DNA of 44,238 bases, from the NCBI GenBank assembly GCA_001920415.1, contig MNJR01000139.1:30374-74611 (forward strand), in the 5' to 3' direction. Below the pieces are notes generated by a model. It saw only the letters and a program-made list of their open reading frames with translations. It made no database searches and was not told where the DNA came from. Positions 1 to 44,238 of this stretch are shown here, one piece after another. Position numbers and translations under genes: made by a program. The stretch is from Acidobacteria bacterium 13_1_20CM_3_53_8 (GTDB lineage: Bacteria > Acidobacteriota > Blastocatellia > Pyrinomonadales > Pyrinomonadaceae). The stretch's first letter is position 1; the number at the start of each line of letters is the position of its first letter.

Positions 1-65
1 CCCATCTTGCGAATGATGGTGGCGCGTTCTTCTGCGGAAAGATCGCAGGCACGTTTAAGCGGCAT
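1..65 (-). CDS. N-terminal fragment of an unidentified protein (cut by window start)
   Basis: On the minus strand an ATG at 65 opens a frame that stays open to the window edge, giving about 21 residues beginning MPLKRACDLSAEERATII. A GAGGA-type ribosome binding site lies about 10 nt upstream (near 75-79), which supports the start. The fragment is too short to assign a family. It would be transcribed divergently from the diguanylate cyclase gene. It could still be a chance ORF. Confidence 0.35.
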   Translation of the reverse strand, partial: MPLKRACDLSAEERATIIRKM

Positions 66-376
66 AATGTTCGAATCCTCGATTTCTCGTGTGGGCTTCA
101 AGCATCAGGAATAAACCTTCATGCAAATTCAAATTTCCCGCACCCTGTTCGTTGAGAAAGCTGGTCGGACGGCTGATGTTGGAATAGTAAAACGGAAAAT
201 TTTTGTAAGGAGTCTGGCCCCAAATACAGTTTAACGCGAGGTCGTAAACTTTCTTTACAGTTCTTGTACAGATTCGAGAAGAAGGAAGTGCTTTTCTAAG
301 ACCGCAAACAACAACTGATGAAGCGCCACTCTAGCACGAAGTTGCCGACGGGCGCAAGACGGTTCTGGATAAATTT
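66..376. other. divergent intergenic region, nothing firm recognised
   Basis: About 310 bases separate the truncated reverse gene from the REC-GGDEF gene and presumably hold both promoters. I see no convincing -35/-10 pair, operator palindrome or structured RNA. A 37-codon ORF from 121 lacks a ribosome binding site and family features. Confidence 0.4.
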
Positions 377-1285
377 ATGGTGGAAAAATTCAACGTACTT
401 CTGGTTGACGATAGCCCGGACAAGCTTGCCATCTTAAAAGTCGCGTTGCAGATGGACGGTTACGAAGTTCGCACCGCGCAAGACGGCATAGAGGCGCTCG
501 AAGCTGTGGAGACTTTTCCGCCAGACCTGATAATAACGGACGTGATGATGCCGCGCATGGACGGCTACGAGCTTGCGCGCAGAGTTCGCGCCAACTCTTC
601 TACACGCTTTATTCCCATAATCATTCAGACAGCTGCGCGCGGCTCTGACAGGGATGCACGGCGCGGCGCGGAAGTCGGAGCGCTGGGTTACATCACAGAC
701 CCCACAGACCTTGATTTGCTGAGGGCGCGAGCGCGAACGCTCATTGATTTCAAAGATTATCTGAACACATGCGAGGAGCAGGCTTTCACAGATCACCTGA
801 CGGGGCTTGCAAACCGCCGCCGATTCGAGCGGCAGTTGGAGCGTGAGATGGCGCGCTCGCTGCGCTACGAGCACCCGTTCTGCCTGCTCCTGCTTGACCT
901 GGATAATTTCAAACAGGTCAACGACCGCTTCGGCCATCAGCTTGGCGACGAGGCGCTCAGCATGCTTGCAAAAACTTTGCAGGCCGAGACGCGCGGCATT
1001 GACCTGGCAGCTCGCATAGGCGGCGAGGAGTTCGCAGTTCTGCTGACCGAGACGGGCTACGAAGGTGGAGTGGAAGTCGCAGAGCGTTTGCGGGAAAGTA
1101 TCAAGCAGGTGAGCGTGCCCGGCGTAGGCCATGTCACAGCAAGCTTCGGCGTGGCGGAATTCCCCACATGCGCTGGCTCCGCAAGTGATCTGATAGAATG
1201 CGCAGACGCGGCGCTCTACGAAGCCAAGCGGCAGGGGCGCGACCGCGTGGCACGCGCTGCCGCACTAACCGCGAACCAAGGCTGA
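377..1285 (+). CDS. response regulator with GGDEF output: diguanylate cyclase
   Basis: Predicted cytoplasmic two-domain signalling enzyme of 302 residues. Residues 5-123 form a receiver domain with the acidic pair D11/D12, phospho-acceptor D55 in LIITDVMMPRMDG, and T85. The usual conserved Lys near the end (Lys-Pro) is replaced by D108 in ITDP, which is atypical. Residues about 137-295 form a GGDEF domain with signature GGEEF at 215-219, so synthesis of cyclic di-GMP from two GTP is expected. An RxxD inhibitory site (R206-D209) sits five residues before the signature, so product feedback inhibition is plausible. The ATG start is the first that keeps the whole receiver domain; the ribosome binding site is weak. 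No histidine kinase is adjacent. Two PilZ proteins elsewhere in the window could be effectors, but that is inference. Confidence 0.93.
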   Translation: MVEKFNVLLVDDSPDKLAILKVALQMDGYEVRTAQDGIEALEAVETFPPDLIITDVMMPRMDGYELARRVRANSSTRFIPIIIQTAARGSDRDARRGAEVGALGYITDPTDLDLLRARARTLIDFKDYLNTCEEQAFTDHLTGLANRRRFERQLEREMARSLRYEHPFCLLLLDLDNFKQVNDRFGHQLGDEALSMLAKTLQAETRGIDLAARIGGEEFAVLLTETGYEGGVEVAERLRESIKQVSVPGVGHVTASFGVAEFPTCAGSASDLIECADAALYEAKRQGRDRVARAAALTANQG

Positions 1286-1328
1286 GCAGAGAGCGTATGA
1301 TTAGCAGGAATCGGGCAACGACAATGAT

Positions 1329-1470
1329 AAGGCAAAAGTAAAAAGGCAAAAGGGATAAGGATGAAGAGAGTGCTATTACTTTTTCTTTAAATCTGTAAAA
1401 GTGGCTTCCGCCACACTTTTGCCTTTTTACTTTTACCTTTTGCCTTCCTTTTGCCTTTCCTTTGCCTTAT
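1329..1470. repeat. long inverted repeat, word class A (copy 1)
   Basis: The left arm (1329-1355) is built from GGCAAAAGTAAAAAGG and the right arm (1417-1447) from its complement CCTTTTTACTTTTGCC-like units. The loop contains AAAAGTGGCTTCCGCC, related to the loops of other copies. It fills the gap between the cyclase and the LEA-like gene. The ribosome binding site AAGGAG of the next gene follows directly. Confidence 0.9.
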
Positions 1471-1486
1471 TTTTAAGGAGTGAGCA

Positions 1487-2473
1487 ATGGCTGATTACAA
1501 AGACAAGCTGGACGAGTGGCAGCGCGCTGCTAGACGCAAGGCGCGCGAATTGGACGAGAAGTACGGCATAAAGGATCGTATTGAAGAGGGCGCGCGTGTT
1601 GCGCAGGATGCGGCGAAGCGTGGGGCAGAGACCGCCTCAAAAGGCGCTGAGCGCATTCGCACTGAGGCCGAGAGGCTGAATGACGAAGAGGAAGTACAGG
1701 AGCGAGTGCGCCGTGCGGGCGAGGATGCAGCGCGGCACGCGCGTGAGGCCGAGCGTGCGATTCGCGGTGTGGCTGGCGAGGCAGGCAAACGCGCCGGCAA
1801 AAAAGCTGGCGAAGTTTTCGACGGCGCGAAACGACATTACGACCGCGCTTCAAGGGTCGTTGACGCGGGCGCGCGTTTCACACGAGCTTCCGGTTCTGCG
1901 ACCTCAGCGCTTTTCAAAGCTGGCGACTGGATAAAGAAGAATCCGGGCAAAGCTGCGCTCGTCACATTCTCGCTCGCAACGGGCGTTCGCGTCGGAGTCG
2001 CTTTCCCAGGTCTTGACGCGGTTCTCATAGGCTCGCACCCGCACTGGTTCACGCACTCTGCGCTTCCTGTTTACGGCCTGCGCAAAGTGAGCGAGAAGTT
2101 TGACGGGTATTTAAAGAAGCAGGAGCGTCTTGTCGCCGAAGGGAATTTGAGCGAAGCGGAGCGAGAGCGCGCACGGTTCGAGCGCAAGATTGTGAAGCTT
2201 ATAGGCGCTCCTCTTCTAGGTGCATTCAGTTGCGCTGCAGGCGCTGCGATGTGTGCGCAAATCTTCAACCCGGCTGGCCCGATTACGGGTGCGCCTATTA
2301 GCTGGCTTCTTGGCGGAAATCCCTTCCTGGAAGGCGTGTGGCTCTTCGCAAACGGCGTTCTATGCTTCCATCAGGGCTATAAATTCTTTATGATTGCGCT
2401 TGCGGACGAAAAGGACGTAGCAAAGTTTGTGAAAGAGATAAAGGGTTTGCTGCCAGCGGGTGAGGCGGCCTGA
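1487..2473 (+). CDS. LEA/apolipoprotein-like amphipathic protein with hydrophobic C-terminal half
   Basis: I do not recognise a named family. The 328-residue protein starts after a good ribosome binding site (AAGGAG, 1476-1481). Residues 1-125 are extremely charged and Ala/Lys/Glu/Arg-rich with 11-residue-like periodicity (repeated AA..GAE, AGEDAARHAREAE, AGKRAGKKAGE). This resembles LEA or apolipoprotein-type amphipathic helices. Residues about 150-185, 235-262 and 270-305 are hydrophobic enough for membrane-embedded helices (for example GAPLLGAFSCAAGAAMCAQI). It could be a stress protein that binds membrane, or a membrane protein with a long helical cytoplasmic tail. It is followed by a possible hairpin and a small membrane protein gene on the same strand. 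Confidence 0.75.
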   Translation: MADYKDKLDEWQRAARRKARELDEKYGIKDRIEEGARVAQDAAKRGAETASKGAERIRTEAERLNDEEEVQERVRRAGEDAARHAREAERAIRGVAGEAGKRAGKKAGEVFDGAKRHYDRASRVVDAGARFTRASGSATSALFKAGDWIKKNPGKAALVTFSLATGVRVGVAFPGLDAVLIGSHPHWFTHSALPVYGLRKVSEKFDGYLKKQERLVAEGNLSEAERERARFERKIVKLIGAPLLGAFSCAAGAAMCAQIFNPAGPITGAPISWLLGGNPFLEGVWLFANGVLCFHQGYKFFMIALADEKDVAKFVKEIKGLLPAGEAA

Positions 2474-2490
2474 AGGCGAACACATTTCGG

Positions 2491-2510
2491 GCAAACCTTA
2501 ATAGGTTTGC
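2491..2510 (+). terminator. possible hairpin terminator or attenuator
   Basis: A perfect 7-bp stem, GCAAACC TTAATA GGTTTGC, follows the LEA-like gene by 17 nt. The downstream run is GGGCATCTTT, which is not a strong T-tract, so termination would be weak. It may only separate expression of the two neighbouring genes. Confidence 0.4.
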
Positions 2511-2540
2511 GGGCATCTTTAGCGGTTAAAGGAGAAGATC

Positions 2541-2867
2541 ATGAGAACGCGAGTGGTTGTTTTGAGAATCATCGTAGCCCTTCTTACTTTTCTAATCGGC
2601 GTCACGGCGGCCATCATCATAGGCCACATCAATCCGTTCGCGCGCGCGTCACGCCACTGCGCCGTAGAATACAGGCTTGAGGCGTATCCTCCGAGCGACA
2701 TGCAGGAAGGCTTTCATTATTGCCCGCACATGAGCACGGCTGATCTAAAGTATAAGTCGCATCTGGGCAGAACGCCGGACGAGATCGCACCTGTTCAGCT
2801 AGACGCGCCGGACGCGCCGCCACCGCCGCCCGCTCCTACAGCACCGCGTCTTTCGCACAGAAGGTGA
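2541..2867 (+). CDS. small single-pass membrane protein with Pro-rich tail
   Basis: Unknown family. The 108-residue protein has a strong ribosome binding site (AAAGGAGAAG, about 2528-2537) before ATG. Residues 6-28 (VVLRIIVALLTFLIGVTAAIII) form a signal anchor or uncleaved signal sequence. The remainder has two Cys (C39 in HCAVEY and C61 in YCPHM) that could form a disulfide outside the cytoplasm. It ends in a Pro/Ala-rich stretch (APDAPPPPPAPTAP) and a basic end. Codon use matches its neighbours. It follows the LEA-like gene on the same strand and may be cotranscribed. Confidence 0.65.
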   Translation: MRTRVVVLRIIVALLTFLIGVTAAIIIGHINPFARASRHCAVEYRLEAYPPSDMQEGFHYCPHMSTADLKYKSHLGRTPDEIAPVQLDAPDAPPPPPAPTAPRLSHRR

Positions 2868-2889
2868 AGGTCTAGAAATTTTTAGAGAG

Positions 2890-2936
2890 CTTCGACCGTT
2901 GAGCTTATCCCGCAAGGGAGTAGGCCAACGGTCGAA
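2890..2936 (+). terminator. stem-loop after the small membrane protein gene
   Basis: TTCGACCGTTG (from about 2892) pairs with CAACGGTCGAA (to about 2934) in an 11-bp stem with a loop of about 20 nt. It lies 20-70 nt after the stop codon at 2867. There is no long T-run, so it may be a terminator or a repeat remnant. Confidence 0.4.
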
Positions 2937-3008
2937 CTGTTTATACAAGCTTTGAATGAAGCAATACGGCTTTCATCATCGCAGACCGTAGAGAGTGCAG
3001 AGGAATCA

Positions 3009-3124
3009 TACAGCGGTGGTCATTCGGATGCGACTTGATGCTGGCAGTTTGCCGTCGTGTTCGCCAAGAACGGGCGTAAGACGGGGCATTTGGCGGAAGT
3101 CGCATGCGTATGACCACCGCTATA
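3009..3124. repeat. TATAGC-ended palindromic element, copy 1
   Basis: The ends are imperfect inverted repeats: TACAGCGGTGGTCAT (3009-3023) against ATGACCACCGCTATA (3110-3124), continued inward by GGATGCGACTT against AAGTCGCATGCG. The ends resemble those of the other elements in this family. The interior (about 3040-3095) is distinct. No coding capacity is evident. Confidence 0.75.
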
Positions 3125-3165
3125 GAAGATTTGAAATTTCAAATTTCAAATTTGAAATCAGGAAT
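3125..3165. repeat. AT-rich palindromic/tandem stretch
   Basis: Alternating TTTGAAATTTCAAA-type units, nearly palindromic, directly follow the preceding TATAGC element. A comparable AT palindrome follows the TATAGC-type element at 19.9 kb. Confidence 0.6.
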
Positions 3166-3221
3166 GCCTTACGCGAGTTCGATATAAACCATGAAGAGAA
3201 AGGAGCGAATGAATTATCCAC

Positions 3222-3368
3222 TATAGCGGTTCTCACTTGGGTGCGACCACTCTGATCAAGGCATGCAGGTCAGTACCGCCTGCGGTAGCGGGCGGGTCGT
3301 AGCCGCACCGATACCCGCCCGCTACCGCAGGCACTGACATGAGTCGCATTCAAGTGAGAACCGCTATA
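3222..3368. repeat. TATAGC-ended palindromic element, copy 2
   Basis: Terminal inverted repeats start TATAGCGGTTCTCACTT and end with the complement. An inner GC-rich inverted repeat (left 3269-3297, right about 3313-3338) contains GTACCGCCTGCGGTAGCGGG. The 15-nt loop is GTAGCCGCACCGATA-like. The left arm is longer than the right, with extra sequence 3239-3268. A near-identical copy at 39879-40028 has the long and short arms exchanged. Confidence 0.9.
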
Positions 3369-3422
3369 AATCACACGAAAGAACACTAAATGAATTCTTC
3401 TCTTCGTGTCGTTTCGTGTGAT
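3366..3422. repeat. inverted repeat of CACACGAAA units
   Basis: AAATCACACGAAAGAACAC is followed by the complement TCTTCGTGTCGTTTCGTGTG around an EcoRI-like GAATTC centre. It abuts the TATAGC element exactly as the counterpart at 40026-40083 does. The following 3425-3550 is pyrimidine-rich, low-complexity sequence with no gene. Confidence 0.75.
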
Positions 3423-3550
3423 GCGCGTGGATAATTCTCTCTTTCGTCTTTCTCTCTCTTACGTCGTACTCGCGTTGCTTTATTCTTCTCTCTGTAATCT
3501 CTGCGTGCTCTCCGATCTGCTTCCATCTCTCTTTCTTCCATGAGTAGCGT

Positions 3551-4588
3551 TCAAGTGATTGAAATCGGGAATGGCAGGAACGAGAGCACGAAGACAAGAA
3601 GCGTGAGTGCGGCCACTATCAATCGCCCTCGGTTCAACTTCTCATAATCGTTGACGGGCTGCGGGTGGCGCACCTTTAGCATGACGCCCAGCAGCACGGC
3701 GTAGAGGAATCCGCTGGGGCTGTTGTGCAGAAACCAGCCGAGCAGTGCGAGCGCAGACATCGTGAAGAAAGCTATGCGCCCAAGATGTTTGTGAATTTTC
3801 GGGCCGAAGACTGAATAAGTGGCGTGCCCGCCATCGAGTTGTCCCACAGGCATCAGATTCAGACTTGTAACCAACAATCCTATCCACGCCGCAAACGAAA
3901 AAGGATTTAGGGCAACCGCGTCCAGATTCACATGAAGAAAACGCGCGAAGATTTGCACCAGCAGCGAATCGTGCAGAATTATCTCTCCGCCAGACGCTGG
4001 CGCTTGCGTGTGTGCAGCGACGAGACCGATTATTGTGACGGGCAGCGCAACGACGAAGCCTGCGAGCGGGCCAGCGACGCCAATATCGAAAAGCGCGCGG
4101 CGCGACGGGATTGGCGACTTGATCTTGATGAACGCGCCGAATGTGCCTGCTAGAAAGAGCGGCGGCGCGGGGATGAAGAATGGCAGCGTCGCGTCAACAT
4201 TGTAGCGTCTGCACGCTATGTAATGTCCGAACTCGTGCGCCGTCAAAATTGCCAGCAGCGCGAAAGAGAACGTAAACCCTTGCGCCAGCATAGAAGGCTG
4301 CACCAACGCTTGATGAACAAGCAGCGCGACTGACTTCAAATAATATTCCGGGATGTAGATGAGATAATCTAACGGCGTATGCGGGATGGGCACGTCCGGC
4401 TCAAGGTTCTGGCCGGAGTTCGACACAGCCACGATAATCCCTGCAATCGTCGTAGTGATTACCGTGAGGAAGAAGAGAATCGCGTGGCGCGTCCACTCGC
4501 GCGCCGTCGGACGCGCCGCTCGCCTATGAGCAACATAAGGCGCAGGCGCATCAACGAACGGCGGAACTGCTTGTATTGATTCAGACAT
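3551..4588 (-). CDS. site-2 protease family (M50) intramembrane metalloprotease
   Basis: A 345-residue polytopic membrane protein. The zinc motif HEFGH lies at 118-122, with H118 and H122 as ligands and E119 catalytic. The distal third ligand is D252 in NLMPVGQLDGGH (244-255). Together these define the S2P/M50 family, which cleaves substrates within the membrane, often anti-sigma factors or signal-peptide remnants. The short form without an inserted PDZ domain matches the cyanobacterial/plant EGY-like or SREBP site-2 subfamily. Transmembrane segments are visible at about 36-54, 103-117, 168-192, 232-248, 270-288 and 325-342. Its start codon abuts an inverted repeat and the preceding bases (CACTTTTTCC) contain no Shine-Dalgarno sequence. 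The HU-type gene is upstream on the same strand. Confidence 0.92.
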   Translation of the reverse strand: MSESIQAVPPFVDAPAPYVAHRRAARPTAREWTRHAILFFLTVITTTIAGIIVAVSNSGQNLEPDVPIPHTPLDYLIYIPEYYLKSVALLVHQALVQPSMLAQGFTFSFALLAILTAHEFGHYIACRRYNVDATLPFFIPAPPLFLAGTFGAFIKIKSPIPSRRALFDIGVAGPLAGFVVALPVTIIGLVAAHTQAPASGGEIILHDSLLVQIFARFLHVNLDAVALNPFSFAAWIGLLVTSLNLMPVGQLDGGHATYSVFGPKIHKHLGRIAFFTMSALALLGWFLHNSPSGFLYAVLLGVMLKVRHPQPVNDYEKLNRGRLIVAALTLLVFVLSFLPFPISIT

Positions 4589-4594
4589 GGAAAA

Positions 4595-4671
4595 AGTGAT
4601 AAGTGATGAGTGATGAGTGATAAGAGAAAAACATGTTCTTTCTTATCACTTATCACTTATCACTCATCACT
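4595..4671. repeat. inverted repeat of GTGATAAGTGATGAG units (class B, copy 1)
   Basis: The left arm 4595-4626 has GTGATAAGTGATGAGTGATG units and the right arm 4640-4670 carries the complement (CTTATCACTTATCACTCATC). The loop is about 15 nt. It lies between the M50 and HU genes, starting 6 nt from the M50 start codon. Confidence 0.9.
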
Positions 4672-4675
4672 GTTC

Positions 4676-5020
4676 TTAGTATTCTGCGTCAGGCAAACGC
4701 GCCTGCTCGCCCGTCGAGTGATCGTTGTGGTCTGCGTCTTCTTCGCCTGCGAAACCGTGCTCTTGAAGCTCTTTGCCGGGCTTGAAGCGTATGGTCTTGC
4801 CCGAAGGGATGGCGACCTCTTCGCCGGTGCGCGGGTTTCGGCCTACGCCGCGCTTTCTGGGCTTTACGACGAAGACGCCGAAGCCACGCAACTCTATGCG
4901 CTCGCCGCGTGTGAGCGCTTCTTTCATAGAATTGAACAGGGCATCAACGGCCTGCTCCGCCTTCATCTTGGGCACGCCCGTGCGCTCCGCAACACGATTG
5001 ACAATGTCGAGTTTAATCAA
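4676..5020 (-). CDS. HU/IHF-family DNA-bending protein
   Basis: The 114-residue protein has a canonical HU fold at residues 1-90: helical dimer core (MIKLDIVNRVAERTGVPKMK), GFGVF at 46-50, and the DNA-intercalating beta arm with RNPRTGE at 61-67 (P63). The remaining 24 residues form an acidic, His-containing tail (EEDADHNDHSTGEQ) that ordinary 90-residue HU proteins lack. It should bind and bend DNA in the nucleoid and could modulate the repeats in this region, but that is speculation. Start: first ATG, which gives the standard HU N-terminus. The M50 gene lies downstream on the same strand across a class B repeat. Confidence 0.93.
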   Translation of the reverse strand: MIKLDIVNRVAERTGVPKMKAEQAVDALFNSMKEALTRGERIELRGFGVFVVKPRKRGVGRNPRTGEEVAIPSGKTIRFKPGKELQEHGFAGEEDADHNDHSTGEQARLPDAEY

Positions 5021-5198
5021 GGGATTTCGCGCCTCCGTATAGGTCTTTAGCTATCTGCTCTGCTTTAATTTAATAGTGATAAGGTAGCCTTTGCGCCTTG
5101 ATAGCGATAATAGAGACCGCCCGCGAAACCTGTCAAGAGACGGCGGCTCGGAGGCGGTCGTTGACAAAGCCTATATTGCACAGCTAACCTCAAAGATA

Positions 5199-5333
5199 GT
5201 GATAAGTGATGAGTGATAAGTGATAAGAAGGTGAATGGTAAATAGTAAATGGTGAATGGGAGAACTACTCTTATCCATTTACCATTTACCATTCACCTCT
5301 TCTCTTATCACTCATCACTCATCACCCATCACT
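5199..5333. repeat. composite inverted repeat: class B units around a GGTGAATGGTAAATAG core (copy 2)
   Basis: The outer arms (5199-5227; 5302-5333) repeat GTGATAAGTGATGAG, as in copy 1. The inner arms (5230-5258; 5273-5297) repeat GTGAATGGTAAATAG-type units. The hairpin ends 9 nt before the ATG of signal peptidase I. The 5021-5198 stretch between HU and the repeat holds no gene. Confidence 0.9.
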
Positions 5334-5342
5334 TTTATCCCT

Positions 5343-6053
5343 ATGTTTGGAAGAAAAAAGAAGAAATCGCTGATTCCGTTTGGCGGCGTGAGCGCTGAGG
5401 ACGATCAGAATATTGCGGTCGAGAGGCCGCAGGATGCCGCGCGCAGTAATTTCTGGGCGGAGGGGCGTCTGCTTCTGCGCGATCTCATCTTCGCGCTGAT
5501 GATAGCTGTGCTGATGATAGTGTTCGTGGTTCAGCCCGTTAAGGTCGAAGGGACTTCTATGCTGCCGCGCCTTCACGACGGTGAGAGAATTTTTGTCAAC
5601 AAGTTGATCTACTACGGCCTGCCCAAATTGCAGCGCGGCGACATAGTGGTCTTCTGGTTTCCTAACAACCCGTCGCAGAGCTACATCAAGCGCATAGTCG
5701 GATTGCCGGGCGAGAAGGTAGAGATACGAGAAGGGCGCGTCATTATCAATGATCACGAGTTGAATGAGCCTTACCTTGATCCACAACTGAACATCTCGCA
5801 TCCGAGCCAGCAGCCCGTGATAGTCCGCGAACACTATTATTTCGTGATGGGCGACAACCGCGATCATTCGTCGGACTCGCGCTACTGGGGGCTTGTGCCG
5901 GAAAAGTATATCTACGGCAAGGCGCTCTTCCGCTACTGGCCGCTCGGTAGCGCAAGCCTTATCTCGCACGACCCAGACTACAACCCCGTGCCGCCAAGCC
6001 CTACGCCTAGCGCAGAATCTTCGGACGACGCGGACACGGGCGAGGAACAGTAG
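5343..6053 (+). CDS. lepB: signal peptidase I
   Basis: Inner-membrane serine protease that removes signal peptides from exported proteins. The frame is open from 5256, but the upstream 29 codons translate the inverted repeat. I chose ATG 5343, which gives 236 residues beginning MFGRKKKK. A hydrophobic anchor spans about 47-63. The catalytic Ser72 is in EGTSMLP and the general-base Lys116 in YIKRIVG. Box [12 protein letters not shown], is present near 170-180. The tail from about 214 is Pro/Ser/Asp/Glu-rich and probably disordered. No Shine-Dalgarno sequence precedes ATG; the leader is the pyrimidine-rich end of the class B repeat. It is likely needed for export of the many signal-peptide proteins in this window. 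Confidence 0.95.
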
Positions 6054-6060
6054 AAAAGAA

Positions 6061-6123
6061 CAGTTTTCAGTTTTTAGTTTTCAGTTTTCAGAAAGAAAAG
6101 CTTTTAACTGAAAACTAAAAACT
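6061..6123. repeat. inverted repeat of TTTTCAGTTTTTAG units (class C, copy 1)
   Basis: CAGTTTTCAGTTTTTAGTTT repeats are followed by the complement CTGAAAACTAAAAACTG. The loop AGAAAGAAAAGCTTTTAA is an inverted, shortened version of the loop in the copy at 12162-12243. It ends 6 nt before the next start codon. Confidence 0.88.
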
Positions 6124-6129
6124 GCTCTT

Positions 6130-7425
6130 ATGATTATGGACTGGCTGCGGCCACTGCTGTTGATGTTTTATGCGCCCGCGCGTGGGATGAGCGAGGCGCG
6201 CGACCGTGCGCCGCTTGCGCCCGCTATGCTGCTGGCGCTCATCGCGCATATAGGCTATCTGCTGTACACTGAGTGGCCTTATCTTGCGCCCGCGCTCGCA
6301 ACGCACAGCGCGCTCGCCATTTTCCAGATTATACTTCGCTCGGCTGGCTCGCTGCTTCTAATAGTTATTGTATTAGTCCCCATCACAGCATTCGTAGCAA
6401 ACCTGTTCGAGCGCCGCGCCAGCTTCGGCGTAGTGATGCAGCAGGAGTACGCGCCGCTGGCCTCAGCGATTCTTTACGCCTGGGCCGCCGCGCACCTGAT
6501 AGCACTCCCGCTAGCTTTTCTAGCCAACTCCACCAAGTTCACAGCAGAAGTCGTCGCAAGCTCTATGCAGGTCGCAGAGCAGTGGCAGAAGAGTCTGCCG
6601 CCGGACGCGCCTCCTATGGCGAACCCGCGCCTGCTGGCCGAGAGTTTCTATCGCATGCTGATGCTGCCCTTCTTCGGGGCGTTCACGGCGATTGGCGTGC
6701 GCGAAGTTTTTCGCATCTCTGTTTTGCGCGCAATCGGAACGACCATGATGAGCGGCGTTCTCATGCTCTTTATCGCGCCCATACTGATGCCGGTTTTCCG
6801 TTTTCTCTCCGGCTCGATCTTCCTGCTCATGCTGGTCTTCATCTTCCTGCGCAGCTACATAGGCGAAGCCATGCGCTCGCATCAGGCGCGTGCAGCATTC
6901 AAGCAGAATCTTGAGGCTGCGACGTTGAATCCTGCGGACGCTTCGGCGCATTACAATCTGGGTCTGATTCATCAACAGCGCGGCGAACTGGAAGAAGCCC
7001 GAAAACGTTTCGAGCGAGCCATAGAGATTGATTCGGACGAGATTGATTCTCATTATCAACTGGGACGCATCGCGCGCACTCAGAATCGTCTCGCTGAGGC
7101 GGTCGGTCACTTCGAGCAAGTTGTTCAGCGCGACCAGACCCACGCGCAGCACGAAATCTGGCGCGAGATAGGTGCGACCTATTTAGCGGCAGAACAGTTT
7201 GCCGACGCGCGCGACGCGCTGGAACGATTCCTTGACCATCGCCGCTCAGACCCGCAAGGGCTTTACCTGATGGGGCGCGCTCTGGCCGGAATGGGACGCC
7301 AGCGCGAAGCCGCCGAACAGATGCAAGCCTGCATAGAAGCCGTCAAAACCGCGCCCGCTTACAAGTACAGAACCGAGAAGCGCTGGCTCAACGAAGCGCA
7401 GCAGTTTTTGAGATCGCAAGTGTGA
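6130..7425 (+). CDS. Yip1-like membrane domain fused to TPR repeats
   Basis: 431 residues. The N-terminal about 245 residues are a polytopic domain of Yip1 type: PLLLMFYAPARGMSEARDRAPLAPAMLLAL, then hydrophobic helices near 28-48, 65-90, 112-130, 175-195, 203-222 and 224-242. Residues about 252-425 are helical with TPR signatures: ADASAHYNLGLIHQQRGELE, DEIDSHYQLGRIARTQNRLA, EIWREIGATYLAAEQFADAR and DPQGLYLMGRALAGMGRQRE. The TPR part should face the cytoplasm or periplasm as a protein-binding scaffold; no enzymatic motif is seen. An ATG at 6136 is an equally good start. The upstream repeat abuts the start and there is no Shine-Dalgarno sequence. Confidence 0.85.
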   Translation: MIMDWLRPLLLMFYAPARGMSEARDRAPLAPAMLLALIAHIGYLLYTEWPYLAPALATHSALAIFQIILRSAGSLLLIVIVLVPITAFVANLFERRASFGVVMQQEYAPLASAILYAWAAAHLIALPLAFLANSTKFTAEVVASSMQVAEQWQKSLPPDAPPMANPRLLAESFYRMLMLPFFGAFTAIGVREVFRISVLRAIGTTMMSGVLMLFIAPILMPVFRFLSGSIFLLMLVFIFLRSYIGEAMRSHQARAAFKQNLEAATLNPADASAHYNLGLIHQQRGELEEARKRFERAIEIDSDEIDSHYQLGRIARTQNRLAEAVGHFEQVVQRDQTHAQHEIWREIGATYLAAEQFADARDALERFLDHRRSDPQGLYLMGRALAGMGRQREAAEQMQACIEAVKTAPAYKYRTEKRWLNEAQQFLRSQV

Positions 7426-7432
7426 ATATAAT
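7408..7432 (+). promoter_or_regulatory. candidate promoter for the coiled-coil gene/carA
   Basis: A consensus TATAAT at 7427-7432 overlaps the end of the Yip1-TPR gene, about 40 nt before the next ATG. A TTGAGA at 7408-7413 has too short a spacer (13 nt) for a standard -35, so only the -10 is persuasive. Confidence 0.4.
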
Positions 7433-7471
7433 AAAGTTAGAATCAGAGCTTTATGAAAGAAGGCGATAGGA

Positions 7472-7924
7472 ATGAGCCAAGAAAATGACAATGATGATCC
7501 TATGGAAGAGAGTTTCGCGCAGGCGATGCAACCTGATGCTCTGATGCTTATGCTCATTGAGAAGTTAGAGCAGCGCGTTAACTCAAACGATGAAGCTACT
7601 CAAAAGAAGATGGAATTTATTATCGAGCAGCAGGCAAAATTCGGCACAGATCTTCAGCAGATGCACGAAACTCATTCTGAAGAGATCAAACAGATACGCG
7701 AAGTAGTCGGACGCTTAGCCACTGCCTCGCTTAACAGATTTACGGAACTGGAAAACAAAACGACAACTTTAGAATCTGATTTCGACGCCAAGATGGCATC
7801 GCTAATTGACGCGCAGATGAAGACCGAGGCCACCGTGAACGAAACAACCGAGCGCTTGAATGCTTTCATCAACACAGTCGAACGCCTTCTCAGCGAAGGG
7901 CGCGGCGGAAATTCTCAAAGCTAG
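7472..7924 (+). CDS. acidic coiled-coil protein of unknown function
   Basis: 150 residues, preceded by an AGG/GGA-containing ribosome binding region (GGCGATAGGA). The N-terminus is acidic (MSQENDNDDPMEESFAQAM). Residues about 20-145 are almost wholly helical with heptad spacing (IEKLEQRV, EFIIEQQAKFGTDLQQM, EEIKQIREVVGRLATASLNRFTELENKTTTLESDF, ERLNAFINTVERLL). This predicts a long cytoplasmic coiled coil without membrane segments. It ends in a short Gly-rich tail. carA follows 9 nt after the stop, so the two are probably cotranscribed. I know no carbamoyl-phosphate role for such a protein. Confidence 0.75.
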   Translation: MSQENDNDDPMEESFAQAMQPDALMLMLIEKLEQRVNSNDEATQKKMEFIIEQQAKFGTDLQQMHETHSEEIKQIREVVGRLATASLNRFTELENKTTTLESDFDAKMASLIDAQMKTEATVNETTERLNAFINTVERLLSEGRGGNSQS

Positions 7925-7933
7925 ATTCTTCAG

Positions 7934-9043
7934 ATGAAAAATTTGAAACCAGCTTTACTTGCTCTCGAAGATGGTCGCGCGTTTCGCGGGCGCTCGTGGG
8001 GCGCGGAGGGCGAAGCCTGCGGCGAGATGGTTTTTAATACTTCCATGTCGGGTTATCAGGAAGTTTTGACAGACCCGTCTTACGCAGGGCAGATTGTGTG
8101 CATGACGTATCCGCTCATCGGAAACTACGGCGTGAACAGGGCTGATGAAGAATCGTCGCACCCCTGGGTTGAGGGTTTCGTTGTGCGCGAGGCTAGCCGT
8201 GTGGCCTCAAGCTGGCGCGCAGAGGAGACGCTGGGCGAATACTTGAAGCGCTGGAACATAGTGGCTATTGAAGGCATAGACACTCGCGCGCTGGTTCGCC
8301 ACATACGCGACAAGGGAGCTATGCGCGCTTGCATCTCTACGATTGATCTGGATGAGAAGAGTCTTGTTGAGAAGGCGCGCAGTTCGCCCGCAATGGAGAA
8401 CAGGGAACTGGCGAGCGTTGTCACTTGCAAGGAGCCTTACGAAGTTCCTGCGGTCGGTGAACAGAAGTTTCATGTTGTCTGTTACGATTTTGGCGTGAAG
8501 ATGAACTCTTTGCGCGAACTGGCTGCTATGGGTTGCCGCACAACGGTTGTGCCTGCTTCAACTCCTGCGAGCGAAGTTCTTGCTATGAACGCGGACGGAC
8601 TCTTTTTATCGAACGGGCCGGGCGATCCTGCTTCTATGAATGAAGTGGTTGAAGAGATCAAGAATTTAACGCAATCGGGCGTGCCGACTTTCGGCATCTG
8701 CTTCGGTCATCAACTGCTGGGTCGCGCGTTCGGCGGCTCGACTTACAAATTAAGGTTCGGACATCGCGGCGGCAATCAGCCCGTTAAAGATTTACACAAA
8801 AATTCTGTCGAGATTACCTCACACAATCACGGCTTTGCTGTGAAGGCCAACAGTCTTCCGCCTGAAATCGAAGTGACGCACATAAACCTCAACGACAACT
8901 GCGTGGAAGGAATGCGCCATCGCACGCTCCCAATCATCTCCGTTCAATATCACCCTGAAGCCGCTCCCGGCCCACACGACGCCGAGCATCACTTTCGCCG
9001 CTTCATAGAATTGATGGAGCAGGCTCGTGTGGCTTCATCGTAA
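7934..9043 (+). CDS. carA: carbamoyl-phosphate synthase small (glutaminase) subunit
   Basis: 369 residues, full length. Residues 1-165 match the CarA-specific N-terminal domain ([50 protein letters not shown]). Residues 178-362 form a class I glutamine amidotransferase with nucleophile C256 in [10 protein letters not shown] and the catalytic pair H340/E342 in [12 protein letters not shown]. It hydrolyses glutamine and passes ammonia to CarB for pyrimidine and arginine synthesis. carB is not next to it; after the stop comes a class A repeat and convergent genes, so the large subunit must be encoded elsewhere. Confidence 0.97.
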
Positions 9044-9071
9044 ATTAAGAGATTATCCATTGCGTGCGGGT

Positions 9072-9184
9072 GAAGAAGGCAAAAGTAAAAAGGTAAAAGG
9101 AAAAAGTTAAGAGACGCCTTGCAGGCGTCAATTATAAATTAAAAATTCTTTCTCCTTCTTTTTCCTTTTGCCTTTTGCCTTTGC
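9072..9184. repeat. inverted repeat, word class A (copy 2), with internal hairpin
   Basis: Arms of GGCAAAAGTAAAAAGGTAAA (9072-9106) and the complement (9151-9182) flank a separate hairpin GACGCCT TGC AGGCGTC (9113-9129). It lies between convergent genes (carA and the membrane protein), where it could end both transcripts. Confidence 0.85.
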
Positions 9185-9208
9185 GAAGCTACCGCAGGCC
9201 GCTACTGA

Positions 9209-10240
9209 CTATTTCGTTTTCTCAGCATTGCTGTCTCTTAAAAACTCTGTCAGTAGCAACGCTGTAGAAAGGGAGAGCAGCGGAGCGGCCACATTGAACA
9301 CGGGTCTTCCGACTGAGCCGTGCATGTTGTTGTAAGCTCCGAAGATTAAGACCAGAGTGGCGGTTGCAATGGTGGCTACGACCCACGGGCGCGGCCACCT
9401 ATTCAGTCGCCAGACTCCGAGCGGCAGCAGCCAGATAAAGACGTACCAGAAACTTTGATCTGATAGACAACTCCACAACCCCGCAAAGAAATTGACGTGC
9501 TCGTTCATCTCCATAGCAATCTGCCAGGGCCAGACCAAGTGACCCAGCACAACGAGCCGCACGATTAAGAGAGAGAGAAAGCTCAAGCAGATTGCAGCGG
9601 CGATCCAGAAAAATCTTTTTACTCGCGCTTCGCTCGTGTGCCGCTCGGCCATCCACCACGCCAGCATGAAGACGGCTGAGAAAGGCAGGAACGTCTCTTT
9701 GGCTAAAGGCCCCAGCAGCCCCACGAGCGGAAGCATGTGCCACCTGTTCGTGAGCAAAGCCCACGCGACCATTAGCATGAAGAAGGATTCGCCCGCGTCC
9801 ACCATGCCCGCGAGTTGCAAATTCGGAAGAGCGAAATTCAGAAGATAAATTGTCGCACCAATCAAACCAATGCTGGCGTCGCCCGTAATCTTTCGACCAA
9901 TGCTGACAATAAGAGAAGCTGTGCTTGCCGAGAAGAGCGAGTTTGCGACGAGCAGGCCGAAGAAGACAGGCTCCCATGTGTTAAGGCGCGAGCGCGCTAT
10001 CAGGTAGAAGGGTCTGGCTATGTAGGGAATGAGTATGCGACAGCTAAAGATGTCTGGCCTGAAATGTGGTACGGGTTGCCCCACAACAATCGCGTAATAG
10101 TTGAGCGAATCGCTCATCCCAGGGGCTATGCGCGGGTCGTAGCGACGGAGCGTAGGATAACCAAGGCCGAAGCTTATGAGAAAGAAGAGAGACCACAGAA
10201 GCAGTATGCGTGCGATGCTCTTTCTCATTAGCTTTCGCAA
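9209..10240 (-). CDS. polytopic membrane protein, possibly GT-C-type glycosyltransferase
   Basis: 343 residues with about eight to nine hydrophobic segments (12-28, 95-115, 125-150, 165-180, 185-200, 215-238, 265-282, 290-305, 312-332). The first extracytoplasmic loop has YDPRIAPGMSDSLNYYAIVVG and the motif SCRILIPYIARPFY. It resembles the arginine-rich loop of uncharacterised GT-C-like membrane proteins, which transfer sugars from lipid-linked donors. PLAKETFLPF is another motif seen in that group. I cannot confirm catalytic residues, so it stays a membrane protein of unknown function. It follows the AI-2E gene by 27 nt on the same strand, suggesting cotranscription. Confidence 0.75.
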   Translation of the reverse strand: MRKLMRKSIARILLLWSLFFLISFGLGYPTLRRYDPRIAPGMSDSLNYYAIVVGQPVPHFRPDIFSCRILIPYIARPFYLIARSRLNTWEPVFFGLLVANSLFSASTASLIVSIGRKITGDASIGLIGATIYLLNFALPNLQLAGMVDAGESFFMLMVAWALLTNRWHMLPLVGLLGPLAKETFLPFSAVFMLAWWMAERHTSEARVKRFFWIAAAICLSFLSLLIVRLVVLGHLVWPWQIAMEMNEHVNFFAGLWSCLSDQSFWYVFIWLLPLGVWRLNRWPRPWVVATIATATLVLIFGAYNNMHGSVGRPVFNVAAPLLSLSTALLLTEFLRDSNAEKTK

Positions 10241-10267
10241 AGTTCTTGAAAACTTTCAGCCTCGCTA

Positions 10268-11581
10268 TCAACTCGTGCCGGGATGTTTAAGCTCGCCTGT
10301 AACAAGGTCTGGGCGCGCGCGAGCCATGTCTTCGGGCGTAGTTTTTTTTGTGGGATGCTCTTCATGCTCCTCGATTGCTTCGACGACCTGCGCTACAGCG
10401 TCTTCGGCATCTTCGACCTTCTCCTCAGTCTCCTCGAAAAGCTCGCCCAAATCTTCTATCCCTCTATGCTCAAGCCAGTGGCGATAGCTCACGGAGAGAA
10501 TTGCTACCACAGGAATCGCCAGAAAAATTCCCGCCACACCGGCCAATTCCGCGCCGCACAATATAGCAAGTATCACTGCGAGCGGGTGCAGGTGTATGCC
10601 CTGGCCTATGATGCGCGGGTAAACTGTGTAGTCTTCGACGACGCGCAGCACGCCCAAAAATACAGTGACCGCGATTGCTTGGCCGACAGAGTGAAAGCCA
10701 GCGATGAATATGACTATGACTGCGAGCGTGAGCGGGCCTACGAGCGGAATGAATTCGAGCATCCCTGCGAGTATGCCGAGCACCAGCGAGTAAGGCACGC
10801 CTATTATGGAGAAGCCAAGCGTGCAGATTCCGCCTACGATGACGCACGCTGTGAGCTGCGCGCGTATGTAAGCGGCTAGTGTGGAATTCACGTCCTGAAA
10901 AAATTCATCACCGCGCCATCGCCATCGCCCGCGCGGAAGCATCTGCAATGCGGAGCGGCGAAAACTGTCTGCGTCTTTCAGAAGAAAGAACGCAAGGATG
11001 GGAATCAAAATAAGCCAGGGAATCTTGCCTAACCATTGCACCATGCTGGAGAGCGCAATCCCTGCATACTCCTCCGCATTCTCGCGGATTTTCGGGACGA
11101 TATCATTATTGATCTCTTTAGCAATGTTGTCGGGAATCCCATGCTTTTTGAAGAACTCGCCTAGATTGCTCGAATTGCTGCTTATAGTCTTCCAGTAATC
11201 CTTCGCCTGCTGTACGAAGGCCGGAAACTGCGCGCCCAAATACGGCAGCAGCAAGTAGATTATGAGTCCGAGCACTCCGAAGACGATGAGATAAACAACC
11301 CCGATTGCAATCCCTCGCGGCATCACGCGCTCGCGCCCGCGTATAACGACAGGGCGGCGCGCAAACTCCACGAGCGGCGCTATCAGGTATGCGAAGAAGA
11401 TTGCTAGGACTACGAGCAGGATGACAGATTGTAGAGCGTAAACAAGCCAGAGGACGCCAGCGACCAGAAGTATTATGAAGATGACGCGCAGGACTGTGCG
11501 CGTATGCGCCCACGCCGCCCCCGCCACGGTCACAGCCGCAGTCTCAGCCACGCGCTCGACTCTCTTCTCTTCGCCCGACAT
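10268..11581 (-). CDS. AI-2E family transporter (PerM/UPF0118)
   Basis: 437 residues. Hydrophobic segments are visible at about 28-50, 52-72, 95-125, 190-205, and a cluster at 250-400. The central soluble region (about 130-190) and the late conserved block GICTLGFSIIGVPYSLVLGILAGMLEFIPLVGP, then DYTVYPRIIGQGIHLHPLAV, are diagnostic of the AI-2E/PerM family. Members export small molecules or act as sodium/proton antiporters; the substrate here is unknown. The C-terminal 50 residues are acidic (EDLGELFEETEEKVEDAEDAV). The start at 11581 lies 7 nt from a TATAAT on the minus strand, so the mRNA may be leaderless. The GT-C-like gene follows downstream. Confidence 0.9.
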   Translation of the reverse strand: MSGEEKRVERVAETAAVTVAGAAWAHTRTVLRVIFIILLVAGVLWLVYALQSVILLVVLAIFFAYLIAPLVEFARRPVVIRGRERVMPRGIAIGVVYLIVFGVLGLIIYLLLPYLGAQFPAFVQQAKDYWKTISSNSSNLGEFFKKHGIPDNIAKEINNDIVPKIRENAEEYAGIALSSMVQWLGKIPWLILIPILAFFLLKDADSFRRSALQMLPRGRWRWRGDEFFQDVNSTLAAYIRAQLTACVIVGGICTLGFSIIGVPYSLVLGILAGMLEFIPLVGPLTLAVIVIFIAGFHSVGQAIAVTVFLGVLRVVEDYTVYPRIIGQGIHLHPLAVILAILCGAELAGVAGIFLAIPVVAILSVSYRHWLEHRGIEDLGELFEETEEKVEDAEDAVAQVVEAIEEHEEHPTKKTTPEDMARARPDLVTGELKHPGTS

Positions 11582-11588
11582 AGCTATG

Positions 11589-11594
11589 ATTATA
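11589..11594 (-). promoter_or_regulatory. candidate -10 box for a leaderless AI-2E transcript
   Basis: TATAAT on the minus strand ends 7 nt before the ATG at 11581, placing the expected transcription start at the start codon. No Shine-Dalgarno sequence fits in the gap. The -35 region would fall inside the adjoining class A repeat, and no match is obvious. Confidence 0.45.
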
Positions 11595-11733
11595 AGGCAA
11601 AAGTAAAAAGGTAAAAGGCAAAAGGAAGGCTGAAACCATTTTTAAACTTTTAATTAAATGCTTTTCGCCTTATCCCTTTTGCCTTTTTACTTTTGCCTTT
11701 TGACTTCTTCAGTTTGCCTTTTTACTTTTGGCT
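11594..11733. repeat. inverted repeat, word class A (copy 3)
   Basis: The left arm 11594-11630 and right arm 11675-11702 are built from GGCAAAAGTAAAAAGG and its complement; an extra right-arm unit follows at 11716-11732. The loop has GGCTGAAACCAT. This is the reverse complement of ATGGTTTCAGCC, so relative to copies 1, 4 and 5 the loop sits in the opposite orientation. Confidence 0.88.
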
Positions 11734-12138
11734 TCAGTTCGTCAATCCGTCGTCTTCATCTTCATCGTCTTCACCGTCTGCGGGACGGCTCACCTGCGGA
11801 GCGGCTGGCTCCCAGACCAGCCCGCGCCATTCGTCTACGGCGTCCAGCAATTGCAGCGCAGCGAGCGGGTGACCGGCATTGCGCTCAAGGCGCAGCACTT
11901 CCATTATGACCTTCAGTTGCGTCCCCTCTTCGCCTATGACTTCCAGATTCACGCGGCTGCCAACGTCCGGCAACTCGCGCGGAAGGTGAACGAGCGCGCC
12001 CTCCGGCCCTACGTTCTCCGTCTCGCCTTCGGCAACGAAATGCCTGCCTTCTTCGTCATCCCACTCGGCGCGCACGGGCACGGCTGCAAGGTAGCGCGGC
12101 CCTGCCGAGCGGTTCTCTATCACAAGATTGCGGGGCAT
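11734..12138 (-). CDS. degenerate PilZ-like protein
   Basis: 134 residues. The pattern of beta strands and the segment GRHFVAEGETENVGPEGALVHLPRELPDVGSRVNLEVIG (31-69) matches a PilZ barrel. The second c-di-GMP motif (D/N-x-S-x-x-G) is degenerate: N42-V-G44-P-E-G47. The RxxxR motif is not clean (R10, R15). Binding of c-di-GMP is therefore doubtful. The C-terminal 20 residues are highly acidic (DGEDDEDEDD). Upstream GGAGAAAGACT before ATG gives a plausible ribosome binding site. The alternative is a PilZ-fold protein with a structural role only. Confidence 0.65.
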   Translation of the reverse strand: MPRNLVIENRSAGPRYLAAVPVRAEWDDEEGRHFVAEGETENVGPEGALVHLPRELPDVGSRVNLEVIGEEGTQLKVIMEVLRLERNAGHPLAALQLLDAVDEWRGLVWEPAAPQVSRPADGEDDEDEDDGLTN

Positions 12139-12161
12139 AGTCTTTCTCCTCCGTCGAAAGA

Positions 12162-12243
12162 GTTTTCAGTTTTTAGTTTTCAGTTTTCAGTTAAAAGCAG
12201 TTCGCTCTTCTTTCTGAAAACTGAAAACTAAAAACTGAAAACT
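12162..12243. repeat. inverted repeat, class C (copy 2)
   Basis: TTTTCAGTTTTTAGTTTTCA arms are followed by CTGAAAACTAAAAACTG units. The loop TTAAAAGCAGTTCGCTCTTC resembles the class A and D loop cores and matches the loop of copy 1 in the opposite orientation, apart from an internal length difference. Confidence 0.88.
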
Positions 12244-12248
12244 GTTCT

Positions 12249-14210
12249 TCACTCTTCATCCTCGCGCAATTTCTCAAGCACAGAAAGATCTTCGAGTGTG
12301 GTTACGTCGCCAGCGATTGCGCTGCCCGCTGCAATCTCGCGCAAAAGGCGGCGCATTATCTTGCCCGATCTTGTTTTGGGAAGCACGTCTGTGAATCGTA
12401 TATCGTCCGGGCGAGCAAGCGCGCCTATCTCTCTGGAAACGTGGCGGCGTAAAGTTTCTTTTAAATCGTCCGAAGGCTTATGCGAGCCTTCTAAGGTTAC
12501 GAAGGCCACGATTGCAGAGCCTTTGAGTTCATCTGGACGACCAACAACGGCAGCTTCAGCCACAGCCTCGTGTGACACAAGCGCGCTCTCGACTTCGGCT
12601 GTCCCTAAACGATGACCGCTCACGTTGAGTACATCGTCAACGCGACCCATTATCCAAAAAAATCCGTCCTCGTCTCGGCGCGCGCCGTCGCCAGCGAAAT
12701 AGACGCCATCTATCTCAGACCAGTATTGCTCTCTATAGCGCTCGTCGTCGCCCCATATGGTTCTGAGCATAGAAGGCCATGGGCGCTTGATGACAAGATA
12801 GCCGCCTTCATGCGCGCCTACGGATTGCCCTGCGCGCGTCATCACGTCCACCTCGATTCCGGGCAACGGCTTCGTGGCCGAGCCGGGCTTAGTAGGCGTC
12901 GCACCCGGTAGTGGGCTGATCATTATCGCGCCCGTTTCCGTCTGCCACCATGTATCAACAATCGGGCAGCGACCTTTCCCGATTATCTCCCTATACCACA
13001 TCCACGCTTCGGGGTTGATGGGTTCACCTACAGAGCCTAGCAAGCGCAAGCTTGATAAATCATGACGTAGCGGCCAGTGCTCGCCCCATTTTATAAAAGC
13101 GCGAATAGCGGTCGGCGCTGTGTAGAGAATGTTGACGCGGTGGTCTTCTATTATCTGCCAGAAGCGATCAGGCTCAGGATGATTCGGCGCGCCTTCGTAC
13201 ATGAGCGAGGTCGCGCCGTTCGACAGCGGCCCGTACACTACATAACTGTGACCCGTAACCCATCCAATATCAGCCGTGCACCAGTAGATGTCTTCGTCTT
13301 TCAGATCAAAGACCCACTTCGTCGTTATATGAGATTGCAGCAGATAGCCAGCAGTTGTGTGCAAGATGCCTTTAGGCTTTCCCGTCGTGCCCGAAGTGTA
13401 GAGGATGAATAGCGGGTGCTCGCTGTCCAACTCTACAGCAGGGCAGTCGGCGCGAACGGCTTGCATCACCTCATGCCACCAATAATCGCGCCCCATCTCC
13501 ATGTGAATGCGCGAACCCGTGCGACGTACAACGATGCAGCCTTTCACAGAAGGCGTCTCACGCAATGCCTCGTCAACCATCTCCTTCAACTTTATCTCGT
13601 TGCCACGACGGTATCCGCCGTCAGCCGTCACAACCATCACACATCCGGCATCGTTGATGCGGTCGCGTAAGGCGTCAGCCGAAAATCCGCCGAAGACAAC
13701 AGAGTGCGTCGCGCCTATTCGAGCACAGGCGAGCATGGCAATCGCAAGCTCAGGGATGAGCGGCATGTATAGCGCCACGCGGTCGCCAGTCTTCACGCCT
13801 GAGCGCTTTAACACATTCGCAAACTTGCAAACTTCTCTATAAAGCTGTTGATAGGTGAGCGTGCGCTGCTCGCCCGGCTCGCCCTCCCAGATAATCGCGG
13901 CCTTGTTCTTTCGCCACGTAGTCAGATGTCGGTCAAGACAGTTATACGAAATATTTATCTTGCCGCCTGTGAACCACTCGGCGTGCGGCGGCTCCCATTT
14001 AAGAACAGCATCCCACTTCTTGAACCAGTGCAACTCCGTTTCGGCCAAGCTTGCCCAGAACTCTTCCGGCGCATCATGCGCTTCCATGCGCAGTCGCTCC
14101 AACTCCTCCATAGAGGAGATGTGCGCGTTTTGTGAAAACGTTGGCGGCGGCGGAAAGACGCGCCTTTCGTGTAGCACCGATTCAATGTTAGGAACTTTCG
14201 GGGAAGACAT
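12249..14210 (-). CDS. acs: acetyl-CoA synthetase (AMP-forming)
   Basis: I start at ATG 14210, giving 653 residues, the usual Acs length. The frame is open 44 codons further upstream, but those residues are Arg-rich and unlike Acs, and AAGAGGAG lies about 10 nt before 14210. Motifs: the P-loop-like [19 protein letters not shown], the hinge region [22 protein letters not shown], and [14 protein letters not shown] with K617, the lysine acetylated in the family. The enzyme converts acetate, ATP and CoA to acetyl-CoA in the cytoplasm. No partner genes (actP or an acetyltransferase) are adjacent; the following PilZ-like gene is separated by a class C repeat. Confidence 0.96.
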
Positions 14211-14307
14211 TACCCTTGATCTCCTCTTAAAACGTAAAAGAAGCCGCGAAAATCCGGTTCTGGGAAGCCTTGAAGGGAAACGCTTGAATTGTGTATCACA
14301 GAATGGC

Positions 14308-14339
14308 TTGACGCGACAACGACCTACTTGCGGTATAAT
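14308..14339 (+). promoter_or_regulatory. candidate promoter for the AT-richer cassette
   Basis: TTGACG (14308-14313) and a perfect TATAAT (14334-14339) precede the ATG at 14370. The 20-nt spacer is longer than the usual 17, so strength is uncertain. The -10 is the clearest in this part of the window. No Shine-Dalgarno sequence is evident before the ATG. Confidence 0.5.
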
Positions 14340-14369
14340 CATACTGAGCCGACATAGCTTAACTGTCTA

Positions 14370-14813
14370 ATGACGAAAGAAAGTCTAGATTATTGGAAAA
14401 ACGCTATAGAGATAGCGTATTACATAGTCGCCATCTTCGCGGCGCTCCTCGCTCTCTGGATTTATCGCCGCAATTCTCGTCTTGAACGTTCTCAGTGGGC
14501 GTCATCTCTATATGAAAAGTTTTATGAAAGAGAAAATCTCAAGGACATGCGTAATATGCTGGATTGTCCTGCTGATTCCGAGCAGATAAATGAGATTGTT
14601 ATAAGAGAAGATGCGAAGTTCACCGATTATCTTAACTTCTTCGAGTATGTTGCTTTCCTGAAAGATTCAAGACAGTTGCGGGACTCGGAAGTTGAAGCTT
14701 TATTCGGTTATTATTTAGATTGCCTTAATCGTCACGAGCGGATACGTAAATACATCAATGATACAGCTAATGGATATGAAAAACTGCGTGCGCTTTTGAA
14801 GAAAAGAAAATGA
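14370..14813 (+). CDS. membrane-anchored helical protein (DUF4760-like?)
   Basis: 147 residues. One transmembrane helix at about 11-32 (AIEIAYYIVAIFAALLALWIY) is followed by a basic stop-transfer (RRNSR) and a helical cytoplasmic domain (QWASSLYEKFYERENLKDMRNML, TDYLNFFEYVAFLKDSRQL). This layout recalls the DUF4760 family, a memory-based call I cannot check. The gene is visibly AT-richer than its neighbours, uses codons such as ATA and AGA, and overlaps the next gene by ATGA, so translation is probably coupled. This suggests an acquired two-gene cassette. Confidence 0.7.
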   Translation: MTKESLDYWKNAIEIAYYIVAIFAALLALWIYRRNSRLERSQWASSLYEKFYERENLKDMRNMLDCPADSEQINEIVIREDAKFTDYLNFFEYVAFLKDSRQLRDSEVEALFGYYLDCLNRHERIRKYINDTANGYEKLRALLKKRK

Positions 14814-15214
14814 AAAATTATATATTCATCTATGGAACTCTGTCGCCGGACAAAGCTCCATCAGAAGTTGCGAGTGCCGTCAAACGGTTGCGCCGCGTTG
14901 GATCAGCTTATGTTCGAGGCAATCTCTATAATTTAGGTGAATATCCGGGCGCGATTCTAAAAAACTCGTCGAGCAATAAGATCAAAGGCGAAGTATATGA
15001 ACTTCCGAACGATAATGAGACCTTAGCTATTCTCGATAGCTACGAAGAATTCAACGCAGACAATCTTGCAAGCAGTCTTTTTGTGCGCTCAAAAACGGTG
15101 GCTACGCTTTCTAACGGTCGCCAGCTTGAGTGTTGGATTTACGTCTATAACCGCGACCCTGGAAGAGCGCCTCTCATCACAAGCGGCTATTACAAAAAAT
15201 CTAAAGCTGCTTAA
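14810..15214 (+). CDS. gamma-glutamylcyclotransferase-fold protein (GGCT/AIG2-like)
   Basis: 134 residues. The N-terminal FIYGTLSP (6-13) is the substrate-loop motif of the GGCT/AIG2 fold, followed by AYVRGNLYNLGEYPGAI. The likely catalytic acid is E79 in ILDSYEEF. The family releases 5-oxoproline from gamma-glutamyl compounds, but many bacterial members are untested. It overlaps the upstream membrane protein gene by four bases. It ends about 20 nt before the stop of the convergent PilZ gene. Base composition is AT-richer than in the surroundings. Confidence 0.82.
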   Translation: MKNYIFIYGTLSPDKAPSEVASAVKRLRRVGSAYVRGNLYNLGEYPGAILKNSSSNKIKGEVYELPNDNETLAILDSYEEFNADNLASSLFVRSKTVATLSNGRQLECWIYVYNRDPGRAPLITSGYYKKSKAA

Positions 15215-15235
15215 CTCTCACTTCTTTCACATAAA

Positions 15236-15538
15236 TCACACCATTATCAACTTAGTTATCTGTCGAACTTCCTCGTCGGTCAGGAATGGGAAGCGTACGC
15301 TGAAGCCTATATTGGGATAGTAGGATACGATCTCGCCGCCCAAGGTGAGCCAGTCGCCATCGGGCGTCTTAATAGAGAGCGAAATGACGTCGCCGACCTC
15401 AACGGTAGCGAACGTGTCTATGAAGCAGCCGCCCGTAGAGATGTCGCCAATGCGCGAAGTGTAGCCGCCCGATTGCCCCTCCCACTTCACTTCCAGCGAC
15501 TTAATAACGCGCTCTTCTTCCCTGCGCTCTTCATCCAT
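15236..15538 (-). CDS. PilZ domain protein (c-di-GMP receptor)
   Basis: A single PilZ domain of 100 residues. Both ligand motifs are present: RxxxR as R6-EEE-R10, and D-x-S-x-x-G as D32-I-S34-T-G-G37, followed by the barrel (SLEVKWEGQSGGYTSRI..CFIDT..VGDVISLSIKTPDG..GEIVSYYPNIGFSVRF). It is expected to bind cyclic di-GMP in the cytoplasm and act by protein interaction. The GGDEF protein at 0.4-1.3 kb could supply the ligand, though many others may exist in the genome. Confidence 0.88.
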   Translation of the reverse strand: MDEERREEERVIKSLEVKWEGQSGGYTSRIGDISTGGCFIDTFATVEVGDVISLSIKTPDGDWLTLGGEIVSYYPNIGFSVRFPFLTDEEVRQITKLIMV

Positions 15539-15560
15539 AGCACAACCACTTTAATAAAAA

Positions 15561-15708
15561 TAAGGCAAAAGAGAAAGGCAAAAGTAAAAAGGCAAAGAGG
15601 AAGGCAAAAGGTAGAAGTAAAAAGGCAAAAGTGAGGGGAAGCCAATCTTTTTATTAAAAGTGGTTTCCGCCTTCCTTTTGCCTTTTACCTTTTTACTTTT
15701 GACTTTCT
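15561..15708. repeat. inverted repeat, word class A (copy 4)
   Basis: The left arm (15561-15630) has four GGCAAAAG-type units and the right arm (15671-15705) the complement. The loop GGGGAAGCCAATCTTTTTAT continues as AAAAGTGGTTTCCGCC, nearly the same loop as copy 5 at 28.4 kb. Confidence 0.9.
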
Positions 15709-15710
15709 TT

Positions 15711-16229
15711 TCAGCTTTGCATAGGGACGGAGACGTGCTCGTGCACTATGAGCCAACGCCGCCCGCGTCTCTCCCATATGAGCGTGTGTCGGCAGTTGAG
15801 GTCAATCGCCTGTCCGTTCTTCTGCGTTCCCGTCGCATGAAAAGTTTCCGTAGTCCATGCGATATTTCCACGACGCGTCACTTTAAGATCGCCGTTGCCT
15901 GTAAGCTTTATAGACGAGAACTGCTCTGCGACCTGTTTGAAGCCGTTGCGATATTCTTCCCAACCGTGATATTCGAGCGGGGCTATGTCGAAAAATATAA
16001 GATCAGCGTCTCTGGCGTAGAAGCGCGCGGCGTTGTCCGCGTTCAGTGTGCTCCACGCCGCCAAGAATTGCTCCAACAATTGCTTGAACTCCGCGTCTCC
16101 TGCGGGTGATTTCACTTTTCTGCTTGAGCTACGAGCCGCACCGTTCGGGTTGGCTCTAAACGATGTGCGTCCCTGCGCGGGCAGATAAAATGCTAGCACT
16201 ACGAGAGCGACGACGAGAAATCTTTTCAT
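15711..16229 (-). CDS. exported NTF2/SnoaL-like protein
   Basis: 172 residues with a clear signal peptide (MKRFLVVALVVLAFYLPAQG). The mature part after a basic linker is a single NTF2-like cone domain: EFKQLLEQFLAAWSTLNADNAARFYARDADLIFFD, EYRNGFKQVAEQFSSIKL, then WTTETFHATGTQKNGQAIDLNCRHTLIWERRGRRWLIVHEHVSVP. The pattern is that of the DUF4440/SnoaL-like group. The fold gives no reliable reaction; members include small hydrolases and non-enzymatic ligand binders. It is probably periplasmic. It lies just downstream of the ABC permease and may be the last gene of that minus-strand block. Confidence 0.8.
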   Translation of the reverse strand: MKRFLVVALVVLAFYLPAQGRTSFRANPNGAARSSSRKVKSPAGDAEFKQLLEQFLAAWSTLNADNAARFYARDADLIFFDIAPLEYHGWEEYRNGFKQVAEQFSSIKLTGNGDLKVTRRGNIAWTTETFHATGTQKNGQAIDLNCRHTLIWERRGRRWLIVHEHVSVPMQS

Positions 16230-16302
16230 GTCTTATGACTCCTCTGGGGAAATAGAAACAGCGTGTGAGACTTTCTATTCCGAGCGAGCGAGAAAGTCAA
16301 TA

Positions 16303-17943
16303 TCAACTCTCCTCTTGAAGCATCTCGTCGCGCGTCCTTCGCCACTTGGTATAGGCTAGACCGAAGCAACCGAAGGCGAGTATGCCTTCGACGAGCGCGC
16401 CGTGAACTAAGACGGTTTTCGGATCGGCAACTTCACGCAATTTCGGGCGGTTTGAGCTATAACTTATTCCCTCTGGTTGCGGTTCAAATTTGCGGCGATA
16501 CTCTTCTGCATCCATGTGTGGGTCGCCAGAGCAGAGCGCCGCCGCGTAAGCCATAGGGTTGACGAGAGAGACAGTATTATTCTGCGTCTCGAACATAGCG
16601 CCCGCGACGCCCGCGCCCAAGTAAAAGACTACAGCCATCATGACTCCTGCCCATGCGCCTATGCGGAAGCGCTGCATAGCGCAATACTGTATGAACGCAG
16701 TTACACTCAGCACCGTCACTGCGAGGCCAAAGGCGATTGGCACAAATGAAGAGAAGCCGAACAGCCTTTCGTCCACAAAGCCAGCACTTGGGTGAAAGCT
16801 TTTCCAGAGAGTGAATAATCCTGTTTCCGCCACGCCGAGCGCTAGAAGGAAAGTTAGAACAGAACTCTTAATCTCTTTTCTCTGAAAGATGCTGAGCGGG
16901 TCTTGCGCCACGCTCCACCACTCGCGCAATCGTCCTCGACCGAGCGCGATGCTCCCAGCTAGAATCGTCAGCGCAGCCCAGTTGAAAAAGAGATAGATTA
17001 AGAGTCGAACGACCGCTGGCGTGCCATATTCAATCCAGTTCGTGTCGCTCCCGTAATGAACTAAAACCTTCTGTTCACCCCACAACAATCCGACCAACAA
17101 CACCTCCGCCGTGACGAAGAAGAGCCACGCGGGCCACGATGCGAGCGGTATCAACTGGCTCGCCTTTATCATTCTCACAGCGCCTATGAACGCCCACACG
17201 CCTGTGAACGCCATGACCAGCAGGATCAGTAAGTAGTAAGGAGCTTTGACATCATAGAAGTATAGGGTTTGCCAGCTTTGACCGTAAATGAAATAGTCTT
17301 CGTTGAAATACCTGCTAGTCCAGAGAAGCGTGAGCGCGCCCGCCGTGCCAACGGCAGGGCCGACTAATAATCCGCCGCGCAGCGCACGCGCAGAAGGATT
17401 TGCAAGCAACGCCGAGACAAAGAGTCCTACGGCCTGACAGCAGAATCCGCCTATGAGTAGCAGGTAGCAGTTGCGCAAGATTCTTTCGTTATTCACGCCG
17501 CCCAGCTCCGCTGCCACGAGCGAGAAGGGAAAAAGAATCGCAACCACTATGTAGCTTATAGCGCCGCTGCCCAGGAATTTTCCTACGGCCAGATCGAACG
17601 GCTTGAGTAAGACCATCTGTTGAAAGATAGCCGTGCCGCGCAACTTCTCCTGAATGAAAGAGAGCGCTGTCATCGCAGGTGACAGCACAAAGAGCGCGCC
17701 CGTCATGATTAGCACCAGCGTAGAGTAGAACTCCGAACTGAACTCTTTAATCCTGTACGCTTCGAGATCGTACACAGGGTTGTAGTAGGTTTTGTTGCTG
17801 TAGTAACTCCACTGCCAACCACCCAGCACCAGCAGGAGCGCGAGCGTCAGGCCGACTATGAAGATTAGACGGCGCGCCGGTAAGGATGTTCGCAAGTTGC
17901 GCGCAAGCTCTGGATTAAAACGTGCAATAAAATCGAAACTCAC
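16303..17943 (-). CDS. ABC-2 type transporter permease
   Basis: 546 residues, polytopic. Transmembrane segments are visible near 28-46, 75-95, 125-148, 158-185, 195-212, 230-250, 262-285, 310-330, 365-380, 395-415, 430-452 and 515-530. The segment SFIQEKLRGTAIFQQMVLLKPFDLAVGKFLGSG (97-129) is the coupling-helix region typical of ABC-2 permeases, which have a conserved EK(x)RG motif. The twelve-helix length suggests a fused or duplicated permease. It follows its ATPase by 26 nt on the same strand, forming an export system of unknown substrate. Confidence 0.88.
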   Translation of the reverse strand: MSFDFIARFNPELARNLRTSLPARRLIFIVGLTLALLLVLGGWQWSYYSNKTYYNPVYDLEAYRIKEFSSEFYSTLVLIMTGALFVLSPAMTALSFIQEKLRGTAIFQQMVLLKPFDLAVGKFLGSGAISYIVVAILFPFSLVAAELGGVNNERILRNCYLLLIGGFCCQAVGLFVSALLANPSARALRGGLLVGPAVGTAGALTLLWTSRYFNEDYFIYGQSWQTLYFYDVKAPYYLLILLVMAFTGVWAFIGAVRMIKASQLIPLASWPAWLFFVTAEVLLVGLLWGEQKVLVHYGSDTNWIEYGTPAVVRLLIYLFFNWAALTILAGSIALGRGRLREWWSVAQDPLSIFQRKEIKSSVLTFLLALGVAETGLFTLWKSFHPSAGFVDERLFGFSSFVPIAFGLAVTVLSVTAFIQYCAMQRFRIGAWAGVMMAVVFYLGAGVAGAMFETQNNTVSLVNPMAYAAALCSGDPHMDAEEYRRKFEPQPEGISYSSNRPKLREVADPKTVLVHGALVEGILAFGCFGLAYTKWRRTRDEMLQEES

Positions 17944-17969
17944 AGAAAACCTCCTGTTACCGTAGCGCG

Positions 17970-18902
17970 TCAGGAAACCTGGTGGCTTCCAACCGCCATA
18001 AAAATGTCTTCGACGCTCAACCTGCGCTCGTAGAAAGAGACAACTTTAGGGTGTTCCAGCACAATCTCTCTATGCAGTTGAGCAAGAAGAGCGCGATCTC
18101 CGTTGAAACTGAAATCAATCGTAGCTCGATCTGCTTTTAAGTTCGTTACATCAGCGCGAACGGAAAGAACGACGGAAAGCTCGCTGGCTGCCCGTTCGTC
18201 CATCATCTCAATTCGCACGGGCAAGCCCTGCGATATTTCGGCCACGAGTTTCCGAATCTCTCCGGCACGAATCACGTGGCCTCTCTCCATAATGATGACC
18301 GAACTGCAAAAGTCCGCAAGCTCCGTCAGTATGTGCGAACTGACCAGGATGGTCGTGCCCATTCGGCCAAGCTCTTTAATAAGGTCGCGCAGCTCTAGTC
18401 GCGCGAACGGGTCGAGGCCGGAAGCAGGTTCATCGAGCAGAAGAATTTTCGGCGCGTGAAGCAAGGTCTTAGCAATCACAAGCCGCTGGCGCATCCCGCG
18501 CGAAAGTGAGCCGACGCCCGCCTTCAATTTCGATTGCAGGTTGGTCAACTCCAGCACGCTCTCCACACGCTTTCTTATCTTCTCCTGCGGAACACGGTGT
18601 GCGCGCGCGAAGTATTCCAGAAATTCCCGGACTGTAAGCTCTTCGTAGAGGCCGAAAGTGTCCGGCACGTACCCGGCAATCGCGTGCAATCGTTTCGGAT
18701 GAGCGCCAATCTCCACGCCATCAATCTCAATTCTCCCGCTCGTAGGGCGTAGAAGACCCGCGAGCATCTTCAAAAGCGTAGTCTTGCCAGCGCCGTTCGG
18801 GCCAATCAACCCGCACACCTCACCCGCCGCGACGCGCAAATCAACGCCCCACACGGCTGGTTTCGCGTCATAGTATTTCGTTAAAAGGGATGTCGTTATC
18901 AT
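17970..18902 (-). CDS. ABC transporter ATP-binding protein
   Basis: I start at ATG 18902 (310 residues) because the family begins with this Met-Ile-Thr-Thr segment; the open frame extends to a TTG at 18935. Walker A GPNGAGKTT is at 34-42, signature LSRGMRQRL at 133-141, Walker B ILLLDEPASGLD at 153-164 with catalytic E158, and the H-loop in VSSHIL. The C-terminal 100 residues carry a substrate-specific extension (VRIEMMDERAASELSVVLS). It energises the permease encoded 26 nt downstream. The preceding exported protein gene is 78 nt upstream on the same strand, so all three may be one transcript. Confidence 0.93.
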   Translation of the reverse strand: MITTSLLTKYYDAKPAVWGVDLRVAAGEVCGLIGPNGAGKTTLLKMLAGLLRPTSGRIEIDGVEIGAHPKRLHAIAGYVPDTFGLYEELTVREFLEYFARAHRVPQEKIRKRVESVLELTNLQSKLKAGVGSLSRGMRQRLVIAKTLLHAPKILLLDEPASGLDPFARLELRDLIKELGRMGTTILVSSHILTELADFCSSVIIMERGHVIRAGEIRKLVAEISQGLPVRIEMMDERAASELSVVLSVRADVTNLKADRATIDFSFNGDRALLAQLHREIVLEHPKVVSFYERRLSVEDIFMAVGSHQVS

Positions 18903-18980
18903 TATAGTTAGTAAGTAGGAAGATAAAATCAGCAATGATGAGTTTACGCCTCAGAGTCTTAAAGGTTAAGACCCTGCACG

Positions 18981-19646
18981 TCATGAAACCCAAAGACCTA
19001 TTTTGTTTTGAATCTTCCAGATATTCTGTTCTTTCTTGAGGAGAACAAAGTCTCCCTCGCCGCACGTCCCGCCGCAAGAATACTCTACAGAGATTAGCGC
19101 TTGATCTCTTGCCGAGTTGAAGGCAACTCTTGAGAAATAAATTAGGCCGACAGAGTTCGGAAATTTCTTATAGAAATAGACCCAGAACCTGTCCGGCACC
19201 GCTCTGGTGTTATGCGTTTGAAGCTCGCTTATTTCGTCATCGCCGATCAAAGTGTACCGGACGTTTACATCGAATCGCGCGTCCAGTTTCATGCATTGCA
19301 TGTTTTTACTCAAATATTCATTGTAGAGCGCGGTAGGAACCCCCGAAGGGGCTTGTCCTTCTTCAGACGCGACAAAGGCTGTATCGCCAGCCTTGCAATA
19401 ACCGGCGTGGCCTGCGATCACGATTAGCTGATTCGACCGCGCTCCGTAGGTTCCGCTGATGACAGCGGAGTAAACAGCGTACTCGTCCGATTCTTCGGCA
19501 ATGACGGACGGAATGGCCTCTACGTTCTGCTGGCTGTCGGGCGCAGGATTTTTATTCGCGAGGAAGTTTGTGGAGAGAAGAATGGCGAGGACTGTGCCCA
19601 TGCCGAAGGTCAGAATCGCAACGAGAAGGTATAGAGAGCGTCTCAT
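18981..19646 (-). CDS. membrane-anchored or exported protein of unknown function
   Basis: Start chosen at ATG 19646, with AGAGGTG about 7 nt upstream; an in-frame ATG at 19679 is poorer. The 221-residue product has a signal anchor (RRSLYLLVAILTFGMGTVLAILL) and a secreted domain with several Cys: GHAGYCKAGD, KNMQCMKLD and CGGTCGEGD. The C-terminus (SVEYSCGGTCGEGDFVLLKKEQNIWKI) resembles the end of many Acidobacteria-type exported proteins that I cannot name. Clustering with the ABC transporter genes suggests an envelope function, but nothing specific is visible. Confidence 0.7.
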   Translation of the reverse strand: MRRSLYLLVAILTFGMGTVLAILLSTNFLANKNPAPDSQQNVEAIPSVIAEESDEYAVYSAVISGTYGARSNQLIVIAGHAGYCKAGDTAFVASEEGQAPSGVPTALYNEYLSKNMQCMKLDARFDVNVRYTLIGDDEISELQTHNTRAVPDRFWVYFYKKFPNSVGLIYFSRVAFNSARDQALISVEYSCGGTCGEGDFVLLKKEQNIWKIQNKIGLWVS

Positions 19647-19869
19647 GAAATTCACCTCTGAAGGTTTTTGTGCCGACACATGCTCGCAGGCTTTAACTAT
19701 TAGACGCGCCGACGGAAGAAAAGTTCCTGACTTTCAATAACAGCCTAAAGGACGAGTGCCCGTGAGATGCGCCGAGAAGATAAAAGTTGTCCTGCGAGCG
19801 GAAATTTTTGAATGACCGAAATGGAACGGGCTAAAGGAAGCAAGTCTGAACAATTCAAGTTTTGAAATC

Positions 19870-19973
19870 TTATAGATCGTTGCATTTGAAAGTTAAGCTC
19901 TTCGACGAGATTAGCTTGTATTTACGGGCTTAGAATCACTTTCGGCTTAAGTTTCGTCTGCAATGATCTATAA
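19870..19973. repeat. TATAG-type palindromic element, copy 3
   Basis: TTATAGATCGTTGCA (19870-19884) and GAAAGTTAAGC pair imperfectly with GCTTAAGTTTC and TGCAATGATCTATAA (to 19973). The interior between about 19899 and 19944 is unique. It sits in the 19680-20145 gene-free gap, followed directly by an AT palindrome. Confidence 0.75.
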
Positions 19974-20037
19974 ATTCCAAATATCATATTTGGAATCTCA
20001 AATTTGAGATTTAATATTTGAGATTTAATATTTGATT
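19974..20037. repeat. AT-rich palindromes
   Basis: ATTCCAAATATCATATTTGG is a near-perfect palindrome, followed by CTCAAATTTGAGATTTAATA-type units repeated twice. The rest of the gap, 19680-19869 and 20038-20145, shows no gene or firm signal. Confidence 0.6.
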
Positions 20038-20145
20038 CTTCGTCAAACTTTCTCATCTCGCGCACGATTCCTCTTGAAATAAATCGGCTGCTGGTCAATC
20101 ATTACGCACGTCTTGCGGCTAATCTTAAAATCAGGACAAGTAACC

Positions 20146-21489
20146 ATGAACCAGAAACCATTTTCGCGCCGCTCTGCTTTCATCTTTTTAATCACGCTCG
20201 CCCTCGTCAGCCCGGCGCTGCCGCAGGGCGCAGGCGTTTCCGACAGGCGTGCTTCTCAAACGTCGTCTGCTTCTTCCGTCACGCGTGACCCGCGCATGTG
20301 GCGCGAGGCCATGCGCATTCATCGCAGCGCCATAGTGATTGACGGCCACAACGACATCACTACGACGATGACGAACGACAATTACGATCTGGGCGGAGAC
20401 CCGCCAGCGCCTTATCGAACGAGCCTTGCGCGATTGAAGAAGGGCGGGATGACCGGAGAATTTTTCTCGCTCTACGTTCGCCCCTGGTATGTGACGCACG
20501 GTGGCGCGGCGCGCAGAACGCTGGACATGATTGATTCGGTTTACCGCGCGGTCGAGCGCCACCCGAACGATCTATTGTTCGCAACTTCCGCAGCAGATAT
20601 TCGCCGCGCCAAGCAGCAGGGAAAGGTTGCGGCTCTGATGGGCATTGAGGGCGGCCACGCCATAGAAAATTCTCTGCCGACGTTGCGCGAGTTCTATCGC
20701 CTTGGCGTGCGTTACATGACCTTGACATGGAACAACACGAACGATTGGGCTGACGCAGGGCGCGGCGAGCATACGCATCATGGTCTGACGGATTTCGGAC
20801 GAGAAGTTGTGCGCGAGATGAATCGTCTGGGGATGCTGGTTGACGTTGCTCACGTATCGGACGAGACGATGAGCGACGCGCTTGATACTTCCAAAGTCCC
20901 CATCATAGCCTCGCACTCCTCTGCGCGCGCCCTCAACGATCAGCCGCGCAACATCCCGGACGATCTGCTGCGCCGCATTGCAAAAAACGGCGGCATAGTG
21001 ATGGTCAATTTCTATCAAGTCTTCATTGACCCGGCAGCCTCGCAACCGAACCGCGAGCGCTCCGCCCAACTTAAAGCTCAGGAGGACGAGATAGAGCAGA
21101 GATTCAAAAATGACCCCGAACGAATCGCGGAAGAGGAAGACAGGCTGGAAGCTCAGCACCCGCTGCCCGCTACGCCTATCTCAATATTGATTGACCACAT
21201 TGATCACATAGTCCAGGTCGCAGGAATTGATCACGTAGGATTAGGAGCGGATTTCGACGGAGCGGTTGACATGCCCGAAGGCGCACGCGACGTGTCGGAG
21301 CTTCCCAATATAACTTACGAGTTGCTCAGACGCGGCTACAGCGAAAGAGATATTCGGAAAATTTTGGGCGAGAATTTCTTGCGCGTGTTCGGTCAGGTCG
21401 AAGCTTACGCGCGACGCAACGGCGGTCACTTGAGCGGGCAGGGCAGCACCCGACGCATTCCTCCGCCGGTAGCGAATCCGAACAGGTGA
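20146..21489 (+). CDS. membrane dipeptidase family (peptidase M19)
   Basis: Start chosen at ATG 20146 (447 residues) with AGGA 10 nt upstream, which gives a standard signal peptide (AFIFLITLALVSPALPQG). Zinc-ligand motifs: H68-N-D70, E168 in GIEGGHAI, H236 in DVAHVSDETM and H257 in ASHSSAR; GADFDG (near 377) carries the family aspartate. LTWNNTNDWADAGRGEHTHHGLT is the family core. Members cleave dipeptides, and some bacterial ones process cell-wall or D-amino-acid dipeptides. The signal peptide puts it in the periplasm. An acidic helical insert (LKAQEDEIEQRFKNDPERIAEEEDRLEAQ, about 314-342) precedes the second half. Convergent with the Gly/Gln-rich gene. Confidence 0.93.
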   Translation: MNQKPFSRRSAFIFLITLALVSPALPQGAGVSDRRASQTSSASSVTRDPRMWREAMRIHRSAIVIDGHNDITTTMTNDNYDLGGDPPAPYRTSLARLKKGGMTGEFFSLYVRPWYVTHGGAARRTLDMIDSVYRAVERHPNDLLFATSAADIRRAKQQGKVAALMGIEGGHAIENSLPTLREFYRLGVRYMTLTWNNTNDWADAGRGEHTHHGLTDFGREVVREMNRLGMLVDVAHVSDETMSDALDTSKVPIIASHSSARALNDQPRNIPDDLLRRIAKNGGIVMVNFYQVFIDPAASQPNRERSAQLKAQEDEIEQRFKNDPERIAEEEDRLEAQHPLPATPISILIDHIDHIVQVAGIDHVGLGADFDGAVDMPEGARDVSELPNITYELLRRGYSERDIRKILGENFLRVFGQVEAYARRNGGHLSGQGSTRRIPPPVANPNR

Positions 21490-21520
21490 GAGAAAGAGTA
21501 TCTAACTTTACGCGACAATA

Positions 21521-21740
21521 ATTTTTAAGCCGTCGAAGACGGCGACGGCATAAAGCCCGGTGCGGCGAGCGCCGGGTTAGCATGGCAGTTAAGATTACCG
21601 AAACCCGCGAGAGCGGGCGACAGCCCATACTAATCAAAACGGCTGTCGCTATCTTCGATAGCTTGCTCTTCATTCTCTACCTTTACCCCAGCCCTGACAG
21701 GCTGGGCTTTATGCTGTCGCCCGCTTGCGCGGGCTGAAAC
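21521..21740. repeat. REP-like GC-rich hairpin cluster
   Basis: Several stem-loops share sequence: AAGCCCGGTGCGGCGAGCGC (about 21556), GAAACCCGCGAGAGCGGG (about 21599), and GCTTTATGCTGTCGCCCGC followed by GCGGGCTGAAA (about 21705-21740). The last two are inverted relatives of each other. A copy in the opposite orientation to the first occurs at 35250-35305. This fills most of the gap between convergent genes. Confidence 0.8.
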
Positions 21741-21767
21741 GCAATGTTCGAGTAAGGTAAAAGTGCG

Positions 21768-21813
21768 AAATAAAAAACGCACTAACGTTCGCTCTGTGAG
21801 CGAACGTTAGTGC
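21768..21813 (-). terminator. Rho-independent terminator of the Gly/Gln-rich gene
   Basis: A perfect 16-bp stem GCACTAACGTTCGCTC with loop TGT (21779-21813). Read on the minus strand it is followed by GTTTTTTATTT, a classic T-run. It lies 36 nt after the stop of the minus-strand gene at 21849. It could also stop plus-strand readthrough from the dipeptidase gene. Confidence 0.8.
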
Positions 21814-21848
21814 CATTCAATTTTCAGAGTCGAAACTGAATTCGCTGG

Positions 21849-22109
21849 CTAGCGATTCTGTCCCCCCTGTTGTCCACCTTGCGAACCGCCCTGAGCACCA
21901 CCCTGCGGATTCTTCTGTGAAGAGCCTTGACCGCCCTGTCCGGTCTGTCCCGTTGGGCTTCCGGTCTGTCCGCCTATGTTACCCTGCTGACCGCCTGGCT
22001 GATTACCTTGATCCGACTGTTGATTGGCCTGATCGCCCTGAGCCGTTCCTTGAGCGCCAGCCGTAGCGCCCACGCTCTTCTCGTTACCAGCATTTTTCTG
22101 GTCTGCCAT
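21849..22109 (-). CDS. small Gly/Gln-rich low-complexity protein
   Basis: 86 residues, nearly all Gly, Gln, Asn, Ser, Thr and Ala. The first part is ATAGAQGTAQGDQANQQSDQ; the tail is GGAQGGSQGGQQGGQNR. There is no signal peptide or membrane segment, so it is probably cytosolic and disordered. The near-perfect Shine-Dalgarno AAGGAGGA about 8 nt upstream and a strong terminator downstream argue that this is a real, well-expressed gene. Its composition recalls hydrophilic stress proteins (KGG/hydrophilin-like), but no family motif is certain. It is convergent with the dipeptidase gene. Confidence 0.75.
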   Translation of the reverse strand: MADQKNAGNEKSVGATAGAQGTAQGDQANQQSDQGNQPGGQQGNIGGQTGSPTGQTGQGGQGSSQKNPQGGAQGGSQGGQQGGQNR

Positions 22110-22335
22110 CTTACATTCCTCCTTGATTACCTTTGGTTAATGAGAATGAATGAGCCACGCTAGCGGTGGCGTGCGCGTAGCTCATCCGTACACCCTTAGT
22201 TCATTTAAATCATAAATATCAATTCCCATGCCGCACTAGTTTTCAAAGAAACAGACCAATTACCTCATCAAAACGCAGCCTCGATCAATCTGCGCCAGAC
22301 ACAGGCCGCATAAAATCTGTACAGGGAGGGGAAAG
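22110..22335. other. gene-free gap upstream of hemW repeat
   Basis: This stretch holds the leader of the minus-strand Gly/Gln gene and an imperfect hairpin, GAGCCACGC...GCGTAGCTC (about 22151-22184). I see no gene in it. Confidence 0.4.
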
Positions 22336-22450
22336 CAAAAGACGCGGTGACACGGAGACGCGGCGACGCGGAGAGAAGAGGATTAACTTCTTACATCAAT
22401 CTTTTTCTTTCGCCGCGTCTCCGCGTCCCCGTGTCACCGCGTCTCTCCCT
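22336..22450. repeat. inverted repeat of GACGCGGTGACACGGAG units (class F)
   Basis: The left arm (22337-22376) repeats GACGCGG and GACACGG; the right arm (22407-22448) is the complement CGCCGCGTCTCCGCGTCC. The loop is AT-rich. A single left-arm-type copy overlaps the end of cmk at about 25627-25655. The hemW start lies about 26 nt after the right arm. Confidence 0.88.
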
Positions 22451-22458
22451 CCTCGTGT

Positions 22459-22464
22459 TATACT
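22459..22464 (+). promoter_or_regulatory. candidate -10 box for hemW
   Basis: TATACT ends 11 nt before the ATG at 22476 and no Shine-Dalgarno sequence lies between. The position suggests a leaderless or very short-leader mRNA. No -35 box is convincing. Confidence 0.35.
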
Positions 22465-22475
22465 CTCTACTTCTA

Positions 22476-23612
22476 ATGGAACGCGCGGGCATATACATAC
22501 ATATTCCGTTCTGTCTTTCACGCTGCTCTTACTGCGATTTCGCAACGGGCATGTATGAGGGCGCGCTCGCCCGACGTTATGTTCGAGCCGTTGCGCAGGA
22601 GATCAATTCGTTTTCAACTCCAAAAGTTTCGTGTGAAGTTGATACTGTTTATTTCGGTGGAGGAACGCCTAGCCTGTTAGACCCCGAACAGGTCGAGCAA
22701 ATACTGGAGGCCATGCGCAATCGTTTTCAAGTAGTGCCGGACGCTGAAGTTACTATGGAGATGAATCCGGGTGGGCTTCAACTGGAAGTTCTTCAAAATT
22801 TTCGCGCGCTCGGTGTCAATCGCGCCAGCTTCGGCGCGCAGACTTTTGATGACGACGAGTTGAAGCGATTGGGGCGCAGGCATACGGCTGATGATGTGCG
22901 AGTGACGATTAGACTGTTGCGCGAAGCGGGTTTCGACAACGTGAGCTTTGATCTCATCGCGGGGCTTCCAGCCCAGACGCTCGAAGCGTGGGAACGAAAC
23001 CTGGACGAAGCATTGGCGCTTCTGCCAGAGCATCTGTCGCTCTATCTTCTGGAAGTTCACGAAGGCACGCCGCTCGCTGATCAGATAAAGCGCGGAGCGC
23101 AAGCGCGACCCGACGAAGACCTTTCAGCGAAGATGTATGAATTGATGCTTGATAAGACTGCTGCGGCGGGCTACGAGCATTACGAGATTTCAAATTTTTG
23201 TCTGCACGGCTTTCAATCGCGCCACAACACAAAATACTGGACGGGTACGCCCGTCTTCGGCTTTGGCTCTTCCGCGCACTCGTTCGACGGCAAATGGAAG
23301 CGCTGGGCTAACGAACGCGATGCTGCGCGCTACACGCGCATGATTGAAGAGAGAAAATCTCCTGTCGTCGAAACCGTCGAATTGGACGAACACGCCGCAC
23401 GAGCCGAGAGCGTATTCCTGGGCTTACGTCTGCTGCGCGGAATTGATCTGAAAAATTACCGCGCGCGATTCGGAAGAGATTTGCGCAAAGAGTACGAAGA
23501 AGATTTAACTCGCTTGAGCGAAGCAGGCTTGATTGAATTTGATGACGAACTGATGCGGCTCACGCGACACGGCGCTCTGCTTTCCAACGAAGTGTTCGCA
23601 ACGTTTGTATAA
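22476..23612 (+). CDS. hemW: radical SAM heme chaperone HemW
   Basis: 378 residues from ATG 22476; the 43 open codons upstream are the class F repeat and give an unlikely Arg-rich sequence. The radical SAM motif C13-x3-C17-x2-C20 (CLSRCSYCDFATG) is near the N-terminus. YFGGGTPSLL, EMNPGG, NRASFGAQTFDDDELKRLGRRH and SLYLLEVHEGTPL follow, in HemW/HemN order. The CSYCDF start is of the HemW type rather than the longer oxygen-independent coproporphyrinogen oxidase HemN. HemW binds heme and helps deliver it to target proteins. It is often misannotated as coproporphyrinogen oxidase. Class D repeat and ltaE follow. Confidence 0.92.
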   Translation: MERAGIYIHIPFCLSRCSYCDFATGMYEGALARRYVRAVAQEINSFSTPKVSCEVDTVYFGGGTPSLLDPEQVEQILEAMRNRFQVVPDAEVTMEMNPGGLQLEVLQNFRALGVNRASFGAQTFDDDELKRLGRRHTADDVRVTIRLLREAGFDNVSFDLIAGLPAQTLEAWERNLDEALALLPEHLSLYLLEVHEGTPLADQIKRGAQARPDEDLSAKMYELMLDKTAAAGYEHYEISNFCLHGFQSRHNTKYWTGTPVFGFGSSAHSFDGKWKRWANERDAARYTRMIEERKSPVVETVELDEHAARAESVFLGLRLLRGIDLKNYRARFGRDLRKEYEEDLTRLSEAGLIEFDDELMRLTRHGALLSNEVFATFV

Positions 23613-23628
23613 AAGTAGAGGCTAGAAG

Positions 23629-23763
23629 AAAAGTCTGGAGTCTGGGCATTTTCGATTTTGGATTTTAGATTTTCGATTTAAAAGCACTCCGCTTCTTCCA
23701 ATCGAAAATCGCAAATCTAAAATCCAAAATCAACCGGACTCTAGACTCCAGACTCCAGACTTC
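23629..23763. repeat. composite inverted repeat (class D)
   Basis: The outer arms are AGTCTGGAGTCTGG (23636 region) and CCAGACTCCAGACT-type (to 23761). The inner arms are TTTTGGATTTTAGATTTTCG and CGAAAATCGCAAATCTAAAA. The loop TTAAAAGCACTCCGCTTCTT resembles the class C loop. The ltaE start follows 21 nt later. Confidence 0.88.
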
Positions 23764-23784
23764 TTTTACTGACATCTGAATTTT

Positions 23785-24819
23785 ATGATTGATCTGCGCA
23801 GTGACACCGTTACTAAACCTACACGAGCGATGCGGCGCGCTATGGCCGAAGCGGAAGTCGGCGATGATGTGTATGGCGAAGACCCTACGGTGAATCGTTT
23901 GCAGGAGCGCGCGGCTGAGATTTTCGGGAAAGAGGCCGCCATTTTCGTGCCTACGGGTTCGATGGGGAATCAGATTGCTATAAAACTTCACACGCGACCC
24001 GGACAGGAAGTTGTAATAGAAGAGCGCGGCCATATCTTCAACTTCGAGATGGCCGCGATGGCGGCAGTTTCGGGAACGATTCCCAGACCCGTTCGCAGCC
24101 GTGATGGAAGCGGGATTTTAACCTGGGACGAAATCGAAGCTGCTTTGCACGTGGGCGGTGCTTACTACGTCGCGCCGACCGGATTGATTGCGCTCGAAAA
24201 CTCTCACAACCTTGCAGGTGGAACATTGCTCACACGCTCTCGCACAGAAGAGATTTGCGAGCGTGCGCACGAGCGAAAACTTCCAGTCCATCTTGACGGC
24301 GCGCGTATATTCAACGCGGCGACTGCGCTCGCGGAATCTGTAGCGGCTTTGGCTCGGCCAGTTGATTCCGTGATGTTCTGTCTATCGAAAGCGTTGGGCG
24401 CGCCCGTGGGTTCTATGCTTCTGGGCGAGCGCGCATTTATAGAAGAGGCTAGAAGCTGGCGAAAGCTTTTGGGCGGAGGCATGCGTCAGGCTGGAGTGCT
24501 CGCGGCGGCGGGACTCGTGGCGCTTGAAGAGACGCCGCGAAGACTTCACGAGGATCACGCCAACGCTCGCAAACTCGCAGAAGGTCTGGCAGAAATTCCG
24601 GGCATCAAAATTGATCCCGAAAAAATTGTTACTAACATCATCATCTTCGACGTTTCCGAAACAGGAATCAGCGCCGACGAGATTTGCGCACGGCTTCAAC
24701 AGTACAATGTTCTTGCCTCCGGCTTTGGCGATTCAATACGCATGGTCACACACTACGACGTTTCAAGCGACGATATTGATGTTGCGCTGAAAGGAATGAA
24801 AGAAGTAGTCAGTAGATAG
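23785..24819 (+). CDS. ltaE: low-specificity L-threonine aldolase
   Basis: 344 residues, full length. A fold-type I PLP enzyme: [49 protein letters not shown]83 in EERGHIF (the base/PLP-stacking residue of threonine aldolases) and [10 protein letters not shown]. The Schiff-base lysine is K202 in [12 protein letters not shown]. The enzyme cleaves L-threonine or L-allo-threonine to glycine and acetaldehyde. The final codons (VVSR-stop) lie inside the start of the class E repeat. No Shine-Dalgarno sequence is visible. It precedes cmk, with which it has no known metabolic link. Confidence 0.95.
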
Positions 24820-24960
24820 TAGATAGTGGTTAGTAGATAGCATGATGCGGTTGAGAGGCTTGCTGTCTTGAATCATTATCTCTCAACACAGAATGCTCTA
24901 TAAATCTACTACCTACTAACTACTACCCACTATCTACTATCCACTGACTATTAACTACTC
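24808..24960. repeat. inverted repeat of AGTAGATAGTAGATAG units (class E)
   Basis: The left arm (24808-24840) overlaps the last codons and stop of ltaE. The right arm (24907-24960) has CTACTACCTACTAACTACTA and CCACTATCTACTATCC units. The loop has smaller stems (GTTGAGAG...CTCTCAAC; GCAT...ATGC). It ends 4 nt before the cmk start. Confidence 0.88.
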
Positions 24961-24964
24961 CTTT

Positions 24965-25636
24965 ATGATTATTGCAATTGACGGCCCATCGGGCGCGGGC
25001 AAGTCCACACTTGGAAGAATGCTCGCCAGAAAACTTAACTTGCTTTACATAGACACGGGCGCTATGTACCGCGCTGCGGCTCTGGCCGTGATTGAATCGG
25101 GCGTGAGCACAACGGACGAAGATGCTGTGGCCGATGTGGTTGCTCGCGCGCGTATCAACCTAGCGGGCGATCCAGATTCTTTGCAGGTGCTTTTGGACGG
25201 GCGCAATGTTTCGAATAAAATTCGCACCGAAGAGGTAAGCCAAACTTCATCCGTCATCTCTACGATTCCGGCTGTGCGACGCGCGCTCGTTGCAAGACAG
25301 CGCGAGATGGGCAAGCGTGGCAGCGTCGTTTTGGAAGGCAGAGACATAGGCACAGTGGTCTTCCCCGAAGCGGACGTAAAATTTTTTCTGACCGCGAGGC
25401 CGGAAGATCGCGCCCAACGACGATACGAAGAGGATCGCTTGCGAGAGAGCAACTTGACTTTCGACGAGACTCTGGACGACATCAACACGCGCGATGCACG
25501 CGACTCCACACGCGCAGACTCGCCGCTTCGCAAAGCCGATGACGCCATAGTAATTGATTCGACAGAGCTTTCGATTGAAGAGGTCTTTGCGAAAATGCTG
25601 AGCGCGATACGAGAGCGACAGGGAAGGGACGCGTAG
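24965..25636 (+). CDS. cmk: cytidylate kinase
   Basis: 223 residues. P-loop GPSGAGKST at 7-15, LLYIDTGAMYRAAALAV, NKIRTEEVSQTSSVIS, and the lid/NMP-binding block VLEGRDIGTVVFPEADVKFFLTARPEDRAQRRYEE, all in the expected order and length. The enzyme phosphorylates CMP and dCMP with ATP in the cytoplasm. The start ATG lies just after the class E repeat (leader ACTACTCCTTT) with no Shine-Dalgarno sequence. The C-terminus ...RQGRDA ends at a TAG inside a class F word (GACGCGTAGACGCGGGGACA), so the stop codon is supplied by repeat sequence. Confidence 0.96.
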   Translation: MIIAIDGPSGAGKSTLGRMLARKLNLLYIDTGAMYRAAALAVIESGVSTTDEDAVADVVARARINLAGDPDSLQVLLDGRNVSNKIRTEEVSQTSSVISTIPAVRRALVARQREMGKRGSVVLEGRDIGTVVFPEADVKFFLTARPEDRAQRRYEEDRLRESNLTFDETLDDINTRDARDSTRADSPLRKADDAIVIDSTELSIEEVFAKMLSAIRERQGRDA

Positions 25637-25655
25637 ACGCGGGGACACGGCGACC
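25627..25655. repeat. single-arm class F word overlapping the cmk stop
   Basis: GGACGCGTAGACGCGGGGAC carries the same units as 22337-22376, but no complementary arm follows. It overlaps the last codons of cmk. Confidence 0.6.
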
Positions 25656-25707
25656 GAGGAGACTGGTTGAAGAGCTTGTATGAAGCTTCAGAGATCACAA
25701 TTTAAGA

Positions 25708-25848
25708 GCAGTGACAAGAGACGAGCAAGAAAGAATTTTTAATCTTTAATTCAAATTGTTTTCAGTTTACAGAAAGAAGCTAATTGGTTTCACTTATTAA
25801 TATCAATGAAAAATTAAAAGTGTTTCATGCTCGTCTCTTGTCACTGTC
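25708..25848. repeat. inverted repeat with CAGTGACAAGAGACGAGCA ends
   Basis: A perfect 19-bp inverted repeat, CAGTGACAAGAGACGAGCA (left, about 25712) against its complement (right, to about 25848). The AT-rich interior contains weaker stems. It is the main content of the 25656-25930 gap before riboflavin synthase. No FMN riboswitch consensus is seen. Confidence 0.85.
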
Positions 25849-25930
25849 TGACTATCAGTTCTTCATCTCAGTTTGTCGCTGATTGGTTTTGTTGCAACTT
25901 TAGTCGTTCGTCTCTTCCGTTAAAGATTTC

Positions 25931-26584
25931 ATGTTCACAGGCATCATAGAAGAACTCGGTCGCATACGCAGCGTGGAGCGGCGAGGCGAGGGCGCGCGGC
26001 TTGTGATAGAAGCGCGCGCGGTGACTTCGGGGACGAGCGAGGGAGATTCAATCGCTGTTAACGGCGTGTGCCTGACTGCGATTGATGTCGAGAAAAATTC
26101 TTTCGCGGCGGACGGCTCGCGCGAAACTCTTCAACGCTCAACATTGGGCAATTTGCGCGCAGGCTCTTTTGTGAATCTTGAACGCGCCGTCACTCCTTCC
26201 ACACGCTTAGGCGGACACATCGTGCAGGGGCACGTTGACGCGCGCGGGCGATTTTTGAGCGCAACCGAGCACGGAGGCTCTTGGACTGTTCGCATAGCCT
26301 ATTCATCGGAAATAGCGCGCTACCTGGTCTTCAAAGGCTCTGTCGCAGTCGAAGGCATAAGCCTCACCATCGCAGGTCTCTCGGATGAATATTTCGAGAT
26401 AGCCATAATCCCGAAAACGTGGCATGTTACGAATCTCTCTCATCTCAGACCGAACGATGAAGTGAACCTCGAAGCAGACATTATAGCGAAATACGTCGAG
26501 CGCATCCTGACTGTCGGCGCATCTTTGAAAGACGAAGCCTCGCGCCTCACAATGGAGAAACTGGAAGAGTTGGGCTACAAATAA
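25931..26584 (+). CDS. ribE: riboflavin synthase, alpha chain
   Basis: 217 residues with the family's internal duplication. MFTGIIEELG at the start, NGVCLTAIDV and SFVNLERAVTPSTRLGGHIVQGHVDARG in the first barrel; then KGSVAVEGISLTIAGLSDEYFEIAIIPKTWHVTNL and EVNLEADIIAKYVERIL in the second. It dismutates two 6,7-dimethyl-8-ribityllumazine to riboflavin and a pyrimidinedione. A putative RBS is weak (GTTAAAGATTTC before ATG). Another riboflavin gene lies 2 kb downstream; lumazine synthase and the deaminase are not in the window. Confidence 0.95.
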   Translation: MFTGIIEELGRIRSVERRGEGARLVIEARAVTSGTSEGDSIAVNGVCLTAIDVEKNSFAADGSRETLQRSTLGNLRAGSFVNLERAVTPSTRLGGHIVQGHVDARGRFLSATEHGGSWTVRIAYSSEIARYLVFKGSVAVEGISLTIAGLSDEYFEIAIIPKTWHVTNLSHLRPNDEVNLEADIIAKYVERILTVGASLKDEASRLTMEKLEELGYK

Positions 26585-26597
26585 GAACTCAACCTGA

Positions 26598-27596
26598 ATG
26601 AAGCTCTCAACGAATCAAATCAACTACCTCAACATCGGCCTGATGCTGTTCTCCTGCGCGGTCGCATTCGCGTTGCCGTTCGAGTTGTTTCTGTTCTCCT
26701 ATGCGGTGCTTGGGCCATTGCACTATTTGACGGAAATCTCCTGGCTGCATGACAAGCATTATTTCACGGGAGTCGAGCAGGCTAAGAGAAGAAGACGAGC
26801 GAAGCGCTACTGGCTGATTCTGGTCTCAGTGACGATGTGCGTGCTGCTGTTCGGGTTCGTTGCCGAAAAGACCGGGCATGCAGTCAGCCCCAAGTGGGAG
26901 ATAACGATGTTCTATTCGGTCTTCGTAGCGGCGCTGCTCGTTTCGTTGATAGAGAACACGCTCGCTCGCGCGCTTGTGATTGTGATGGCTGCCGGAGCGT
27001 TCCTTCTTTTCAACGACGCAAGATACTATGCCGTTCTGGCATTTTTCATAGTCACGATCATACACGTCCTTCTCTTCACGGGCGCGTTCATACTGTTCGG
27101 CGCGCTCAAGAGCCGAAGCGCTTCGGGCATTTTGTCTCTCGCCGTATTCGTGCTTTGCGCCGCGAGCTTCTTTCTGATAGCGCCCGAATCGGCGCGCGCG
27201 GCTGGCGATTACATCAGGGGCAGCTATCAACCATTCAACGCGCTCAACGCAGAATTGCTACGTCTCTTTGGCTTTAGCGCTGGAGTTAGCGGGCAGGAGA
27301 TTTACGAATCGAGCAAAGGGTTGATGATAATGCGGCTCATAGCCTTTGCCTACACCTATCACTACCTGAACTGGTTCTCCAAGACTTCCATCATCAGGTG
27401 GCACGAGATTCCAAAATCAAGAACCGTTCTTATAGTCGCGCTGTGGATAATCTCGCTGGCAATCTACGCACGAGATTACACGACGGGGATGGCGGCGCTC
27501 TACTTCCTTAGCATCCTTCACGTCATGCTGGAGTTTCCGTTGAACCACTACACCTTCGCAGGCATAGCACGCGAGCTTTACGCTATAGCCAGGTGA
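26598..27596 (+). CDS. polytopic membrane protein, His-rich (unassigned)
   Basis: 332 residues, eight or more predicted transmembrane helices. It begins 13 nt after ribE. Histidines and aromatic residues sit at helix ends: YAVLGPLHYLTEISWLHDKHYF near 35-56, AYTYHYLNWFSKT near 252-264 and SILHVMLEFPLNHYTF near 305-320. The arrangement recalls Brp/Blh-type iron oxygenases, which use paired membrane histidines, but I cannot identify the family from the motifs. The proximity to ribE suggests a shared transcript, not a shared pathway. Compositionally normal. Confidence 0.75.
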   Translation: MKLSTNQINYLNIGLMLFSCAVAFALPFELFLFSYAVLGPLHYLTEISWLHDKHYFTGVEQAKRRRRAKRYWLILVSVTMCVLLFGFVAEKTGHAVSPKWEITMFYSVFVAALLVSLIENTLARALVIVMAAGAFLLFNDARYYAVLAFFIVTIIHVLLFTGAFILFGALKSRSASGILSLAVFVLCAASFFLIAPESARAAGDYIRGSYQPFNALNAELLRLFGFSAGVSGQEIYESSKGLMIMRLIAFAYTYHYLNWFSKTSIIRWHEIPKSRTVLIVALWIISLAIYARDYTTGMAALYFLSILHVMLEFPLNHYTFAGIARELYAIAR

Positions 27597-27796
27597 GCGA
27601 GAAAGCGGGACAAACGCGTCTTTGGTTATTCAGGAAAATTGCTGTCGGATTATTTCGTCAGGTGGCGCTTCTATGCTGCGCGCTCTTCGGCGCTCTCTTC
27701 ATTAATCTTCGGGACATTACAGGCGTCTCACGCTCAGGCACTCGGATTGCCACACGGCAAGACCGGCTTTACGAAATAAAGATTTGGAGTGGACTG

Positions 27797-28372
27797 ATGC
27801 GAAAGAGATTCTTGATGATGGTTATGGCTGTCGGCTTACTTCTCTCATTCAACTTCTTGAGCGCGCGTGCGCAGACAAGTGCGCGCCCCGGTAGTGGCGA
27901 CGATGAGACGCCGCGCTACGAGATTGGCGGGCAATTATTCTCGTTTCACGGCCACGATCTGGGTTTTGGGTGGGGCGCTGGCGGCAGATTCAGTTACAAC
28001 CTGAATGACTGGGTCGCACTTGATAACGAAATAAATTTTTTCCTGCCCGACGAAGGCCCGCCGTACGCTACTCAAGGTTTGTTCGGCGTAAAAGTGGGAA
28101 AGCGAATCAAAAAGAAGGTGGGCGTTTTCCTTAAAGTCAGGCCGGGTTTCCAAACAAACTTCTACGTCAACGGGCAGGACGAGGCCAGATTCTTAATAGA
28201 CGTTGGCGGCGTGGCCGAAATTTATCCCAATCGCCACATAGTTCTGCGCTTCGATGCAGGCGATGTCATCATCCCATTCAGCAACCAGATGGTAGACACA
28301 GGATTGGGCACACCCCGTCTAGGCACTACGCACAATCTTCAATACAACTTCGGCGTCGGCCTTCGTTTCTGA
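27797..28372 (+). CDS. exported beta-barrel outer-membrane protein
   Basis: Start at ATG 27797 (191 residues) chosen because TGGAG lies 8-12 nt upstream and a typical signal peptide follows (MRKRFLMMVMAVGLLLSFNFLSARAQ). The longer frame from 27593 begins inside the previous gene. The mature chain alternates strands with aromatic edges: RYEIGGQLFSF, GWGAGGRFSYNLNDWVALDNEINFF, GLFGVKVGKRIKKKVGVFLKVRPGF, ARFLIDVGGVAEIYP, RHIVLRFDAGDVII, and LQYNFGVGLRF ending in Phe, the usual Omp85 recognition residue. This predicts an eight-stranded OmpA/OmpW-type barrel with unknown function. It is likely inserted by the BAM/TAM machinery. Confidence 0.8.
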   Translation: MRKRFLMMVMAVGLLLSFNFLSARAQTSARPGSGDDETPRYEIGGQLFSFHGHDLGFGWGAGGRFSYNLNDWVALDNEINFFLPDEGPPYATQGLFGVKVGKRIKKKVGVFLKVRPGFQTNFYVNGQDEARFLIDVGGVAEIYPNRHIVLRFDAGDVIIPFSNQMVDTGLGTPRLGTTHNLQYNFGVGLRF

Positions 28373-28383
28373 ATAGCAAGGAT

Positions 28384-28496
28384 GAAGAAGGCAAAAGGCA
28401 AAAGTAAAAAGGTAAAAGTTAGGGGAAGCCAATCTTTTATTAAATCCGGTTTCATCCTTTCTTTTGCCTTTTACCTTTTTACTTTTGCCTTCTTCA
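28384..28496. repeat. inverted repeat, word class A (copy 5)
   Basis: Arms GAAGGCAAAAGGCAAAAGTA (28386-28420) and complement (28461-28492). The loop GGGGAAGCCAATCTTTTATT is nearly the copy 4 loop, though its right half (CCGGTTTCATCC) is diverged. Confidence 0.9.
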
Positions 28497-28597
28497 TTCA
28501 TTCCTGCTTTTCACTGACAGTCGCAAAATGTATGGCTTTCGGGTAACATATAGAGCGTTTATTGTATCTCCCTGAAGATTTGAGCCGACAACCCGAA

Positions 28598-29770
28598 ATG
28601 CCTTTCGCATCAATTGAAGACGCCGCCGCAGACATACGCGACGGTCGCATGGTGGTAATCGTTGACGACGAAGACCGCGAGAACGAGGGCGACCTTGCAA
28701 TCGCGGCTGAGAAGGTGACGCCTGAAATTATTAATTTCATGGCGACGCACGCGCGCGGCCTTATCTGCATGCCGCTAACGGAAGAGCGTTGCGACGAGCT
28801 TCACCTGACGATGCAGGTCGCGGACAATACTTCTTTTCTAGGCACAGCATTCACAATCTCGATTGAAGCGCGCAAAGGCGTCACGACCGGAATCTCTGCG
28901 TCTGATCGCGCTACAACTATTCTGACCGCAGTTGACCCTAAGACCAGGCCACAGGATTTGGCTAGACCGGGACATGTCTTTCCGTTGCGTGCTAGAAAAG
29001 GCGGCGTGCTCGTCCGACCGGGACAAACGGAAGCGATTGTTGATCTGGCGCGAATCGCGGGTCTTTATCCGGCGGGCGTCATCTGCGAGATCATGAACGA
29101 TGACGGCACTATGGCGCGCCTGCCCGAGCTTGAAGAGTTTGCTGAAAAGCATGACTTGAAAATCATCTCGGTCGCGGAACTCGTGCGCTATCGCATGAGG
29201 AAAGAGACTTTGATACGGCGCGCGGCTGAGACGGATTTGCCGACCGTTTACGGGCGCTTTCGCGCGATAGCTTTCGAGAACGTAGTCAACACGGAAGTCC
29301 ATCTGGCTATGGTGATGGGCGATGTGCGAACCGATGAGCCTGTGCTCGTTCGCGTACATACTGAGAACGTCACGTGTGATATGTTCGGCTCGCTGATTGA
29401 CGACACGGGCTTTCAACTTCACACGGCGCTCGAAAAGATTGCGGCTGAAGGTAGAGGCGTAGTGCTCTACTTGCGTCAGCGCGAGCACGGGCTTGACCTC
29501 ATTCACCAACTGCGCACGTATCAGTTGATGCAGGAGCGCGGTCTTACTAAACGCGAGGCGAGCGTCGAGACGGGCTATGGAATTGACCGTGATTACGGCG
29601 TGGGCGCGCAGATTCTTCACGAACTGGGCTTGCGTCGAATCGTTCTATTGACTAATAACCCGCCGCATGTGACGGCGCTCGAAGGATTCGAGCTTGAAAT
29701 TGCAGGAAACGTTCCGCTGGGTTCCCCCGCCCGCGATAGTTCTATGAACGGCGCGATGACTAAAGAATAA
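28598..29770 (+). CDS. ribB: DHBP synthase with degenerate GTP cyclohydrolase II domain (RibBX-like)
   Basis: 390 residues from ATG 28598 (TTG at 28562 is possible; no strong ribosome binding site). Residues 1-200 are 3,4-dihydroxy-2-butanone 4-phosphate synthase: [11 protein letters not shown] (23-33), [36 protein letters not shown]. Residue 143 in the [11 protein letters not shown] motif is Gln, where E. coli RibB has a metal-binding His. Residues about 205-385 align with GTP cyclohydrolase II but the three zinc Cys are N257, D268 and T270 ([18 protein letters not shown]), and RQEGRGIGL reads RQREHGLDL (293-301). This domain is probably not a GTP cyclohydrolase. RibBX proteins with such a domain are described in Proteobacteria. 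Product: DHBP from ribulose 5-phosphate. Confidence 0.88.
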
Positions 29771-29777
29771 GAGAGTG

Positions 29778-29925
29778 TTTCAAAATCCGCTTAGCGAGCT
29801 TAAGTTTTTATCTTTGCGTCTTTGCGTGAACCTCTAGTTCTAAATAAGCTCGACTTTCGAGTAACTTGTGGTTTCTCGCAAAGCGCAAAGTTAAAAACTT
29901 AAGCTCGCAAAGATTTGAAATGAAC
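29778..29925. repeat. inverted repeat with GCTTAAGTTTTTATCTTTGCG arms (class G)
   Basis: The left arm 29778-29826 (TTTCAAAATC, GCGAGCTTAAGTTTTTATCT) pairs with the right arm 29878-29920 (AAAACTTAAGCTCGC, AAAGATTTGAAA). It occupies the ribB-tamB gap together with a second repeat. Confidence 0.85.
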
Positions 29926-29992
29926 TCTAAGTTTCAGATTAACTGCTTTTTGACTTGAAACTTGAAACCTGAAACTTGTAACCTGCTTCTGC
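29926..29992. repeat. inverted repeat of AAACTTGAAACCTG units (class G2)
   Basis: CTAAGTTTCAG (left) pairs with the tandem TTGAAACTTGAAACCTGAAA (right). The loop ATTAACTGCTTTTTGA resembles the class C loop (AACTGCTTTTAA in reverse orientation). Confidence 0.7.
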
Positions 29993-30061
29993 TCTCCCAA
30001 TCACATTGATTCTGGAGCTGGCCGCTCGCCGTGATAAGGGGCGGCTTATGGCGAACGCTTT

Positions 30062-33000
30062 ATGCCTTCTGACCAACGTGACGACGCCTCGTCTGTTCCG
30101 CCGCCACCGGGTGAGGAAAAGAGAGAAGTTCGCAAGGCGCTGGAGTCGGAGACGGACGAACCGCTTCCGCCCGCAGCCGAACGCGCAGCCGAGCGCGATG
30201 CGAACCGTGAGACCCCGCGCACGCCGCAGGGCTGGCGCAGGCGCTGGCTCACGCGACGCAACGCCTTCATAGCCACGATTGCGATTGCTGTGGGCCTGGT
30301 CGCGCTAATACTGCTCGCCGTACTCACCTATCGTCTGGGCTACGTTGATCGCTATATAGCCAACCAGATCAAAAACACTTTCGCCAATTACGGCATACGC
30401 GCCGACATACGAGAGTTTCACACGGCAATCAGCCCGCGCACGGTCGAGATGAGCGATGTTCAATTGTACGATGCGCAGACGGGCGAGCGATTGGGGAAGA
30501 TTGATCGCATCCTTGCGACCGTTCGTGTGACAGACCTCTACTCTCTGAGCTTGAAACGCAACATCAATCTGGAATCGCTCACGATGGACGGTCTGGAAGC
30601 GTGGGTTCAGTTCGACGAGCAGGGACGCTCTAATTTCAGGAATCTTCATCTTCCGCCGCCTGAGCCGAACAAGCGCATACTCTTCTCTTATTCAACCGCG
30701 CAGGTTCAGATCAACAACGCAGTCATACACTACGGCGATCAGCAGCATTCTATCTCCGGCGAAGCGCGGAACATTCGCGCGACAGTTCAGCCGGATGATC
30801 CAGCAGCCCCTACTGAAAGCTGGATGAACACCGTCACGCTTTCGGCTTCAAATTCTACGTTTGTTTATGACGGTCGCCCCGTTAACGACATTAGCCTGGA
30901 CGCACGCGGGCGCATCAACCAGACTCGCGCTGAAGTTCAAGACCTCGTTTTGCGCTCGCCTCTTGCGGAAGCGCGCATTGTGGGCGTGATGGACGACTGG
31001 CGCAACCTGACTTACAACATGCAGACGACAGCGCGCGTTGATCTCACACAGCTTTCTGACGTTCTTCATGCGAGCACGACCATGCGCGGCGTTGGGCAGT
31101 TCGTTGGAAAAATTTCGGGAGAGGGCGAGCGTTATAGAGTTGACGGACAGATTACTTCCGACGCGCTCGCAGCAGACGGCGTTAGATTGCAGGCGCTGAA
31201 TCTGACGGCGAGCGGCACAGGGCAGGGGAAGAGTTATGACATGAACGGTCGCGCGGTCGCTCAGCTTCTGACCGCAGGCGATTTTCAGTTGAACGCGATT
31301 CAGTTGACAGGGCACGTGATGGGCACGGGAACGGACTTTCGCTGGCTGGGCGAATTGCGTTCTCAGGCCGCGCGATACGGCGCGACGAGCATAGCCGGTC
31401 TGATATTGAACGACGTTGCTGCGGAGATGCGCGACCAGACTTTGACGGTCTCTGCCGGACACGGAGGCGCTGGACAGGTACTCTCTGCGGGCGCGAGTGT
31501 GGGCGGCGTCACGGTCTCCGATATTCGTGCGCGTTCTGAAAACGGAACGACTTCGGGCGGAGCAGCGAGCGCGCAGGCTGGAACGATAACGGCTTCGGGC
31601 GCTCGCGTGAATGGATTGACCGCAAACGGAATTGATTTCACTAGCCACGAAGGCGGCGCGACCGATGTGACGGTTGACAGTCTCCGTGTCGGAAGCGTGA
31701 ACGCGGGTGGCGCGCAGACTGGAAGCTTGAACATAGCTGGCGTCAGATTGGCAATCCTGAACGGTCGCGTTGAAGGCTCAAGCGGCGACGTCAACGCGGG
31801 GACAGTGACGGTTGCAAAGACGCAGGACTTTGCCGGAGGACAAGTTGAAAACGTGCGACTCGCGCATCCTGTCTTCGTCGTAGAGCCTTCGGGGCGTTAT
31901 CGTGCGAGCGCCGATTTAAGTTTGGGCGGCGGCGTGTTGGGCCAAGTTAATCTTGGCGCGGCGCGCGCCGCTCTGGTCGCAACGAACAACCAGATTCAGT
32001 TACAGAATTTCACAGCCGACGTGATGGGCGGTCGCGCTGCTGGCAACGCTACTGTGAGCACAGCGCGCGGCGGAGCTTCACAGGTCGCCGCGAACTTCAG
32101 TGATTTAGACATAGGCAAACTTCTCTCTCTAACTTCCGGTCGCGTCGTTCCGGTCGCAGGAAAAGCAACTGGCGAAGTTAATCTTTCGTTTCCCGGAACT
32201 AATCTTCAAGCAGCAAGCGGAACTGTCCGCGCAGATTTCAATGCTGAGACGGGAGATGAGACGAGCGGGCGCACGCCTCTGAACGGAACGGTCGCGCTCC
32301 GTGCAACGCGCGGGCTTTTCGAGATTGAGCAGGCAAACTTAAAAACTGCTTCGAGCGAGTTGACTGCTACGGGTCAATTCTCGTTCACGAGCGATCAATC
32401 CAACCTGCAAGTCAATCTGAATTCGTCGGACGCTTCCGATCTTCGCAACATCATCGTTTCATCTGGACTGTTGCCGGACATCAGCGACCAGCTTGATGCT
32501 TACAACATAGAACTCGGCGGGCATCTTGCTTTCAATGGAACGTTGCGAGGTAAGCTAACAGAGCCGAGCGTTGACGGGCGATTCACTCTTGATTCTCTTA
32601 GCATAAACGGTCACGACATGGGCGCTCTCTCCGCCATTATGAACAGCACGCCCGACGTGTTTCGTATCACTGACGGGCAATTAGCCGAGCGCGACGGCGG
32701 CGGAATTAAGTTCACGCTAGACGCGCCGCTTGCTGGTAAGAACAACGTATCGTTGACCGCTCAGCTTGATCGCACCAACGGCGGAAACCTGCTCGCCGCG
32801 ATAGACGCTTTTACAAATAAGCAAGATAGTTTCGGCCCCACCAAAACGCCCACTTATTCCTCTCTGGATTTTCAGTCCGATGTATCGGGTCAGGTTAGCG
32901 TCACGGGAATCCCGAATGCCATGCAGGGCAATGCGGACTTGCGATTCGCGCCCGGACAGATTCGCGGTGAGCCTTTCCAATCAATCATTGCTCGCGCGAC

Positions 33001-35092
33001 TTTCAACGGGCCTAAGATTAATCTGGAAACAGTTGACGCGCAGTTCAACGCAGGCCATCTTCTTGCCAACGGAACTTACGACACAAGCAATCAGGCTTTC
33101 GACATTCAGGCGCACGGCACTGGAATCAATCTGGCTCTGCTTGAATCTCTAACGGGCAATCGCGTCGTGGGCGTTCCGCAGTTGACGGGGACGGCTGACA
33201 TAGAAGGGCACGCCACGGGAGTTTTCAGCGCGCACGATTTCTCTAATTTTCAAATCAACTTCACGGGCACGGGTCACGACGTTTCGGTCAACGGTCGCCC
33301 GGCTGGCGAGCTTTCGCTCGTTGGACGCACGGAGAACGGACGACTGAACGTGACGTTCACTACCGGGCTTCTGGGGCAGCCGCAAGTGGTCACGGCTGAA
33401 GTTAATCTGACGGACAGGACGCTGCCGACGACGATCAATACAACGCTATCCGCAGCGAATCTTCAACCGCTCTTTGCGGCGCTATTGCCTGAATCAACCG
33501 TGCGTTTATCCGGGCGCGCAACCGGAACGCTTACTGCTACGGGGCCGCTCTTTGCAGAGAATGAGGAGGGCGAACAGGTCTTCGGGTTGGCGGGCTTGCG
33601 CGGGCGCGCAGAGATTTCCGATCTGACGATTCAGATAGAGGACGTGCAATTGGTGGCCGTCTCACCTTTGCTCGTTCAGTTTCAGTCGAACGAAATCTTT
33701 TTCGAGAAGACGGAGTTTCGCGGCCCCGGCACGGACGTGACTTTCGGCGGAACGGCTGCTTTAGGGCCGGGCGGTCGTCAGAATCTTTCGATTGACGGCA
33801 ATTTGAACCTGCGCGTGTTGAATGGAATCTCGCCGGACGTTTTCTCTGCCGGCAGCGCTGTGGTTGCTGTCAGAGTGATGGGCAGCTACGAAGAGCCGCG
33901 TTTTAGCGGCACGGCTTCGGTTGAAGGCGCTTCCGTGGCTGCGCTTATTGGCAACGAGCGGCTGACGATTGACAACATTAAAGGTAACGTAAGATTCAAC
34001 CAGAAACTGGCGCAGATAGAATCTCTGACGGGTAACCTAGGCGGCGGGCGCATAGTCGCTGCGGGAGGCGTGCTGCTTGAAGATTTCTCAAACATTCGCT
34101 TCCGCTTCACTGTGCGCGGCGACGACGTGATTGTTCCTTTTCCCGAAGACTTTCGTTCGACAGCAGATGCAGACCTCGTGATTAGCGGCACGACGCGCCA
34201 GCAACTAATCAGCGGCACAGTGAATTTGCGACGCGCAGAGTACACGAAGCAGATTGAACTCGCGGATCTGCTCAACCGCAGACACGAAGTCATAGTCAGT
34301 CAGACAGAATCGCCTCTAGTCGAAACCACGCAGCTTGATCTCTCTGTCGAAGGGCGCGATGCGCTTGTTGTTCGTAACAACCTTGCGGACATGGTCGGCT
34401 CTGTCTCTTTACGCATCACCGGTTCTGTGAAAGACCCTACGATCTCCGGGCGCATTACGGCTACGCGTGGCACATTGAATTTCCGCAACGACCGTTATGA
34501 ATTGACGCGAGCCTTCATTGATCTTCCGCCGCGACGCGACGCCGATCCGATTCTGAACATAGAGGCAGAGTCTGAGATTAAAGGTTATCGAGTGATAGTG
34601 AGTTTGACTGGGCCGCTATCGCAGCCGCAGGCGACCGTGCGCTCTGACCCATCTCTGCCGCAGGCGGATGTGGTCGCGCTGATTACTACCGGCAATCTTT
34701 CTACGGACGAGACGAGCACATCTGCGCTTGCGCAGACGGGACTCGGCACGGCTGCGAGTCTGTTGACGGACACGCTGATTAACGCTCCTGCGCAGAAGGC
34801 AACAGACCGCCTCTTCGGTCTCAACCGATTCGAGATTGACCCGTTGATTTCTGGCCGGGGCGGCGCAAGTCCGACTGCGCGGCTTACAGTAGGCCGCCAG
34901 ATAAACCGCGACCTGACGATAACCTATTCAACAAACATCGCCGCAGACCCGAACCAGATACTAGCGCTCGAATACCGCGTCTCGAATCGTCTCTCGTTCA
35001 TAGCGCAGTACGAGCAAGGTTCGTCAACAAGAAATCTGCGTTCAAGCAACAACAGTTTCAGTTTTGAGATCAGATTCAGGAAGAGATTCTGA
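30062..35092 (+). CDS. tamB: translocation and assembly module protein TamB (DUF490)
   Basis: 1676 residues. The first 65 are hydrophilic and cytoplasmic, then one anchor helix at about 68-90 (AFIATIAIAVGLVALILLAV). Next come about 1,300 residues of repetitive beta-strand sequence of the AsmA/TamB type. The C-terminal family domain contains ATVRSDPSLPQADVVALITTGNLS and ends FEIRFRKRF, suitable for an Omp85 interaction. TamB-family proteins bridge inner and outer membrane and help insert outer-membrane proteins and carry phospholipid. The length exceeds E. coli TamB (1259). The adjoining Omp85 gene and SurA-like gene give the expected partners. No Shine-Dalgarno sequence is obvious before ATG. 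Confidence 0.93.
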   Translation: MPSDQRDDASSVPPPPGEEKREVRKALESETDEPLPPAAERAAERDANRETPRTPQGWRRRWLTRRNAFIATIAIAVGLVALILLAVLTYRLGYVDRYIANQIKNTFANYGIRADIREFHTAISPRTVEMSDVQLYDAQTGERLGKIDRILATVRVTDLYSLSLKRNINLESLTMDGLEAWVQFDEQGRSNFRNLHLPPPEPNKRILFSYSTAQVQINNAVIHYGDQQHSISGEARNIRATVQPDDPAAPTESWMNTVTLSASNSTFVYDGRPVNDISLDARGRINQTRAEVQDLVLRSPLAEARIVGVMDDWRNLTYNMQTTARVDLTQLSDVLHASTTMRGVGQFVGKISGEGERYRVDGQITSDALAADGVRLQALNLTASGTGQGKSYDMNGRAVAQLLTAGDFQLNAIQLTGHVMGTGTDFRWLGELRSQAARYGATSIAGLILNDVAAEMRDQTLTVSAGHGGAGQVLSAGASVGGVTVSDIRARSENGTTSGGAASAQAGTITASGARVNGLTANGIDFTSHEGGATDVTVDSLRVGSVNAGGAQTGSLNIAGVRLAILNGRVEGSSGDVNAGTVTVAKTQDFAGGQVENVRLAHPVFVVEPSGRYRASADLSLGGGVLGQVNLGAARAALVATNNQIQLQNFTADVMGGRAAGNATVSTARGGASQVAANFSDLDIGKLLSLTSGRVVPVAGKATGEVNLSFPGTNLQAASGTVRADFNAETGDETSGRTPLNGTVALRATRGLFEIEQANLKTASSELTATGQFSFTSDQSNLQVNLNSSDASDLRNIIVSSGLLPDISDQLDAYNIELGGHLAFNGTLRGKLTEPSVDGRFTLDSLSINGHDMGALSAIMNSTPDVFRITDGQLAERDGGGIKFTLDAPLAGKNNVSLTAQLDRTNGGNLLAAIDAFTNKQDSFGPTKTPTYSSLDFQSDVSGQVSVTGIPNAMQGNADLRFAPGQIRGEPFQSIIARATFNGPKINLETVDAQFNAGHLLANGTYDTSNQAFDIQAHGTGINLALLESLTGNRVVGVPQLTGTADIEGHATGVFSAHDFSNFQINFTGTGHDVSVNGRPAGELSLVGRTENGRLNVTFTTGLLGQPQVVTAEVNLTDRTLPTTINTTLSAANLQPLFAALLPESTVRLSGRATGTLTATGPLFAENEEGEQVFGLAGLRGRAEISDLTIQIEDVQLVAVSPLLVQFQSNEIFFEKTEFRGPGTDVTFGGTAALGPGGRQNLSIDGNLNLRVLNGISPDVFSAGSAVVAVRVMGSYEEPRFSGTASVEGASVAALIGNERLTIDNIKGNVRFNQKLAQIESLTGNLGGGRIVAAGGVLLEDFSNIRFRFTVRGDDVIVPFPEDFRSTADADLVISGTTRQQLISGTVNLRRAEYTKQIELADLLNRRHEVIVSQTESPLVETTQLDLSVEGRDALVVRNNLADMVGSVSLRITGSVKDPTISGRITATRGTLNFRNDRYELTRAFIDLPPRRDADPILNIEAESEIKGYRVIVSLTGPLSQPQATVRSDPSLPQADVVALITTGNLSTDETSTSALAQTGLGTAASLLTDTLINAPAQKATDRLFGLNRFEIDPLISGRGGASPTARLTVGRQINRDLTITYSTNIAADPNQILALEYRVSNRLSFIAQYEQGSSTRNLRSSNNSFSFEIRFRKRF

Positions 35093-35110
35093 AAGAGAGT
35101 TTTCAGTTTT
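35093..35110. repeat. class C fragment
   Basis: GAGAGTTTTCAGTTTTTA begins directly after tamB. A short complement (TCTGAAAACTG) reappears at about 35334, enclosing the TATAGC and REP-like elements. Confidence 0.55.
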
Positions 35111-35249
35111 TATAGCGAGTTGCAATAAAGTGCGACTCAAGTCAGTACCGCCTGCGGTAGCGGGCGGGTCTTTAGCACATCCATAACCCGCCCGCTACCG
35201 CAGGCGGTACTGACCTGTACTTGGTCACACTCAATTGCAATTAGCTATA
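35111..35249. repeat. TATAGC-ended palindromic element, copy 4
   Basis: TATAGCGAGTTGCAA...AGTGCGACT and the complementary TTGCAATTAGCTATA ends flank the same GC-rich inner inverted repeat as copies 2 and 5 (GTACCGCCTGCGGTAGCGGG), with a different loop (TTTAGCACATCCATAA). The arms are more diverged than between copies 2 and 5. Confidence 0.88.
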
Positions 35250-35305
35250 AACCCAGCGCTCGCCGCACTGGGCTTTATGCTGTCGCCCGCTCTCGCGGGC
35301 TGAAA
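35250..35305. repeat. REP-like GC-rich hairpins
   Basis: AACCCAGCGCTCGCCGCACT followed by GGGCTTTATGCTGTCGCCC and GCGGGCTGAAA, directly after the TATAGC element. The first half is the reverse complement of the 21556 copy; the second half matches the 21705-21740 copy. Confidence 0.8.
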
Positions 35306-35358
35306 TCTTGATTTCATATAAGCTGAGTTAAATCTGAAAACTGTTTAGAGAACAAAGG

Positions 35359-38300
35359 TTGAAATTCGTTCGTTTCATCTTAACTTTCATGCTGGCGGCT
35401 GTCTGGTTGGCAGTTGTGTGCATGGGTGTGTCGCGGGCGCAGGGCGTGGGCGATTACGAGGGGCGCATTGTGGCTGGCGTGGACGTTGCGATTGAAGGCT
35501 CTGCGCCGGATGCCGCAGCAGAAAGCTCGCTCCGTTCGCTGATCGTAATCACGCCGGGCGCGGAGTATCACGCGGTGCTCGCTCGTCGCTCGCTCGAAGC
35601 TCTCTTTAGTTCTGGACTGGTCTCGAACGCGCGCGTTGAAATCACAGAAGTCGGAAACGCTGTTGTGCCCGGCGGGCATTCCGCTACGGGATTGCCTGTG
35701 CGCGTGCGATTCGTAGTGCGCAGACAGGTTCGCGTGAGCAGCGTAAAGCTGGATTTGGGCACGCTCCCGCCCGGGACTCCCATCGCTCTGGATGAATTGC
35801 GTGCGCGGCTTAACATGCTTGAACCCGGTTCGCGTTTGAGCGAGCAGGTTCTTCGACAGAACGCCGACGAGATTCAAGTTTACTTACGCGACCGGGGATT
35901 CTTTCGCGCGAACGTTGAATATTCGACTCAGCCTGACACGGCTGATGCTTCGGGCACGCGCTCAATCGTGACCTATCGCATCAACACTGGCGAGCAGGCG
36001 CATGTCGAAAACTTCTACATTAAGATCAACGGGTTCGATGATTCGAGCGTGCGCCCCACGCTCAAGCTACAACCGAACGCTCCATTCACACGCGGGGCAC
36101 TCGGCGAAGACTTGAGCCGAATACGGCAGGCGATAATCGCGCTCGGCAATCTGGCTCCGCAGTTGAACGACCCGAAAGTTACACTGAACGACGCTGGCAA
36201 CGCAGTCACGATTGAGTTGACCGGCGGCATCGGCCCAAAGGTTGATGTTCGGGTGCAGCATTATGATGTAAGTCCGAAGGTTCAGCGTGCGCTTCTTCCT
36301 GTCACGCGCGAGGGCAATATAGATTTATCAGCGATTGAGGAAGGCAGGCGGCGTCTGCGCAACAAGCTACAATCGGAAGGATATTTCTTCGCTGATATTA
36401 CATACACTTGCACCGTCACGCCGCCCGTTTCTACTGCGGTCGCTACGAACGGAACTTCAGCGACTTGCGAGAATTTGAACGCGGCGGATTTGAGCGGACG
36501 CAGCGTGCAGATAGTTTACGACGTTGACCGTGGCCGTCGCTTCAAGCTGACGGACATACGAATCACGGGCACAAGCGAACTTACTTACCTGGACGTTGCA
36601 GATGATTTGAAGACGCAGAAGGCCAGTGCGCTAGGCATCATCCCGTACCTGGGCTACGGTCGCGGCTACACTAGCCTTGAGTTGTTAGAGCAGGACAGGC
36701 GGACTATCACTGCGCGCATGCGCGATCTGGGTTATCGTCGCGCGAAAGTTGACATACGTCGCGGCGTCGCTCTCACGGGCGACAATCTCATCATCACGTT
36801 CGTGGTCACGCCGGGGACGATCACGCGCGTCGCTGGCGTGGAGTTTCGCGGCAACCAGATTTACACGGAATCACAACTGCGCGATGAGATAAACTCCCAA
36901 AATTGCCTGAGCAGGTTGCGACTGCGCAACACGAACAGTCTCACCATCAACCAGCAGGACACGCACCCCGTCTTCAAAACCGTAATCGGCGCGCCCTTTT
37001 CGCCAACGGGCGCGCGCGTAGAAGGCGATTGCATTCTGGATTTGTACGCGCGTAACGGTTACGTTGACGCGAACGTTGATTTCTCCATCGTCGAACTGCC
37101 GAACAAAGTTTTGGCGGATAATGTTAGGGAAGAGCAGGTTCGTCTCATCTACACCATCACAAGTGAGGGCGACAAGGTTTACATCAACCAGATCAGGGTC
37201 AATGGTCTGGTTCGCACGCATCAGGAAGAGATTTTAAGGATGATTCCCTTGCGCCCCGGCGACGTGCTGCGCGCAGACCGATTGAACGAAAGCGAGCGCA
37301 TACTTTACGCGACGGACGCATTTCGACAGGTCATCATTCATACGGAGAACGCTGGCGAAACCATAGGTGGCTTCAAGCAGCGCGACGTTGTGATTGACGT
37401 TGAAGAGAGAAAGCCTCGCGTGATGACTTACGGCGGAGGCTATTCTACGGACACAGGCCCGCTCGGAATTTTCGAGATACGCGACGTTAATCTTTTCGGC
37501 AAGCTAAGGCAGGGCGCTATGCGACTTCGCGCGAGCGGGCGCACGCAGCTACTACGCTTCGAGTATCTAGACCCGCGCTTTCGTAGCTACGGCTCGAACC
37601 AGTTTGCGCCGCTCGCGCTCTCTCTGGAATACGAGCGCGACACAACGGTCACGCGTTTCTTCCGCTCTACGATTGATCGCGGCAACTTCGGCATAGTGCA
37701 GCGCCTAGACCCGCAAGGTCATCCGATTGACGTGAACTGCGCGAACGAGAACGATCCTAAATGTCGCGCGGGCGAGCCTACTATCAACCGACTTGTATTC
37801 ACCGCTGAAACGCAACGCGTGTTGAGCGACGCGACGCACAGCATAGTATTTGCGCGATACAGCTATGAAGACGTGCGCCTTTTTAACATCAACAGTCTGC
37901 TGTTAGCGCCCGTTCTCAGGCCAGACCGCGTAGTTCGACTCTCGCGCTTCGGCACATCGTTCGTGCGCGACACGCGCGATAACCAGTTCGACGCCTCGCA
38001 CGGCGACTTTCTGACGCTCGACTACGCGATTGCGCTTCGTCAACTTGGCGGCAACATCTCTTTCAGCAAATTTCAGGCGAGCTATCGCCGCTACTATCGT
38101 CTAAACAGTTTCCGTCGCACTGTTCTGGCAGGCGGATTGACGCTTGGGCTTGCGAATCTGTTCAACCCGCGCGACCGCGACGGGGACAACGTAATAGACG
38201 AGGCGGATAGAACGCTACCCATCAGTGAGAGATTCTTTTCTGGAGGCTCTACAACCTTGCGCGGCTTCGGCTATCAGGAAGCAGGCCCGCGCGCGGTCAT

Positions 38301-38712
38301 ACCCGGCGGCATCTTTCGCACACAGCAGGGGAACCTGATTACCCTGAATCCCTTCACAGTGCCTGTGGGCGGTAACGCGCTCGTCGTTCTGAATCTGGAA
38401 GCGCGCGTGCCCATCACTGCGTCTCTTCAGGCTGTCCCGTTCTACGACGGCGGCAACGTCTTCCGTCGTGTGAGCGACATCTTCGGGCGCGCTCGTACGG
38501 AACCCGAAGACAGCCCTAACTTGCACGCACACTGGACGAACACTGTTGGAATGGGTTTCAGAGTGAAAGTACCGTTTGGCGGTTCAATAGCCGTTGACTA
38601 CGGCCTTCTGCTCAATCCGCCTGTGCTTCAAATAACGCAGCCGAACAACACTACGATCCCCTTCACATTGAAGAACAGCCAGTTGCATTTCCGTTTCACT
38701 CAAGCGTTCTAA
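35359..38712 (+). CDS. long Omp85-family outer-membrane protein (BamA/TamA-like)
   Basis: 1117 residues. The start is a TTG at 35359 giving a full signal peptide (LTFMLAAVWLAVVCMGVSRAQG); ATG codons in this region are fewer. After cleavage, about 650 residues form several POTRA-like modules (for example GRIVAGVDVAIEGSAPD, RFKLTDIRITGTSELTYLDVADDLKT, ITRVAGVEFRGNQIYTESQL, VYINQIRVNGLVRTHQEEILRM). The C-terminal barrel starts near 700 (GGGYSTDTGPLGIFEIRDVNLFG), contains the family RGF signature in GGSTTLRGFGYQEAG, and ends with Phe (FRFTQAF). Two insertions with acidic repeats (RDRDGDNVIDEADRT) occur in loops. Adjacent to tamB, so it is probably its Omp85 partner; it could also be the BamA. Confidence 0.93.
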   Translation: MKFVRFILTFMLAAVWLAVVCMGVSRAQGVGDYEGRIVAGVDVAIEGSAPDAAAESSLRSLIVITPGAEYHAVLARRSLEALFSSGLVSNARVEITEVGNAVVPGGHSATGLPVRVRFVVRRQVRVSSVKLDLGTLPPGTPIALDELRARLNMLEPGSRLSEQVLRQNADEIQVYLRDRGFFRANVEYSTQPDTADASGTRSIVTYRINTGEQAHVENFYIKINGFDDSSVRPTLKLQPNAPFTRGALGEDLSRIRQAIIALGNLAPQLNDPKVTLNDAGNAVTIELTGGIGPKVDVRVQHYDVSPKVQRALLPVTREGNIDLSAIEEGRRRLRNKLQSEGYFFADITYTCTVTPPVSTAVATNGTSATCENLNAADLSGRSVQIVYDVDRGRRFKLTDIRITGTSELTYLDVADDLKTQKASALGIIPYLGYGRGYTSLELLEQDRRTITARMRDLGYRRAKVDIRRGVALTGDNLIITFVVTPGTITRVAGVEFRGNQIYTESQLRDEINSQNCLSRLRLRNTNSLTINQQDTHPVFKTVIGAPFSPTGARVEGDCILDLYARNGYVDANVDFSIVELPNKVLADNVREEQVRLIYTITSEGDKVYINQIRVNGLVRTHQEEILRMIPLRPGDVLRADRLNESERILYATDAFRQVIIHTENAGETIGGFKQRDVVIDVEERKPRVMTYGGGYSTDTGPLGIFEIRDVNLFGKLRQGAMRLRASGRTQLLRFEYLDPRFRSYGSNQFAPLALSLEYERDTTVTRFFRSTIDRGNFGIVQRLDPQGHPIDVNCANENDPKCRAGEPTINRLVFTAETQRVLSDATHSIVFARYSYEDVRLFNINSLLLAPVLRPDRVVRLSRFGTSFVRDTRDNQFDASHGDFLTLDYAIALRQLGGNISFSKFQASYRRYYRLNSFRRTVLAGGLTLGLANLFNPRDRDGDNVIDEADRTLPISERFFSGGSTTLRGFGYQEAGPRAVIPGGIFRTQQGNLITLNPFTVPVGGNALVVLNLEARVPITASLQAVPFYDGGNVFRRVSDIFGRARTEPEDSPNLHAHWTNTVGMGFRVKVPFGGSIAVDYGLLLNPPVLQITQPNNTTIPFTLKNSQLHFRFTQAF

Positions 38713-38852
38713 AGAAGGCAAAAGTAAAAAGGTAAAAGGCAAAAGGAGAAAGACGAAATGAACATAACGATTGGAATCAAGCGCGCAAAGGCTTACTGCT
38801 GTTGCCTCCTGTTCCTCTCCTTTTACCTTTTGCCTTTTACCTTTTGCCTTTC
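38713..38852. repeat. inverted repeat, word class A (copy 6), overlapping the SurA-like gene
   Basis: The left arm 38714-38752 (GAAGGCAAAAGTAAAAAGG) lies in the untranslated leader and contains the ribosome binding site AAAAGGAGAAAG. The right arm 38819-38850 (TTTTACCTTTTGCCTTTTAC) lies inside the coding sequence, residues 22-31. The start codon and first 20 codons form the loop. Confidence 0.9.
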
Positions 38853-39453
38853 ACAGCAGGTGGTTGACCGTATGGTAGCGACCGTCAATGGCGGCGTGCG
38901 CACGGACTTGATTACTTACTCAGACCTCGTGTGGCAGTTGGCGCTCCAGCCTGATACGCCGGTTGAGCGTCCGTCATCGGAAGACCTGAATCACGCTCTA
39001 CAAATCCTTATAAGCCAGCGTCTCATAATTCAGGAGGCCGAGAAGATTCCGACAATCACGCCAACGGACGAAGAAGTCAGGAACGAACTGAACGATCTCA
39101 TACAACGTTTTCCGGGCAAGGCTGCTGAGTTGTACCAGCGAGCCGCGAGCGCCGGACTAACACGCGAGCACATAGACGAGATCATGCGCGAGCGCGTGGA
39201 GATAAGTAAATATCTTAACTTCCGCTTCCGCTCGTTCGTGGTGGTCACGCCGCAGGAGGTCTCGGATTATTACAGGCAGACATACGTTCCGCGCTTTCGC
39301 CAGCGCTCGCCCGGTCGAATCATTCCAACTCTGGACGAAGCGCGCGCCGAAATTGAAAAGACGCTGACTGAAAGTAAGATAGAATCTGAGACTGACGAAT
39401 TTCTGGACGCCGCGCGCGACCGCGCAGAAGTTGTTATCTTAAGCTCGGTTTGA
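38758..39453 (+). CDS. SurA N-terminal-domain periplasmic chaperone, no PPIase domain
   Basis: 231 residues, ATG with AGGAGAAAG 6-14 nt upstream. The signal peptide has basic residues (K8, R9, K11), a core CCCLLFLSFYLLPFTFCLS and a cleavage site just before QQVVDR. Residues 22-31 of the core (FYLLPFTFCL) are encoded by repeat sequence. The mature chain VVDRMVATVNGGVRTDLITYSDLVWQLAL...LNHALQILISQRLIIQEAEK...EEVRNELNDLIQRFPG matches the SurA/PrsA-type N-terminal chaperone domain. No parvulin PPIase domain is present. It probably escorts outer-membrane proteins to the neighbouring Omp85/TamB machine. The Omp85 gene ends 45 nt upstream. Confidence 0.88.
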   Translation: MNITIGIKRAKAYCCCLLFLSFYLLPFTFCLSQQVVDRMVATVNGGVRTDLITYSDLVWQLALQPDTPVERPSSEDLNHALQILISQRLIIQEAEKIPTITPTDEEVRNELNDLIQRFPGKAAELYQRAASAGLTREHIDEIMRERVEISKYLNFRFRSFVVVTPQEVSDYYRQTYVPRFRQRSPGRIIPTLDEARAEIEKTLTESKIESETDEFLDAARDRAEVVILSSV

Positions 39454-39474
39454 GCCGTGCACGATTTCAATATA

Positions 39475-39804
39475 ATGAGGACTCTTTACAAAATCTGCGC
39501 CTACCTGATCGTCGCTCTTGGAACGATTCATCTGGTATTCACTTTCTTCAACTACGACCATTTCACACTGAATGCATTCTGGTTCGCGGGCGCGGGCTTT
39601 GCGATTATTTTCGCAGGCTTCCTGAACCTTGCGCTCCTAAAGGTGAACGAGACGACTGTGCGCTTTCTCTGCATCCTGGCGAACCTAATCTGCACTATTC
39701 TCTTCGCGGTTGCGTTGCCTCTGTTACAGCAGCCGCAGGTTTTAATAGGACTTCTGCTCTTCGCCTTTGCAACAACCGCCGCGTTTATGGAAAGACGCGA
39801 CTAA
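39475..39804 (+). CDS. small four-helix membrane protein of unknown function
   Basis: 109 residues from ATG 39475; a GTG at 39457 would add six. Four hydrophobic helices fill the chain: IVALGTIHLVFTFF, FWFAGAGFAIIFAGFLNLALL, FLCILANLICTILFAVALPLL and VLIGLLLFAFATTAAFM. The Cys and His residues show no pattern. It begins just after the SurA-like gene and may be cotranscribed with it. Function unknown. Confidence 0.7.
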   Translation: MRTLYKICAYLIVALGTIHLVFTFFNYDHFTLNAFWFAGAGFAIIFAGFLNLALLKVNETTVRFLCILANLICTILFAVALPLLQQPQVLIGLLLFAFATTAAFMERRD

Positions 39805-39878
39805 GAGACGAAATCGGCATCTGACATCTGGCATCTAATACCAAGATGCAATTAAAAGAGAGGAAGAGATTGATCCAC

Positions 39879-40028
39879 TATAGCGGTTCTCACTTGAATG
39901 CGACTCATGTCAGTACCGCCTGCGGTAGCGGGCGGGTCGTAGCCGCACCGATACCCGCCCGCTACCGCAGGCGGTACTGACCTGCATGCCTTGATCAGAG
40001 TGGTCGCACCCAAGTGAGAACCGCTATA
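39879..40028. repeat. TATAGC-ended palindromic element, copy 5
   Basis: Nearly identical to copy 2 (3222-3368). The flanks and the loop (GTAGCCGCACCGATA) are collinear, but the short arm is on the left and the long arm on the right. The copies also differ by three bases in the inner repeat (GGCGGTACTGAC against GGCACTGAC). Confidence 0.9.
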
Positions 40029-40083
40029 AATCACACGAAACAACACGAAACCACAATCTCTTTCGTGTTGTTTCGTGTGATTT
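40026..40083. repeat. inverted repeat of CACACGAAA units
   Basis: AAATCACACGAAACAACACG is followed by the complement TTTCGTGTTGTTTCGTGTGA. It sits at the right side of element copy 5, as in copy 2. Confidence 0.8.
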
Positions 40084-40119
40084 AGTGGACTGTATTCCTC
40101 TTTCCTGATTGTATCTTAG

Positions 40120-40125
40120 TATAAC
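40120..40125 (+). promoter_or_regulatory. candidate -10 box before the patatin gene
   Basis: TATAAC lies 10 nt before the ATG at 40136, with no Shine-Dalgarno sequence between. This supports 40136 rather than the upstream TTG (40109), which would lie above the promoter, and suggests a leaderless mRNA. Confidence 0.4.
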
Positions 40126-40135
40126 ATCTACGCTC

Positions 40136-41041
40136 ATGTGGCCGAGGCGAGCAAAAAAAATTCCTACCAGACCGCGCGTTGGGCTGGCTCTTTCCGGCGG
40201 CGCGGCGCGCGGCATTGCGCACGTGGGCGTGCTCATGGCTCTGGCGCGTCACAACATACCGATTGATTGCGTCGCGGGCACGAGCGCGGGCGCGATTGTA
40301 GGCGGCGCGCTCGCTTCGGGTATGCCGCTCGAAGAGATTGAAGCGATTGGACGCGCTCTGCGCTGGCGTGACATGGGGCGCGTTACACTCTCGCGCCTAG
40401 GCGTTCAGTCGAATGCACGCCTTGAAGAGTTCATTCGCGCGCGTTTCACCATCACACGCTTTGAAGAGTTGCCGATTCCTTTCGCGGCTGTTGCTACTGA
40501 CCTTCAAACCGGCAATGCGGTTGTGCTGAAAGATACGGGCGACCTTGCTTTCGCCATACGCGCTAGCTGCACGATTCCGGGTTGGTACGTGCCTGTCACG
40601 GACGATGAGGGGCGCACGCTCGTTGACGGTGGATTGGTGGCAAACGTTCCTACGGCTGCTGTGCGCGCGCTCGGCGCAGAGATTGTGATTGCAGTTGATG
40701 TCAATTCCGAGGGCGCTAAATTCCTTGGGCCGCCGCAATCCGCAATAGGCGTGGTCGTGCAATCCATGATGGTCATACAGCGCACGATTGCATCGCATCA
40801 GCTTGAAACTGCGGACGTAATCATACAGCCGCGCGTCGGCCACATACGCTGGGACGAAATCTCGCGCGGCGCAGAGTTTATTGAAGCCGGCGTTGAAGCG
40901 GGCGAGGAAGCCATAGAGAAGATAAAAAGCCTGCTTCAACCCGAACCGGAGCAGACCTCAAAGTGGCCGCGCATACTCAGACGGCGCGCGGCACAGTCAA
41001 GCAAAGAGAAGTTGCGCCACAGCGTGCGCCGCACCTCCTGA
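40136..41041 (+). CDS. patatin-like phospholipase (RssA-type)
   Basis: 301 residues from ATG 40136. The oxyanion motif SGGAARGIAHVG lies at 20-31. The nucleophile S50 is in GTSAG (48-52), and D164 is in VDGGLVANVP (163-172), completing the Ser-Asp dyad of patatin-like lipases. FRAVA/LATDL-like blocks (IPFAAVATDLQTGNAVVL) fit RssA/YlbK-type bacterial proteins. It is expected to hydrolyse acyl esters of phospholipids; substrate and location are unknown. No signal peptide is seen. The tail is basic (RILRRRAAQSSKEKLRHSVRR). A TATAGC element separates it from the previous gene. Confidence 0.9.
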   Translation: MWPRRAKKIPTRPRVGLALSGGAARGIAHVGVLMALARHNIPIDCVAGTSAGAIVGGALASGMPLEEIEAIGRALRWRDMGRVTLSRLGVQSNARLEEFIRARFTITRFEELPIPFAAVATDLQTGNAVVLKDTGDLAFAIRASCTIPGWYVPVTDDEGRTLVDGGLVANVPTAAVRALGAEIVIAVDVNSEGAKFLGPPQSAIGVVVQSMMVIQRTIASHQLETADVIIQPRVGHIRWDEISRGAEFIEAGVEAGEEAIEKIKSLLQPEPEQTSKWPRILRRRAAQSSKEKLRHSVRRTS

Positions 41042-41048
41042 AAAAATC

Positions 41049-41218
41049 TATAGCTCTATTCAATTGGATGCGACTAAAAACTTCACCGCAGAGGCGCAGA
41101 GAGTTACGCGGAGAACGCAGACAGTTGAATGCTGCTCAAGCCTCTGCGTTCTCAGCGTATCCTCTGCGCCTCTGCGGTGAATATAAATTCTAATCAGCAC
41201 CCAACTGAAAATTACTAT
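41049..41218. repeat. TATAGC-ended element, copy 6, enclosing a CACCGCAGAGGCGCAGAG inverted repeat
   Basis: The ends TATAGCTCTATTCAATTGGA and AGCACCCAACTGAAAATTA resemble those of copies 2 and 5. The interior is a second inverted repeat of CTTCACCGCAGAGGCGCAGA (left, 41081) and CGCCTCTGCGGTGAA (right). The word CACCGCAGAG is, to my memory, widespread in bacterial intergenic repeats. Confidence 0.75.
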
Positions 41219-41485
41219 GTAGGCATCGCTCCTGCCTCGTCTCACGCAAAATTTGTATTGAACAAAGACGCGCTGTACGCCTCTACGTCTATCGCATCTG
41301 CCCTATCAGTCTCATTCAAAATTCGCACGCACAGCATTTAAATCTTTGATTCCATGCTAGATGATGCGCTCGGCGACGCTTTGAATGAGCGTACAGGTCG
41401 CGCTGGCATAAACATTGCACAAACGTTCGGCAGTTACTCTCTCTCCGAACACTTGAAGATAAGACGCAAGGGGGTTTTAGGGTAG
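41219..41485. other. gene-free stretch before the small ORF
   Basis: No gene, promoter or repeat is convincing in 41219-41485. It contains only short AT-rich segments and ORFs of low quality. Confidence 0.4.
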
Positions 41486-41650
41486 ATGAAAGAAGTAGCA
41501 AACAGCCTCGCGCAACTGGCCTTCATAATCATGCTGCTAGTCACGCTAGCCATATGGACTGCGGCAGCTTCACAGTGGCTGAGCGGCACGGACAGCGCAC
41601 CCGCAAGCGCGCCCAGTCATCATGCGACGTTCGTCGCAGGCGCACGATAA
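41486..41650 (+). CDS. 54-residue small membrane protein
   Basis: An ORF of 54 codons with an AAGGGGG-type purine run and GGGTAG upstream of ATG 41486. The peptide has one hydrophobic helix (LAQLAFIIMLLVTLAIWTAAA, about 8-28) and a short Ser/Ala/His tail. It would be a single-pass inner-membrane micro-protein. It lies in front of the class A repeat and the PBP gene. No family is recognised; it may be chance. Confidence 0.45.
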   Translation: MKEVANSLAQLAFIIMLLVTLAIWTAAASQWLSGTDSAPASAPSHHATFVAGAR

Positions 41651-41685
41651 TAAAGAATCTAGTGCCTATTGAGCGTTTACATTAA

Positions 41686-41790
41686 GTCAAAAGTAAAAAG
41701 GAAAAAGGCAAAAGGAAGGCTGAAACCATCTTTTCATTAATAAATGCTTTTGGCCGAACTTTTGCCTTTTACCTTTTGCCTTTTGACTTT
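41686..41790. repeat. inverted repeat, word class A (copy 7)
   Basis: GTCAAAAGTAAAAAGGAAAA on the left, complement ACCTTTTGCCTTTTGAC on the right. The loop GGCTGAAACCATC is in the same orientation as in copy 3. It ends 6 nt before the PBP start codon. Confidence 0.9.
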
Positions 41791-41796
41791 CTTTCT

Positions 41797-44238
41797 ATGA
41801 CAATCGAAGTGACATCCGTCCACGAGAAGGCGCGCGTCATTAAGAGCGTGGGCAGGGTTGTTCGTCTTGGCGCACGCGCGGCACGCGCTCACAAACGCAG
41901 AGTAATTTTTCGCTCCGTGCTCGCAGCAATAATTCTGACGCTCACGTCCGTCTCAAGTTTTCTAGCCTACTCTTATCACTACTACTCGAAGATCGTTGAC
42001 GAACGATTGGCGCGCGGATACCTGACGAGCAGGCAGGGGATTTACGCCGCGCCGCGCCGCTTGCGCGTAGGCCAATCAGGTTCGCCGGAAAAATTGGTCG
42101 CGCTACTGCGCCGCGCAGGTTACGTGGAATCGGAAGCCAGCGATGTTTGGAGCGGGAGTTTTGCGGCGCAAGACGACGAGGTTGTTATTCATCCGCGACG
42201 ATTGAACGATAGCGTGCCGGCAATCGTACGCGTAAGCTTTGATAGTAAAAATCGTATAGCGACGCTGACGAGCGACGCGGGCACGCTAGACCAGTTCACG
42301 CTTGAGCCGGAAGCTTTGACCGTAGATGCTTCTATGAAAGCGGGGCAGCACGCGGCGCTCTCTTTCCAAGACATCCCGCCCGTAATCGCGCACGCGATTC
42401 TCTCTACAGAAGATCGGCGGTTCTTCGAGCACAGCGGCGTTGATCTCATAGGCATAGCTCGCGCGGTTCTGAGAAACGCGGGCGACGAGCGCATGGGGCA
42501 GGGCGGCTCTACAATCACCCAACAGCTTGTCAAGAACACGTATCTCTCGCCCGAAAGAACTTTCAAACGAAAGTTTGCCGAAGCGATGCTGGCCTTCACG
42601 CTGGAACAGAGACTTTCCAAACAAGACATCTTCGCGCTCTACTGCAACGAAGTTTATATGGGAGAGCGTGGGAGCGTCGCCGTGCGTGGTATAGAGCAGG
42701 CGGCTAGAATTTATTTCGCCAAAAATTTGAGCGATTTATCAGTGGCCGAAGCCGCGACGATTGCCGGGATGATTCAAAGCCCTAATCGTTATTCGCCGGA
42801 ACGTCATGCGGACGCGGCGACCGCTCGCCGCAATCTGGTCATCGCTTCAATGCTGCGCGACGGCGCGATAACCATTGAAGAAGCGCAAGCGGCAGCGCGC
42901 TCATCTTTAACTTTAGCGCCTCAGTCAGAAGAGAACAGATCGCTCGCGCCCTACTTCGTTGATTACGTCAATCGCGTGACGGAGTCTCAGCCGGACAATT
43001 CAAATCAGAGTGTTGAGAGCGCCTCGCGCGTCTTCACCACGCTCGATCTGGATTTGCAGGAGTTGGCTGAAGAAGCGATAAAGCATCAGTTGGAAAAACT
43101 AGACCGCGTTTACAAGGGGCGCGGGGTGACGCCGCAGGCCGCGCTCGTTGCGCTCGATCCGAAAACAGGTGATGTGCTGGCAATGGTCGGCGGACGCAAT
43201 TACGCAGAGTCGCAGTTGAACCGGGCGACGGACGCGCGCCGCCAGCCCGGCTCAGCATTTAAGCCTTTCGTCTACGCCGCAGCGATTGAAAGCGGCATCT
43301 CGCCCGTCACGACTTTCACAGATGCGCCGCGCGCGTTCGCATACGACGCGCACTCCGTCTATAGCCCTGCGAACTATGGCGGCGGGTATTCAATGCGCGA
43401 CGTGACGATGCGAACCGGATTGATAAAGTCGCTGAACGTCGTGACGGTTGATATTGCGCTGCGCACAGGCTTGAACAAAATAGCAACGCTCGCTTCCCGT
43501 TTCGGACTGCCAAAACCGCAAGCCTATCCGTCGCTCGCGCTAGGCACTACGGAAGCGACGCCTCTGGAGATGGCCGAGGCTTACGCCGCATTCGCAAACG
43601 GAGGAGAACGAGTCGCGCCGAGAGTTACAGCGCACGCCGTAGACACAAACCATTCTGAAATTTTGAACGAAGAGGCGCAAGCAGACGCAGTGATTCAGCC
43701 CACGACCGCTTTCATAATAACGGACATGCTGGCTGGCGTTATTGATCATGGCACCGCGCGTGCGGCTCGTAATGCTGTGAAGAGAACTGCGATTGCTGGC
43801 AAGACCGGAACATCGCGCGACGGCTGGTTCGTAGGCTACACGCCTAACTTAGTCTGTGCAGTCTGGATTGGTTTTGACGACAACAGCCAGTTAGGGCTTA
43901 CAGGAGCGGAAGCTGCGTTGCCCGCATGGACTGAGTTCGTAAAAAGCGCTGTTGAATTACGACCGGAACTCGGCGGAGAAAGGTTCGAGCGTCCAGCAGG
44001 CATAATGTTTGTAGAGATTGATCCCGAAACGGGAATGCTGGCAACGGACGCTTGCCCGCAGCGCGAGCGCATAGCAATCACAGGCGCGCTCGCCCCTCAT
44101 TTTGAGTGCTACGTTCACAACCAGTCGCTCGCTGGAACGGCTGAAGCGGGAACGGAAGACGGCGGGACTGTGAACAGCTATCAAGTTTACGAAAGCGCGA
44201 GTGCAATTCCCTCAGAGTTTAGACCGCGGCCACTCCCC
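41797..44238 (+). CDS. mrcB: class A penicillin-binding protein, PBP1b-like (C-terminus cut by window)
   Basis: The frame is open from ATG 41797 to the window end (814 residues seen); the stop lies outside. A membrane anchor (residues about 42-60) is followed by a UB2H-like region (SRQGIYAAPRRLRVGQSGSP to about 185). The GT51 glycosyltransferase has E205 in AILSTEDRRFFEH, GGSTITQQLVKNTYLS, and RKFAEAMLAFTLEQ. The transpeptidase has S486 and K489 in PGSAFKPF, S545 and N547 in KSLNVV, and KTGT at 669-672. It polymerises and crosslinks peptidoglycan in the periplasm. The start lies 6 nt after a class A repeat, in a pyrimidine-rich leader without a Shine-Dalgarno sequence. Confidence 0.95.
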   Translation, partial: MTIEVTSVHEKARVIKSVGRVVRLGARAARAHKRRVIFRSVLAAIILTLTSVSSFLAYSYHYYSKIVDERLARGYLTSRQGIYAAPRRLRVGQSGSPEKLVALLRRAGYVESEASDVWSGSFAAQDDEVVIHPRRLNDSVPAIVRVSFDSKNRIATLTSDAGTLDQFTLEPEALTVDASMKAGQHAALSFQDIPPVIAHAILSTEDRRFFEHSGVDLIGIARAVLRNAGDERMGQGGSTITQQLVKNTYLSPERTFKRKFAEAMLAFTLEQRLSKQDIFALYCNEVYMGERGSVAVRGIEQAARIYFAKNLSDLSVAEAATIAGMIQSPNRYSPERHADAATARRNLVIASMLRDGAITIEEAQAAARSSLTLAPQSEENRSLAPYFVDYVNRVTESQPDNSNQSVESASRVFTTLDLDLQELAEEAIKHQLEKLDRVYKGRGVTPQAALVALDPKTGDVLAMVGGRNYAESQLNRATDARRQPGSAFKPFVYAAAIESGISPVTTFTDAPRAFAYDAHSVYSPANYGGGYSMRDVTMRTGLIKSLNVVTVDIALRTGLNKIATLASRFGLPKPQAYPSLALGTTEATPLEMAEAYAAFANGGERVAPRVTAHAVDTNHSEILNEEAQADAVIQPTTAFIITDMLAGVIDHGTARAARNAVKRTAIAGKTGTSRDGWFVGYTPNLVCAVWIGFDDNSQLGLTGAEAALPAWTEFVKSAVELRPELGGERFERPAGIMFVEIDPETGMLATDACPQRERIAITGALAPHFECYVHNQSLAGTAEAGTEDGGTVNSYQVYESASAIPSEFRPRPLP

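Follow-up and report, generated by a model that had tools for sequence, protein, structure and literature searches.

A composite MITE with a REPIN-like core, inserted at TA in either orientation and carrying inverted hairpin loops, in a Pyrinomonadaceae genome

Transposases of the IS630 family target TA, which is duplicated on insertion (PMC2170065). Among other small mobile repeats, REPINs are doublets of REP sequences associated with RAYT genes (PMC3116915), and the classical REPs have been described with a GTAG tag (PMC3733652). In chloroplast genomes, a few bases can be inverted between the inverted repeats of a stem-loop, recurrently and mostly in intergenic DNA (PMC6444266), and in invertons, the switches of phase variation, a segment between inverted repeats is found in both orientations. 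Here we describe an element of a Pyrinomonadaceae genome in which two mobile systems, MITEs of likely IS630 type and REP doublets, are joined, and in which what appeared to be a genetic switch probably is the mark of hairpin-arm recombination.

The window (the whole stretch of DNA analysed, 44,238 nt) lies on contig C24 of a 6.1-Mb draft assembly. The original prediction had described in it two near-identical palindromes whose flanks and loop share one orientation while the arms are exchanged, and the sequences match that description. Element 1 measures 143 nt (3224-3366, with TA at 3222-3223 and 3367-3368) and element 2 measures 146 nt (39881-40026, with TA at 39879-39880 and 40027-40028), and 36.7 kb separates them. 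The reverse complement of element 2 is exactly element 1 but for two differences: the 15-nt loop is inverted, and 3 nt (GGT) are missing from the right arm of element 1. This bears out the exchange of arms around an unchanged loop; the 3-nt deletion had gone unmentioned. The parts of both elements are summarized in Table 1. With a z score of -15.8 for the single-strand fold relative to dinucleotide shuffles, and with about 45 related copies in the genome, many of them identical across the whole element, the two palindromes are far beyond chance.

Table 1. Repeat elements in the window and their parts
Feature	Positions	Strand
Element 1, likely IS630-type MITE, 143 nt flanked by TA, loop in orientation A	3222..3368	+
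Element 1, left terminal inverted repeat TAGCGGTTCTCACTTG	3224..3239	+
Element 1, right terminal inverted repeat	3351..3366	-
Element 1, left REP unit GTCAGTACCGCCTGCGGTAGCGGGCGGGT	3269..3297	+
Element 1, loop CGTAGCCGCACCGAT	3298..3312	+
Element 1, right REP unit, with the 3-nt deletion also found in the copy at C1:62027	3313..3338	-
Element 2, same MITE in opposite orientation, 146 nt flanked by TA, loop in orientation B	39879..40028	-
Element 2, REP unit	39909..39937	+
Element 2, loop, in the window oriented as in element 1, flipped relative to the arms	39938..39952	+
Element 2, REP unit	39953..39981	-
Third element, TAGCGAGTTGCAAT-type TA-flanked ends and the same REP-pair core, between a TamB-like and an Omp85-like gene	35111..35249	-
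Host palindromic repeat (ATCCACTA^AATCACACGAAA...TTTCGTGTGAT...GTGGAT) with element 1 inserted at its TA (limits approximate)	3216..3434	.
Host palindromic repeat with element 2 inserted at the corresponding TA (limits approximate)	39873..40088	.

Using element 1 as the query, we obtained 81 matches on both strands at about 45 places in its own genome, and TA was present on both sides of all 29 full copies that could be bounded. The copies of the main subfamily end in TAGCGGTTCTCACTTG and its complement, and these 16-nt terminal inverted repeats are perfect in nearly all of them; the elements are 143 to 146 nt long and hold no coding sequence. The end sequence was present in only 3 of 119 genomes of the family. 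Both palindromes are copies of a multi-copy, non-coding MITE family. They resemble the MITEs of the IS630/Tc1-mariner group in being short and non-coding, in their terminal inverted repeats, flanking TA and insertion in either direction, and apparently also in having ends like those of an IS630-like gene; they differ in that the middle is a REP pair rather than IS-derived sequence, and in that 12 of the 29 full copies have the same target, a particular TA in another repeat.

The terminal repeat of the MITE was also found at five contig ends. At three of these (C93, C149, and C100) it is followed by a gene start, MKAYSLDLR..., an N-terminus that we take to be IS630-like, and at the other two (C97 and C148) it is joined to the C-terminus ...DIRGWFTHCGYSVALK*, with the stop codon inside the repeat. 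This pattern points to an IS630-family gene that was collapsed or lost in assembly, the intact parent IS being absent from the assembled genome. The sole strong DDE_3 (IS630) hit, at C97:125482, was considered as the parent and rejected; its other ends and a stop mark it as a different IS630. 'Pyrinomonadaceae bacterium MGR_bin10' carries an internally deleted IS630 relative (L132) with a matching end, TAGCGGTTCTCACTTGCGTGCGACTGAGT, and the C-terminus GWFKHCGYSVARK*; its HTH segment matches the NCBIfam IS630 model at 1e-8, with a score that stays below the full-length cut-off of the model because the copy is internally deleted. Judging from the shared ends, the MITE is likely moved by an IS630-family transposase acting in trans, which would recognise the 16-bp ends.

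The outer flanks that elements 1 and 2 share, CCACTA...TAAATCACACGAAA, come from another repeat family that both have entered: both lie at the TA of CCACTA^AATCACACGAAA, and the two copies in the window have the same flanks because they inserted at this same TA. Many empty host repeats (CCACTAAATCACACGAAA) occur in the genome, with a single TA at the empty sites. The 12 bounded copies at the host-repeat TA lie in mutually different host copies and therefore represent independent insertions, nested in another repeat; a rough binomial estimate for 12 of 29 gave p < 1e-13 even with only a tenth of the genome available, on the assumptions that there are a generous 400 host sites and that insertion requires nothing but a TA. 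Among the main-subfamily copies at this TA (n = 10), the two orientations were represented 5 versus 5, as two-way insertion predicts, so that no inversion of the whole element is needed. Thus, the exchange of arms between the two palindromes reflects insertions in opposite orientations, and whole-element inversion in place, one of the two nested inversions in the original prediction, was rejected, as separate TA-flanked insertions account for the mixture; the other, inversion of the loop relative to the arms, held up (see below). The host repeat belongs to an abundant second palindromic family (ATCCACTAAATCACACGAAA...TTTCGTGTGATTTAGTGGAT), a strong MITE hotspot seen in the window at 3363-3434 and 40023-40088 and also in L062 (1501-1567).

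The centre of the element consists of two inverted REP units around the 15-nt loop, with perfect arms of 29 bp. Copies of the inner arm, GTCAGTACCGCCTGCGGTAGCGGGCGGGT, are dispersed: this unit forms 75 inverted pairs in its own genome and has matches in 50 of 97 searched genomes (its own included), other families of the class among them. In a relative (G002), REP units occur singly and form stem-loops, and among 29 of them the stem pair 9:24 varies in a compensatory way, being A-T in 16 and G-C in 11. An ORF of 169 aa that is Y1/RAYT-like was found at L101 1303-2006 (contig C23) with a REP pair on each side; it scored 25.8 with Pfam Y1_Tnp (cut-off, 23) and only a weak 25.6 bits with REP_Tyr_transpos (cut-off, 80), and it may encode the transposase that acts on the REP core. 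Of the four Y1/IS200-like genes, those at C57, C142, and C130 were set aside, having no REP core nearby.

The core shares with REPINs (PMC3116915) a hairpin made of two inverted REP units around a short spacer, the occurrence of single units elsewhere, and perhaps the association with a RAYT gene, in that doublets flank the RAYT-like ORF; from these sequence features we regard the core module as REPIN-like. No GTAG (or CGTC) tag was seen at the REP end; the unit begins GTCAG, in contrast to the GTAG-tagged classical REPs (PMC3733652), and is therefore described as REPIN-like rather than filed as a GTAG REP. A further difference from REPINs is that MITEs carry the doublet, including several MITE types with other ends. 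In the literature searched we found no report of a MITE with a REPIN core, though this does not prove that none has been described. Two elements with this core, L037 and L055, are chimaeric, with arms of different MITE families and the joint in the core.

The loop occurs in both orientations relative to the arms. Among the 24 near-identical copies of the main subfamily, 5, including element 1, carry loop A, and 19, including element 2, carry loop B. Other changes were found in 4 of the 5 A copies but in 2 of the 19 with loop B (Fisher p 0.0065; the numbers are small), and two A copies, element 1 and the copy at C1:62027, share the 3-nt deletion. As changes are concentrated in the A copies, loop orientation appears to be inherited along lineages of copies, with B seemingly a recent burst. 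By eye, the loops of the related subfamilies L026 and L030 are B-like. In a genome of another genus (G017), two elements (L175 and L182) are identical but for an exactly inverted 13-nt loop, which represents an independent second flip, and three others there (L170, L172, and L232) share nearly the same arms but carry other loops.

All genomes examined are draft assemblies, and the perfect 29-nt arms exceed small k-mers, which cannot tell loop orientations apart when shorter than the arms, so that the loop difference might have been an artefact of assembly. We consider this very improbable: the whole hairpin spans only 73 nt, less than usual reads and final k-mers, the flip state is linked to other changes, the shared arm deletion included, and flips were found in two different assemblies. 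Thus, the loop flip is genuine, and in the draft assemblies both inversion and replacement of the loop recur.

With inverted repeats at both levels and a loop orientation that varies among copies, the locus could be taken for a nested phase-variable switch, and the original prediction likened it to one. In the full form of this reading a recombinase would invert, in place, the element between its terminal repeats and the loop between the inner ones, and regulation would change as a result. However, copies that differ in orientation are separate TA-flanked insertions, at sites unrelated to one another; the flip state correlates with copy lineage; and the arms are dispersed REP units, widespread in relatives and present as singlets too, not known recombinase sites. 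Moreover, both elements are intergenic, element 1 having a small ORF (2541-2867) on one side and an M50-like peptidase gene on the other and element 2 lying upstream of a patatin-like gene, and neither encloses a gene. In the ten window proteins scanned, mostly near the elements, no Pfam match to a recombinase was obtained. The likeness to invertons is thus limited to a segment seen in both orientations between inverted repeats, as these elements enclose no gene and no alternation at the same site was seen in the draft assemblies. Nested phase switching in place found no support, and we consider this reading extremely improbable.

We consider it highly probable that the two palindromes are non-autonomous IS630-family MITEs with a REPIN-like core, which insert at TA in either direction and rarely undergo a loop flip that is then inherited. 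An IS630-type transposase would insert the MITE in trans at TA, duplicating it, in one orientation or the other, which would produce the apparently exchanged arms, and a favoured target, one TA of the second, unrelated palindromic repeat, would produce the shared flanks. Rarely, the 15-nt loop between the perfect REP arms would be inverted, through recombination or through replication template-switching across the hairpin arms, and the flipped variant would then be multiplied by transposition. In its shape this flip recalls the chloroplast inversions, but here the arms are 29 nt long, the loop is 13 to 15 nt, and the flipped state appears to be spread by transposition. As the near-identical transposon copies record when a loop flipped, they could make the rate and mechanism of loop inversion measurable.

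The loop could also be flipped or replaced by exchange between different REP-pair hairpins, through gene conversion or crossover in the shared 29-bp arms. Near-identical arms do carry quite different loops (L040/L041, as well as L170/L172/L232), which together with the chimaeras, joined between MITE families at the core, suggests repeated exchange of hairpins. Copies that are flipped but otherwise identical (L175/L182, and L003 versus the B copies) need only an intramolecular inversion, although both mechanisms can leave the same product, and inter-hairpin exchange is, as a source of the flips, possible but somewhat doubtful. Arm-mediated inversion, probably by a hairpin or template-switch route, appears to be the best account, and what is seen in this composite of MITE and REP doublet is probably ordinary MITE transposition together with recurrent, probably rare inversion of this kind. 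More speculatively, the hairpin might be an exchange cassette, whose loop is repeatedly inverted and swapped among MITE families, perhaps by RAYT-like single-strand cleavage at the REP arms, so that MITEs with unrelated ends are rebuilt at a shared core; we consider this improbable.

Two further repeats were observed in the window. The third element in Table 1, whose ends differ from those of elements 1 and 2, was absent from the original prediction. About 100 bp upstream of element 1, at 3008-3126, lies an imperfect palindrome with TAGCGGT...TGCGAC-like ends, which is single-copy in its own genome.
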